NCBI RefSeq assembly: GCF_036785885.1
Contig: NC_092317.1
Coordinates: 8,806,501-8,870,500, forward strand
Source of the DNA: Coffea arabica
Lineage: Eukaryota; Streptophyta; Magnoliopsida; Gentianales; Rubiaceae
Length of the DNA stretch: 64,000 nt
Direction of reading: 5' to 3'
Shown here piece by piece: positions 1 through 64,000 of the stretch. The position numbers were made by a program, and so were the translations under genes. Within the stretch, counting starts at the first letter, position 1; every line of letters begins with the position of its first letter. The notes under the pieces were generated by a model. It saw only the letters and a list, made by a program, of their open reading frames with translations, was not told the origin of the DNA and made no database searches.

Positions 1-2204
1 GTGTAGGCCAGAGGATATAACAAGAAATACAAGGAAAATCACCATAATACAAATATCAAAATGATAAACTTTTTGTTTTGTCAGAAAAATGAGTCCTAGT
101 TAAATTAGTTTATTCTCAAGAATGGATGCATGCAAGAATAGATGGAAATTGGCCCTTGAGTCATTTTTGCTTATTTAAAATCTCAAAAGGATAACAAGTG
201 CAGCTTTTAATAAAAAAAAAATTGTTTTGAATTATCACGCATGCAATAAACAAATATGTTTAACAAGCTTGCTAGTTTGAATTAGAATAATACACTTAAT
301 TAATATTATTGTATGTCATTTCTAGTTGTTTATATGATGTACATGTCCCTATAAAGATGTGTCAACCGCCTTGAAGCTAATTACAGAGGACAAAGCACGC
401 GTTGCGCGCCATATTATTTGATTAAGAGCTCCCCTCTAACTCTAAACATTCTGCTGTTGCTTATTTTAATTGGTAGTTTAGATTCCTTCAAGTAACGAGG
501 AGATTAAAAGTGCAAATGGCGCACTTGGTTGTTCATAGTACAAATAATATATATAAATTTCTACCGTCTTAGAATATTGAGCTAAAACTTAGAAGGGCTT
601 CAAATTTTTTAAAAAAATTTCTAATAGGGAAAGGGTGGAATTTAAGAAACAGAAAGGAGGAAAGGGATAGAAGACTTCAAACTTCTATTGCAAAAATAAT
701 GTACCTAAATCTTTAGTTTCGGAGGCGATTTCTTGGAATGAAACAGCACAACTGGAAAATAAGTTAGGCCACCATCTTTTATTTATTTTTATTTATAAAA
801 AGTTTAGATGAATTCGACTCTAATTACAAGAATTCTTATAAAATCACCCCTTAATACAATTCTCACGTTGGACTTGAATCCACTATCTTTATGGAGGAAG
901 TGATTCGTCTTATCAATCAAAACAACTTGTGCTGGCGAGGCCAGTATCTATAATAAGACTATCATCTATTTTTATTAATAATTAATTCCTGTTCAAGTGG
1001 GCGATTTAATTACGTGCATGAATTGAGAATTAGCCACTAATTTGATCAAAGCAACTAACACAAAATGTATAGTTAAGCTACTTGCAATAATGTAGCTTGT
1101 CCCGACTTGCTTAACCAAGCAATTGATACACTTCTGTTTTAGTTGAAAAAACTTCCTTGCGATACATTTATTGAGCCAAGTTACTATACAACCCATCATC
1201 TCACATAAATGGGTGGTTGAGGTGAAGGTAATCTTAGTCATTTGACTAAGTACAACATAGTATGGAGTGTGTTAAAAGTAAAGCAGATAAATAATTTTCT
1301 TCGTTGAAACTAATGTAAAATTACTTCAAAGAATAGTCATTTCTCAACAATCTGCTGAAAAAAAAAAAAAAGCTGAAGAAACTTGCAAGAGTAATTTTAT
1401 CTTGCGAGGTTTGAAAAGAAAAGGCTATTCTAAATCTTCTCTCTTGGTCCTTAGGTAAAGTAAATACAAAGAAAATCTCTGCACAAAGCTCTGTTTAAAA
1501 ATAAAACTGTATAAACTATTAAGACAGAAAATATCCCTGAAAAGCTTTTTATTTCAAATAAAAGTGCAATTAATTATTTTAAGCAAAGAAGCATTGTTCA
1601 TATATATTGGAATCAATATTGCAATCGTCTATTGGGCAACCTTGGACTTGTTCACCAATGCCACTCACAAGTCCAAGCAAAACAACTAAATAAAAAGAAT
1701 TTGGTATGAATGATGACAAAATTGAATGCTGTTTAGTTTCTGGTTGGCAAGTGACAACCAAAGAACCCAAAAGTCTAAAGGACAACTTGAGCATATGTTT
1801 GAAGTGGTGAAACATTTTGTACCAAAAAAAAAAAAAAACACAGAAGTGGTGAAACATGAAATGATACCGAACTCACATCATCATCTACGGCCAGCATATT
1901 TTTCTGTAATTCGTTTGCAATCATAGGTGAAAAAGGTGGGGAAAAATCACACCAAATAATTGCATATCTACTCATTGGTCGGCCAAGGGAGGACATTGCA
2001 AAATTTTCAACATTTCAGTTTGTCAACACCATTACTACTCAAAATAATCAACCAAAGCCGCCTTTTGGTTGATTAACTGTAGATATTGGATGCTTATCTT
2101 CATGTTGGAAATAATGCTATGAATGATCTCGAGGGTTCTAGTTAGAACACTCATCTTGTGTTTAATTACATCGGATAAACAATTAGATGTAATGTGCAAT
2201 TTAT
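1..2204. other. AT-rich intergenic DNA, no gene seen
   Basis: No open frame here resembles a known protein. The longest frames are under 100 codons and have no splice context. The stretch has short homopolymer A and T runs (for example near 1360 and 1826) and no clear repeat with readable ends. Confidence 0.6.
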
Positions 2205-2206
2205 TA

Positions 2207-2611
2207 TTCTCTTTGTCCCATTTTGATAATCCTAATTTTTTTTCACACAGTTTAAGAAAAAATAGTTAATTTTATTGGAAAAACAAATTTAGATTGCTAT
2301 TTTCCTAAAATATCTTTACATTAAATAGAGTACAACTTTTTATTAATTATTAATGGAAACTTGAATTGATAGTTTATGAGAATTTGAATTGATGGTCAAG
2401 AAAGAATCAATCCTCATTTTACGTTAAATGGGGTAGGTTTTATTCAATAATAATCTATATTAAATAAGGTAGTTTATACTAATAACAACCTACATTGAAT
2501 AAGAGTATTTTAGAAAAATTAAAAGATAACTACATTCTTCAATTGGAAAGTGGGCTACAATTTGAGACAGACGAAAAAGAAAACAGGACCATCAAAATGG
2601 GACGGAGGGAG
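2207..2611. mobile_element. Stowaway-like MITE (Tc1/mariner type)
   Basis: The right end reads GGGACGGAGGGAG followed by TA, the classic Stowaway terminus CTCCCTCCGTCCC in reverse. The left end after TA is TTCTCTTTGTCCCATTTTGA, matching the inverted right end (CTCCCTCCGTCCCATTTTGA) with a few decayed bases. TA dinucleotides flank both ends (2205-2206 and 2612-2613), the known target of this superfamily. At about 405 bp with no coding capacity, it is a non-autonomous copy. Confidence 0.8.
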
Positions 2612-3681
2612 TATTGTCTTAAAAATGGTTTAGATGAAACCTATGCAACCTAGCTGGGACAAATAATTCATTTGTAGTTACCAATTCTAACAATTTGTGT
2701 GATGCCATGTCCCATATTATTTTAGTAAGAACGGATACGTATTAGTATATAACATCATTTTCAGAATGTGATTTATGTTCAAAAGTTATTAAGTTAACCT
2801 AGTAGATTAATATACATTACCACCTCCTGGGACTATTTTACTCTAGAAAATGATCACGTCATGTTCTTGAACAATATTATTAATTGGATTAACTTTTTTA
2901 TGCATTGATAGTACAGTGAATTTTTTCCCCTAACGATTATGAATGTACATGACATGAACATGATTTGAATAAATATATAAAATAGCATGAATGAATAGTA
3001 AAATCCCACCAAAACCATCAAACAAACAAGGCCAGAAGATTGCACTTGATGGGTAGGGTGAAAGATCCAAGCTTCAATTTATGCACTTTTACCTAAGGGA
3101 TAATTTCAGAAACCTCCCCTGAGGTTTCTGACACTTTCACTGACATCCCCTGAGGTTCTCAAAATTTCACTTACCTCCCTTGATAAAAAATTGGGCCCCT
3201 TTTCTGACGTCATCAGGGTCAAAATTACAGATATATCCCAAGTAGTTGGGGTTAATTACTACCGTTTAGTTACATAATGGCATCTGATATGATTAATTAA
3301 GCTTAACAACAATAATAGAAACTTGATTCCTGATACATGAATTAATCCAGTCATTTTGGGAGTAAGGCGCCAATTGAGCTGCAATATTGGCGCCATTTTT
3401 TGTGCCTGGTGTGATTTGACAAGAGGAAATAACAAGATCACATATAAGATCACTTATATGTGGTCTTATACGACATTCTGGATATAGGAAAAGAAACAGA
3501 GGAAATAACAAGAACAAAAATGGAAAGGAAATTGTGATCAAACCAGTGGTCCTAATATGCACTGGAGTAGCGGCAACAAAGTGAAGAATTAATTGTTACT
3601 AAGCTCCACCGCCAACCCTCCATTTCGAAAAAAAAAGACAAAAGCAAAACAAAAGCAAACACACGAAGCGCAGAATAACGT

Positions 3682-3988
3682 TGAAACCCGCAAGCGGGAT
3701 TCTGTGTTTTTTCTATTTCAAGGTTAGCTCGCATGCGGGTTAATGTTATATTTGAGCGCGAGAAGAAAAAATTGGTAATTAGGCTCTTTGGGCATTATAA
3801 GTAAATATTTAAATTAATGGCAGTTTTATTACACCAATATTATTGTATTATCATTATTATGATTATTGTATTATTTCTTATGCAAATATAACATTTAATT
3901 ATCCAAGCAGTTTGATTTTATTTTTACAATTTATAAAATTTTTATCACTTATATAATATTTTTAAAACCCTAATACATCTAAATTTGA
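3682..3988. repeat. 307-bp direct repeat, copy 1
   Basis: This block from TGAAACCCGCAAGCGGG to CATCTAAATTTGA recurs 414 bp downstream at 4096-4402 with no difference that I can see. The 107-bp spacer between the copies contains a shorter, diverged echo of the block's T-rich end, so the duplication probably arose by unequal exchange or replication slippage inside the MULE-like element. Confidence 0.9.
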
Positions 3989-4095
3989 TTTTATTTTTCA
4001 AATTTATAAGATTTTTATTTAAAAAAATGGGATACGGATAAGATATCCGGTTGGTTCGATTTGCATAGGTGCATATGAGAATATCCGAATACTCC

Positions 4096-4402
4096 TGAAA
4101 CCCGCAAGCGGGATTCTGTGTTTTTTCTATTTCAAGGTTAGCTCGCATGCGGGTTAATGTTATATTTGAGCGCGAGAAGAAAAAATTGGTAATTAGGCTC
4201 TTTGGGCATTATAAGTAAATATTTAAATTAATGGCAGTTTTATTACACCAATATTATTGTATTATCATTATTATGATTATTGTATTATTTCTTATGCAAA
4301 TATAACATTTAATTATCCAAGCAGTTTGATTTTATTTTTACAATTTATAAAATTTTTATCACTTATATAATATTTTTAAAACCCTAATACATCTAAATTT
4401 GA
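4096..4402. repeat. 307-bp direct repeat, copy 2
   Basis: Second copy of the block at 3682-3988, offset by exactly 414 bp. It starts with the CCCGCAAGCGGG palindrome and contains GCTCGCATGCGGG, which shares the GCTCGCAT core with the palindrome cluster further right in the same element. Confidence 0.9.
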
Positions 4403-4657
4403 ATCTAATTTTCTACAAGTCATACTTATAAATGCGAAATCTAACAAAAAAGTTAAATACAATTTTTGCAGGTCAAATTTAACAAATGCGAGCTATTTGC
4501 AAAATTTTAAATATTTGCAACATTTTTTAAAACAAAAATTAGAAGCTTTCTGCAAATAATTCCCTACCTCTCAAAAAATACCAAAATAAAAAAGATAAGA
4601 GCTCGCATTTGCTTCCTAGAAATAATTCCCTAGCTCTTAAAAAAGGAAAAAAAAAAT

Positions 4658-4760
4658 TGAGAAGAGCTCGCATTCGTGGAATGCGAGCTCAATAACCAGA
4701 GCTCGCATTCCACGAATGCGAGCTCTTGTAAGCTCGCATTTGTGAAATTCACAAATGCGA
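4658..4760. repeat. Cluster of AGCTCGCATT palindromes
   Basis: Three successive hairpin-forming units carry GAGCTCGCATTC and its complement GAATGCGAGCTC, with GTG or CAC loops, followed by a unit with GCATTTGTGAAATTCACAAATGC. The first two units are reverse complements of each other, so the whole cluster can fold in several nested ways. It lies inside the MULE-like element and has no coding content. Confidence 0.8.
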
Positions 4761-4929
4761 AGACCCCCCTGACGGAAATTAAACCCAAAATCACCCCTTT
4801 TGTAGAATTTTTTTAAAATTCATCACAAAGTTGGAAATTTCTCAATAGAAATACAACTTGTCTGGATTCCTTTCACTCTCTGATATCATTACGGTTGCTT
4901 TGCGATTACAGCGGCAAAACCTGTTTTTA

Positions 4930-5019
4930 ATGGAGAAAGATGTAGGTGAATTCCATGATTCTCCCCTATGGCTTGAAGAGGCCATGGTTGCAGTTAAAAC
5001 TTTTTACTCAGAGCTCTAA
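4930..5019 (+). other. Short unrecognised open frame inside the MULE-like element
   Basis: A 29-codon frame (starts MEKDVGEFHDSPLWLEEAMV) sits in a less AT-biased patch of the transposon. It could be a piece of a host gene captured in Pack-MULE fashion, but I do not recognise the source and no flanking splice sites support a gene. It could also be chance. Confidence 0.2.
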
Positions 5020-5497
5020 TTGTAGCACAGCAAATGCACTTGTTATCACTCCAAATTAGTAGCAAAGAATGTTAATAGCTTGAAACCTCAGAGGTAGTTA
5101 AGTTGCTTTGCTTTATATGCTATTGCTACTGAAACAGCAAACCTTCTGGCCGTTGCAATTTGCAGCTAGCCGTTGCAAAATCTGCCAAATAACTGTTGCA
5201 TGGCACATCTGGTGCATGCAATTTTTTGTATTGCACTTACCCCCCCTCAACTTTACTAATTAGTCCAAATCATTTATTCTTCTTTGAATCTTCTACTAAT
5301 ACAACTTCTGCAAAGGGTAGCTATGGAATAAAAATACCTTCTCACACATGAAAATAATATTTTAATCTGATTTGGACTGGATTGTTACCACAAAATCAAA
5401 AGCAAGGGAGGTAAGTGAAATTTTGAGAACCTCAGGGGATGTCAGTGAAAGTGTCAGAAACCTCAGGGGAGGTTTCTGAAATTATCCCTTTACCTAA

Positions 5498-6890
5498 TTA
5501 CTTTTGTTCTTGTGAACTTCATTTTTATGTCAATCACATCAAATGTAGACTGATGTTAATATTAACGTGACAGATAAAAGTGCATGTAGGTGTAAATGAT
5601 GGCACTCACAATCATTAAGCCAATATAGTCAACAGTGGACAAAAACTCCTTTAACATTTCATAGGCACCATTATGGATGATGCAAATTTTATATGTGCAA
5701 ATGTTGTACCCTAGGATTATTGAAAGATTTGGCTTTGGATCTTTGCTTGGCCACTTCTCAAGGACAAAAAGTTCCAATCCCTTGGGACTAGGTGGAATCT
5801 TAATACTATCATGGTGTGCACATGAATTTTCGTATCGTGATGTACTGTGCATGCATATGCATATTTTTAGGACCGTGACTATGCTTCCAATAGCAACTTC
5901 TTGGACTTGGAACTACCTACGATGTTATTGTTAGCTTTGTTTATTAGTGGAAGAGTATTATAAGTAAGAAAGCTAAATTTATGTAGATAAATCGTCTCAA
6001 AATATCATATGATTCTATAATTAGACTAGATTCGATTCATTGACAGATCAAAAATCTAAATGATTTTATGATTCTTAAAGTTAAAAATGGAGACACAAAT
6101 GATATAACTATCCAAAACCTATTCAACAATGTGGAGATGCTAATAATGTGTGTGATACAATCATTTAAAACTTATTCATAAGTAAACCAAGTTTTTTTTT
6201 TTTTGGGACGCTCAAGTGTATGAATGATAAACATGGCTGCTAATGGTTACAAATGAATAAATAAAAAGAGACAGATTAGTAACTCTCTCAGAACATCCTA
6301 TCAGTAAAGCATATATCTGGCAAACTTGGAAAAGTTTGTATTGGAAAGGCAAAAGATTGAAACAGAAGTTACTCAACCAGCTGAGTGACAACCCTAGACC
6401 AAACAGTCTCTTGTATTCGTTAGAGGACAAAATTACTGCATGATTTGGTGGGTTTGGCCAAAAACCAATAAGGGACACATTTGGTGGAGCTCCTTGAAAC
6501 TGAGAGCTTAAGGGATCCTATGACCGGTCAGGATGCAAGGATTCGTTTCTCCTGATATAAACAAGTCAAATCTAAAGAAATTGATGTGATACCAACTCAT
6601 TCACATGTTAAATCACCAACATGGCTTACATTTAATTTTGTAGGGTTTTGCATCTCTACAACTTTGACTTCAACACATTTCTAATCTGTAATTCTATGCT
6701 ATTCTTTCCATGATGATCAAATTTGTGCTCAAACAAGGTAAGATAAATAAAGAGAAAATTCCGGCTACAACTAATAAAACCTCATGATTTTGTAACAATT
6801 CTTTTTTTTGTAACATGATTTTGTAACAATTCTTGATTTAAGAGATTCAATTTCTTTTCTTTGTTTGCATTGACGAATTAGTCGCTTTAC
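5498..6890. other. Intergenic DNA, nothing recognised
   Basis: No protein family, RNA gene or element with readable ends was recognised. Short open frames on both strands have no splice support. Confidence 0.55.
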
Positions 6891-6897
6891 AACTTTT

Positions 6898-7046
6898 AAA
6901 ATGTTTGGATTGAGATGATTTTAGATAAAATAATTTGCTTCACAAATTTCAATAACCTTTTTATCTCACATACATCACGTCACAAAAAGTACTACAGTAA
7001 TTATTTCAAATAAATCATCCAAATAAACTCCTATCCAAACAAACTT
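6898..7046. mobile_element. Small MITE-like inverted repeat upstream of AZG2
   Basis: The left end TGTTTGGATTGAGATGATTT is mirrored by TCATCCAAATAAACTCC and TATCCAAACA on the right. The interior contains the TCACATACATCACGTCACAA and ACTACAGTAAT strings typical of a very abundant small repeat in some asterid genomes (from memory, not checked). I could not define a target duplication. It ends about 630 bp before the AZG2 start codon. Confidence 0.55.
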
Positions 7047-7103
7047 GATCATTGGACCCTAGTATACCACTAGCCACATAAATGATAAAACTCATTAATA
7101 ATC

Positions 7104-7183
7104 CATAGGATTTTAGTAATAAAACTCTCTTGATGACAAACATACACCCTAGTGGTTTCATAGGATTTTAGTAATAAAACTCT
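7104..7183. repeat. Two-copy 25-bp repeat in the AZG2 upstream region
   Basis: CATAGGATTTTAGTAATAAA with its continuation ACTCT occurs at 7104-7128 and again at 7159-7183, a 55-bp period. The intervening 30 bp occur only once. No function is suggested by the sequence. Confidence 0.8.
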
Positions 7184-7480
7184 CAATATCTAAACACGAA
7201 TGATGCAAATTAAAAAAATCTGGTGGGATCATAGTGTGGACAAAATGTTTACCAGTTTTAAAAGCTTAATCCCGCGTTCAAACATTATGACATGTCTTGT
7301 GCCTAAGATAAACCAAAATTAAAAAGGTGCTCTTTCCTTGAAGAACCAGCCAAGGAGTGCTCTAATCATTCAAGCCAGCTTTTACTAACATTCAGCATTA
7401 TTTTCCTCAAAAGAACTGTTTCTATTTTTTTTATCTTTCTTTTTTCCTTCTTTTCTTGCTTTAATTTTTTGTAACTCCTC

Positions 7481-7488
7481 TATATATT
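7481..7488 (+). promoter_or_regulatory. Probable TATA box of AZG2
   Basis: TATATATT lies in a CT-rich context about 190 bp before the start codon. The CT-rich leader that follows (TTCTCTCC, CTTCTTTGCC) is typical of plant 5' untranslated regions. The position is inferred from composition only. Confidence 0.5.
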
Positions 7489-7674
7489 CTCTCCATCATT
7501 CATTCCTCATGAAGCTTTGTTTCTCTCCAACACCCCATCACATTTTTTTCCCTTCTTTGCCCTCTTTTTTTTATGCTTAAACTTATGCTTTCTTAGCACA
7601 CACTCTCATAGACAGTAAACCCCCAGACTCGCATCCCAAAGAACAAGAAACAAAAAAAAAAAATCAAGAAAGCC

Positions 7675-9297
7675 ATGGGAGGAGAGCTTTGTGGGGCAGT
7701 AGGCAAAGGAATATGCAAGTCATGGAAGAAAATCTTGAAGGGCTTGGATGAGACAGTTTCAAAAAGCAGGGTTGGCAAGTATTTCAAGTTGGATGCAAGA
7801 AAGAGCTGTTTCACTAAGGAGGTTAGAGCTGGCACTGCAACTTTTCTTACCATGGCATATATAATCAGTGTCAACGCCACCATCCTTTCGGAGTCCGGCG
7901 CCACGTGTACAGTCGCCGACTGCACCGTTCCGGCGAACCAAACGGTGGCAACCCCTGACTGCATGTTGAAGCCTAATGCAGGTTATGAAAGTTGCCTTGC
8001 AAAGGCGAAAAGTGATCTCGTTGTTGCTACTGCCTTGTCATCAATGATTGGATCTTTTGCTATGGGATTATTGGCTAATCTTCCCCTGGCTCTGGCCCCT
8101 GGTATGGGCCCCAATGCTTACTTGGTTTATACACTGGTGGGCTTTCATGGGTCTGGATCCATTTCATACAAGACTACCATGGCTGTGGTCTTGGTTGAAG
8201 GCTGCGCGTTTCTAGCCATAGCTGTTTTTGGGCTTCGTGCCAGGTTGGCTCGGTACATACCGCAGCCCGTGCGGCTGGCTTGTGCCGCTGGTATTGGTCT
8301 TTTTATTGCTTTTGTGGGGCTACAGGCCCACCAGGGTGTGGGCCTAGTGGGCCCTGATCCGAACACATTGGTGACCACGGCGGCCTGCGCCAGCACCGAT
8401 TCGGTGACCGGAGAATGTATCGGAGGAAAAATGAGAAGCCCAACTTTCTGGCTCGGCTCGGTTGGCTTCATAATCACATGTTATGGACTAATGAAGGAGA
8501 TTAAGGGAAGCATGATTTATGGCATACTGTTTGTCACATTGATTTCATGGATTAGGGGAACATCTGTCACATTTTTCCCTAACACCCCACTAGGTGACAC
8601 AAATTATCAATATTTCAAGAAAGTGGTAGATTTTCACACCATAAAGTCCACAGCTGGGGCCATCAGCTTCACAAATTTCAATAGGGGTGAAGTTTGGGTA
8701 GCTTTAGTCACGTTGTTATATGTTGATGTGCTAGCTACAACCGGTACATTGTACACTATGGCAGAAGTTGGAGGATTTGTTGATGAAGAAGGGGAATTTG
8801 AGGGGGAATATTTGGCCTACATGGTTGATGCTGGCTCTACAATTGTTGGTTCTGCCCTAGGAGTTTCACCAATTGCAACATACATAGAATCATCAGCTGG
8901 CCTAAGGGAAGGTGGGAGAACAGGGATAACAGCTTTGGTTGTGGGATTTTACTTTGCATTGTCCCTGTTTTTTACCCCTCTATTTACCAGTGTACCGCCA
9001 TGGGCTGTTGGTCCATCTCTAGTAATGGTTGGTGTAATGATGATGAAAGTTGTGAAAGATATAGATTGGAATAACATCAAGGAGGCAGTGCCAGCTTTTG
9101 TTACCATGCTTCTCATGCCTCTTACATATTCCATATCAAATGGGATTATTGCAGGGATTGGCTTGCATATTGCGCTTGGATTGTATGACCATGTGGTTGG
9201 CTGGATCAGGTGGTTGATCAAGATGAGAGCAATGGTGGTCAAGGAGCAAAACCAAGTTTCTGCAGCTGCTGCAGAGCAAAATCTTGAAGTTATCTGA
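7675..9297 (+). CDS. AZG2: AZG2-like adenine/guanine (azaguanine-resistance) permease
   Basis: Single-exon 540-residue membrane transporter of the AzgA/AZG branch of nucleobase transporters, which in Arabidopsis import adenine, guanine and their toxic 8-aza analogues and can also move cytokinins. Visible family signatures are AVNA-like [13 protein letters not shown] near residue 65, [15 protein letters not shown] near 135 (substrate-binding region), and [13 protein letters not shown] near 405. About a dozen hydrophobic segments run through the protein. The N-terminus MGGELCG and the C-terminal EQNQVSAAA tail resemble Arabidopsis AZG2 (about 530 residues, also intronless) more than AZG1, which has a longer N-terminus. 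The ATG lies in GCCATGGG, a good plant context, and the cysteine-rich loop (residues 76-108) is family-typical. I see no frame damage. The gene stands alone, with transposons on both sides. Confidence 0.95.
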
Positions 9298-9834
9298 CAT
9301 GCATTGTCAGAACTGGTGCACAAACCACCTTGAGCGGTCACAATCTTTAGCGGTCACAATCTCTAGATCCATCATAGAATAGACTGGCCTTTCAAGGGCG
9401 TTTGTGCATTTTCTTTGTCTAGTTGTCGAAGTTGGTTCCAATTTTCTGTTTTTTCAGTCCTCAATGTTTCTGTCCGGGTAGAAGTTAAGGATTGACATTA
9501 GGATTTCAACTAGAAATCTGTCTTTTGCATACTTTTCATTATTTATCTATTTTGCGTTCCAAGGACAACAGACAAAAAAAAAAAGAATCAATCAACTTTG
9601 CAAGAAGTGTCATCTCCTACAGCAAATGTACATGGTTAGCATAATCCTTTACACAAGTGGACTTCAATTTGTATCAGATAGGCTATAGAAAGTTATCTGT
9701 CAAAATAAATAAATCCATTGGCATCAAGCAGATCACTGAAATAGCTAACATATAATGTTCATATTTGTAGCTTTGCAATGGTTGATCCTCAACCTTATTA
9801 ATTTCTATCATGGACTTCCAACGAACACAACTAA
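9298..9834. other. AZG2 3' flank
   Basis: Probable 3' untranslated region followed by AT-rich DNA. AATAAA-like strings occur (for example at 9706 in AAATAAATAAA), but no single polyadenylation site can be chosen. No other gene is recognised. Confidence 0.5.
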
Positions 9835-10227
9835 GGACTGGTTTGGAACTGCAGTGACTTATTGAAAGGTATTTCCCTAACAAGGCTTTTAATAAAAGTG
9901 CTTATTGAGTGCTTAAATGTTTTTAAATATATTATTTGGAAACATAATTAAATAAATACTTATTGTATTTGATAATGAGTAATTTAAAATTTTAAAATAT
10001 ATTTATTTAGTTCATAATATAGGACAAAAATGATTAAATTTAATATTTTATTTTTTAAATCACAAAAGTTGCTCTAAAAGCACCAAATTTAAGCTTTTAC
10101 TAAAAGTGCTTTTAATACCAGAAATTTCTCTTTTAATTTTATGGGATGATATTTCCTCGACAACTTCAAAGTACCTTTAATATATAAATGTGTTTTTTTA
10201 TCAACAACGCCGCAACCCAAACGGGTC
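9835..10227. mobile_element. MITE with TAA target repeats (Tourist/PIF-like), copy A
   Basis: The left end GGACTGGTTTGGAACTGC pairs with GCAACCCAAACGGGTC on the right, and TAA flanks both ends (9832-9834 and 10228-10230). The interior has the AAAAGTGCTTTTA and TTATTTAGTTCATAATATA strings shared with the related copies at 29054-29427 and 34657-35043. A 3-bp TAA duplication points to PIF/Harbinger. The body is non-coding. Confidence 0.7.
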
Positions 10228-10267
10228 TAAGTCATGTATCCATTGACCCTTTACTTTCTAGATACTA

Positions 10268-11490
10268 GTGGAGTGGCAATTTCCGACACGATCTGAAAAC
10301 ACGACACGAATCTAACACGAAATTAATGGGTTTGGGGTGAGGTTTTGTGGGTTCAGGTCAGAATCGGGTCGAACCCGATGAATCCAAAATGAAAACGGGT
10401 CCAATTCGGATCAACTCGTGGGTGACCCGATAACCCGTTTATGAATTAAATATAATTTAATAAACATAAAAATTATTTTATCTAACTAAACTAAATTATT
10501 CTTTTTTTCCAAAGGCATTAATTACTTAATCGTAAATGAATTTATTTAACTTGTGTGCAGTTGAAATTATTATATTTGGACAAATAATGTATTATATTAT
10601 TTTTTACTTTTATACTGTTTTAATTTATTTTATATTTGGTTTGGGATAAAACACTTTTACGGTGTTTTAATTTATTTTAGATTTGGTTTGGGATTATTTA
10701 TTTAAATTTTTATTACTTGATTATGTAATTAGTCTTGTGCGAAATTGGTTTTATTAGAAATTACAGTGATAAATTAAAAAATTAAAATTAATTTTCAGGT
10801 CATTTCGGGTCAACCCGCGAACCCGAAATTTTCAGGTTCGAGTCAGCTCTCCTGACTAGGGATGGCAACGGGGCGGGGGACCCCTCCCCCATCCCCCGCC
10901 CCGCTACCTACAAACTCCCCCCGCCCCCCGCCCCATCCCCCGCCTCCCACTCCCCCCGCCCGCCCCCGCCACGCCCCGCTTCCCCCGCGGGTGCACCCGC
11001 GGGGTTAATAAAATTTTTTCCGTTGGGTTAATAAAATTTTATTATAGTTAAATTTTAATAAATAATCAAGTACTAAAATATCAACACATCATCAAGTTAT
11101 TATTCATTTTAATTTTACAATTGAAACTCATAAAAACAATGAAACAAAAATTATTTGAATACAATCCAACATGATGAAATAAATACAATTAAAATAGTTA
11201 AGTTTTCACTTTTGGTACAAATATAATCACTAATTCATTATTGTGTTTGTACTTTTTTTTTTGAGAAAAAAGTGTTATTCTATTAAGTGTAATTAGAAAT
11301 TTAGTATAAATGTATTAGTAAATTTAGTATAACTAATTAATAAATTCTATTAGTAGACATGTCTAATTATTCGTATAATTGATAATATTAATTATATTAC
11401 ATACACTAATATACATTATATAATACATCTAACTAATAATATCATTATCATAAGTTTATAACTAATTAAATTACATATTATATATAATTA

Positions 11491-11521
<31 letters not shown>

Positions 11522-11732
11522 GCGGGTGGCGGGGCGGGGGATGCTCCCCCGCCCCCCGCCCCCGCCCCATCCCCCGCCCCGAGAGCCCCCCGCGGGGCGG
11601 TTGCCCGCGGGCACCCGCCCCCAATGCAATCCCTACTCCTGACCCCGTTTCGGGTTGGCGGGTCAGGTTCGGGTCAGCGAATTTTTTGTTATACCTGGAT
11701 CTCAACTAGACCCGCCAACCCGATTGCCACCC
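10268..11732. mobile_element. hAT-like non-autonomous element, interrupted
   Basis: The ends are GTGGAGTGGCAAT on the left and ATTGCCACCC on the right, flanked on both sides by the 10-bp string CTAGATACTA (10258-10267 and 11733-11742), which includes an 8-bp hAT-type duplication. Subterminal DNA is rich in GGGTC/GACCC words (CGGGTCGAACCCG and others). A second element, 10857-11635, has inserted into its right arm. Without that insert the element is about 680 bp and non-coding. Confidence 0.75.
10857..11635. mobile_element. hAT-like element nested in an older hAT-like element
   Basis: It begins TAGGGATGGCAACGGGGCGG and ends GCAATCCCTA. A perfect 8-bp duplication CTCCTGAC flanks it at 10849-10856 and 11636-11643, the hAT signature. 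Both ends are extremely GC-rich (CCCCGCCCC blocks) while the 500-bp core is almost pure AT. There is no transposase frame. Confidence 0.85.
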
Positions 11733-11857
11733 CTAGATACTACCCACTTTATCTGGTAGATTAGTCTTGTTGCATAACCTGAACTAGTTCACACATTCAC
11801 ACACTGCACTGTATCATTATTGCACATGATCAAGGCTCCTTTGCAATTTAACTCTTT

Positions 11858-12611
11858 GGGATACTATCAGAAACCTCCCTTGGGGTTTCTTTTAATATCA
11901 CTTAGCACCCTTGAGATTTTAGAAATATCACTTACCTCCCTTAATAATTGTAAAAAGACTATATTAACCCTCACTTGGCACATAATTCATAACATATCAA
12001 ATAAATGGAGCTCAAAAATTGAAAAAAAAAAAGAAACGAAAGTCACTTTCTTGTTTATCCCTTTTCTCCATCGTTCTCTCTTACTCATATTTTTTGGATG
12101 ACTATGCAATATTTTATTTGTAAATTACAATAAACTAAATTTTGTTTATCTTTTACTTTTTGTGATTGTGATAAAATAGGGTATGATTTATTTGCTTATT
12201 TTAAATTGACTTTTATAATGATTGGTACAATTTAATAGTTTGAACAAGGGTTGAAAAGATGTTGTAAAAAAATAGAAATTCATAAGAAATCAATTCTGAG
12301 CATATATAATAAAATTGATGCAAATGTATTTCTTTTCAAATATCATTTTTATTTTTCAAATTTACAGTTTTATGGAGTATAGCATGTGATGTGGTGGTAC
12401 TACAAGAGACTGTTTTTGAGGTGATAGTTTTCTTGAAGTGAACAAAGTGATATAGGAATATTTTTATTTAGCAAGTGAAAGGGTAGCTTAGGATTTTTAA
12501 AAATTTTGGTGCATAAATAACAAAAGTAAGGAAGACAAGTGATATTTTAAAACCATAGGAGTGATAGGTGATATTAAAAGAAACCTCAGGGGAGGTTTCT
12601 GATATTATCCC
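11858..12611. mobile_element. Older, shorter relative of the 3097-5488 MULE-like element
   Basis: The ends GGGATACTATCAGAAACCTC and its inverse CAGAAACCTC...GATAATATCCC-type right end match the inverted repeat of the element at 3097-5488. The flanks TAACTCTTT (11849-11857) and TAACTTATT (12612-12620) agree at 7 of 9 positions, a decayed 9-bp duplication. The 754-bp body is AT-rich and non-coding. Confidence 0.8.
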
Positions 12612-12769
12612 TAACTTATTTGGCCATACAACTGATGATGTGGCTGGGCTTTAGACCGTCAAACAAGTTCAAGCACTTAGCTCAACAGCATGGCACCTCA
12701 GATTCACAATCCTAGCCAACTCTTTAATAATTTTCATTATTTTTGCAGATCTGCTAGATTGCCGAGGAC

Positions 12770-12960
12770 TCTTGCCTTAATTTTCAGAATTCAGAGACTC
12801 CACATCTCCATTCATCGAGAAGCAGATCACCTAGCATCTTAGGGTAACATGTACGCTCACTTTACCAGCAATTCAACTGTTGCTTGTGCTCAACCACCTC
12901 CTCGTTCGGCAGCTTCAAGTTGGGATAGATACAAGATCTTGTGTATCTCGTCTCTTTGTA
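12770..12960 (+). pseudogene. Possible RNase H fragment of a retroelement
   Basis: In one + frame the residues HISIHREADHLAS, then a stop, then NMYAHFTSNSTVACAQPPPR resemble the end of the RNase H-like domain of plant LINE-type proteins (HIYREANxxADxLA). It is short, interrupted by a stop and without ends, so this is only a tentative relic. Confidence 0.3.
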
Positions 12961-13507
12961 AGTAAATATCTGTATTATCCTAGAAGCTTTCCCTAATCAG
13001 TCTTCAGACCAGGAATGTTCATTTGCAATAGATGATAAGCTGGAGACAACAGTCCTGTTCTCTCTATCTTATAGAGACTAGAGTCTATAAAAATTGCAAT
13101 CTATGAGATAGAGACAACAGTCTTGTTGCACAGTTGCATATAGAAGAGGAACCAAACTTTTAGGAACAATTTTTCCAAACATAAAACCTCAAGCCAGAAA
13201 ATATCTAGCAAAATAGTTAAGTGCGAGTAACGCATGAAATCATTAGCACCCAGAAACTGATGGAGGACAAGAAGCGAGCAGGCAAAACAAGCATACATCT
13301 CCAAACTATGGACGATCTTTGCAACAAAAGACATCAGTAAACATTCCACTAGCTATTTACATAAGGGTTCTGTTATCCAAGCCTAGGCTACTTAATAATG
13401 TGATTCAATTAAGTCACAGCTGGAAACTTCATACTACTGTCTACAAAATAGCTCATGCATGCTGAAGCCGAGCACTTTTTAATCCAAACATGAGGATTAG
13501 TCGCCTC

Positions 13508-16500
13508 TTACTGGTGAAGAACACTGACTTTGTATATGCCCCGGTATACATGTTCAGCTTGAAAAATATAATGATCTCCAGCTTGAATGCGATGTTCTTT
13601 GTTAAACTTATCCCAACAACCTGTCAAAACATGAAAACCTGATCTGTAATAATAGAGAGCTGGCCAGAATCTTTTCTCCTGATCTTGAAGCAAGACAGAC
13701 TTCCTGTCCATCCCCTTTCTGTATGTAATTCCCGGCAACTTTGCTGGTAACTCCTACACAAGCATGAGGTGGCAGAGAATTTGAAAAAGGAAAAGGAAAA
13801 GAAAAGCACATTAATTCACAAAACATGCTCTTGTGCAAAACACCACCACATATCTGTTCTCTTGATGTCCTCATTAATCCCAAGTCCTTAATAAATGACA
13901 GATTGGAAGCAAAAGATATCGAATTGCATAGTGTGCACTGCAGATAATGAAGCACATACGTCCCTGTTCATGTCCCTTGCCATAGCCATTTGTGTTGCTG
14001 ACAAACATTCCAAACTTTACATCTTTCTAACACAGAACCCAACCAGGTCAAACCATGACCCTTGTGCATGAATTTGGGTCATGCTTTCGGGGTCATGGGA
14101 AAGCAGCAACAAAGTATCCCAAAGTAACCTAATCACATGAAATTTATTAATCCTTTTGTTTCCTCTATTTTGATCCTTTTTCGATGCAGTTGCTTGGTGC
14201 CATCCCCTGAAAGCTATGGCTATTATCTCTCTAGATAACCTTTCCATCGTCATAAGCTTCTTCTCAGTTGTTGAAAAGAATATTACGGTTTGTACTTTGC
14301 TGTGTGAACTAAAATCTTATTGCACGTTTCTTCTTGATTACAAACCCCAAGTTTTGACAAGGAATAATGCAAATTCTCTTCCTTTTGCACATCCTCCAGT
14401 TTCAAATGTAATGAAAGCTTAAAACATACCAATTCCTTTTACTCTTGTTTCTGGATAAGGTAACCAATCTAAGCTCAGCTAAAACTTGACAAGCTGCACT
14501 CATATGACGTACTTATTTGACCCATTTGGCTTCTTCATCGAGAGAAAGAAATGATCATATTTTTCCCCTTGTTTCTTCTCTATCTGTACTATTACCTAAT
14601 AGTCTTCTTGAATCTCAACTTCATTTAGAAAACTATCATTGCATTCCATTTACAGTTTATTCTACTACCTCACAATTTCCTAATCTACCATCAAGCAAGA
14701 AAAACAAGTCAATTCATACACATAACAAAGACATAAATACATACCCAAAGCCATAAAAAATAAAATGACATTATTGTCTTATCTCTTTATTTATTTATTT
14801 ATTTTGGGGAGGAGGCGGTAGCATGACAGGAAGTGATGCAATCTGATTTGCATAAAAGTTGTCTAAAGAGATTGAATAAATAAGAGAAAATACTTCTCAT
14901 GTAACAAAGACGACAAATTTGTGCAGGGAATGAATCAAAGCTTAGAAGATTAAGAACAAAAGGTGTTGAAAGAAGGTACAAGGTAAGGTCGGCCATCCAT
15001 CATTGCCAAACAAGTGAGACTCTCAGTAACTGATGAAGGAATATCAAGTAAATCAACTGGCTCAAGTTTCACAGGTTTGCACACACAAGGACCTTGAGAG
15101 GAACTACCAATCTCCTTTATGCTCAATGGCTTCAAACCTGCATTTGGGTACTAACATATCAAGTAGAAAGCTGCCAATGCCAAGGTTAATTGGCGCTGAG
15201 AAGCATTTACATGCACAAAGAACAATCCAGGTATTAGTCAAAATCAATTAAATGCAAAAGGAAAAATCATACCTCTTAACCTCTTAGCAGAAGAATCCCC
15301 TTCCTCTCTTGTATCCGGATGCTCTTTTCTCACCATTTTCTTTGTTTCACCTGTGAGTAAAACCAAGCAATATAAGAAGCAAAGAAACTTGTTCTACAAA
15401 CACATCAGAGGCATTATTTGACAGGCCGCAAAGCAGCATGTGCACAGATGTCACTTATATATATTGTAGTTTATGGTTGTATATATTAATTCTGTATACA
15501 TTGTGACCCATCAGCCTTTGGCAAGAAGTTCACAAAACAATGTGTTACTAATGCAATCGGAGCAACCAATATTGTTCCATTCAGTTAAAAAAAAACAGTA
15601 TTAAAACAAAATAAACAAAACAAGAATATAACTGTTAACAGGTATCTTGGGAGGAAACATCTAGTCACATATTATGAGTGACCAACTAGTATTTATAGGA
15701 GTACAACCCTAACAAACTATTTACAAAAATACCCTTACTAATTTATTATCTACAAGAATACTTATATTCTCTTAACACTCCCCCTCAAGTTGGAGCATAT
15801 ATATCATAAGGACGAGGGACAAGATCCCAAGTACCATTTTTCTCCAAAGCAAGCATCTCTTCCTGCATAGCTAACCTCCAACCAGGATCATTGAGAGCAT
15901 GGGTAATAGACTTAGGAATGGATACCGAATCAAGAGATGCAACAAAAGAAGAATATGACAGAGAGAGACGAGAATAAGAGACAAAATTAGAAATAGGATG
16001 AGAAGTACAATGTCTCTTACCTTTACGTAAAGCAATAGGAAGATCTGACTCACAAGAGGGCGTCATACCTGGATCTGAAGATTGAGAGTTAATTGGTGAA
16101 GTGCGTAGCATATCAGGAGCTTTCTCAACCATGGAACGACGAGAATAAACTTGAAGATTAGGATGAGATAATCGAGTGGTGGAATCTGGTGAACCCGATA
16201 ACTCAGGTAATAAAGATGAAGGGACTGGTAAAACAGGAGGAGAAAAAGAGGAACACTGGTCTAACTCACAAGACATACCTTGCTTCATAAAATAAGGAGT
16301 GGATTCAAAGAAAGTAACATCAGCACAAGTGAAAAAACGATTTAAAACTGGACTGTAACATCTATACCCCTTTTGCGCTCGTGCGTATCCTAAGAAAATA
16401 CACTTAATGGCACGAGAATCTAATTTATCCACCCCGGGAGCAAGCTGATGAACAAAACACACACAACCAAAAATACGAGGAGGTAATTTAAATATAGGGT

Positions 16501-19500
16501 CCTGAGGAAAAAGAATGGAGTGAGGTAGTTGGCCTCCAAGAATATCGGATGGCATGCGATTAATTAAATAACATGCAGTTAAAACTGCATCACTCCAAAA
16601 TTGTTTGGGTACATTCATGTGCAACAAAAGTGTCCGAGCAACTTCGATTAAATGTCCAATTTTTCTTTCAGCAACTCCATTCTGTTGTGGAGTGTGAGGA
16701 CAAGAGGACTGATGAAGAATACCGGACTTAGTCATAAAGGTATCAAAAGGAGTGGAAAAATATTCTTTCGCATTATCACTGCGAAGTATACGTACAGGCA
16801 CACCAAATTGAGTCTTTATTTCTGTAACAAATGCACAAAAAATGGAATATAATTCTGAACGATCTTTCATTAAATAAAGCCATGTAACTCTGGAAAAATC
16901 ATCAACAAAGATTACAAAATATTTAAAACCTAACTTTGAAGTTACTCGACTAGGACCCCAAACATCAGAATGAACTAACAAAAAGGGTTCCGAAACCCGT
17001 TTATTGACCCTAGGGACAAAAGAAACACGATGATGCTTTCCTAATTGACAAGACTCACATTCTAATGAAGACAACTGACTCAAGGTAGGGACCAACTTCT
17101 TCAAATTTTGTAGAGACGGATGACCCAAACGACAGTGAATTTCAAGAGGAGAAACAGTAGCAGGGCACGCAATCGGACCATTAGAGTTGAGAAAGTAAAG
17201 ACCATTATGCTCATGTCCTCCACCAATCGTCCTCTTTGTCTTCAAATCCTGAATGACAACAAAATCAGGAGAAAAAATAACTGAACACTGTAGAGATTTA
17301 GTAAGCTTACTAACGGACATTAGATTAAAAGGCAAACTGGGAACGTAAAGAACAGAAGGCAGCGGAAGAGATGAGTTAATTTCTACAGTGCCTAGTCCTT
17401 TAACTTTAGTTGTAGATCCATCAGCTAAAGTAACATGAGGGAAGGAAGTAGACTCTTGAAAATTAGAAAAATTGCTAGAGGTACCTGACATATGATCAGT
17501 AGCTCCGGAATCAATGATCCATGAGTCAAAATTAGATGATGTGGAGAGACAAGCCATAGCATTACCTTTTTGTGCTACAGAAGTAGAGGGAAGAGATGCG
17601 TGATTTGCAGTTTGGTACTGCAGAAATTTGATATAATCTTCCTCAGATATGGTAACAGTCTTCTGAGACCCTTGTGCTAAAGAACTTGATTCAGTTTGAT
17701 CAGTGGTAACCGTATTAACAAACCGAGGTGGTTTTCCATTTAAATCCCAACAAGTATCACGAGTGTGATTCTTTAAACCACAATGATTGCACTCACGGGT
17801 GCCTCGACCTCCACGACCCCCACGACCTCCTCTACTTCTTCCTCCACGAGAGCCACGTCCAAAATTAAGTTGCTCTGTCCGATTATTGTTAGCAATTAAA
17901 GCAGATTTGTCATTAATTAAAGCACCATCACCCTGTGCATTGTCCTTAGATGCAGAACGTAAGACCCGAGCATACGCCTCTGCAAAGGATGGTAATTGTT
18001 CACCTGCTAAAAATTTGAGATTTGATTGGTTCAAATTCCGGCTTGAGACCAGCCAGGAATTTGAGCACAAGCATGTGTTCTCTTTGCCTCTGCATAACCT
18101 TGATATCACTTGAGAGAGGCATTACAGCATTTAATTCCTCTGAGACTCGCTTAAGATCAGCAAAGTATTCAGTTACTGTCTTGTTATCTTGTTGCAACTG
18201 AAAATACTCCAAAGAAATATCAAACATCCGTGAGAGATTACTGCAATATAATAACCGGACATAATCCCAAACTTCTTTTGTTGTCTCACAATGAGAACAC
18301 ATGTAAGCAATTCGTGGCTCCATAGAATTCCATATTGCTCCAAGAATTTGGGCATCCTCTTGAATCCACATTAGTTTCTTGCTATCCTCCGTAGGAGAGT
18401 CATCTGTGAGATAACGTTGCTTTCCTAAGCCTGTCAGATAAATCTTAACAGCTTTTGACCACTGTTGATAATTGGTATCATTCAACTTCCAATTTGTGAT
18501 TTGAGGCATCACCATTGGCATAATATTAGTGGACGTCACAATACTTTTTGATAAACTTTCAGCCATAGCGAATAGCACTTCAAACCCAAGAAAGGGTCAA
18601 AACTCGAGACGCGTGAACAGTACGCGTGAACAGTGCGGGCGTGAACAGTGCCGCGATAAACAGTGCGGCGTGAACAGTACTTTGCTAGATGTTTAACCTA
18701 AACCCTAGGACTCTTGCTCTGATACCATGTAAAGAGGTATCTTGGGAGGAAAACATCTAGTCACCGTAGATATGCAGCAGGTGCATCACAGGGAGCGGTG
18801 CCTGGTAGCATGAGAGGAGGAAGCAACGCGAACATGATGCGGAAGAAAGGAGGGGAAGAGTCGAGCAGCAAGACCACCTCGTGGGTGCCGGACCCCGTGA
18901 CCGGATATTACAGGCCTGAGACACACGCCGCCGAGATTGATGCTGCGGAGCTCCGCAGCATCAATCTCGGCGGCGTGTGTCTCAGGCCTGTAATATCCGG
19001 TCACGGGGTCCGGCACCCACGAGGTGGTCTTGCTGTTCAAAGAAAGTAACATCAGCACAAGTAAAAAATCGATTTAAAACTGGACTGTAACATCTATACC
19101 CTTTTTGCGCTCGTGCATATCCTAAGAAAATACACTTAATAGCACGAGAATCTAATTTATCCACCCCGGGAGCAAGCTGATGAACAAAGCACACACATCC
19201 AAAAATACGAGGAGGCAATTTAAACACAGGTTCATGAGGAAAAAGAATGGAGTAAGGTAATTGACCTCCAAGAATATTAGATGGCATGCGATTAATTAAA
19301 TAACATGCTGTTAGAACTGCATCACTCCAAAATTGTTTGGGCACATTCATGTGCAACAAAAGTGTCCGAGCAACTTCGATTAAATGTCCAATTTTTCTTT
19401 CAGCAACTCCATTCTGTTGTGGAGTGTGAGGACAAGAGGACTGATGAAGAATACCGGACTTAGTCATAAAGGTATCAAAAGGAGTGGAAAAATATTGAAG

Positions 19501-21092
19501 TGACTCGACTAGGACCCCAAACATCAGAATGAACTAACAAAAATGGTTCAGAAACCCGTTTATTGACTCTAGGAGCAAAAGAAACACGATGATGCTTTCC
19601 TAACTGACAAGACTCACACTCTAACGAAGATAATTGACTCAAAGTAGGAACCAATTTTTTCAAATTTTGTAAAGACGGATGACCTAAACGACAGTGAATT
19701 TCAAGAGGAGAAACAGTAGCAGGACATGCTATCGGACCATTGAAGTTGAGAAAATAAAGACCATTATGCTCATGCCCTCCACCAATCGTCCTCTTTGTCT
19801 TCAAATCCTGAATGACAACAGAATCAGGAGAAAAAGTAACTGTACACTGTAGAAATTTAGTGAGCTTACTAACAGACATTAGATTAAAGGGCAAATTGGG
19901 TACGTAAAGAACAGAAGACAGCGGAAGTGATGGATTAATTTCTACAGTGCCTAGTCCTTTAACTTCAGTGGTAGATCCATCAGCTAAAGTAACATGAGGA
20001 TATGGAGTAGACTCTTGAAAATTAGAAAAAATTTTAGAGGTACCTGACATATGATCAGTAGCCCCGGAGTCAATAATCCATGAGTCATTATCTTTTTGTG
20101 CTAAAGAAGCAGAGGGAAGAGATGCGTGATTTGTAATTTGGTACTGTAGGAATTTAACATAATCCTCCTCAGATATAGTAACAGTCTTCTGGGACCCATG
20201 TGCTGAAAAACTCGATTCAATGTGGTCATTGGTAACCGCATTAACAAACCTTTCAATCATGGCGAATGGCACATCAAACCAAAGAAAAGGTCAAAACTCA
20301 AGATGACAGTGACGTGTGAACAGTGCCGTGAACAGTGAACAGCGCCGCGCGAACAGTGCTGTGAACAGTACCGATGAACAGTACCGATGAACAGTGCCCC
20401 CGCGTGAACAGTCGCGGTGAACAGTATCGCGTGAACAGTCACGATGACCAAAACTTTTGCTAGATGTTTAACCCTAACCCTAGGACTTTTGCTCTGATAC
20501 CATGTTAACAGGTATCTTGGGAGGAAACATCTAGTCACATATTATGAGTGACCAACTAGTATTTATAGGAGTACAACCCTAACAAACTATTTACAAAAAT
20601 ACCCTTACTAATTTATTATCTACAAGAATACTTATATTCTCTTAACAATAACATACAATTCTATCCAAAGCACACTTAAACCAATATGAAAATGACAGCA
20701 ATTTATGGGGTAGGGCTGTAAATGGTCATGCTCTAGATTCAGATATATATCCTATTATGCACACACATACATCTAAGCGGCACATAGAGCTTATACTTGT
20801 ATTAAAATGCATATATGCAGTTTATTTAGTTAAAAAGTAACTTTAAACATAAACAAAAAAATTTGTTCTTACAACTTTACCATTTACAAAAAGCATAAAG
20901 AAGAGCTTAAATTGAGCAATAACAATCAGACATGGTCACGGAAATGGCTGGTAAAATCCAAATCCCAACCATGAGAAGCGTAGGTGGGGGAGAAAGCACC
21001 GAGTCAGTGAAGGGTCAGAAATAACAAGAGGAAGAGATAGTGGACAAGCATGGGACACAGACAGAAACAGGTTGGGGTTTGTTACTGCAGCC

Positions 21093-21139
<47 letters not shown>

Positions 21140-24100
21140 AGGGAGTTCGTGTTTGCTGTCAGTTGTTAAGAAAAAGAAAAGGGATAGAGAAAGGGCAGCA
21201 AGCAGCAAGGGCATATCTGGTAAAGCTGTCTGTAAGAGGTCTCCAATTTCCCAAAAAAAGGTGATTTGAGCACTAAGGGATTGGCAATTTAGTGTGGAGG
21301 GGAATGATACGGCACCATCAACATGCACCTAAGGTTTGTTAGAACCTAAAATTGAGGTACAAATCAATAACGTGCCAAAAACCATGGGTCTCTGGACATT
21401 CATTCAGCTGTTCATCTTCTGCTTAAGTATATTTTTCATAGAATCTCACTGCCAAAGGGTATCAGTTAGCACCTCAGAGCTATGCAACATGGAAGCAGTA
21501 AGAGGGAAAAGTGGTCCACATGGAAGGAATAAGCAAAAAATTAGTACCAAGCACTGAAAGGGATAGAGAGCCATGACATAAGAATATACCTGCAAATTCC
21601 TCTTGACTGTCTCTGAAGCAAGCTCCTTCATCAGCATATGGGGAACTCCAATCAACATCTAACACGTTACAAGATTATATTTAAGGTAAGATAGACGAAG
21701 CGAATACAACTTCAATGGAGATCATATACAATACTTGTAGAAATAGAGAGAAAAAGACAGTAACTAACCGTATTTCTTGTTGCTCCTCTCAGCATTCTGG
21801 AGTTGGATATACACATTTGACATGTTACCACCTTTTTCACCAAGTTCTGGACAAAGAACCGTTGGAAGGCTATTAGAGCGGTCAGCCAAGGGAACTTTTT
21901 CACATTCAAGTAATATAGCATCCTTGCTTCCCAAATTATAGTCATTCACCAGCATGCCAATATCAGTCTCCTCTGTAAAAGTAGCTGTTTCCAAATCTTT
22001 AGTTCTTGTTGGATCTTTATCAGCCCCATCTTGACATCTCAAGCTTACCTCTCTGTGGTCAGAAGTTCCTTCTACTGCATTTATACCTCTATCAGAGTCA
22101 TGCTCAGGTAACATATCATCCTTAGCTTCCAAGTTGTTGTCATTCACCATAATGCCAATATCTGTCTCCTCTGTAAAAGTAGCTATCTTCAAATCCTCAG
22201 TTCCTGGTGGATCTTTATCTGCTCCATCTTGACATCTCAAGCTTGTCTGAGAGTGGTCAGAAGAACCTTGTACTGCATCAATACCTTTATCAGTGTCACA
22301 TTTCAGCAACATACCATCCTCAGGTTTCAACTCATCGTAATTCACCATCATGCCAATACCGTGGTCAGAAGTTCCTTGTACTGCATTTATTCCTCTATCA
22401 GAGTCACGCTCAGATAACATATCATCCTCAGCTTCCAAGTTGTTGACATTCACCATCATGCCAATATCTGTCTCCTCTGTAATAGTAGCTATCTTCAAAT
22501 CCTCAGCTCCTGTTGGATCTTTATCTGCCCCATCTTGACATCTCAAGCTTGTCTGAGAGTGGCCAGAAGAACCTTGTACTGCATCAATACCTTTATCAGT
22601 GTCACATTTAAGCAACATACCATCCTCAGGTTTCAAGTCGTCATCATTCACCATCACGCCAATATCATTCTCCTCTGTAAAAGTAGCTAACTTCAAATCC
22701 TCGGGTCCTGTTGGATCTTTATCAGCCCCATTTTGACATCTCAGGCTTGTCTGAGTGTGTTCAGACGTACCTTGTACTGCATCTATCCCTTTATCAGTAT
22801 CACGTTCAAGCAACATATCACCCTTGGCTTCCAAGTCCTTTTCATTCACCATCATTCCCATATCAGTCTCCTCCGTAAAAGTAGCCATCTTCAAATCCTT
22901 GGTTCCAACCTTGGTTCCTGTTGGATCTTTATCTGCCTCATCTTGGGATCTCATGCTTGTCTGAGTGTGGCCAGAAGTACTTTGTACTGCATCTATACCT
23001 TTATCAGTGTCAGCAACTTCCTTATCTCCCTGCAATTCAAACTCAGACAAATCATACAAACACATCCTCCTTTCACCCGGTCCAGGCCCAGCATCCCAGT
23101 CTATCATCATATCAAAGGAACTGTCCAAGAAGGACCAATTTCCATTGCCACCTTCAGCATTTAGAGTGCTATTTGTGGTGGTTGGTAGGATGTGGTTGTT
23201 TTTGGAGTTTGATCCAGACACGCCTGAGGTGCTCGAATTCTGTCTGTTGATTGGGTTGGTATCTATTTTCTCACAAGGTTTACCCCCAGAGGATATACTC
23301 CCTCTGGTTCGAGCTCTTTTACGTGGCAAGCCAATTTTATCAGATGCTCTTTCACAACAGCTTTTGTCAAAAATATAAACAACAAAGTGAGTTCCCTTGA
23401 TATAATTGAATAACAAAAAGTCTCCAGCTTGCAAATTATGATCTAATGAAAACTCCGGCCAACCCCTACTGAAAGCAAGTGAATTCTTAACAAGCGACAA
23501 TGTTACTGTCCATTGCACACCATTTGAGTCCTCAAGTTTGGTTTCTTGATTAGCCAAATACATCACTGTATCAGCAAATTTACGGGGCAATAACTGTCAA
23601 AGAGTAGCGAATATTAGGAACAATGGAAATCTTCAAGAATATTTTGAGTTTGCAAATGCCAGACTGGTGAAATAATATATATTCAACACTGTAAAAGAGA
23701 TAAAAGGTACATTGACATGGTAAAACATATGCATAAACTAAGTACTAATTTGAAAGATGCACATATGTTCTTTTAGGTCCACAACGTAAGTAAGTCTGTT
23801 ACTGATAATAAGAAACTTTCTACACCAGACCCTGATTTGAACCCAGGTACATAAAAATCAAATAACGGAATTTACCAAGGAAATGAAAAAAGGCTCAAAC
23901 AAATAATTCACTGTAACTAAGAAACATACTCTAGAGGCACAAAACCTCGACTCTCACTTTCCTTATCTCCTCTACAAGAAAATTTCTTGCTGTCATGTTT
24001 CAAGCTTAATCTTCTTAGCGGAGTTTACACGCTATTGTTCAAACATTTGAAACTTGAGTCACTCATCCACTTCATCTCATCCATATGTTTTAGGCAGTCT

Positions 24101-25811
24101 CATCGCTATGATAACGACTTTTCTCCACCTAATAGAGAATAAAGGCGCAACTAAAAGCAAGCAGCAAAAGGAAGTTGCAAAACCAACAAAGGACCTAAAA
24201 CTGTTGTTAGTAAATGATCAATACAAATGCAGCATTGTGAAACTGCTTTATAATCTTTTAGCCAAAAATGCCATGTGTTGCTGCCTATGGAAATGTGATA
24301 TTGTAAGACCTGGTAAAAAAAAAAAAAAACTAGAGAAAATAATTGCACTTATACAGGAATGCAAAAACTTCCTTGTAATAAAAGTAAAAGTTAATAAATT
24401 ACCATATCTTAGACTCCTGTTCTGAATACTTAGGAACGACATGAATGAGTATATAAGCAAAACACAAACTGCTTAGTCACTTTAGTTAGAATTAGAGCCT
24501 TCAAAATTGCAGTCAGCAGGAAATAATCCTCAACATCTTCTCTTAGATGGTCAAAGACATGACTAGTTCAGTATCCGACTTGATAAATTATTAAATAAAA
24601 AAACTAAATAAACATTATAAAATTGTCAGATGCCTAGAGAATGCATGATCATTGATGCCATTTAACAGATCCACAATGAACTAGCATTAAAAAGGATTAT
24701 ACTCAAGTGTGCTCCATTAAGTGTATATAATATCAGACTTAGTTAAAGCTCCAAGGAACAGGAAGACAGTTAAGGACCATAAGGGGCACTAGAAAAGTTT
24801 TTCCATAATAAGCACAAACACCCTGAGGCTATGAATAATAGGAGGCTCCCAAGAGAAGTCCTCAATTAGACCTTCATCCTTACAGAAACTTGGGGGTCTC
24901 TCTCCTCGTTTGTGGTTCACCAAGAAGGTGAAAACTAATGAAAACTGCAACCAGACAGAGCTTAGAGACCATAGCAAGTAGTAAGCACTTTTTTGTTCAA
25001 AGATGTCAAGGTAAAATGAAAGTTACTGCCATACTTTCATTGGATTGTCAGCTCTGGAGACCTAAACTGGCATAAGCTTTTACAATTCATAATAGACAGA
25101 TCGAATCAATTACCTAAAAGCAAATTGATACTATAAATTGGTATTCTACCCGTACAGAAAGCTTCTGATGAATAAAACTGAAGCTTCTGATGAATAAACT
25201 GAAGCTTTTGATGAATAAAACTGTGAAAGTAATTGAAAGAGTCAAAATTATACGAAACAAACTTGAGAAAGGAAAATGGAACAGAAAGGGTTCAATTTTC
25301 CACTTCCCACTAATATCCTTTGGTATGCTTTTGGCTTTGTTTTAATGCCATATACCTTGCAAATTATTAGCTAGTATCATGGTAAAACAATTCAATGTGT
25401 TTGCACAATAGTGTAAACCAAAATTTGAGACATAGCTTCATCATAAAACTGCAATCTCCATGAAAGAATTTCCATTCCCAGGCCCCCATATTTGCGCCAC
25501 CCTCATCCATATTTAGGGAATACATATGCAGACAGAAACACATTTACCATTTGGAGCTAATACAACATCATTTGTAACTCAATTTTTGGACCACCAAAAC
25601 TGGAAAAACAAACACGATAATTCAAAGCTAAAAGTGAATGACCATACAAAAGTGTTAAACTTATTACTTTACATACCAGAAACTGTGAAAAATCATCCCC
25701 AACCAAGACTTTGAAAAAACGGGTCACACTGGGTGATAAATCCATCTTGTTACGATGAGTCAACTGACAATTCCTGATGCACTCTTCACATGCTCCCGCC
25801 ATTACAACCAT
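13508..25811 (-). CDS. Protein with two B3 DNA-binding domains and acidic 66-residue repeats
   Basis: Six coding exons on the - strand: 25811-25677, 23593-21769, 21658-21590, 15350-15273, 15137-14980, 13753-13508 (836 codons). Each junction is GT..AG and the phases (0,1,1,1,0) close. Residues 16-120 form the first B3 domain (FFKVLVGDDFSQFLLLPRKF ... FSLDHNLQAGDFLLFNYIKG). A KRAR basic patch follows, then the repeat region, then the second B3 domain over the last two exons (DGRPYL joined to ELPAKLPG, then SVLLQDQEKRFWPALYY and NKEHRIQAGDHYIF). B3 proteins of this REM-like group are nuclear and bind DNA. Targets cannot be read here. Translation starts at the ATG at 25811, or at the second ATG at 25802. 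Intron 3 (15351-21589) holds a complete copia element in the same orientation. Confidence 0.88.
15633..15777 (-). repeat. Copia LTR, 3' copy
   Basis: 145 bp with TGTTAA...TTAACA ends, identical to the copy at 20503-20647. The polypurine tract GAGGGGGAG abuts it at 15778-15786 on the - strand. Because the element lies sense within the B3 gene, the LTR's transcription signals face the same way as the host transcript. Confidence 0.95.
15785..18008 (-). pseudogene. Copia pol: zinc knuckle, protease and integrase; reverse transcriptase deleted
   Basis: In order: an RGG-rich stretch, zinc knuckle CNHCGLKNHTRDTC (CCHC), protease DSGATDHMSG, GAG-pre-integrase CRLGHPSLQNL...CESCQLGKHH, and an integrase core with its acidic triad in LVHSDVWGP, RSDNAKEY and GVAERKIGH. 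After ALEKNGTWDLVP, the start of the reverse transcriptase domain, the frame jumps within a few codons to YDIYAPT and stops, immediately before the polypurine tract. About 1.5 kb encoding reverse transcriptase and RNase H is therefore missing by an internal deletion near 15800-15815. Confidence 0.9.
18000..18566 (-). pseudogene. Copia gag, frame-shifted from pol
   Basis: The frame MAESLSKSIV...LVLKFLAGLKPEFEPIKSQ is a copia capsid (UBN2-type gag: NYQQWSKAVKIYLTG, TKEVWDYVRLLY, LQQDNKTVTEYFADLKRVSEE). It stops at 18000 because the A run at 18009-18013 (T run on the coding strand) is one base too long. The pol frame continues just beyond. The extra base could be a real mutation or a homopolymer sequencing error. 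Confidence 0.85.
18728..18765 (-). repeat. Internal LTR end fragment with second primer-binding site
   Basis: On the - strand the last ~37 bases of an LTR (GTGACTAGATGTTTTCC..., ending TACCTCTTTACA) are followed by TGGTATCAGAGC at 18727-18716. The terminal TCTTTACA differs from TGTTAACA in the outer LTRs, so this piece derives from a different family member. Confidence 0.85.
18766..19035 (+). pseudogene. Captured LEA_3 (SAG21/LEA5-type) gene fragment, inverted on itself
   Basis: The + strand at 18766-18956 encodes RRYAAGASQGAVPG...MMRKKGGEES...TTSWVPDPVTGYYRPETHA and AEIDAAELR, the conserved C-terminal half of LEA_3 proteins such as Arabidopsis SAG21/AtLEA5 (WVPDPxTGYYRPE, EIDAAELR). These are small mitochondrial stress proteins. 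The last 85 coding bases (18866-18950) are followed with no spacer by their exact reverse complement (18951-19035), so the host stop codon is lost. GC content is far above the flanks. One edge is fused to the LTR fragment and the other to integrase sequence, so this is not a functional LEA gene. Confidence 0.88.
18866..19035. repeat. Perfect 170-bp palindrome without spacer
   Basis: Arms 18866-18950 and 18951-19035 are exact reverse complements, with the centre at GCGGAG/CTCCGC. RNA read from either strand would fold into an 85-bp perfect hairpin. Confidence 0.95.
19037..20268 (-). pseudogene. Second, diverged copia protease-integrase fragment
   Basis: This half starts MPFAM, then jumps (near 20250) to RFVNAVTNDHIESS, losing gag and the zinc knuckle. 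Protease DSGATDHMSG and CRLGHPSLQNL are present. A second deletion near 19493-19500 removes the integrase segment between SDVWGPSRVTS and YFSTPFDTF, including the middle catalytic aspartate, and shifts frame. It ends inside FTCADVTFFE at the palindrome. Many silent and amino-acid differences from the other half show that it comes from another copy of the family. Confidence 0.88.
20290..20450 (-). repeat. TGAACAGT-type repeats in the copia leader
   Basis: Between the primer-binding site and the gag start, TGAACAGT recurs roughly ten times at irregular 10-20 base spacing, separated by GC-rich linkers (GCCGCGCG, CCCCGCG). The second leader inside the element (18612-18680) has about five more, one mutated to TAAACAGT. 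They could be protein-binding or packaging sites. This is inference. Confidence 0.8.
20503..20647 (-). repeat. Copia LTR, 5' copy, with adjacent primer-binding site
   Basis: Identical to the other LTR. The 12 bases at 20491-20502 read, on the - strand, TGGTATCAGAGC, the usual copia primer-binding site for initiator methionine tRNA. The LTR is short for a copia element. Confidence 0.95.
21095..21133. repeat. (GA)n microsatellite
   Basis: Nearly 20 uninterrupted GA units followed by GGGAGGGAGGGAG, in intron 3 of the B3 gene. Confidence 0.95.
21902..23011 (-). repeat. Coding tandem repeat of 198 bp (66 residues) in the B3 gene
   Basis: Five near-complete units and one truncated unit follow each other in frame, each starting DTDKGIDAVQ or DSDRGINAVQ and carrying CQDGADKDPTG, then EDLKIATFTEETDIGMMVN, then LEAEDDMLLE-like residues. 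Lengths in order are 70, 66, 66, 36, 66 and 66 residues. The truncated fourth unit lost about 30 residues without breaking the frame. The units are strongly acidic (D/E about a quarter of residues) and probably disordered. Confidence 0.93.
25159..25223. repeat. Three-copy 21-22 bp tandem repeat in B3 intron 1
   Basis: AAGCTTCTGATGAATAAAAC followed by TG is repeated three times with single-base changes (CTTTTG in copy 3, one A missing in copy 2). Non-coding. Confidence 0.85.
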
Positions 25812-25826
25812 CTCTCTTTCCTGTTC

Positions 25827-26760
25827 TCTGCACTCACAACACGTACAAACACACACACACACACAGAAGATCACATAATTGATATGCCACAATAATCCAG
25901 CAAGTACATAACTTAACAAAAATATACTTGTGAATAAACCAATCCCAGATACAAAATTTAAGTTCTAAACCCCCCCCCCCAAAAAAAAAAAAAAAAGCCA
26001 CCTCTCACGCAAAACGAACAAAAAGTATAACGAAAGGAAATCACAGCAATAAAGATTGAATTATTACCATACTCAGCCGAGAATTCACAGGGATAACATA
26101 CAATACCAATAATAAGGCCACCAAAAAGAATGAAGTATGAAAACGGGGATTAAAAACCCAAAAAAAGTTTTAAAAAATAACAAATAAATTAAAAGGCTCC
26201 CACCTAAAACCCTTCACCTTCATCAGGGTTTAACAATTAACACTCCACACCATTGACAGAGACTAAATGTTTTAACCTTAGAGATGATAAATTACTCAGA
26301 TAGCAGGCATTTTACCAGCTACATATATAAAAATCAAATTAATTAGAAACCCAAAAGACACATAATTCAAAACACTTCGCTTTCAGGGTTTAAAATTTAA
26401 CTTTCTCTGGACCCAGGTGAAAAGTTTGAACTTTTACCCCACGCAACAAAGAAATCACATAGAGAAAGAAAACGTGTATTCTGCCCAAAAGAGATAAAAT
26501 GGGGTTGAAAAAAAAGCGTAAAAAGCTAGTTTTCTTGGGTGATCAAGGTGAAAACCTTAGCTGCATTCTGATAACGAATCGAAATTTTTACCCTGTACAG
26601 ACGAGGAATTCCTAGTTATATCTGCAGGAAAAATACCCAAAAAAAAAAAGAAACAATGGGAAGAAACTAAAAGACTCACATTTAGAACCCTTCAGCTTCA
26701 GGCTTCAACGGAGGGTTCAAAGAGAAAGGAGACGCAAGGGCAGGGGAAGAGAGCAGAGTT
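25827..26760 (-). promoter_or_regulatory. Probable 5' untranslated exon, leader intron and start region of the B3 gene
   Basis: On the - strand a CT-rich exon (about 26760-26680) ends TAAAT followed by GTGAGT, a strong donor. A TG/GT-rich tract ending GTGAGTGCAG at 25828 gives an acceptor 16 bases before the ATG at 25811. This implies a leader intron of about 850 bp (roughly 25828-26679). The outer boundary is a guess from composition. Confidence 0.5.
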
Positions 26761-26769
26761 TTCCTTTTT

Positions 26770-27530
26770 TTTTTTCCCTATTTGTATATTTGGGAAAGAA
26801 AATAGTAGTGTATCCAACTTTTGAATAATTACTGTTTAGGTGCATGAGATTACAAATTTATGAATTATATTGCATAAGAACGGTTAGCAAATTTCCCAGA
26901 ATAATGTTGATATTCGAAATCATCACAAATGTAGTGCTACGTAGGGTTTGTGTCCAAAATAAGGGTCGCCATAGCTGCCAATATCGACGCAAAATAAATT
27001 TGATTTATTTTTGAAATTTTTTTTAGCGGCTTATGAAGTTTTTAAGATAAGATTTTTGGTTGAATATTTTATTTTAACCTCAGATAGATCGTTGATTAAC
27101 ATTTGATCAACGGTCGTGATTTGAAGGTACAAAAAAAAAATAGTTTTAAATCTATTGGCGCACAAAATTTGCAGCGAAAGAAATTTTTTTTTAAACACTG
27201 CACATTAAATTTGCAGCGAAATTTGTGGACCGTTGATCAAATACGACTGGAAAATCACTGTAGATTCAATTTGCGGCAATTTGAAATTTTTTTTTTCAAA
27301 TCGCATATCTAATTTGCGACAATTTATTTATTTATTTTTTTTTTGAAACTACACATCTGACGTGCAGGAATAGCTCTTGAAACCATACTATCCTATAATC
27401 TGTTTCGAGTGAAATCCCAGTACCTATAAATGCTAAAAGGTTCATGAAATATATTGAGGTTCAATGTGTGTTCCAAATCTTTACTTTAACATTGAGTGTT
27501 TTTACCTGTTTTCAACTCAGAAACAAATTA
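26770..27530. other. Upstream flank of the B3 gene
   Basis: AT-rich DNA. Near 27130-27320, short words such as ATTTGCAGCGAAA and AATTTGCGGCAATTT recur three or four times at 40-60 base spacing, a loose degenerate repeat without defined ends. No gene is recognised. Confidence 0.45.
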
Positions 27531-27531
27531 A

Positions 27532-28170
27532 TCGTTTGGATTAACTGTTTTTTGGGATATTTTTGAAATATTTTACTGTAACAATGTATATGAAAATTTT
27601 TACTGTAGATGTTTTTAGTGATGTTTTTGGATGTGTTTTTGTGATATATTTTAGGGTATTTTTAAAGTTTAAAAATTTTTGGAATAATTTTTAAAAATTA
27701 ATATTTCACCCACCACTATTATCCACTACCGCCACCATCCCTCTCTCCCTCCTCCGGTCTTCTCCCCGTCCCTCTTCCTCCCTTCCCTTTCTTTCCCCTT
27801 TCTCGTTACACCCCGCCCCTCCCCTTCCTTCCCCTCTCCAATCTAGTTGAGGCTAGAGGGAGGAGGTGGGGTATGGCGGGAAAGGGAAAGGGAAGAGGAG
27901 AGGAGGAAAGAGAGGGAGAAGGAAGAGGGAGAGAGAGAAATGAGGATGAAAGAGAGGGAGGAGGAAGATGGTGGATGAGGGTGATGGTGGTAGTGATAGA
28001 TGGAAGAAGAAAATAGTGTAGATTTTATTTTTAAATTTTTTTGTATACTTGAAATTGTTTTTGATATATTGTATAGATATGTATTTTTTGAATTGTTTTT
28101 GCTTGTGCATTATTATAGTATTGTATACAAAAACTTGTCAAGTTTTTAAAAAATGGAGAAACCAAACAGA
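27532..28170. mobile_element. Foldback MITE-like element with CT/GA mirror core
   Basis: The outer ends TCGTTTGGATTAACTG and AAACCAAACAGA are inverted relatives. Inside, the left half is pyrimidine-rich (CCACCACTATTATCCACTAC, CCCTCTCTCCCTCCTCC) and the right half purine-rich (GAGAGGGAGGAGGAAGATGG, TGGTGGTAGTGATAG), so the two halves pair over about 130 bases with interruptions around 27848. The flanking ACTGTAACA and ACTGTAGATG motifs belong to a family common in some asterids (from memory). No target duplication could be fixed. Confidence 0.6.
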
Positions 28171-28586
28171 GCCAAAATGTTTCCCCAATTGACCGTATAT
28201 GAGGCAAGTTAGCAGATTGCATATTAATGTGCACAAAAAAGAAAATCAACCAAGAAGAAAGGAAAACAGACATTCTGCAAGTAGCAAAAACAAGAAAAAA
28301 AAAACTCAGTACTAACCATAACCAAGAACTAATATTCCGGACATCCATTACTGAACACACGTTCAAGCAATAATATAAAATTATTTTAGAAATGAGTTGA
28401 ATATACATTATTTATCGTTATTTGCATTAACATTTAAACCAAAAAATAAAACAATGGACGACTTAGGCATATTTTATTTTCAATTAATTTTGTATTTTCA
28501 ACCAGAACCTTATCGAATTTTTATAGGATGATTAATCACCATTTATGAAATTAGCAGAATTTTTGTAGGTAAATTAAATTTTAGGC

Positions 28587-28679
28587 TTTTAGGGTTAGGG
28601 TTTATGTATTAGGGTTTAGGGATTAGGGTTCTAAGGTTTATGTAGTAGGGGTTTAGGGATTAAGGTTTTAGGGTTGGGT
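28587..28679. repeat. Degenerate telomere-like repeats
   Basis: About 90 bp of TTTAGGG, TTAGGG and single-base variants (TTAGGGTTTAGGGATTAGGG and so on), i.e. plant telomeric sequence in an interstitial, decayed form. Confidence 0.8.
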
Positions 28680-28750
28680 TTGCACAATTCCTTTTTAGGA
28701 ATTAAAAAAAATTAAAGGATCGCAGTACCTCAAATCAGTGGCAATCCCTT

Positions 28751-28774
28751 TATATATATATATATATATATAAA
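28751..28774. repeat. (TA)n microsatellite in a CTTTATA...TATAAAG palindrome
   Basis: Roughly 12 TA units between CCTT and AAGG, so the whole block is self-complementary. Confidence 0.9.
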
Positions 28775-29053
28775 GGCTTCCCCGCTCATTTGATGTGTGG
28801 CAAAGCCTTTTCACAAGAAAAAAATCCCTCCTTTTACTTTCTCAGCAAAAAAATTGAAATTTAAAATAATTTTTTAATGGAGCCACTTTTACCATTTGCG
28901 ACAACCCTTAAACTAGAACCCAACACTACTTTTGTGATATTTTCTCATATTAATATTATTTTGAGAAATTCGCCAAGAATGTTCACATAGAAATCCACAT
29001 ATTTTTCTTCATAAAATAAAACGAGACTCAAAACGCGATTATGCTACCCTTAC

Positions 29054-29427
29054 GGACCTATTTGGGGTTGCGGTAGTTTATTAAAAAATACTTAATTAGT
29101 AGAGTTTTTAATCAAATTACTTATTAAGTGCTTAATTATATGGTTTGGGTGCTTTTTCCATTTAATAATATGCAATTCTAAATTTCTAAAACATATTTAT
29201 CTCTTTATTTAGTTCACAATTTATAATAAATTTGTTTAAATTAATTTTCATTTTTGGAACACAAAAGTAGCTCTAAAAGAACCAATTTTAAAACTATGCC
29301 AAAAGTGTTTTATTGACCAAAAACTCTACTTCTAAATTCAAGCAATAATGTTCACCAATCATGTTAAAAGTGTTTTTGTCTTCTAAAAACACTTTTTTAA
29401 CAAAAGAACTGCAATTCCAAATAGGTC
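29054..29427. mobile_element. MITE, copy B of the 9835-10227 family
   Basis: The left end GGACCTATTTGGGGTTGCGG mirrors GCAATTCCAAATAGGTC on the right. The right flank is TAA and the left is TTAC, so the target repeat is decayed. The interior shares TTATTTAGTTCACAATTTAT and AAAAGTGTTTT words with copy A. Confidence 0.65.
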
Positions 29428-29665
29428 TAAGTGAATTTATACTATATCTTCAAACCTTTTCAATTTTCAATTAGTACAATATAAAGATTGATAATTTAAG
29501 GCTTTAATTGAGAATGAATTAAAGAAAGATGAGGGTTTCTTTCTCTGCATGTAAATTTCTTTTTTGATATTATAATGGAATCCATATCCATGTGGAGAAC
29601 CATATATATATATATTAGGTTTGGCTAACGAGTACCTAAGCCTAATCGTTAAGAAGAGTCTTAGG

Positions 29666-30141
29666 TAGGGGTGCTAGCAAGTCAAGCTGCTCGCGAGCAG
29701 CTTGATCAAAAGCTTGACTCGAGCTCGAGCTCAGTAAAATCGAGCTCGAGTTTGAGCTCGAGCTACTCGTTAAATTTAACGAGTCGAGTTCGAGTTCAAG
29801 AAATAAGTACTTGAGTGCTCGCCGAGCTTAATCGAGCTTTCATATTTTATTTATATTATATATTTTTATTATATATTTTTTAAAAAAAATTATAGATTTA
29901 TTTCAAAACTCGAGCTCGAGTTTTGAAATAAATCTATAATTTTTATTTTTTAGGTCGAGTAGCTCGGGCTTGATATTTACTCGAGCTCAAACAAGTCGAG
30001 ATCGAGTTTAGTTTTATTTCATCGAGTCGAGCTCGAGTCCAAATTTTTTTACTCGATCGAGCTCGAGTAGCACAAATTTTGATCGAGCTCGAGCTCGAGT
30101 ATGGTGCTACTCGAGTTCGACTCGGTTCGATAGCACCTCTA
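29666..30141. mobile_element. hAT-like MITE rich in CGAGCTCGAG
   Basis: Ends TAGGGGTGCTAGCAAG and its partner GATAGCACCTCTA. Flanks GTCTTAGG (29658-29665) and GTCTTATG (30142-30149) agree at 7 of 8 positions, an 8-bp hAT-type duplication. Subterminal arms are packed with GCTCGAG words, and the core at 29850-29960 has its own AATTATAGATTTATTTCAAA inverted pair. Confidence 0.78.
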
Positions 30142-30149
30142 GTCTTATG

Positions 30150-32980
30150 TGTGAGTTTGTTGAAAAAATGTGGATAATTTTAAAAAAATGTTGAAAATTA
30201 GGTGGTGGTGTAATTATTATAATTGTGTATATTCGCATGATAAATGAAATGTAATTTAAGGATGCTAAAGGTGCCCACTAACATCAGTTAGACAAAAAAA
30301 ATCCCTTTTTTTTGGCATTTCTATTTGCAAATAATTTTTTAATTACTTTGTTGAATTCAACTCATCCGCCGTAGCCGTCTGAACCCCTACCCAGGTGGTC
30401 ACTTTATAGGTTTGATTTCCATGGAGGCACTTACAAATTGTGAATTACTAGGAAATACTTGTAATTCAATTGTTTTAATTTGGTAAAATATATTTGCTTA
30501 CATCACCATTTCCTGATTGCTAACTTTTTCTTATACAGACAGCAATAAAATGTTAAGATTCTTTTCCTTATTATATAACTTGATATGTATCTGGTGCTAA
30601 AAGAATGTACAATTTAAAACATTTAAAAGACAAATTCAGTTCTTTAAAAAAGATTATCAACTCAATGGATTTTCTTAAATATTTTCAAGCTATTTCATCT
30701 ATTTTCCATCTATTTTTATATTTTTTTACCTGAAATTGGGTGGAGGTTTTCTTCTATTTGTTTTATATCGATGGAATTTCTCATACAATTTTCAATTATG
30801 TGTTATTTTGTAAGTAAATTTGTGCTTTATATGATGGAAGAATACTAGGCTTGGGCAACAACATTTATTTGCTTCTGCATCTTAGAAGTAGCGCTCTCGT
30901 TGAATATAAAATTCAGCCATACCATCTCCAAATACAAATATGCGCCCATAAAAAGAGATAAATAAGAACAACCTAAAGGACGAAATGGCAACATAGGATC
31001 ACATAGAAACAAATATTGAGGAATAAAGAAATCATTACTATTTTCCTTTTAGGGGTTTTTGCAATATAATTGTATAACTGATGGTGACACATGCCACATC
31101 CCATTGTATTGTCAAAATAATATTGACTTAGTTTTAGCTATATTTTTTCAAGGATTTTTTTAATGATTTGGCCAACCATCATTAAAAATAGCGATTTTTT
31201 TTTGTAAGGAAAAAGTTATGTAAATTTGGTTTCACGCACTACCACGAATCAAAACATATTTCTAGAATCATAAGTTATACGTCAATACAACTCTCACATC
31301 AATCAATTCAAGTTAGCATTGAATTCGAGTGAAGCTAGTCATCCAGATGGTATTTTGCTATATAATGATTATAGGACCACGGGCATGAACGGTTGCCGGA
31401 GATTTTGTGTATTTTCTATATTACATAACTTTGTTTGCACACGATATAACTTTATTTGCACAACGTGTAACTTTAGAATAAATTTTGTGAGTCTCATACA
31501 TATTATTAAAAATGAAATATAAAAATAATTTGAATCATATAATTTTTTTGAATTAAATCCTGATCGTGTACGATTCAATGACGGTCCTTCTGATAATCGT
31601 CCAGCCAGTCTCCATGGTTATAGTGCTTTGTCGGAAAGGTCCCAATTAAAGTTCTGGAATTGTTGAAGGAAACACATTTGACCGTGTCAAAATGTCCAAA
31701 TGATTCATGCGAATCAATTAAAACTAGCGTTGAATTCGAGTGAAGCTACTCATCTAGATAGTAGTTGCTAGATGATGTTATAGTGCTTCGTCAGAACCGT
31801 CCAATTAAAGTTCTGGAACCGTCCAAATGGTTTGACTTTGAATTGTACGCTTTCGTTGGAGGTCTTGTTGTCTGTTGCCTGTTGGCACGCAAGCTATTGT
31901 ACAATTTATATTCATTACAAGTCAAAATGACTCCCAGTGAGAGGAACCTGAAATTTAATCGTAATTACACGAACCAGTACTAGTGTGTCTCTCATGTTTT
32001 CAGAAGCTTGTCGACATTTTTAAGTTGTATTCATCTCAGTCTTCAAAATTCTATATCAATAACTTTAGAGTTAATTTTTTATACACAGACAATTATACAC
32101 TAACAATATAACGATTTTTTTATACTAAGGAGCGCAATTGTTAGAGCACGGAAGAATGACAGAGTAATGATTTCAGCAAGGGCTGCCAAACGGGCTACTA
32201 TAGTGAGTCTAAAGAGACTTGTGTTAGAGATTAACAGATATACAGATCTTACTAGACTAAAGAAATGTTTTGATACCATTCTTAAATTTTTTTCACTGTA
32301 AATGAAAGTTGAACCACCATCGAGCAGGGGCAGTTATTTGGTGTATATAGTTTTGGCTGAATTCATATACATGACTAGGACATTATCCCACACCGTTGAA
32401 ATCATATGAATGCCATTGTGTAACAAAATTATATTTTACCATGAAATATATACATTAAAACTTATTAAGTAAAACTTTTGATAATATTCAAAACTCCAAA
32501 TATTGTAAAAGCTGAGAAAGAGTTATGGCGCACAAAAACATGCTGCTAATTCACAATATACACTCTATTGCCAAGATTACTCTTGTTTGTAGACTTCGTA
32601 TTGAAAAAAGAACGAAAAAAGTTAATCTGATCATAGAATCGATACCTAAATAGTTTTACATGAGCTCTAGTAGATTAATGTGACTGGAAAAAAAAAATTC
32701 TCATGAGTACCAACTACGGTGGTCATTTTCACTCTAATTCTATGGCATAAACAATGCCTCTTTTTTCATCTCCTTTTCATGCTTTTCCAATTTCTTACCA
32801 AACTTTAAACCAAAAGAGCATAGATATCGCAAGCTGCAACCTTAGTTCTTCGGTTGTGTTTCATATACTGAATAAATTTTGGAAAAATTCTATAGTTGTT
32901 TTTGAATACCATATCTATGTGTTTAAATTCACCATTAGATATATAAAAATCATTATCACCCTTTAGATGATATTCGGTGT
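30150..32980. other. Intergenic DNA with two diverged local duplications
   Basis: TTGAATTCGAGTGAAGCTA with its neighbourhood occurs at about 31318-31340 and 31731-31750. A second pair (TATAGTGCTT.GTC, CCAATTAAAGTTCTGGAA) occurs at about 31619-31660 and 31778-31820. A 72-codon + frame at 31765-31983 has no recognisable similarity. Nothing else is seen. Confidence 0.5.
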
Positions 32981-32984
32981 TTAA

Positions 32985-33255
32985 GGCCCTGCTTGATAAC
33001 CCAATTTAACACTTAAACTTAATGGATTCAGATCGTTTGATAACCCAAAATTGAATATCTCAATTAATTAAGTGACACTGAATTTTCTAAGTAAAACTTA
33101 CTCTCAAAATTAAGTGATAAGTTATTCACTTATCACTGAATATGATATGCACTCAAATATATTAGATTTAATACTTAACAATTCAATGATTTAATGGATT
33201 CAGACTTCAGATTTCAAATTTCAGTTTTCAGATTTCAATTTTATCAAATGCACCC
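32985..33255. mobile_element. Tourist-like MITE, 271 bp
   Basis: Left end GGCCCTGCTTGATAAC against right end TTATCAAATGCACCC (inverted). TAA lies at 32982-32984 and 33256-33258. The interior contains repeated AATGGATTCAGA and CACTTAA words. Non-coding. Confidence 0.7.
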
Positions 33256-33259
33256 TAAA

Positions 33260-34656
33260 TCATTGAATGATGTGACAAAAGATAATTAGATTACGATCAT
33301 GGGCATAGTACCCAAAAGGGACTATAGATTTTTTTTTTCCTTGAAATTTTGATATGCATGATCTTATTTTTATCGTTTCTTTTCTGATTTGAAATCTCAT
33401 CCATCTAAGCACGATCATTTATTGAAATTTCAAAATAATAGTAAGTAAAACCATATCTGAGAGCAAAAAAAAGAAAGTAAAACCCTTAAAAGTACGTGCT
33501 ATGATATACCAAAAAAAGAAAAATTTGAGAGCATTAAATCACATGCATAGCCACACGATGGCAAGTGATACGTTTACAATGCACCTAGTGGTTGTTAAAA
33601 TGTCACATTGAATCAAGTAATGATTGTCTAAGAAACAAAAATGAGCATATTTGGAAGAATATTGAAGTACTTTTATGATGAATATGGCTATATTAATAAT
33701 GCACTTAATCAGTTTATTCTTGTCTCTATCAACTGGTTTCTCTTCAACAAGTTTTTGGTTCATGCATGCCATAATAAATGGAAGACGAAATTGTAATTGG
33801 AAAATTATTCTAGGCCTTAATTTATGCTACATCAAATTATTGGAAAAGGATAAATATTACTTCTAACATATATAAATGCTTTCTAAAGTTTGCTTAAGAA
33901 TGTGCTCCACTTTATCAAGACAAATCATTGTATACAGGGTATATGTTGGATAAATCTTTTACTTGCCATACTTTTACTTTTGTCTTCTTTTCCTTGTCAT
34001 TCTGGACAGTGCTTGGTAATTGAGGAAATGGTCATACCTGCTAAGTATTGCTTTGGAAAAAAAATTAATTAGACATTTCCTAGGGATTATTATTAGGATT
34101 ATAACATTACTTCTGGTCCATTCTTGCTGTTGTTTCCACTAATTACCGTCAAGTAACTTTGCCAATACACTAATAGTGGTTAGCGAAAACTTGTCTTAGA
34201 CTATTTGTTAGTGAAATAGTTAGATTTTTGGCACATAGTCCCACACAAGTGGTGCTTGTTTTCTACATACCATCTAAAATAAATCTTGTTATTTAAGACA
34301 TTCGTACGTTTATGCAAGTACCAAATAATTAAACATTGCACAATTAACATAAGTTGGTAAGCAATAATTCTCAAATTCTTTACCTATCTTTAAACTTTGA
34401 AAAAGATTTACTCGTCTACCATTACCTCAAATAAGAAAAGAAGAGAAAATTTCAACCAATTAAAGTCCCATGGGTCAAATGCAAACAAAACATTTTGTCT
34501 ACCATAATGCGTGCCAAAATGGCCATTTTCATGGGGGCCAAATGCAAAATTTGGGGAAAAGATCCATTCAATCATCCTTTGTTTCCTCAAAACTCAAACT
34601 AAGGAAGATCTCTCTCTTTCTCACTCCTTCTTGCTCATGTTAATGTGTTTGCGTTG
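33260..34656. other. Intergenic DNA, nothing recognised
   Basis: AT-rich sequence with short frames only. No family, RNA gene or element end could be supported. Confidence 0.5.
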
Positions 34657-35043
34657 AGGAGCTCTTGGATTGCGATGCTTTTGGTAAAAAAAAAAATTTT
34701 TTTAAAATTATTTGATGAATATTATCCGATAAAATTTAAGAGTGAAGTTTTTCAGTGATAAAAGCACTTTTTGTAAAAAGGTCAAATTTGATATTTTTTG
34801 TATAGCTTTTGTATTTTAAAAAATAAAGTATTAAATTTAATCATTTTATTTTTATAAACTAAATAAAAAGATAAATACATTTAAAAATTTTAAATTACAG
34901 ATTATCTAATATAATGAGTATTTATCAAATTATGTATCTAAATAATATAGTTAACAGCACTTAAGTATTTAATAAGTACACTTAATAAAAATTTTATTAG
35001 ATAAAATATTTTTCAATATGCTGCTGCAATCCCAAGCGGGTTC
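34657..35043. mobile_element. MITE-like element, copy C, directly upstream of the AIRP2-like gene
   Basis: GGAGCTCTTGGATTGCGATGC on the left mirrors GCTGCTGCAATCCCAAGCGG plus GTTCC on the right. The core shares TTTATAAACTAAATAAA and AGTATTTAATAAG words with copies A and B. The right end lies about 33 bp upstream of the probable TATA box at 35077. No clear target duplication. Confidence 0.55.
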
Positions 35044-35076
35044 CAAACGGCCGTGACACAGTGGCACTACTCAACA

Positions 35077-35085
35077 TATATATAA
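35077..35085 (+). promoter_or_regulatory. Probable TATA box of the AIRP2-like gene
   Basis: TATATATAA occurs in ACATATATATAAGTC, about 300 bp before the start codon. The CA-rich stretch that follows (GAGTACACTCAAACTGAG) is a plausible start region. Confidence 0.6.
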
Positions 35086-35377
35086 GTCAAACGGCGGAAG
35101 AGTACACTCAAACTGAGTATCCATCAAAATTCAGGATAGCTTCAAACAAACGACCCAGTCTTCTCATAGCAACCGCCCAAAAGTCTCCAAACTTTCTGTG
35201 GCAATTTATTCTTGTTATAGTTATATACTGCTCGTAAACGCGCCTACTTTATTGTTAAAGTTGTTGGCTTTTTGTTAAAAAGTGATCAACAATTTTGTTG
35301 TTCTTGTTTTTTTAAAGAAAGCAAAAAAGTCCCGGTTGGGAAAAAAGCAAGAATTAGTGGTTTCGATTGAGTAATTG

Positions 35378-37550
35378 ATGATGGATTACTATCAGCTTGC
35401 TAGTTCCAGTTCTTATCAAGAATCCATCTTGGCCCTCGAAGCAGATATTCGCCATGCCAATGCCTTGTGAGTTTTCTTTCTTTCATCATTATGGTGTGTG
35501 ATGTTGGAAATATCAAGCGGGTTTTAATTGTTTATGGTGCTTTAGTGTATTTACTGAACTTGGGCTGTTTTGATTGACTTGCAGAAGGTGAAATTAGTCT
35601 GATCAAAGTCCCCTTGTTTTCCTGTATTGGATTCCTGAACTAACCCCTGTCAATGGTTTTATTTTCTATTTTCCATTTTTTTGGCTGGTCAATTTTCTGT
35701 ATACATTTTTGTGCAAGTTTTTTTCTTTAAGAAATTAACTTAATCCGATTCCAAGTGCATTTCTTCGTTTTCTTTTATTTTCGTATCAGCTTCATTAAGA
35801 TAGTAGTATTTCAGTTTGTCTGTTCTAATATTTTTCTTTGGTTTTGGTTAATTCTTTGTTAGTTTTGCTCATGCATATATGACTTGAGTAAAAAATTCGA
35901 GGATACATGTATCTCACTGTTTTATTACTAGGATTTTCCTCCACTCCTTTCAAGCTTTTATTAGGCATTGAAAGAACTTATTGATATGTGATCCTTCATT
36001 TGACTCTGATTTTTTTAAAGTGACTGTATTGTATTAGATTAATTGGGAATCTTCCATAAAGTTGACAAACCAGATACCCCTTGTTCACATCTGTATCCCT
36101 GTGTGCTGTCTTTTACACTGGTTTACTGACTGTGGTAATTGTCAAAATTGTGAATTCTCATTTTCTTTTTTGGAATTCAAAGTTACTTAACGCAGTTTTG
36201 AATCATGACTGATAGACGAGATATAAGCAATTTTGGGTAGTTTTGCTTGGATAAAGGAAATTAAGTGGAGTTGCATTTCAATTTCAGGGCGGCTTCTATT
36301 TCAAGAACAAGCAATAATGCTTGTTTGCACATGAGATTAGTCTACAATAACTTGGCACCTTTATTTCTGTTTCTGCTGCAATGGATAGATTTCTCATGCA
36401 CGTGCTTGCTTCCAAGCTATTTGAATCTCTTCCACATCGTTGTATATGAGGTCTGTTATTCATATCCTTGCTCACGCATTCTCCATTGGCGCTTTTCCCT
36501 TTTGCTAAATATGCTTGCAAGCTAGATGTTGTACTGTACAAGCTCAGCATTGTGCTGTTTCCGTTCACTGGAATAAGTTTATAGTGTCTAATATGTTGGT
36601 TATTTACATGGTTTTCAGGTTACCTCTGATGGGAAGCAGTTGTTTGCCTCGCATGGAAGGAGAGCAACTGTTAGAGAATTTTATGGTATGTGAATTATTA
36701 GTTGTTGTTGAAGTGTAGAGCTACTTAGTTTTCGCAGTCTAGCCTTTTTTTTTTCTGGGAAATGATAGGTGATTTTTTATTTTTTTGCAGTCTAGCATAT
36801 GAAGTTGAACAATTTTAAGTCTTCTTCTTTTTGGTTGAGAGTTAATAATGAAAATCTAGAGTTAGGTGTAGCAACAATGTTTTACTAGCTAACCAGAGAA
36901 ATAATCTGATGCATATCATAGAAAGTTTTTTCACCTTTTGTTGTCCTGCTTCTGCAAGACTTCTGGATTTATATTTCTCATTGAGAAAAAAAATTGCAGC
37001 TGTTATATTACCATCACTACAGTGCCTTGGTGACAACTCGCATGAGCTACTTAGTGATAAAGACAAAGGTCAGAGCTTACAAGTGATCGTAAGAAACAAA
37101 ATTGGAGGAAGTAACAAGCAAGTTGATGGTGATTTGGAGAGGGAAGATGAATGTGGGATCTGCTTGGAACCCTGCACCAGAATGGTTTTGCCTAACTGCT
37201 GCCATGCAATGTGCATCAATTGCTACCGTGACTGGTGAGTATGACACCTTCCTTGATTTGTTTTGTTTCAGAAGGCTTGCTTTTTTCTTTCACATGGAAG
37301 CATACTTGTTTTTACATCCTATCATTACGTCCTTTACAGGAACCTGAGATCAGCATCATGCCCATTTTGCCGAGGTAGCCTGAAGAGAGTAAACTCAGGG
37401 GACTTATGGGTTCTCACCTGTGAAAAGGAAGTAGCTGATAAGGACGCTCTTCTGAAAGAGGAGACATTGCGTTTTTACCTCTATATAAACAGTCTTCCTA
37501 AGGATGCTCCTGATGCTCTTTTCTTGGTTTACTATGAGTACTTAATTTGA
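35378..37550 (+). CDS. AIRP2: AIRP2-like RING-type E3 ubiquitin ligase
   Basis: Five exons: 35378-35466, 36288-36450, 36619-36685, 37000-37234, 37340-37550 (254 residues). All junctions are GT..AG with phases 2,0,1,2. The N-terminal YQESILALEADIRHANALAA and the helical middle (LVYNNLAPLFLFLLQW, LLPSYLNLFHIVVY, SHGRRATVREFYAVILPSLQ) are typical of the AIRP2 family. The C3HC4 RING reads DECGICLE, VLPNCCHAMCINCYRDW, SASCPFCRGSL at about residues 162-202. The ending RVNSGDLWVLTC is family-specific. In Arabidopsis, AIRP2 (about 242 residues) is a cytosolic E3 ligase that promotes abscisic-acid and drought responses. That role here is inference. An alternative start is the next codon, also ATG. Confidence 0.92.
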
Positions 37551-39800
37551 TACCGACATAAGGTAGATGAATATCTCAGTAGCCAACTAACCTGTGTATA
37601 AGTTTTTGTTACTCTTATTCCCCATTTTTTCCATTTACCTCTCCAATTCTGAGAGCAAAATCTATCTGTGCAGAATAATGTATTTCCTAATTGTCTAATT
37701 TAGCCTGGAGATATATGAAAAATCACAATTTCTTCGCCTTGTCTACTCATTTGGTTTTGGAATTATCATCTCTTGGGTTCTGAAGACTAAAGATTGGGTT
37801 CTCAAGCTTGTGTTATGGCTGTGAAGTGTTATATGTGCCAATAATGGTCAAGGAATGTGTAACCAATGGTGAGAGACCTTGCCTTTTGTTCTAAAAACTG
37901 GTTTCATTCTCACCAGCTCAATCCCCTATTTCCTTTCCCCTGTGATATAGAAAGAAACAGAAAATATTTCAGCACTAATCAGCTTGGAGATTCTACTAGC
38001 AGCATACCTTATTATCGCAGAGGTGTGGTGTGTGCATGGAGTAGTGCATGTGCCATAGCAGCTATGGAATCAGATGCAGTTCCCCCTTTTTTTTTTTTTG
38101 GCTTCTCATAGTTTTAGACACTTCATAAAAGATTAGAAAAAAGTTCCTTTTACTTCAGAAGCTTATTAGATATTTCAAAAGCTTTTTGGAGAGATGCATT
38201 ATATTTATATCCGAAGGAAAGCTGTGTATAATCGAAGATACATAATACAAGATAAATTGCATGAATATGAAACCCTTTCTTCCCTGTGTTTGTGTTGCTT
38301 GAGAATCACAGTTGAGGTCTTGAAGCTCATGAACATCCAAAACTTTTGGAATCAGGCAACTTTGCTGAATTAAGTGAAACATGTTTAGCAAGAAGAGCAA
38401 GATGGGACGGACCAGAATTTAATCAAGACCTGCTAATATACCACTCTTCACAAAAAATCGCTTCCCACAATTTTTCTTCTTTATTTGCTTCGCAAATTCC
38501 AACAAGCGTCAAGTATAACATGTCTTCACTACGTGACAGATGAAAATAGTAAAAGTCAATTACCCCTTTGAAAGAGTTGTATCTGGTCTTTTGCAGCTGT
38601 TGCAAATGACATAATCATCTGAAAACACAAAAATCATCAATTCCTTGAGCATTGAGAATAACTATCAAAACCATGATTATCCATGATAAACACACGTATG
38701 AAGTACCATCGTAAAATTCTCCTCAATAATCTAAGGTAGCCAAGAGTCAGATTTTGTATTAACGGACTACAAGAAACACAAGCGACCATTGCCCAATTGC
38801 TGATCCCACACACACACACATATATATTGTTAATCGGCACTTGTCTATCCTATGCCTAATCTAGCCTATACTAAGGAGGAGGGTCCAACTGGGTCATGGG
38901 AGAATCGACGAGAACTGAAACACCATCGGATCAAACAAGTGTACTATGCACCTGTATGGATTTAAACCACTTAAAATGACAGCCACATATAGTGGCGAGT
39001 GATGGGAGGTAAGGTTTGAACTCTTGACTTCCTACTCCACCAAGCCCAGATGGCTGTTAGTTACCGATCCCACATATCTTATTTATCATTTTTGTGGACA
39101 TGCAAAACAAGCGTAGCCAAAACTTATGCATAAACCTTCTCAAAGTGCCCTAAAAAATGTTTAGGCGTTGATCTTCCCATCATAACTAGTCTTTTGCTGT
39201 CCATCAAGTGATATAGCTTTTATAGGTTTCAGTTGATAAATTAAGGAATCAGAGACCAATCACAGCTTGGATTGTAAAGAACAATTAAAGATGGGAGGTG
39301 GAAAAATTTGAAATTAGATGGTGGGAATTGAACTTGGGGAACAAATTTCAACAAGCAAAAAAAAAATTATTATTATTTTTTTGCATGTTACTAATTTAGT
39401 GTCAGTATTAATTATTGAGAAAATGATAGTGAAGATGTGATTAACAAAATGGAAGTGTAAATAATATATTTTTCTAATTATTTTGGTGTTTACTTTTGTT
39501 CCGTTAATCACTACATTGCACCGTGCAAAAAATTACCGCTGGTAATTGTAGGAGTCTCGAATCCACAAATTATTATGCTTCAGGCCCAAATCCATGCCAG
39601 GAAGTAGGTTACGCGACGCCGTTCCGGATAACGTTGACGGCAGTTCACTTAGTACAGCTGCTAGGCGTTCAAAAACGATGACAAACGTTGACTAACAGTC
39701 AATTCTGATTCTAATTTTTTAAATTTCCCCCTTATTAATACTAGTACTATAAATTAGGAATAATTAAAATAAAAAAAGATAGAGAAGAAGAGGGAAAGAA
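37551..39800. other. 3' flank of the AIRP2-like gene and upstream region of NUP155
   Basis: Probable 3' untranslated region followed by AT-rich DNA. A (CA)n(TA)n run lies near 38809-38827. The GGTTTGAACTCTTGACTTCC string near 39010 resembles a tRNA B box, but no cloverleaf can be formed around it. No gene is recognised. Confidence 0.5.
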
Positions 39801-40066
39801 AATAAATCAGGGGACGTCAAAACCCTCTCCCTAAACCCTCTTGAAATTTCCCTCCTCTTCTCTTCTATCAGATCCTTTCTTTTCTTTTCTTTTCCATTCC
39901 TTTATTCTTCTATGAATTAGGTTGAGAACCCAAAAAATTTCCAGTAATTTTATTGACTGGATAAGAATTTGGGATACTGGGATTTCTATCTTCTTCTCTT
40001 CTTCTTTTTTTTTTTTTTTTTGCCTCCTTTTCTCCTTTGTGTTGAAGGTTGAAGAGGATTAAAAAA
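39800..40066 (+). promoter_or_regulatory. NUP155 5' untranslated region
   Basis: From about 39800 the sequence becomes strongly CT-rich (AAACCCTCTTG, CCTCCTCTTCTCTTC, TTTCTTTTCTTTTC) and stays so to the start codon, a typical plant housekeeping leader. ACCCTAAACCC-like (telo-box) words, common in such genes, occur near 39825. The exact start site is not visible. Confidence 0.5.
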
Positions 40067-43000
40067 ATGGCGTGGAGGAATGAGATTGTGATGCGTGACG
40101 TGTTTAATGCTGGGCTTGCCATCAGCAACTGTATAAGCAGAGATGTTGGCTCTCAGCTTGACCTGGAAGAAGCTCTGGAAGCTTCTAGATATGCTAGTCA
40201 TCCCTATACTGCTCAACCCAGAGAGGTATTTTTACTACCATCTTTATCAGTTCTATAATTCTTATTCTTTTTTGAATTGGTTGCTTTATTTCAGGTTAGC
40301 CCACAAAAATGGTTTCTTGTATTTTTTTTTTTTTTGGGGGGGGAGGCGGGGGGGTTGGGGAGTGGTGTAAATTGTTAGGCATTTTTCCCTCAAAGGAATA
40401 TAGCAAAGGAAAGTAAAAAAGATGGTTATTTGGCATAGAATGTTGGATAGACTGCGTTGTATAGTAGTTGAAGTTGTGGGCTTTTTCATGTTCTTCTTAG
40501 TGCATGGTATACGAGGAGCCAAGTATTTGAGTGCTCAGAAAATTCAAGGTAAAGAAGATTGTGAATTTGGATTTCGGGTATTCTAGAATGTATATGGTGT
40601 CCAGGTAATTTACTAGTTAAATTCTAGGAAAGCAAAGCAAAAACGTTTTACTTTTGGTTTTTGACAGTGAATCTAGTGAACATGTATATTTTGCAAGTAA
40701 TTGGTAATTTTTGTTCTTTATATGTTTCTTTGATGAGTTATTATTTGAATTCTTGTTGGTGGTGGGTGAATTTAATTTTTGTGGAATTTAAAGGTGGATG
40801 GGACTTGAACTTATTATGGTTTCTGGAAAAAGTTTACTAGATATTGAAGAGCTTTACTGGCAAAAAAATTTTGTGTTTGATATGATATTTAGTTCAAAAT
40901 TGGAGTTGTAAAGGTTAGTTTAATGTGAAAGAAGTTGTTGAGAGACAACTGCTTGGAGAGCTTGCTGAAATTGGTGCAAAAGTAGCTTAATTGAGTTTCC
41001 ACACACGTCAAATTCAATTGATGTAGGAGAATGACCTTCATTTCTCTGCTCGTCTGTTTTGGGCCTTTTTTTACTACTCCTCTTTAGAGCCTCAATGTGG
41101 GAAAATAATCGATTCTTTAAAAGTACTTCTGAAGAAAAAATCCCATCATACTTAAATTATTGATGACATGAAGTGCTGTTGGTTTCTTTAAGTGAGTAAG
41201 GGAACTATTCGAGAATGCTCGTGTACTACTCTTAAGAATACAAGTAGGTCACCTGCTATTCCGGTGTTGAAAAGTTTCTTCCGAAATGTATTGTCATGGT
41301 TTTAGAGCATAAGATCTGGAAAGCCAAGGCATAGCATTCCACCTTTTCTTTTTTGGCTAGAGAAGCAGTACAAGGGATGCTTGTGTAGCTTGGAAGTCAA
41401 GCGAAGGCAAGATGCAAACTCTTCTTGCATCGTCAAGTACTGGACCTAAACACCTGTGAGACTGCTATTTACCAAGTCTGGATTGATATGCTGGAAAGTA
41501 TGATGCAATGAGCCTGACTTTGAGCATAAACAGCCTATGAATTTGGTGTATAATAGTCAAGCAGCCATTTATATAGCTTTGAATCTGGTCTTACGTCATA
41601 GCACAAAGCATTTTGAAGTTGATTGTCATTTTGTTCAAGAGAAATTGCTAGAAAAAGTGATGAGGACATCTCATTTAAGTTCTTTAAATCAATCAGCTGA
41701 TTTGTGTACTTAAGGTTCAGGTTTCAAAGAGTGAAATTCATTTGTAATACTTTAGGAGGAATTTTAAGAGAATAATTGAGGGTATTATTGTATATTACAC
41801 TCATGTACTACTTCAACTAACTCTGTCCCAAATCTGCAATTAATTATCTTGCATTCATCTTTTATGCATGTCAGTATTTTGAAGCTTTAGGTGGATCTGA
41901 TTGCAGCAGAAATTGGGATAGGATGTTCTTATTGTGATTTGTATTGCTTAAGCTTGCACTATTTCATTTTTTTATGTTGTTTATTCTGTACCTTTGTCTA
42001 TTTTGTCATTCATCATTTGGAGAAGCATCAAATTGGTGTGCATCCTGTTGCAGTGGCCCCCTTTAGTTGAAGTTGTGGATACTTGGGAGTTGCCTCCTGT
42101 CCTCATTGAAAGATACAATGCATCTGGTGGAGAGGGAACAGCTTTATGTGGAATATTTCCAGACATACGCAGAGCATGGGCATCGGTGGATAACACGTTA
42201 TTTATCTGGCGGTTTGACAAGTGGTTAGTGTTTTGCATTTGCTTGACACCTGGGCAGGTGTTTTAATTTTACGCAGTTTTACTGATTGGGTCTCTGATTT
42301 TTTGATATGGTTACTAGGGCTTTTATGTGCTCTGAACAAATTTGGTTTATCCAGTTAATTACTTCAAAGATATTATTCAGTTTGTTGGGTTTAGCATCAA
42401 GTATTACTTGTTAGCATAAGCTTTCCAAATAAATTTCTAGAAATCTTACATTTTGCAATTGGTTGAGGTTGCAAGGCTTTTGTTTTCTCTTTGATGAACT
42501 TCGGTTTTTCAAAGTTGCTGATTCATATTTACTTTTGTAAGGTAGATGCTTGGATTCAACTTACACACCATTGTTGCATGAACACGAAAATGACATTTTC
42601 TTTTAAGCTTATGATGCATTTTTTTGGTATTTCTTCCTAGATATGCATGTATCAATTTGCATAAAGATGAGATTCCCACGTGCAAAGGTGTTGGGTAGGT
42701 TTTACCTTTGTTCAACTGATACTTTAAATGGAAGGTGCTACAGTCGGGTATTGTTGTAGTGTTAGGAAATAGGACATCATTTGCTTAAGAGCATGGTTCC
42801 AAGTTGCTGTTTCCGTGCTCTGGGTAGCTAGGAATTGAGTGGTGATCCCCCAGTTTCTTTATGTTTCATCCAAGATTCCTTCCCCAACAAAATGATAGAA
42901 GCCCTCTAAATAGCTTATGCTGTGCATCCTGGTGATACACAGGTTACAATGCAATGCTTCGGCTGTATTCTGCTATTTTTACTATTGTCCAAAAGTCCAG

Positions 43001-46000
43001 TTTTAAAAGCATTCTTTTGTGCTCACATTTTTGAAATCTTTGCCTTTCTTTGTTGTCTATTTCCTTGATTGTAAATCCTTCTCATCCAATCATTCTTTAC
43101 TCTAAACTTTTTGGTCCATTCATGCAAGCGCCTCAAGTTCAATTTGTCTGAGTAAGGTTAGAAGGTAATGCATGGCTCCTCTTGACCCAACATCAACAAA
43201 TACCAGCAAGAAAGTTTGCACTCTGCTCTTTTCCCTTTTGTCAGTCATGATCATCTTCATATTCTACGTGTTTTTTTTCCTGCTGACTAGCCACAGTGAC
43301 CTCTGTTGCATGCTTATTCTTGTTTCTATCTTTGTTTTTCTTTTTCTAGAAGTTCTCTTGTGGTGGGATGAGTCTACATTTATGCAGGTTGTTTGTACAC
43401 CGGATTCAGATATTGTGCTGTTCCCAATTGCCCAAGGCAACTGATCGTAGCTTTTCTTAGGCTAAAAGCTGAATGAGGTGTTCTTGTTTGCTATTGACTT
43501 CTGCTTTCTTATTTACTTAGGAAAAAGATGATTCTCAACAGTTGTCCTGGAGGTGCTTTTATAAATAGCTTTTGGTTTTTTTCAAACTTTAAAAACAAAG
43601 ACTTGAGTTCAGTTTTTTCCACATATCTTTAAATAACTACTTTTCTATAATCAGCTTTACAAAAGCAAAAGCAAGACAGAACTGGCTTGTTGAATTATTT
43701 GATTTTTGTTTAGGTAGTATTGCTTGATTTCTTATTCTCCGTGTGTTGGTGGCTCAGTGAATAAATTATGATTGTTTTTGCTACTCTTGCTGCTTTTCTT
43801 ATTTCCTGTTAATTGCCTGTTTTCTGTTTTTTCAATAGTTGCCATCTCTGAAATGTATAAACTTCAAAGCTTTAGCCATTTTGTTTGATAATTTCTATTA
43901 CTCACAAACTTATCATTTATTGCATCATGTGCTTATAGCTGTTACCTAGGGGATTCTTTGTGGTATGATTTGCCTAATGCCGTCAAATACTGGAGCTTGC
44001 CTTGATTTCTGGCAGTTTAAAAGTTTTTGAAGATCCAGAAAAATTGTTAAGCACCCTAAAGAAAAAGTTAAAAAAAAGCCCTTTAGATTTGTGATGTAAT
44101 CTTCTGACTTGTAAGGGTAAAAGGTGGGTACTTGTTTTTCTAAGCAAAGCTCCCTTAGTAGATAATTTCAATTGGCATTAATCATTTGATTCTTACAATT
44201 TAGAGTCCCATCAGTTTTATCTGTTTGGTATTCCTGCTAACTTTACAAAATTGAAGTGTCTCAGAATGAAGTCAATCATCTGATTTTCACCTTATATAGT
44301 AATTCTTTTTGTATTAGTCCATTCTTTTTATGTGGAGACTGGAAAATAAGGAATTTCCTTGCTTATATTTCTTTGACATAGTATTTTCTTCTTTCTGAGC
44401 TTTTTGTTTGCATAAAACTTGATGGTCATGATTTATTTGAGCTCAATTTGATTGCACAAGATCTCCAAACAGTTGTAGCAATGAGGTGATATTGGGCAGC
44501 TATTAAACTATTGGTTTTACATTATCATCTTTTCCTTTTGCTGGTTATTCTTGCTGTCTGTTAACTTTGTTGATTTTTATATTTCTTCTGTTCTACACAG
44601 GGATGGACAATGTCCTGAATATAGTGTGGATGAACAAGCCATTTGTGCTGTTGGCTTAGCTAAAGCCAAGCCTGGCATTTTTGTTGAGGCCATCCAATAT
44701 CTCCTCATATTGGCCACTCCTGCTGAGGTAGCTATTTTTCCTTCTATTTTCTGTTGTATGTGTTAAGTAGCTGTAAAGCAAATTCTTATACTATCAACGA
44801 TTTTGCTCTGTGTCATAATTAAGCCTTTATCTTTCTTACTTTGTTATGTCATGTGGTTCTCTCATTCAACCTTGCCTTCTCCTGCAATCAGTTGATCCTT
44901 TTAGGTGTTTGTTGTTCTGGGAGGGGTGATGGCAGTGATCCATATGCTGAGGTTGTGCTTCAGCCGTTGCATGAGTATAGAATTCCATCTGATGGAGTGA
45001 CAATGACATGTATTACTTGCACTGATTGGGGTCGAATTTTTCTTTCTGGTCGTGATGGCCATGTTTATGAGATGCAATATACCACTGGTTCCGGTTGGCA
45101 GAAACGTTGTCGTAAAGTTTGTGTAACTGCAGGTTTGGGAAGTGTCATTTCAAGGTAGTGTTTTCGTATTCTTTATTTGCTTTTTAGTTGTTTATTATAG
45201 TTGTTATGCTTTGTTGCATTGGTTTCTGGGCTTTAATATGCCTTAAAACAATTATTTTCTACTCAAAACTGAAGTTAGCTTATTAAGATTAAAACTTTTG
45301 ATGATCATCAACCCTTTCTTTAGCACCCAGCTGATTTTTGTATCTGCTATGTTTTGATCTTCATGTGTTATCGTCTAGTATTCATATGGTTGTATGATTT
45401 ATGGCTGCTTCGATGTTCTGCAGATGGGTTGTGCCAAATGTGTTTAAATTTGCAGCTGTTGATCCTATTGTTGAAATGGTTGCCGATAATGAGAGACATA
45501 TACTCTATGGAAGGACTGAACAGATGAAAATCCAAGTTTTCTCACTGGGCCCAGGAGGGGATGGGCCACTTAAGAAGGTTGCAGAGGAGAGAAATTTGAT
45601 CAGCCAGAAAGATCCATCCTATGGTGGCAGGCAGCCAACAGGGTCAAGGCTTCCTTCTCGATCAAATAAGACATCTATGGTTTCGATATCACCTTTGTCT
45701 ATCTTAGAATCAAAGTCGCTTCATCTGGTCGCTGTTTTATCAGATGGAAGAAGGATGTACCTTACGACTGGGCCATCAGGTGGAAATAGCGGTTCCCTTG
45801 GAGGTTTGGGTGGTCTTGGAAGCAATCTTCAGAGACCAAGTTGTTTGAAAGTAGTTGCAACCAGGCCTTCTCCTCCTTTGGGTGTGGGTAGTGGTCTTGC
45901 GTTTGGAGCCATGGCCCTCTCTGGTAGATCTCAGAATGAAGATCTATCGCTTAAGATAGAATCAGGTCATTATTCAGCTGGAGCTCTTGTTCTTTCTGAT

Positions 46001-49000
46001 TCATCGCCATCAACTAGTTCTTCTCTTCTAATTGTCAACAGGGATTCAAGCACACAAGCTTCATCCACTGGTTTGGTAGCTGGTGTTCGAAGCACTCGTG
46101 CACTAAGGGAGTTGGTCTCATCCCTTCCTATCGAAGGTAGAATGCTTTTTGTGGCAGACGTACTACCTCATCCAGATACAGCTGCCATTGTGCAGTCTTT
46201 ATATTTACAACTAGAATTCTGTGGATTTGATGGTACGTGGGAATCCTCTGAAAAGGCATCTCGAAAGCTCTGGGCGAGAGGTGACCTTTCAACCCAACAT
46301 ATACTGCCAAGAAGGAGAATTGTTGTTTTCAGTACCATGGGCATGATGGAAATAGTATTTAACAGACCGGTTGACATCCTGAGAAGGTTGTTGGAGTCAA
46401 GCTCACCAAGATCACTGTTGGAGGACTTCTTCAACCGTTATGGAGCTGGGGAGGCATCTGGAATGTGTTTAATGCTGGCTGCCAGAATAGTCTGTGCTGA
46501 AACCCTCATAAGCAATATCGTTGCTGAAAAAGCAGCTGAAGCTTTTGAGGACCCAAGACTAGTTGGAATACCCCAGTTAGAAGGCAGTGGTGCATTGTCA
46601 AACACACGAACTCCAGCTGGTGGTTTTAGCATGGGACAGGTTGTTCAAGAAGCTGAGCCTGTATTTTCAGGTGCTTATGAAGGGTTGTGCCTGTGTTCAT
46701 CAAGGTTACTTTTACCATTGTGGGAGCTCCCAGTATTTATTGCAAAAAGTGGCACAAGTTCTTCAGACATGGTTGTAATATGCAGACTCCCTGTTGGGGC
46801 AATGCAAGTTCTCGAAGATAAAATCCGCTCTATCGAGAAGTTTTTAAGTTCACGAAGGAATCAGAGAAGAGGGCTTTATGGTTCTGTTGCTGGTCTGGGG
46901 GATGTGACTGGTTCAATTCTGATAGGGACTGGTTCAGATATGGGTGTGGGTGATAGAAGTATGGTTCGAAATTTATTTGGTTCTTATTCTCGTAATGTTG
47001 AAACCAGTGAAGGTGGATCATCAGCTAAAAGGCAGCGACTTCCTTATACTTCTGCAGAACTAGCTGCCATGGAGGTATGTCGGAGTTCAGGAGTAGCGCT
47101 TCATTCTCTTGTTTTTACACCGTAAATGCCTTAAAAATTAACTGGACTTTGCTTCAGGTGAGATCGATGGAATGTATCAGACAGTTGCTGCTCAGATGCA
47201 GTGAAGCCCTCTTTCTTCTCCAACTTCTTTCACAGCATCATGTAACACGCCTGATTAGTAATTTTGATGCAAATACTAGGCAAGCTGTAGTTCAGTTAAC
47301 ATTTCATCAACTAGTTTGCGAGGAAGAGGGTGACAAACTCGCTACAAGGCTTATAGCGTCTCTGATGGAGGTAATACTTTGAGATAATTCTTCCTTGAAG
47401 CCTGACATTGATCATAGAGATTATATTCAAATACATATTTATATGCTTTGATTGGAGTGGTGCTTTCTCGGCCTGGAAAGAATCTCTCTCTTATGTTAAC
47501 TTTTATTTATGTGTCCAGTATTACACTGGTCCTGATGGCAGGGGTACAGTTGATGATATTAGTGGCAGACTGCGGGATGGTTGTCCAAGCTATTTCAAAG
47601 AGTCTGATTATAAATTCTTTCTTGCTGTTGAATGTCTTGAGAGAGCTGCGGCTACTTTTGATGCAGAGGAGAGGGAAAACCTGGCTAGAGAGGCCTTCAA
47701 TTACCTGAGCAAAGTTCCAGAGTCTGCAGACCTACGTACTGTGTGCAAGCGTTTTGAAGATTTGAGGTATGTAATATTCAAATACAACATCCATGTTTGT
47801 TTGGCCAATTAATGGTTTCCTACTAATTTCAAAAGAAAATATCTTGTTCGTTTTCAAAGTTGGCATAATAACCAAATGCAGGTATTATGAAGCTGTTGTT
47901 CGTTTACCTTTGCAAAAGGCACAGGCTTTGGATCCTGCTGGTGATGCTTTGAATGAGCAAAAAGATGTCAGGGATTTTGCGCTTGCCCAACGTGAGCAGT
48001 GTTATGAAATTATTGCCAGTGCTTTGCGTGCCTTAAAAGGTGATAATTCACCAAAGGAATTTGGGTCTCCAATAAAACCTGTTGCTCAATCTGCACTTGA
48101 TCAAGGCTCTCGTAAAAAGTATATATCCCAGATCGTCCAACTTGGTGTCCAGTCATCTGATAGAGTTTTTCACGAGTATCTATATCGGACATTGATTGAT
48201 CTAGGCTTGGAAGATGAGTTGTTGGAATACGGAGGCCCTGATTTGGTGCCTTTTTTGCAAAGTGCTGGTCGTGAACCTTCACAAGAGGTTTCTTTGTTAT
48301 ACTGTTTCTAAATTTTTGAGTTTGTTTAGATCATCTTTGAAATGATATATACTTCCATATCAATTTAAGTATGAGGATATAATCTTCTATTGTAAAGGTC
48401 CAGAACTTGCTCAGAATATTCAATTCTGTGTTGACGCTGATCTAATTAACATTTCGTGTAATTGTTTTCACCTAGGTTCATGCTGTTTTGGCGGTGACAT
48501 CTTCTACTTCTCCACTTGGACAGTCAAGGTTGCCTATTGCACTTCATCAAGCGAAATATCTTGAGCTTCTGGCACGATATTATGTTTTGAAAAGACAGCA
48601 TATTCTTGCTGCTCATGTGTTGGTAAGACTGGCCGAAAGACGCTCGACTGAGGGTGGATATGCTCCTACTCTGGAACAAAGGTCCTCTGTCCTCTGTTCT
48701 CTTATTAAGAAATATTTGGTGCTTTCTTTTGTCCTTCAATGATGGCATGGCTCTCAAACTAAAAGATAAGGGGCTGGTTTTGTTTTTGAACCTTCATCCA
48801 CTCCTGATTAGGTGTTATGCAGTCTTCAAAATCTAGACTAAGTAATTGCTAACTGATTGACATTCATGATTGAAACAATGAACTCCTATACAGAAGTTTT
48901 AGTCATAGTAAATAAAAGGCCAAAGAGAGAAAAGAAGTGATATAGATTAGTTAACTAATCATTTGGATATATTCCAGTCCTGAAGTATTAAGCAAGATAA

Positions 49001-52000
49001 ATTGATTTGATTGCCTTCAGTTACAATGCACAACTGTTTCGGCTCTTATTAATTAACATTATCATTTGATGATGTGTATGAATACCTCATTCTCTTTCTT
49101 ATGGATACCTCAATTTATGAGTTTATTTTGTTGATTAATTTATTTGACTGTCTGTTTTAATACCATGGTCTTTCTTCTCCCTTTCTTTTTCCTTTCTTCC
49201 TTATATCTATCCTGAACTGGATTTGTTCTTTGACTATTGACTTTGTGACAGATCAATGTTTTACACTGATGAATTTCTTTGGGAAACAATGTTTCCCTGG
49301 ATATGATATATGTAAAAGGGCTCTAGTGAAAGAATATATTCAGTTTGTGTTAGAGAAAATGTTTCCTTTTGGTTTATCCCTAGGATTCAGTTTAAAGATC
49401 AAAGGTAAACCAGGAAATACTTTAGATGTAGACCATCCAAATTCATGCATCCTCCTGCACAGAGGACACTGCTTTTGGCCCAAAGTTGTACTTTACATAC
49501 AACCAGATGAGTGCAGGGAAGCAATTGCATTTAGTTTAATGTTGCTCATGGCTTATGTTTTCTATTCAATACCAATTGTTTTTCTTTGCTGCTGGACTGA
49601 CCTCACTTGTTTAGAACCCAAGTTTGTACATCGTAAATCTCATGTGTTAAATTTAATTTTCATGCTGTGGTGATTCATTTCTTCTTGAATGTCTCAATAC
49701 CAGGCGTCAGTACCTGAGTAATGCCGTGCTTCAGGCAAAGAGTGCCACTGAAGTTGATAATACGAGTGTTTCAGCACGAGGCTCTCTTGACAATGGACTT
49801 CTGGATTTGCTTGAAGGAAAGCTTACTGTTATTCAGTTCCAAATCAAAATCAAAGAGGAACTAGAGGCTATGGCCTCTAGATTAGAGGCTTCTCCAAGCA
49901 CAGTCAACTCCGTTTCAAATGACTCACAACAAGAACAGAGCACCTCCCCCAATGCTGATTTGATCCGTACTATATCAGAAAAGGCAAAAGAGTTGTCCTT
50001 GGATTTGAAGAGCATCACTCAGCTATATAATGATTATGCTGTTCCATTTGAGCTCTGGGAGGTATATTGGACTAACCATATTTGCCCTCAACTTTGCAAA
50101 CCCCCCCCCCCCCCCCCCCCCAAAAAAAACTATGATTCCACATGATGAAAGAGAGAACAAAAAGAGACTCTGCGGTGTTTGCTTTGTGACCTCATCATTC
50201 TATTTGTCTAAATAAATGTTCACTCCGTTGCTTGTACATGCATGCAGACTCACACATGGTTAGCTGAAGATAAATATGTAACTAGAATTAGAGAAGGGGT
50301 TAAGTAGGAAGTGAGATGTTGCGAGATGGAAAATGGATGCTCATAATGGTACTTTTGAACAAATTAAGAAACACTCCATCAAGATCATTGTTACCATAAC
50401 AACACTGGTTTTGAAATTGTGCTCAGGTAGCAGAATCCTTTTGCATCAATGTGAAAACTATATGGATGTTTTTGTTTGTCTCTTCATTAACTTTGCTGTG
50501 CATTTTTTTTTTTTTGGGTATCCATTATATTCTTTTGACGTTACTGAGTAAAAATAAGAACCATTCTCATTTTTATTCTCGGTTGAACACAAAGGAATGG
50601 CTTTAAGGGCAACAAATATTCAGCTCATTTTTTTGGTGTGGAAAGTTGTACAGAAGCTACAGTTCCATAAAATCCTAGTCGTGTCCCTAGTCTTGTTTGC
50701 ATCTTTGATTTAGTCCTAGTTGAAGTGGTTTCCCTGATGACCAGAGACTACAGTTTTAGCTAGAAATGGAAAGGGATCTATTTATTCTTTGTTTTTTCTG
50801 GAATTGTTCTTCTGCATAACATAGACCTTTTGGCCAATTCTTCCACAAGGGTACCAGTGCTTCATGTCCAATGCTTTTTTTTTTTTTACTATGTTGGTGG
50901 ATCATGCCCTTTACTCCATACCTTTTTGATAATGTTCATTATCTTGGGTAAACCTCATGGTTTGCATGCTCTGGGTCATCCATTTTTAAAGTTAGTTTCT
51001 TCTTTTGCTTTGTTTCTTAAAGGCATGTCTGGAAATGCTGTACTTTGCTAGCTATTCTGGTGATGCTGATAGTAGCATCGTGAGGGAGACCTGGGCCAGA
51101 CTCATTGATCAAGCTCTTTCGAAGGGTGGCATTGCCGAAGCTTGTGCAGTATTAAAGAGGGTTGGCTCCCGTCTTTATCCTGGGGATGGAGCAGTCTTAC
51201 CATTAGACACATTGTGTCTACAGCTTGAGAAGGCTGCTTTGGTATGGGGTTCCCCCAATTTAGCTTTTTCTCCAGCTTTTCTTTGACTTTCTTTTTTCAA
51301 CTTCTTCTTACGAACTGATTTATGAAGTTTCCTATTATTTTTATCTTTGTGGAACAAGTACATTTTCCTGCCAACTTTGACATTTTAATTTGTCACAAGT
51401 GTGTTGCGATCATAATTTTGAAATTTTTGTAGGAGCGAGTGGTTTCAGGGGTTGAATCTGTTGGAGATGAAGATATTGCAAGAGCTCTATTAGCTGCTTG
51501 CAAAGGTGCAGTAGAACCTGTATTGAATACTTATGAACAATTGTTATCAAATGGAGCAATTTTACCATCTCCAAATTTGAGGTTACGCCTTCTTCGCTCG
51601 GTGCTCGTGGTGCTTAGAGAGTGGGCAATGTCCGTTTTTGCACATAGGATGAGTACAAGTGCTACTGGAGCTTCTTTAATCCTTGGTGGAACATTTTCCT
51701 TTGGGCAAACCACAACCATTAACCAAGGGGTTCGTGATAAGATTAGTAGTGCCGCTAACAGGTAAGCTCCTCGTCTTTATTTTAATTAATTAGGCTTAAA
51801 TCCCATCTCAATATAACAGAATTCTGAGGTGCAAACTCTGATACATTACAATTTTGTATTTTTTTTAATTGAAAATCGCTATTAGAATTTTTCCAAGGTG
51901 TCGATGTGGAAATCCTTTTAACATGTACATTGTACCATTGTGATGGAGAGTATGACGTTCTTTTGGAGATAACATTTAATTTGAAGCTATTAACTTTTGC

Positions 52001-52816
52001 TAACAATAGGAAGTCCTAAAATTGTGAGAAAAGTTTATTAAGGTGTCTTCGGATCGTGGCAAACGCTTAATGCTGGTCCTGTATCTGTGCTAGAATCTAT
52101 TGGATTTACAGTTGGTATTCTGTTTTGGCATGTAATATACCAAGGTAGCTGTAAAATTCTGATTTCCACGACAGTGGGCTTCTGAGGTCTTTATACCGGG
52201 ATCCCGAACAAGTTTCCATGCTAAAAGAATCTACCATACAGCTACCCCAATGTACTATAGTGGCTATGGTATTCCAATTTTCAATCTGGTAGACTTCTAA
52301 CATGTTAACAGCAGTTATTCAGCATGTTGACTTTACTCTCTCTCTCTCTCTCTCTCTCGTATATCACTTGTTTTTAGAGTTGTCGCGTGTTTTGACTCTA
52401 AATTCAATTTGCTTGACATGGTAAACTCTCACACCACCTTTGTTTAACTATAAAGTCTATTGGGTTAATTACTTCATATGAAAAACTCTATTCTCAGTTG
52501 TTTTCACCCTACACTTATTGTGTTGTAAACATTAGTCAATATAATGTGCAAATATTTGATCTGGTTTAGTTCTGCACTATTATTGGGTTGATATTTGCAA
52601 GTTCGATGGGCGGAAGGGTCTCTTGTCTTATCTACCTGATTACTTAGCTCATTGAATTCCAGTATATCAAATCTGATAGTGACACACTCTATTTACAGGT
52701 ACTTGACTGAGGTCAGGAGACTGCCACTGCCACAGAGTCAAACTGAAGCAGTCTCTCGAGGTTTCCGAGAGCTTGAAGAATCACTGCAAAGTCATTTTCC
52801 ATTTGACCGTTTTTGA
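40067..52816 (+). CDS. NUP155: Nuclear pore complex protein NUP155
   Basis: Thirteen exons: 40067-40225, 42054-42223, 44601-44727, 44892-45154, 45424-47074, 47158-47370, 47519-47766, 47882-48287, 48476-48681, 49704-50061, 51023-51241, 51433-51761, 52699-52816 (1488 residues; the Arabidopsis protein is about 1460). Phase closes at every junction. The N-terminal half is the seven-bladed propeller (WELPPVLIERYNASGGEGTA, LFIWRFDKW, DGQCPEYSVDEQAI, SGRDGHVYEMQYTTG, LYGRTEQMKIQVFSLG). From about residue 570 the rest is the helical Nup155/Nup170 stack (HHVTRLISNFDANTRQAVVQ, KYLELLARYYVLKRQHILAAHVLV, ending FPFDRF). It is a scaffold nucleoporin of the inner ring that links the pore to the membrane. 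No damage is seen. Intron 1 (1.8 kb) carries a G-rich tract and a decayed copia fragment. Confidence 0.96.
40335..40374 (+). repeat. G-rich tract in NUP155 intron 1
   Basis: Eight G, AGGC, seven G, TT, four G on the transcribed-sense strand, after a 15-T run. It could fold as a G-quadruplex in the pre-mRNA. Confidence 0.75.
41375..41765 (+). pseudogene. Decayed copia RNase H end in NUP155 intron 1
   Basis: With frame changes, the + strand reads WKSSEGKMQ...LASSST, then PMNLVYNSQAAIYIALNLVL and RHSTKHFEVDCHFVQEKLLE, then SSLNQSADLCT. These match the end of copia RNase H (SWRSKKQxxVARSSAEAE, DNQAAIxIAxNPVFHxRTKHIEIDCHFVREK). It is followed by GGAGGAATTTTAAGAG, like a polypurine tract plus LTR start. 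Stops and frameshifts show an old dead copy. Confidence 0.75.
50100..50128 (+). repeat. Poly(C)-poly(A) tract in NUP155 intron 10
   Basis: About 21 consecutive C residues followed by eight A, 40 bp after the exon 10 donor. Confidence 0.9.
52336..52358. repeat. (TC)n microsatellite in NUP155 intron 12
   Basis: About eleven TC units. A polypyrimidine run of this kind lies well upstream (340 bp) of the exon 13 acceptor. Confidence 0.9.
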
Positions 52817-53460
52817 TATTCCCTCTAATTTAAGTTTGTTAGTATTTAACATTTCTTGTTTCTTTGCATTGTGTTAAGAATCAACACATCTTTTCCAATG
52901 ATCTGACCTATTAATGTGATCTTCCACCTCATTCATCATGGCGTTGCTTATGGAATTTCACTCTTATTTGCAACCATCATTTGGCTGCTTAAATGTTCGA
53001 GGCAGGGCCTGTGGAGCTGAATATTCTTCTTGTATTGAGTGTTGCTAAGCTTAGACGTAGCTCACGACTAATAATATTTCAGCACGTTGTAGAGAATGGA
53101 GATGAATCCAGTTAAACACTTGGGGTACTTGCAGGGCTCACCAGACCAACTTTGGTCTGATCTTCATCAGTGATGTTTTGAGTAATAGGGATTGAATCAA
53201 TCAAGGCAGGTGAGGCTGGGAAGTAATTCAGAGTATTTGTAAATGAATAATTTCAATATGTATAAGAGAAATTTGCCGGCCCTTTTTAGGCCATCATGGG
53301 TTTGTAATAAACTAACATCGAAGCATCTTCAAGGGACCTGAATTAGTAGTTTGGAAGGTACAGGATAAACTAGGGTAGGTAACGTAAATTGCATTCAATA
53401 TTTCGGGTACAGTTGCTACAAATGGATGCAGATATGTCACCTGTGAAATTAAAGGTGAGG
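52817..53460 (+). other. NUP155 3' untranslated region and flank
   Basis: Less AT-rich sequence continues for about 500 bp past the stop. GTAATAAAC near 53304 and AATTTGCATTC-type words suggest polyadenylation near 53300-53400. No other gene is seen. Confidence 0.45.
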
Positions 53461-53769
53461 AAGAAAAGGTAATTTTTTTTTTTTTTAGTATATAGAGAAT
53501 GTATACACAAGCAAAATTTGGTAGTCGAATTTAAATTGAAAGAATGTGGTCTAGTCTAAGATTCATCAATATAGGAAAGATTAAATTTTAGAAAGAAAAG
53601 TGAAGAAAAAAATTTTTTTTTTGCAAGAAGTTTCTTGAAGAATAGTGCCCGATTGTTCCTTCCCGAATGAAGGGAAAAAAAAATGGAAAACTCACGTCTT
53701 TTGTAATAAGTTGGTGCTTGTACTTCATTGATTATGGATTATCAGTAACAATTATTTTTAATGGTGTAA

Positions 53770-54225
53770 CATTTTTTGAATAGAGTATAATTCTACGTGA
53801 ATTAGTTATAAAATTTCACAATAAAGATGCAATTATTATGTATGGATTCACATGAATAGTAATAAAATATTAAACTTTTATTGTAAGAATGAGCAGCTGA
53901 CTTCTTTGAATCAGTTGAATCCCCTATAAAATTCATAGTTCATTTATTTAGAATTAAAAATGTTAAAAAATATATTACATGGTCCAGGGATGGTTGTCCT
54001 GCGTCCGTTAACTAGAGGAGGGCATATTTGAAGTATAATTTTATATAAATTATCTGTAAAATTTTACAATGAAGACATAATTATTACGTATGAGATCCAC
54101 ATGAATAGTAATAGGACATTAAACTTCTATTGTAAGAATGAACAGCTGGTTTCTGTTAAAAATATATTACATGGTTTCAGGGGTGGCTGTCCCGTGCCGG
54201 TTAACTAGATGAGGGCATGACTGGA
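53770..54225. repeat. Diverged tandem duplication
   Basis: The left unit (about 53785-54030) and right unit (about 54034-54225) share, in the same order, TATAATT.TA, AATTATTA.GTATG, CACATGAATAGTAATA, TATTGTAAGAATGA.CAGCTG, ATATATTACATGGT and GTTAACTAGA.GAGGGCAT. The right unit lacks about 60 bp in the middle. Non-coding. Confidence 0.75.
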
Positions 54226-54447
54226 ACTGTCAGACAGCAAGGTTTGATGCTTCCATATCAGGAAATTCTAACTTAAGAATTGGGGAACCTAAAAGGTTCA
54301 CTGCTTTTGGCCATTGCAAGGTTTTTGCACCGACACACACTAGGCAAAAGAAGGTCAGTATGTGTGTACAGCAATATGTTATTTGTCTTTTTTATGAGGT
54401 GTGGTTAGGAATGTACGTGAGCCGAGCAACTTTTTATGAGGTGTGGT

Positions 54448-55139
54448 TAGGGATGTACGCGAGCCGAGCTTCTCGCGAGTAGCTCAGTCAACGGCTTGGC
54501 TCGAACTCGGTCAAATCGAGTTCGAGCCGAGTTTCGAGTAGCTCGATTGGCGTTCGAGTCGAGTTTCGAGTCTCAAATTTTTGGCTCGAGGCTTGTTGAG
54601 TAGCTTGTCGAGCCGAGCTATTTAAATAATATATTTATAATTTAAATCATATATATGTATTATAATTATAAAATGACTATTATGGGTATAGGTTATACGG
54701 AATTTACAATATACTCTTCTTTATAATAAAATTTTATAAGGGTAAAAAAGTAATAACATAATTATAAAAATACCTAAAAAGAAAAAATGTCTAAAAAATG
54801 CCTCAGTTTTTTGGTCGAGTCGAGTCAAAAAACTTGATTAGACTCGGCTTGATAAGGCTTGACTAAGGGTCGAGCCTTATCGAGTCGAGTTTCGAGCTTA
54901 GAGCGAGTACATCGAGTCAAGTTTCGAGTATCAATTTTTTTGACTCGATCGAGCTCGAGCCTAGGGATATATGAGTCGAGTCGAGCTCGAGTATAGCACT
55001 ACTCGAATCGAGTCTAATGATTTAAAAAATCGATTCAATTTATTTCTATCCCTAGGTACCACACCTAGGGATGTAATCGAGCCGAGTCGAGCTCGAGTAT
55101 AGCACTACTCGAGCTTGACTCGGCTCGATTACATCCCTA
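54448..55139. mobile_element. hAT-like element with CGAGCCGAG arms
   Basis: It begins TAGGGATGTACGCGAGCCG and ends CGGCTCGATTACATCCCTA. The exact 8-bp repeat GGTGTGGT lies at 54440-54447 and 55140-55147. Subterminal DNA is rich in TCGAGT words and the core is AT-rich. A 42-bp direct duplication at the left edge repeats both the target sequence and the first 25 bases of the element (54398-54439). Confidence 0.82.
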
Positions 55140-55200
55140 GGTGTGGTACCTAGGGATGGAAATAAATTGAATCGATTTTTTAAATCATTAGACTCGATTC
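55005..55200. repeat. 196-bp near-perfect palindrome spanning the right end of the hAT-like element
   Basis: Arms 55005-55099 and 55106-55200 are reverse complements with only a couple of mismatches (G/A near 55090, T/C near 55049). The loop is TAGCAC. Each arm contains ATCCCTAGGTACCACACC, i.e. a transposon terminus plus the target repeat in inverted form. Confidence 0.9.
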
Positions 55201-55204
55201 ATAT

Positions 55205-55512
55205 TTTTGTACTCGAATTCGAATCTTATATGAGTTCAAAATTTAAGTTAAAGTTTGATTCTAGAGTTCAAAATCTTCTTTAACTTTTTACTTTTAATAT
55301 TACGTTATCAATATTACGTGTACAATATACAATAGAAATATAACTTTGCACCAAAATATTAATAAAAATATTAGAAATTATACGGGTCTCATTGAGCCTA
55401 AACGAGGTATAAGTTCGAATTCGATTCGACACCTTAATTGAATCTTAATATTTGTTCAAAGTCTAGCTCGAGTTGGTTAAAAAATCGAACTTGAATTGAG
55501 TTCATTAAGGCC
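55205..55512. other. Probable relic of a related CGAG-rich element
   Basis: ACTCGAATTCGAATCTTATA, AGTTCGAATTCGATTCGACA and TCTAGCTCGAGTTGG resemble the arms of the neighbouring hAT-like elements. No intact end on the right can be defined. Confidence 0.4.
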
Positions 55513-55706
55513 TCGGTTGGTTTATCGCCCTGGTGCCATAAAAGAAAAAAGGGATGAAATACATGAATTATAACTCTTACTACAACAAACTGACTTTTGG
55601 GAGCGGTTTTTCAATGCATGTAACTCAAAGCTGCTGATCATATGAGACATCCGTGTGAAATTCAGTACAACTCACAAAAGCTGATGCCAATACTAGTATT
55701 CCACAT

Positions 55707-57104
55707 TCATCCGGATCTTCTTTTGCTGCTCAGCAAATACTCAAATGGAGGATTCGAAAATTTTCCTTCAAGTAATAATTCAGCAACAGCTTTATACATG
55801 CCTTCAGTGAGGTGAACACCATCCCAGTTGATGTACTGAGAAGGGTTGGAGCAGGAAGTAGCCAAGGGTGAACCACAAGTGTTAAACAGATCAAAATTGT
55901 ACAAACCAGATTTAGATCCACAGCAGGCTTTGAAAAGTTCTTTGATGCCGTATTTCTCGGGATTCTTTACCACTGAAGCATATGCATTCCAGTAATCTGC
56001 ATACACTATCACAGCATTTGGGAACTTTTTCCTGAAATCATTTAACTTGGCTTGAAGAATGGTGTTGTGAGCATAGCTTTGTTTGTTTGAACTTGCCACA
56101 CAGCCTAAAGTGTCCCTATCATTCTCAGCAGCCAGATACATGGTTAGTGTTAGGCACCCTGTTGGTGGCAGCCCTTGAACAACAAGATACTTCACTCCCT
56201 TGTTCAGAATGGCCTGTGAATTCAACACCAAAAATGGTACACATAAAGCTAATGACATCCATTATTTCTCCATTTCATTGTCCATCCTACTCGCCATAGC
56301 TAAGAAAAAGATGCTTGCACGAGTTTCAGGATAAGGATCAATTGATGCAAAACAAAGGGTATAACAAAAAGATAACAATTGAAACGTTCCTTTACAAATC
56401 AATAAACTACATATACCATCCATCAAATAATGAAATAATGTGTGCATTATTACCTCTAAGAAACGAGTCACACTACCAATGGCTAGCTTCTGAATTGTTG
56501 TGCCTGAGACAGAAGATCCAAGAGTATATGCATAATCATTTGCACCAATTTCACCAAGCCAAATCAAGGCATTATCAAAAACAGCTTTGCACTCTTTAGG
56601 TGTTGTTATTGAATTTTTACACCCTTTGGTTTCCAAAAATTCGTTAAACCAAACAAGCTGAGTTTGAAGTGACTGAGGGGTACGGTTAAGTGTGAGATTG
56701 TTCTTCACAAAGAAACTATAGATTATTGCAGTAGAGCCAGCAACAGCAAAATTAACACCATGAGATTTGTCTGCTGTTTTACTTAGATAAGGTGGCAAGA
56801 AAGGCAAAGAAAGTTGTTGAGCTAAAAAGTCAATCACCAACCTTCCATCAGAGTATCTGTTTGTGGGATGGTGGAAGAAAGTTTGGCCATAAGGAGAGCG
56901 TGACGCATAGAGGTATGCATTTGGACCAGTGGTTGAGTTGGTGTTGCCAGTGTCAGTGTAGGAATCTCCAAATGCATAAATGGACTTGAAAGGCGGAATT
57001 GGATGAGTTGCAGTTTTGGCAGATGTGGCACAATTGGTGACAGGGGATGACAGGATGATGAATGTAAAGGTGATAGTAAGGAGGATAAGGGAAGAAGCCA
57101 TCAC
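55707..57104 (-). CDS. GDSL esterase/lipase, secreted
   Basis: Two exons on the - strand, 57104-56454 and 56213-55707, joined in phase 0 (385 residues, normal for the family). A hydrophobic signal peptide covers about residues 4-25. Block I FGDSYTDTGN places the nucleophile at Ser48, block III is GEIGANDY (Asn189), and block V DGVHLTE gives the acid and base at Asp348 and His351. The TNRYSDGR and GVNFAVAGS motifs are also typical. Family members hydrolyse ester bonds of lipids, cutin or acetylated polysaccharides, usually in the apoplast. The substrate cannot be read from sequence. Residues GLPPTGCL and CCG further support the subfamily with At5g03610-like proteins. Confidence 0.93.
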
Positions 57105-57145
57105 TTTTTTCAGTTAGATTTCAGAAGTTAGAACCTCACTGCTAT

Positions 57146-57153
57146 CTTTATAG
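57146..57153 (-). promoter_or_regulatory. Probable TATA box of the GDSL gene
   Basis: CTATAAAG on the - strand, about 42 bp before the ATG at 57104, which would give a very short leader. Confidence 0.6.
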
Positions 57154-57159
57154 AATACT

Positions 57160-58846
57160 TGTGCCTCTTAGGAGAGACAAGTATTTACCATGTACATGTC
57201 TTCACCCTCCACCAAATCAATACAGAAGTTTCACTTCATATGAATAAAACTAAAGACCAAACTAAGAAAATGGAAGTGCATGTTTCTTTAGCTCTTTGAT
57301 AATCATATATGCCGTGGAATATTGATTCATTATCTAGCTACTTTAAATCCATCTTCCGGAAAAGCATGTATAGGCCAAAAAGGTTTTCTAATTCAACACT
57401 AATAGTATCCTTATTTTGCTGAATTCATTCTCCATCCATCACTATCCAGCATAATCTTATTCTTAGTTCAGCTAATTGGTTGATCTAGATTACAGAAAAG
57501 GATGCCAATGAATTAAGGATTAACTGCTGAAGTAGTGGTGGGAATTGATGAAATCCATGAGTAGTATTTATGGAGGCAATTGACAGCAGCAACAGACATG
57601 ATTTTTCCTTTCTACGTTATGGTTAGAAATTTATGGAGGTTGTTGGAAAGCTTGAGATCATAAATGTACATCCACCCCCTCCAACTGCTTCTTCGGTGAT
57701 TTTGGAATTTGGTTGACTAGACCAACTGTAAGAAGGTGAAATGTAGTGAGCAGAGAACTGTTTCTTTGCATGGGATTGGGAGCTGCAGTAACAAGCTTCC
57801 AATATTCTGTGTGTCGGTTACCCTCTTTCTTAATTAATTAGAATCACATATCTCTTTTAATGATCTGCAGAGACAAATATTAATCATGTCTCACACGTAT
57901 TTAAGTTTCAATTCGTTTTCTACAAAAGTTATTGTTGCTGCACTTAACAAAAGCTGGTGATACATCATTTGATTGAGTTTTTATGTGTCGAAGTATCATA
58001 CAAAAGAAGGGATTGATAAGTGTCGAATCAATGATTTGATTTGTATGTTTGAACACAATGCGAACAATTCTTAGTCAGAATAAGATATTCACATACAAAC
58101 GGTGAGTTTTAGAAGACATGTTGTAGTGTTTTGTTTCGTGAATTATGCTTATTTAGGAGTTATTATTATTTTTCACTTCTCTAAAATGCCCTTATTTAAT
58201 GCACTTTTTTCTCGGTGAATATAATCTAATTTATTCACTAATTACTTTAATTCATGGTTTGAATGGTGCAGCTTTTTATCAATGTTGTTGTTGCAATTAA
58301 TGTAAAAGTATAATGATTAGTTATGCTACTAATATTAATGTAAGGGTATTTTAGAAAAATAGTAGATTAGATTTACACTTTCAATAAAATTAACTAATTT
58401 TTCTCAGATTGTGTGCAAAAAAAAATCAAGACTTGTACATTTCACTACCCAGTCTATTGACAAGTGGCAATGACTAGACACACACCGAAAATGAAAACAT
58501 GGATAAGTGATAAAAATAGACAAATTTTGTGCAAGTGAATGATAACGTCACTTTCGCACCCTCTCTACAATTATTTAATTGCATGTTGGTCCTAAGTTCC
58601 TTTAAGCCAAAGATTAATGAGGTTTTGCAATTACATGCAAAGTTATGTTATTTAAATGTTGGATTAATGATTTATACATTGACAGTGTATATAGCATCGT
58701 TATTGGATGCATGACAACTCATGTATCATGCGTCCAACCGTAATAGTGTATATATTATTATTGTACATAAGATTTACTCATGCATATTTGGTCCTTTGGG
58801 TTGAAAGGTTTGCAAGATTTAACCATTAAGACCAAATTACTACGCC
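57160..58846. other. Intergenic DNA upstream of the GDSL gene
   Basis: AT-rich DNA without recognisable genes. Frames are short and unsupported. Confidence 0.5.
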
Positions 58847-58856
58847 AATTTTAGAT

Positions 58857-60244
58857 GAGTTTATTGCCAAAATAACTCTCCTTAAAAAACATATACCCAA
58901 AATAATCTAATTTTAAAATTTATTATCATTATGATTCTTTTTTTGCCACATAGGTTACATATGTGCTAGGATAGAGATAGAGGCATGCTCCATTTCTTTT
59001 TCCAATCTAATATCTTCCTTGATTCTCTCTCTCTAAACCTTCCCATACTTCTTTTCTTTGCATTATCTTTCTCTTGTCAAACGTAATTCTGAGAAGTCAA
59101 TATTTATATTAATAATATTTAAAACTTCAGTATCATACTTAATATTGTTCCGGTGGATAAAAATATTCTTCTAGAATTGATAATTTCAAGGTAAACAAAG
59201 ATTATTCTCGTCTTTTTTATTGTGAAATTTATGGAACATTCCTATGGCCATCAAAAAAATGGTCATGAATGGTAAAGAAAAATGACGAGAAAGTGGTTAA
59301 TTTTGATTGGTGAAGCTTGAAGTGCAGAGTACTGGTTCAAATATTTCAACTCTACTTGCAATTGGATCACGTATCTGTCTTGGAATTTTTTTTTCTTGGA
59401 AATTTATTATAGTTATACTATGATTGAGTGTTTTTTCAAGTTATTCTACTCTACTTAGAGATAAAGAAGAGACGTATGCTTATTTGTCTTCTTGATTCTC
59501 ATAAAGTATAACTTTTTGTTATTTTTTTGGTTTGTCACCTATTTGAATGATTGCCAACTTATTTGAAACTTGTTTTTAGAACCCCATTAACTAATTCCAT
59601 CTTGATTTTCTTTAATATTCTGAAGAATGGTTCCTGACTAGTTAGGAAATTGTGCAAATCATTAAGTAAGAGTTGAAGGAAAAAAAAAATATAAAGGTGA
59701 AACATCATGAACAATATTGAAAATATTCAATTGGAACTAGAGAAGAAAATTTCAACTTGATTACTTGTTGTAAAAGTTTTTTTCAAGGAGTAGGAAGGAC
59801 AATATAAACAAATATCATAGCTTTGAAGTTGTTGTGACTTTTTCTTGTTATTGCTTACAATTTTCATTGAAATTTTCATTGTAATTTTTGTATTTTTAAA
59901 AAATTGTTTTTTTTTAAAAAATATATGCAATAATAGGTTTGATTCATTTCAAAAAAAATGTAGAGACCAATAATTGTAAGGTCAATAATGGTAGAATTTA
60001 TTTTAAATAATTATAAGGAAATTATCAAAGTTATACTATTTTCTTGTGCCTCTATAATAAAAAAATTTAAATTTTTAGTTCATGTTAGAAACGATAGAGT
60101 AGATAAAAACTTTCCTTTCTTGCTATCCTATATGACAATCAGGATAATTAGGTGGCAACAATAACATCTTTATGGGATTAAAATTGGAAAGTGAATCAAA
60201 TTGGGAATATTTTTTTAGAAAAGTGTTATTTTGGCAAAAAATTC
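58857..60244. mobile_element. MULE-like element with short inverted ends
   Basis: Left end GAGTTTATTGCCAAAATAAC and inverted right end GAATTTTTTGCCAAAATAAC match at 18 of 20 positions. The exact 10-bp string AATTTTAGAT flanks both ends (58847-58856, 60245-60254). A 9-10 bp duplication fits Mutator-like elements. The 1.4-kb body is AT-rich with no transposase frame. Confidence 0.65.
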
Positions 60245-60249
60245 AATTT

Positions 60250-60544
60250 TAGATAGTGAACTACGTCTGCTGCTAATGTAGTTGCTTGTCGAGCATTTGA
60301 CAAAGTGACACCATCCATTTCAAATAGAATTTGTCCTGTGAACACACGAGCAACTCAACCCATATGATTTCCTTTTCCTCTTCCCATTCTTACTTAGTAC
60401 TCCCGTAGGTTTCTCAATAATAGGGAGATCTGCGAGAACTCTTACGCATGTCTTACCATTTCTTTAGAATAGTCTGCTCATAGCAGTACGGAAGTGTCCA
60501 ATTATAGCACGCGCTGCTTCAATGGCTCGATATGAAAGAAGACC
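60250..60544 (-). pseudogene. rpl16: Nuclear relic of mitochondrial rpl16
   Basis: On the - strand, with one premature TAA, one frame change and a TGG-to-TGA change, the sequence reads LSYRAIEAARAIIGHFRTAMS, RNGKTCVRVLADLPIIEKPT, then MGRGKGNHMG, VARVFTGQILFEMDGVTLSN and ARQA. This matches the C-terminal half of plant ribosomal protein L16 in its mitochondrial form (GKGNPTGWIARVSTGQILFE, FEMDGVSLSNARQA). It is a decayed nuclear copy of organelle DNA or an old nuclear transfer that died. The chloroplast form fits less well (its GKGSPEYWVAVVKPGR differs). Confidence 0.72.
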
Positions 60545-60584
60545 TTTTTTTTTTAATCAAAGGATGATCTGACACCTCCTTTAA

Positions 60585-60654
60585 TTTTTTTTTTTTTCAC
60601 TATAGATAGAATTCGAACCCCATTTTTTTTTTTCACTATAGATAGAATTCGAAC
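60585..60654. repeat. Two-copy 35-bp tandem repeat
   Basis: A T run followed by CACTATAGATAGAATTCGAA and CC occurs twice, at about 60587-60619 and 60624-60654. Confidence 0.85.
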
Positions 60655-61353
60655 CTCGAACCTACAGTTCAAAGAAAAAGCTCAGTGGCTGATATGAAAG
60701 ACAACCTAGCTCTACAACTTTTAGTGCCATATCTTCCAAAATCAAGTTATGGACGGAGCTTATGGTCTTGTTGCTTAGGAAGGGCCGAGCTATCCATAAA
60801 CATATAAATGCACGCACACACTTATTTTTCCTCCTTCAACACTTACCTTATTTAATAAGCCAAAAACCTCTTTTGTAGATAGAGCCATCTAAGTAATGCT
60901 TAATAGACACCCGTTAAGATGTAATTAAGGTGCTAAATTTTTTACAAAGTAAAATTAATTAAGAAAAGTATATAAATACAAGGTAGAACAACAATTGTAG
61001 GTTGAGTATGAATTAAGTGCATTAATGAGAGCTCGCTAGGCACCTGTTCAAAAAAAACCCTTGTGAAGATTGCAAGACAAGCCCCATAAAATCATATATA
61101 AGATGGAGAGCATGTTCAGCACAAAATGTCATGTCAGACTAAGCTGTACTAATACAGCATTAAAAAGAACCCAAAAGAAATTACCTGCAAACATTAATCA
61201 CTAATATTTACAAAAACCAATTCAGTTGCGCTACATTTTCCATGACCTAAAGGTTAGCGCGTATCAACAACAGGTAGTGGGATCATATTACAGAAACTTT
61301 AGCCATCATTTTACTAGAAGGCTCAGCATAAGACACTGCAACTTTTTTAACAA
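60655..61353. other. 3' flank of the callose synthase gene
   Basis: AT-rich DNA without a recognised gene. The callose synthase 3' untranslated region should occupy its right part (about 61100-61353). Confidence 0.45.
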
Positions 61354-63585
61354 TCACACCTCAACATTGGCTTTGTTCCCAGCTAAAATAAGAGAGATCT
61401 CCAATCCACGACTGAATGCTTGGTTAAAGAGGAGACGAGATTGGAAAGTGGAGATGAATGGGAACCAAGATAACATTGCAATTGGGGCGAAAATAATCAT
61501 ACCCATCCCGGCATCATACATTCGAGCAAACTCCTTGACTGATTCCCAGAGTCCTAAACTCCTCACTACTCTCTTCCACGTGATAGCAAGCTGTGTCAAC
61601 ACAACAAATACGATTTATGAACTCGAGATATAATCATATACAAAAGAACGTGACGAATCTGGCATTCCTGACATCCCCTGGAAAGTGCAAACAAATCTAA
61701 AGCACCTAAACTAATGAACTGATTTATGGCGGTATACCACCACATAATAAAGTCATAATTGTTCGATTTACCTAAAGAAGTATTAATAATTGCACTCATA
61801 GGAGGAAAAAATTAGCATGTTTCAACTCAATTTACTTACACATATGATGAGCCATCCAGTAGCAATAAATGCAAGGATGCTAGCAAACAAGTCTGGAACA
61901 GAGAGTTTAGTGAACACCACGACAAGGACTAGGGCTGCAATAAGCGCCAAGGCTGTAACTCCCTGAGTGAATCGGAGCATCAGCTGGAAGTTTGTGGATT
62001 TTTTAGGGGTAAAAGTAAATATCTGCAAAAGGAAAAGACAATGAATTATTGGTACCTAAGACAGCAGAAAAAGAACAACTAGTATGCTGTATACCACACA
62101 ATAGAGAAAACTTCGAGGCATAAAAGAAAATTTTCATCAAGGCACAAACCTTGAAGATCAAGACTATTCCAACAAGTACGACCCAAGAGAAGCCATAGAT
62201 CTGAAGAATGAGAGGAGATGTTAAGATCAATGAAAAGGAGAAAAAAGAAAAGAGAAGGAAAAAAAAAAATCAACTATTGATGCAACTGGAATTAATTATG
62301 CAAACCTCACAAGCATATCACCTAAGACATCATATTTACGAAGATGTGGAAAGTGCTAAACATTGGATATCAGACAAAGAAAGGCACCATAGGGGAAAAC
62401 TTTCGCTTGTTCAGGTCCTTCTTAAAGAGATACGTGATAACATCATTTCCAACTAAGCATCAGAAAAAAATAAGTATCCAATCTTGCAGGTTTGCTGTTC
62501 ACAATAGCCAAGTCCTCAATCTACTATTAGCAGTAAGGGAACAAACCAAATTTTCCCTTCTCAGTATCAGAATATGGGACTGCTAGAAACCAGTTCTTCG
62601 CTTTTAGGTTGAGATAATTGTGCGGCATAAGAACTAAAATGTCTCACATCATAATGAAAGGTTATATTCTGATTTCAGAAACTGGGTTTCCACTCTGGAT
62701 GAGCTGGCATAAGAACCAACTAAGTGGAAGCAGTCAGGGCCAATGATTAGAAATGGTAAGACAATTTATCACCAATTCCCAAAATTTAACAAAGTTCACA
62801 GAATAAGTAATATATTATCATTAATTAAGCTATCAAACTAAAAAATCTAACTTAGTATAATAGAAACATTTGCCAAGAAAGCTTAGAAAAGTATTACCGC
62901 AAGTGAAGTGTGCTTCCCAGTTAGATTAAGTTTGTATACAATGCCATACTGAAACATGAGAAACCTCGAGCTCAACATGGTCTCAAGTATACGACCTCTC
63001 CAAGTCTGGATATGCATCTGTGGCAAAAAAAGACACAGAAAAACTTTGAATGAGAAGAGAGAAAACGAAGGGTAAACATAATGATGTTCTCCTCCTAGTC
63101 CTAGACACTTCTCCACTCCAAATAGTAAAAAAGAAGGGAGCCTAGAGCATAAGCTCAAAGAAAGGCCTTGCATGTGAAAAAATAGTAATGAGCATATTAA
63201 GTCAAATCAATGTGATTGCAAAGTAACAAATAAACCTGTTTTATGGAAGAGGGCACCCCGGGCGAGGAGGGGAGGGATGGAGGGAGGGGTATAGGGTCGA
63301 AGCAGAACTCCAACAGAAAATATAAAGACAGGCTTGTTAAGCAAAACATAGCTCATGTGCAACTTTATGTGGATTGAAAATGGTACAATTTGCGTTGCTA
63401 CTAAACATAGAAAAACATTCGCGTGGGGGAGGGGGGTGGGGGTGGTGTTGGAGGGGGCTGGGGGAAAAATCTCATACGAAACCTGTTCTTCATCCCACCA
63501 AGACTCCCAGCTATTGTCACCCTTAACACCAACTCCGCCTTTATACATAAGCCAGCTTGTCCAATCATCAAAATCCTCTACAGTC
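61354..63585 (-). CDS. CALS9: Callose synthase C-terminus (CALS9/GSL10-like), partial
   Basis: The last five exons on the - strand: 63585-63483, 63017-62898, 62200-62150, 62022-61840, 61590-61354 (230 residues). Phases agree at every junction. The upstream part of this roughly 1900-residue protein lies beyond the right edge. Seen are TVEDFDDWTSWLMYKGGVGV, SWESWWDEEQMHIQT, GRILETMLSSRF, YGIVYKL and then membrane segments IYGFSWVVLVGIVLIFK, GVTALALIAALVLVVVF and FASILAFIATGWLIIC, ending FNQAFSRGLEISLILAGN. The closing KANVEV resembles Arabidopsis CALS9/GSL10 rather than CALS10/GSL8. These plasma-membrane enzymes make beta-1,3-glucan; GSL10 is needed for pollen development. Its catalytic region is not in the window. 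Confidence 0.9.
63257..63470 (+). repeat. Two G-rich tracts in a callose synthase intron
   Basis: Around 63257-63298 (GGGCGAGGAGGGGAGGGATGG, GGGAGGGG) and 63423-63466 (GGGGGAGGGGGGTGGGGGTGG, then GGGGGCTGGGGG). The gene is on the other strand, so its transcript is C-rich here while the coding DNA strand's complement could form quadruplexes. Confidence 0.8.
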
Positions 63586-64000
63586 CTGCACAGAACATGC
63601 AAAGTCTGTAAAAATTACCAAGAAAAAGATGAGCACCTTAATTGCTCACAGATTAAAAGGATTAAGAGAAACTTCACTAAGAAAATTATTATTTATTCAT
63701 TTCAGCAGTGGTTAACACCTTTGAAGATGCATTACAATGCCTTCTATTCTTGTTATGATCTTAATTCAGATTGATTCAGGTCTGTTGGATTAAGCTCACT
63801 TTATTTTAATATTGTCAAGGTACTTAGTAATACTCCTGGAATTCCATGACTTTTACAGAAAGTAATTAATCTGCTCATCCAATAGATGGGTCCTTGTAGG
63901 AATTAATGTCTTAGCTGGAGCAAGGTTCAGTTTTAGGAGTTTAGATTTGTAAGATCTCTCTTTCAATTATTTGAAATATAATTCTTTGCAATGAAGTATA
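63586..64000. other. Intron of the callose synthase gene at the window edge
   Basis: AT-rich sequence with no coding similarity. An upstream exon carrying the segment before TVEDFDDW should lie past the right edge. Confidence 0.55.

Follow-up and report, generated by a model that had tools for sequence, protein, structure and literature searches.

A host LEA5/SAG21 exon fragment as a perfect inverted repeat in a chimeric copia-type insertion of coffee, probably formed in one reverse-transcription cycle

Results

A copia-type insertion in a B3 gene intron

The locus lies in a 64-kb window (the whole stretch of Coffea arabica DNA that was analysed), within a B3-domain gene that shares 96% identity with a protein named from Coffea arabica. 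The coding matches of this gene in tblastn with P0242 (25829-25644, 23593-21770, 21659-21588, 15381-14980 and 13753-13511) are all on the minus strand. Its large exon (ORF 21764-23590, minus) contains tandem repeats at 21900-23012 with a period of 198 bp (66 aa). The insertion (15633-20647, 5,015 bp, minus strand, Ty1/copia-type) is located in the intron that separates the coding match 21659-21588 from the match 15381-14980, on the same strand as the gene, so that the position within the B3 gene given by the first-pass annotation was correct. The features are as follows.

13511-25829, minus strand: B3-domain gene, located by tblastn of P0242 (named from Coffea arabica), with PF02362 in two exons
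15628-15632, no strand: left copy of the target site duplication (TSD) ATAAC, which is present once in the empty homeologous site (L076)
15633-15777, minus strand: 3' LTR, 145 bp, TG...CA, identical to 20503-20647
15778-15810, minus strand: type A 3' end with a purine-rich tract adjoining the LTR; 15633-15813 is 97.8% identical to L044 versus 91.8% to L042
15808-15810, minus strand: junction J0, type A 3' end to type B near the start of the reverse transcriptase (RT) domain, AAG common to both sides, by comparison with relatives
15808-18768, minus strand: type B segment, with the first RT codons, integrase, protease, gag, leader, primer binding site (PBS), and U5 and R of a second LTR, by identity to L042 and Pfam domains
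18728-18768, minus strand: partial internal LTR, R-U5 side only, 41/41 nt equal to the L042 and L043 LTRs
18769-18950, plus strand: LEA5/SAG21 exon 2 fragment, sense on the window plus strand, 181/182 nt equal to L002; PF03242
18939-18962, no strand: fold point, at a donor quasi-palindrome that pairs at 9/11 positions and is completed by G in place of the donor T at 18947, by comparison with the donor
18951-19035, minus strand: second palindrome arm, LEA antisense on the window plus strand, exact reverse complement of 18866-18950
19036-20502, minus strand: type A segment, with part of the integrase region, the protease region and a gag-less leader, by comparison with relatives
20491-20502, minus strand: PBS of the type A segment, adjoining the 5' LTR
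20503-20647, minus strand: 5' LTR, 145 bp, identical to 15633-15777
20648-20652, no strand: right copy of the TSD ATAAC, by sequence comparison

The insertion has the structural features of Ty1/copia elements, with TG...CA LTRs, a PBS adjoining the 5' LTR, a polypurine tract and a 5-bp TSD. The PBS TGGTATCAGAGC presumably pairs with the initiator tRNA-Met, and the purine-rich tract beside the 3' LTR is taken to be the polypurine tract. Copia-type gag (PF14223) and integrase (PF00665) were detected by Pfam search, and the protease is presumed from its motif alone. The RT domain is absent from the insertion; in the near parent L042, RVT_2 (PF07727) is found downstream of the common part. The capture of a LEA piece by a copia element, as originally proposed, is supported by a copia-type LTR insertion around the piece.

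The outer LTRs are identical at 145/145 positions. The homeologous site on contig C7 is empty, with one ATAAC and 95% alignment on both flanks. Identical LTRs, the TSD and the precise empty homeologous site together indicate one integration. From zero LTR differences, the insertion would be younger than about 0.8 million years (95% bound). Zero differences between the palindrome arms would place the palindrome under about 1.4 million years (95% bound), and arm-to-arm conversion would loosen this bound. A rate of 1.3e-8 per site per year was assumed for both.

The palindrome and its predicted fold

The stretch 18866-19035 is an exact palindrome without spacer and with 85-nt arms; on rechecking, the exact 85-bp spacer-free inverted repeat described at first pass was confirmed. 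In the repeat search it lengthens to 88-nt arms at 99%. The other exact zero-spacer arms in the 64-kb window reach 30, 15 and 12 nt at most, and the chance expectation for a palindrome with 85-nt arms is about 4e-47 per window (64000 / 4^85). Only 18866-18950 of the LEA part is doubled, and 18769-18865 is single copy. The LEA stretch had been placed at 18766-19035. LEA sequence is present there, but it starts at 18769, since 18765-18768 (CGTA) belongs to the partial LTR. Untemplated filler was considered for this CGTA and rejected, because the LTRs of close relatives read CACCGTATTATG.

The predicted RNA fold of 18766-19035 (minus strand) has an energy of -210.2 kcal/mol, compared with a mean of -90.1 (sd 5.0) for 200 shuffles (z = -23.9), and 0/200 shuffles folded equally well. 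The stretch 18866-19035 holds a host gene piece in two inverted copies able to fold, which is one of the traits of an inverted-duplication hairpin small-RNA locus.

Fold-back reads are known to give artefactual palindromes without spacer, and a chimeric read of this kind could have made the palindrome during sequencing or assembly. Such a read would mirror both flanks, whereas the palindrome borders unrelated integrase sequence on one side and its other arm runs on into single-copy LEA and then LTR. The fold also lies at a natural quasi-palindrome with one corrected base. An artefact is hardly credible on this evidence.

Other repeats were also observed in the window. A fold-back sequence at 29885-29944 has exact 30-bp arms and zero spacer, and a 248-bp palindrome at 54978-55225 has 88.8% self-match; by their sequence, both resemble fold-back MITEs with many TCGAGCTCGAG-like motifs. 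A 318-bp direct duplication with 99.06% identity and 414 bp between starts is located at 3682-4413.

The captured piece and its donor gene

The captured fragment belongs to LEA_3a (PF03242, E 2.7e-21; Pfam search). Its translation matches P0002, a SAG21 protein of Coffea, at 98% identity, and the best LEA protein is named from C. eugenioides. When the 1.198-Gb assembly (131 contigs) was searched with the LEA piece at the DNA level, 4 matches were obtained, two in the insertion and two in LEA genes on contig C2 (3/3 candidates scored); a further element copy carrying LEA was not found among them. The protein search returned the two close LEA genes and one distant relative at 39% (10/10 candidates scored). 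Besides the insertion, neither search found a close SAG21/LEA5 copy on other contigs. A protein search with the integrase-LEA fusion frame gave 787 matches, and none of the best 120 covers more than 94% of the query, a result silent on other fusion copies.

A close parental LEA_3 gene in the same genome, as expected by the first-pass annotation, is L002, the donor-type locus. It equals the captured fragment at 181/182 nt, and the sole change, at 18947, replaces T with G and lies four bases away from the fold. L003 has one difference more. Both genes carry GCT at the changed codon. The two are nearly identical SAG21/LEA5 genes at 54.80 and 56.48 Mb of C2, about 1.7 Mb apart and in opposite orientation.

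The captured piece lies wholly inside exon 2 and begins past the fifth base of the exon. The absence of an intron had been considered as a test of RNA origin and was rejected as uninformative, since for a piece within one exon a missing intron cannot prove such an origin.

The fold point at a donor quasi-palindrome

Among 3,160 centres in the 3,182-bp donor locus L002, the fold centre is the sole one with at least 9/11 pairs. The only donor difference in 182 nt, T to G, makes the palindrome perfect. In the product, the inner donor mismatch was resolved toward one arm and the outer mismatch toward the other. One snap-back accounts for the 85-nt arm and for the outer position. However, such a snap-back by itself leaves a T/C mismatch close to the tip, and removing this mismatch takes either a further correction or a donor allele that was not seen. 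The change from T to G at the inner position would come from either quasi-palindrome correction during antisense LEA cDNA synthesis, later arm-to-arm correction, or a donor allele outside the assembly. The first of these is preferred, because the order of the parts already demands an antisense LEA template.

If a natural antisense LEA transcript served as the template, or if the donor allele carried GCG and hence a perfect 14-nt palindrome, a single snap-back would be enough. This variant of the reverse-transcription origin set out below saves one switch, and a perfect 14-nt palindrome would favour reversal. Yet both close LEA genes have GCT at the codon, and the protein search added one distant relative only (10/10 candidates scored). 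We regard the variant as a serious minority possibility.

The element is a chimera of two element types

Left to right on the window plus strand corresponds to the direction of minus-strand cDNA. In this direction the order is type A 3' end, J0, type B, J1, LEA sense, reversal at J2, LEA antisense, J3, type A and 5' LTR. The type B segment is 99.66% identical over 2961 bp to the L042 element on contig C17, whose own LTRs are 100% identical, and 99.6% to L043 on contig C3 (best 40 of 435 candidates scored for type B relatives). J0 skips about 1.4 kb of type B, and in L042 the skipped stretch holds RVT_2 (PF07727). L042, L043 and L044 are without J0, J1 and J3, and five type A relatives continue normally beyond J3. 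The exact type A parent was not found among the best 40 of 798 candidates scored, the best compared being about 95% identical (L050); it may exist in the genome beyond the scored candidates. The leaders of both element types (18613-18680 and 20306-20440) contain irregular tandem repeats of a TGAACAGT unit.

Counted from the first T of the TATA box in the LTR, the type B segment ends 26 nt further 3' (TATA at 80 and the junction sequence at 106 of the L042 LTR). Judged by the usual distance from a TATA box to the transcription start, this end is close to the predicted cap site of type B, and the candidate cap is the A or T of TACGGTGAC.

A 172-nt deletion is located at 19495/19496, with two bases common to its ends as judged on copy B. 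It occurs in 0/17 relatives covering the site (14/29 loci and L042-L044), so it would be private to the insertion or a close parent. The gag deletion of copy A was also considered as part of the capture event and was rejected, since 17/29 relatives are without the same stretch (11 carry it and 1 is uninformative). By this comparison the gag-less state of type A is older than the capture. The 17 relatives (L050, L052, L053, L055, L058, L059, L062-L069, L071, L072 and L074) represent a gag-less copia subfamily, which is perhaps mobilised in trans.

J1 and J3 have zero microhomology, and annealing therefore does not account for them. Plant break repair copies filler DNA and makes inversions, and the chimera might have arisen at the DNA level: an older A/B element, tandem or nested, would have broken and been filled with LEA sequence under strand reversal, and the composite would then have transposed once as a unit. 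Identical LTRs and one TSD would be the outcome of such a transposition, and junctions without microhomology would also fit. However, a parental composite with LEA was not found in the genome, the end of type B near the predicted cap site would be a coincidence, and the succession of type A 3' end, type B and type A again, together with a deletion absent from the relatives, would take several independent DNA events. A DNA-level origin is thus considered unlikely.

Proposed origin in one reverse-transcription cycle

The chimera was probably made by serial template switching and strand reversal within one reverse-transcription cycle. We infer the co-packaging, the order of synthesis, the cap position, the nature of the antisense LEA template and the route by which the last mismatch was corrected. 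RNAs A and B of one copia-type family and a LEA5 nucleic acid would have been co-packaged in one virus-like particle. Minus-strand synthesis would start on RNA A, switch templates close to where the RT domain begins, and continue on RNA B past the primer site of B up to its capped 5' end. A capped RNA 5' end promotes template switching by MMLV RT, according to the consulted part of PMC6885630. The growing strand would then jump to an antisense LEA strand and copy LEA sense; the order of the parts requires an antisense strand as the template. At the LEA quasi-palindrome, the strand would reverse, by snap-back on itself or by annealing to LEA mRNA, and 85 nt would be copied back as antisense. 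The next jump would lead to the integrase region of RNA A, followed by normal completion, and integrase would place the chimera in the B3 gene intron. Of the self-priming origin suggested earlier, the strand reversal during reverse transcription with a fold at a natural quasi-palindrome is retained, but an antisense LEA template would be required in addition, and the single base change suggests a quasi-palindrome correction besides the reversal that persisted.

Possible hairpin RNA

Because the element is intronic and in the sense of the gene, the B3 pre-mRNA would carry the hairpin. Exact 21-mer matches of one arm amount to 61/65 for L002 and 40/65 for L003. A known miRNA family was not supported, since none of 16 Rfam matches (E up to 1) reached its gathering score, and the tRNA scan was empty. 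Judged from the sequence, siRNA output from the hairpin is possible, and silencing of LEA5 would be a possible consequence.

Discussion

The closest known kind is the template-switching complex LTR element described from Triticeae, rice and maize (PMC1950507; Sabot and Schulman 2007), which is explained by switching between co-packaged RNAs. The coffee element likewise represents a single integration of a chimera of two element RNAs, with an internal LTR between nearly identical outer LTRs and a TSD of 5 bp, and the flanking TSD and highly similar outer LTRs that characterise the published elements are found here as ATAAC on both sides and 145/145 identity. In contrast to the complete internal LTR of those elements, that of coffee is a 41-bp R-U5 stub. 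Those elements also hold two complete cores, whereas in coffee the type A core is without gag and the part beyond integrase, and the type B core is without RT. Where the published elements have an R-to-R transfer, the switch point in coffee holds a host exon as an inverted repeat, which is new compared with this class. The coffee element resembles these elements in the way it works, but it is not filed as one of them.

Host genes captured by LTR retrotransposons are described for rice, sorghum and maize in the consulted part of PMC3726574, where small RNA effects are suggested. The coffee element similarly holds a host gene piece inside an LTR element. Compared with the cases in that part, the coffee piece measures 182 nt, runs antisense to the element and is in part duplicated into a perfect palindrome, and its junctions and donor are resolved. 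The fold itself resembles quasipalindrome template-switch mutation, in which, in the sections consulted of PMC7202029 and PMC3820800, reversal at an imperfect inverted repeat perfects the arms; here the donor pairs at 9/11 positions and the product is perfect. Unlike the events in those sections, the coffee arm is 85 nt, it ends in a jump to another template, and the setting is a retroelement insertion rather than chromosomal replication.

Two inverted host-gene copies where transcription is expected are likewise assumed when the birth of plant miRNAs is explained by inverted duplication (Allen 2004, cited in the part consulted of PMC3237417). For non-MITE elements, that part of PMC3237417 has two copies inserting nearby in opposite orientation, whereas the mechanism for the coffee hairpin would be reverse transcription. 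A 2026 review of plant gene capture (PMC13317346) treats template switching and captured sequences as siRNA reservoirs, and its main text, as far as consulted, nowhere uses the word 'hairpin'. Among the top-ranked titles and abstract beginnings in the open-access literature, no LTR element was found that carries a captured host gene in the form of a perfect inverted repeat, a result that does not prove absence from print.

Inverted host-gene duplications are regarded as seeds of plant miRNA and siRNA genes, and their formation was called little known in 2011, in the same part of PMC3237417. The coffee insertion is a very young case whose donor gene is still present in the genome, together with a near parent of one of the element parts, so that every junction can be read. 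The widest reading takes it as a newborn hairpin RNA locus against LEA5/SAG21, with a one-step reverse-transcription origin and intronic siRNAs acting on LEA5/SAG21, and takes its route (cap run-off, switch to a host strand and quasi-palindrome reversal) as a general, unrecognised source of the inverted duplications behind plant miRNA and hairpin-siRNA genes; as a whole, this reading is quite doubtful. The question of formation is made testable, since young LTR insertions with host-gene inverted repeats either have their centres on quasi-palindromes or not. These results suggest that copying errors of a retrotransposon can generate a new RNA hairpin matching a host gene.
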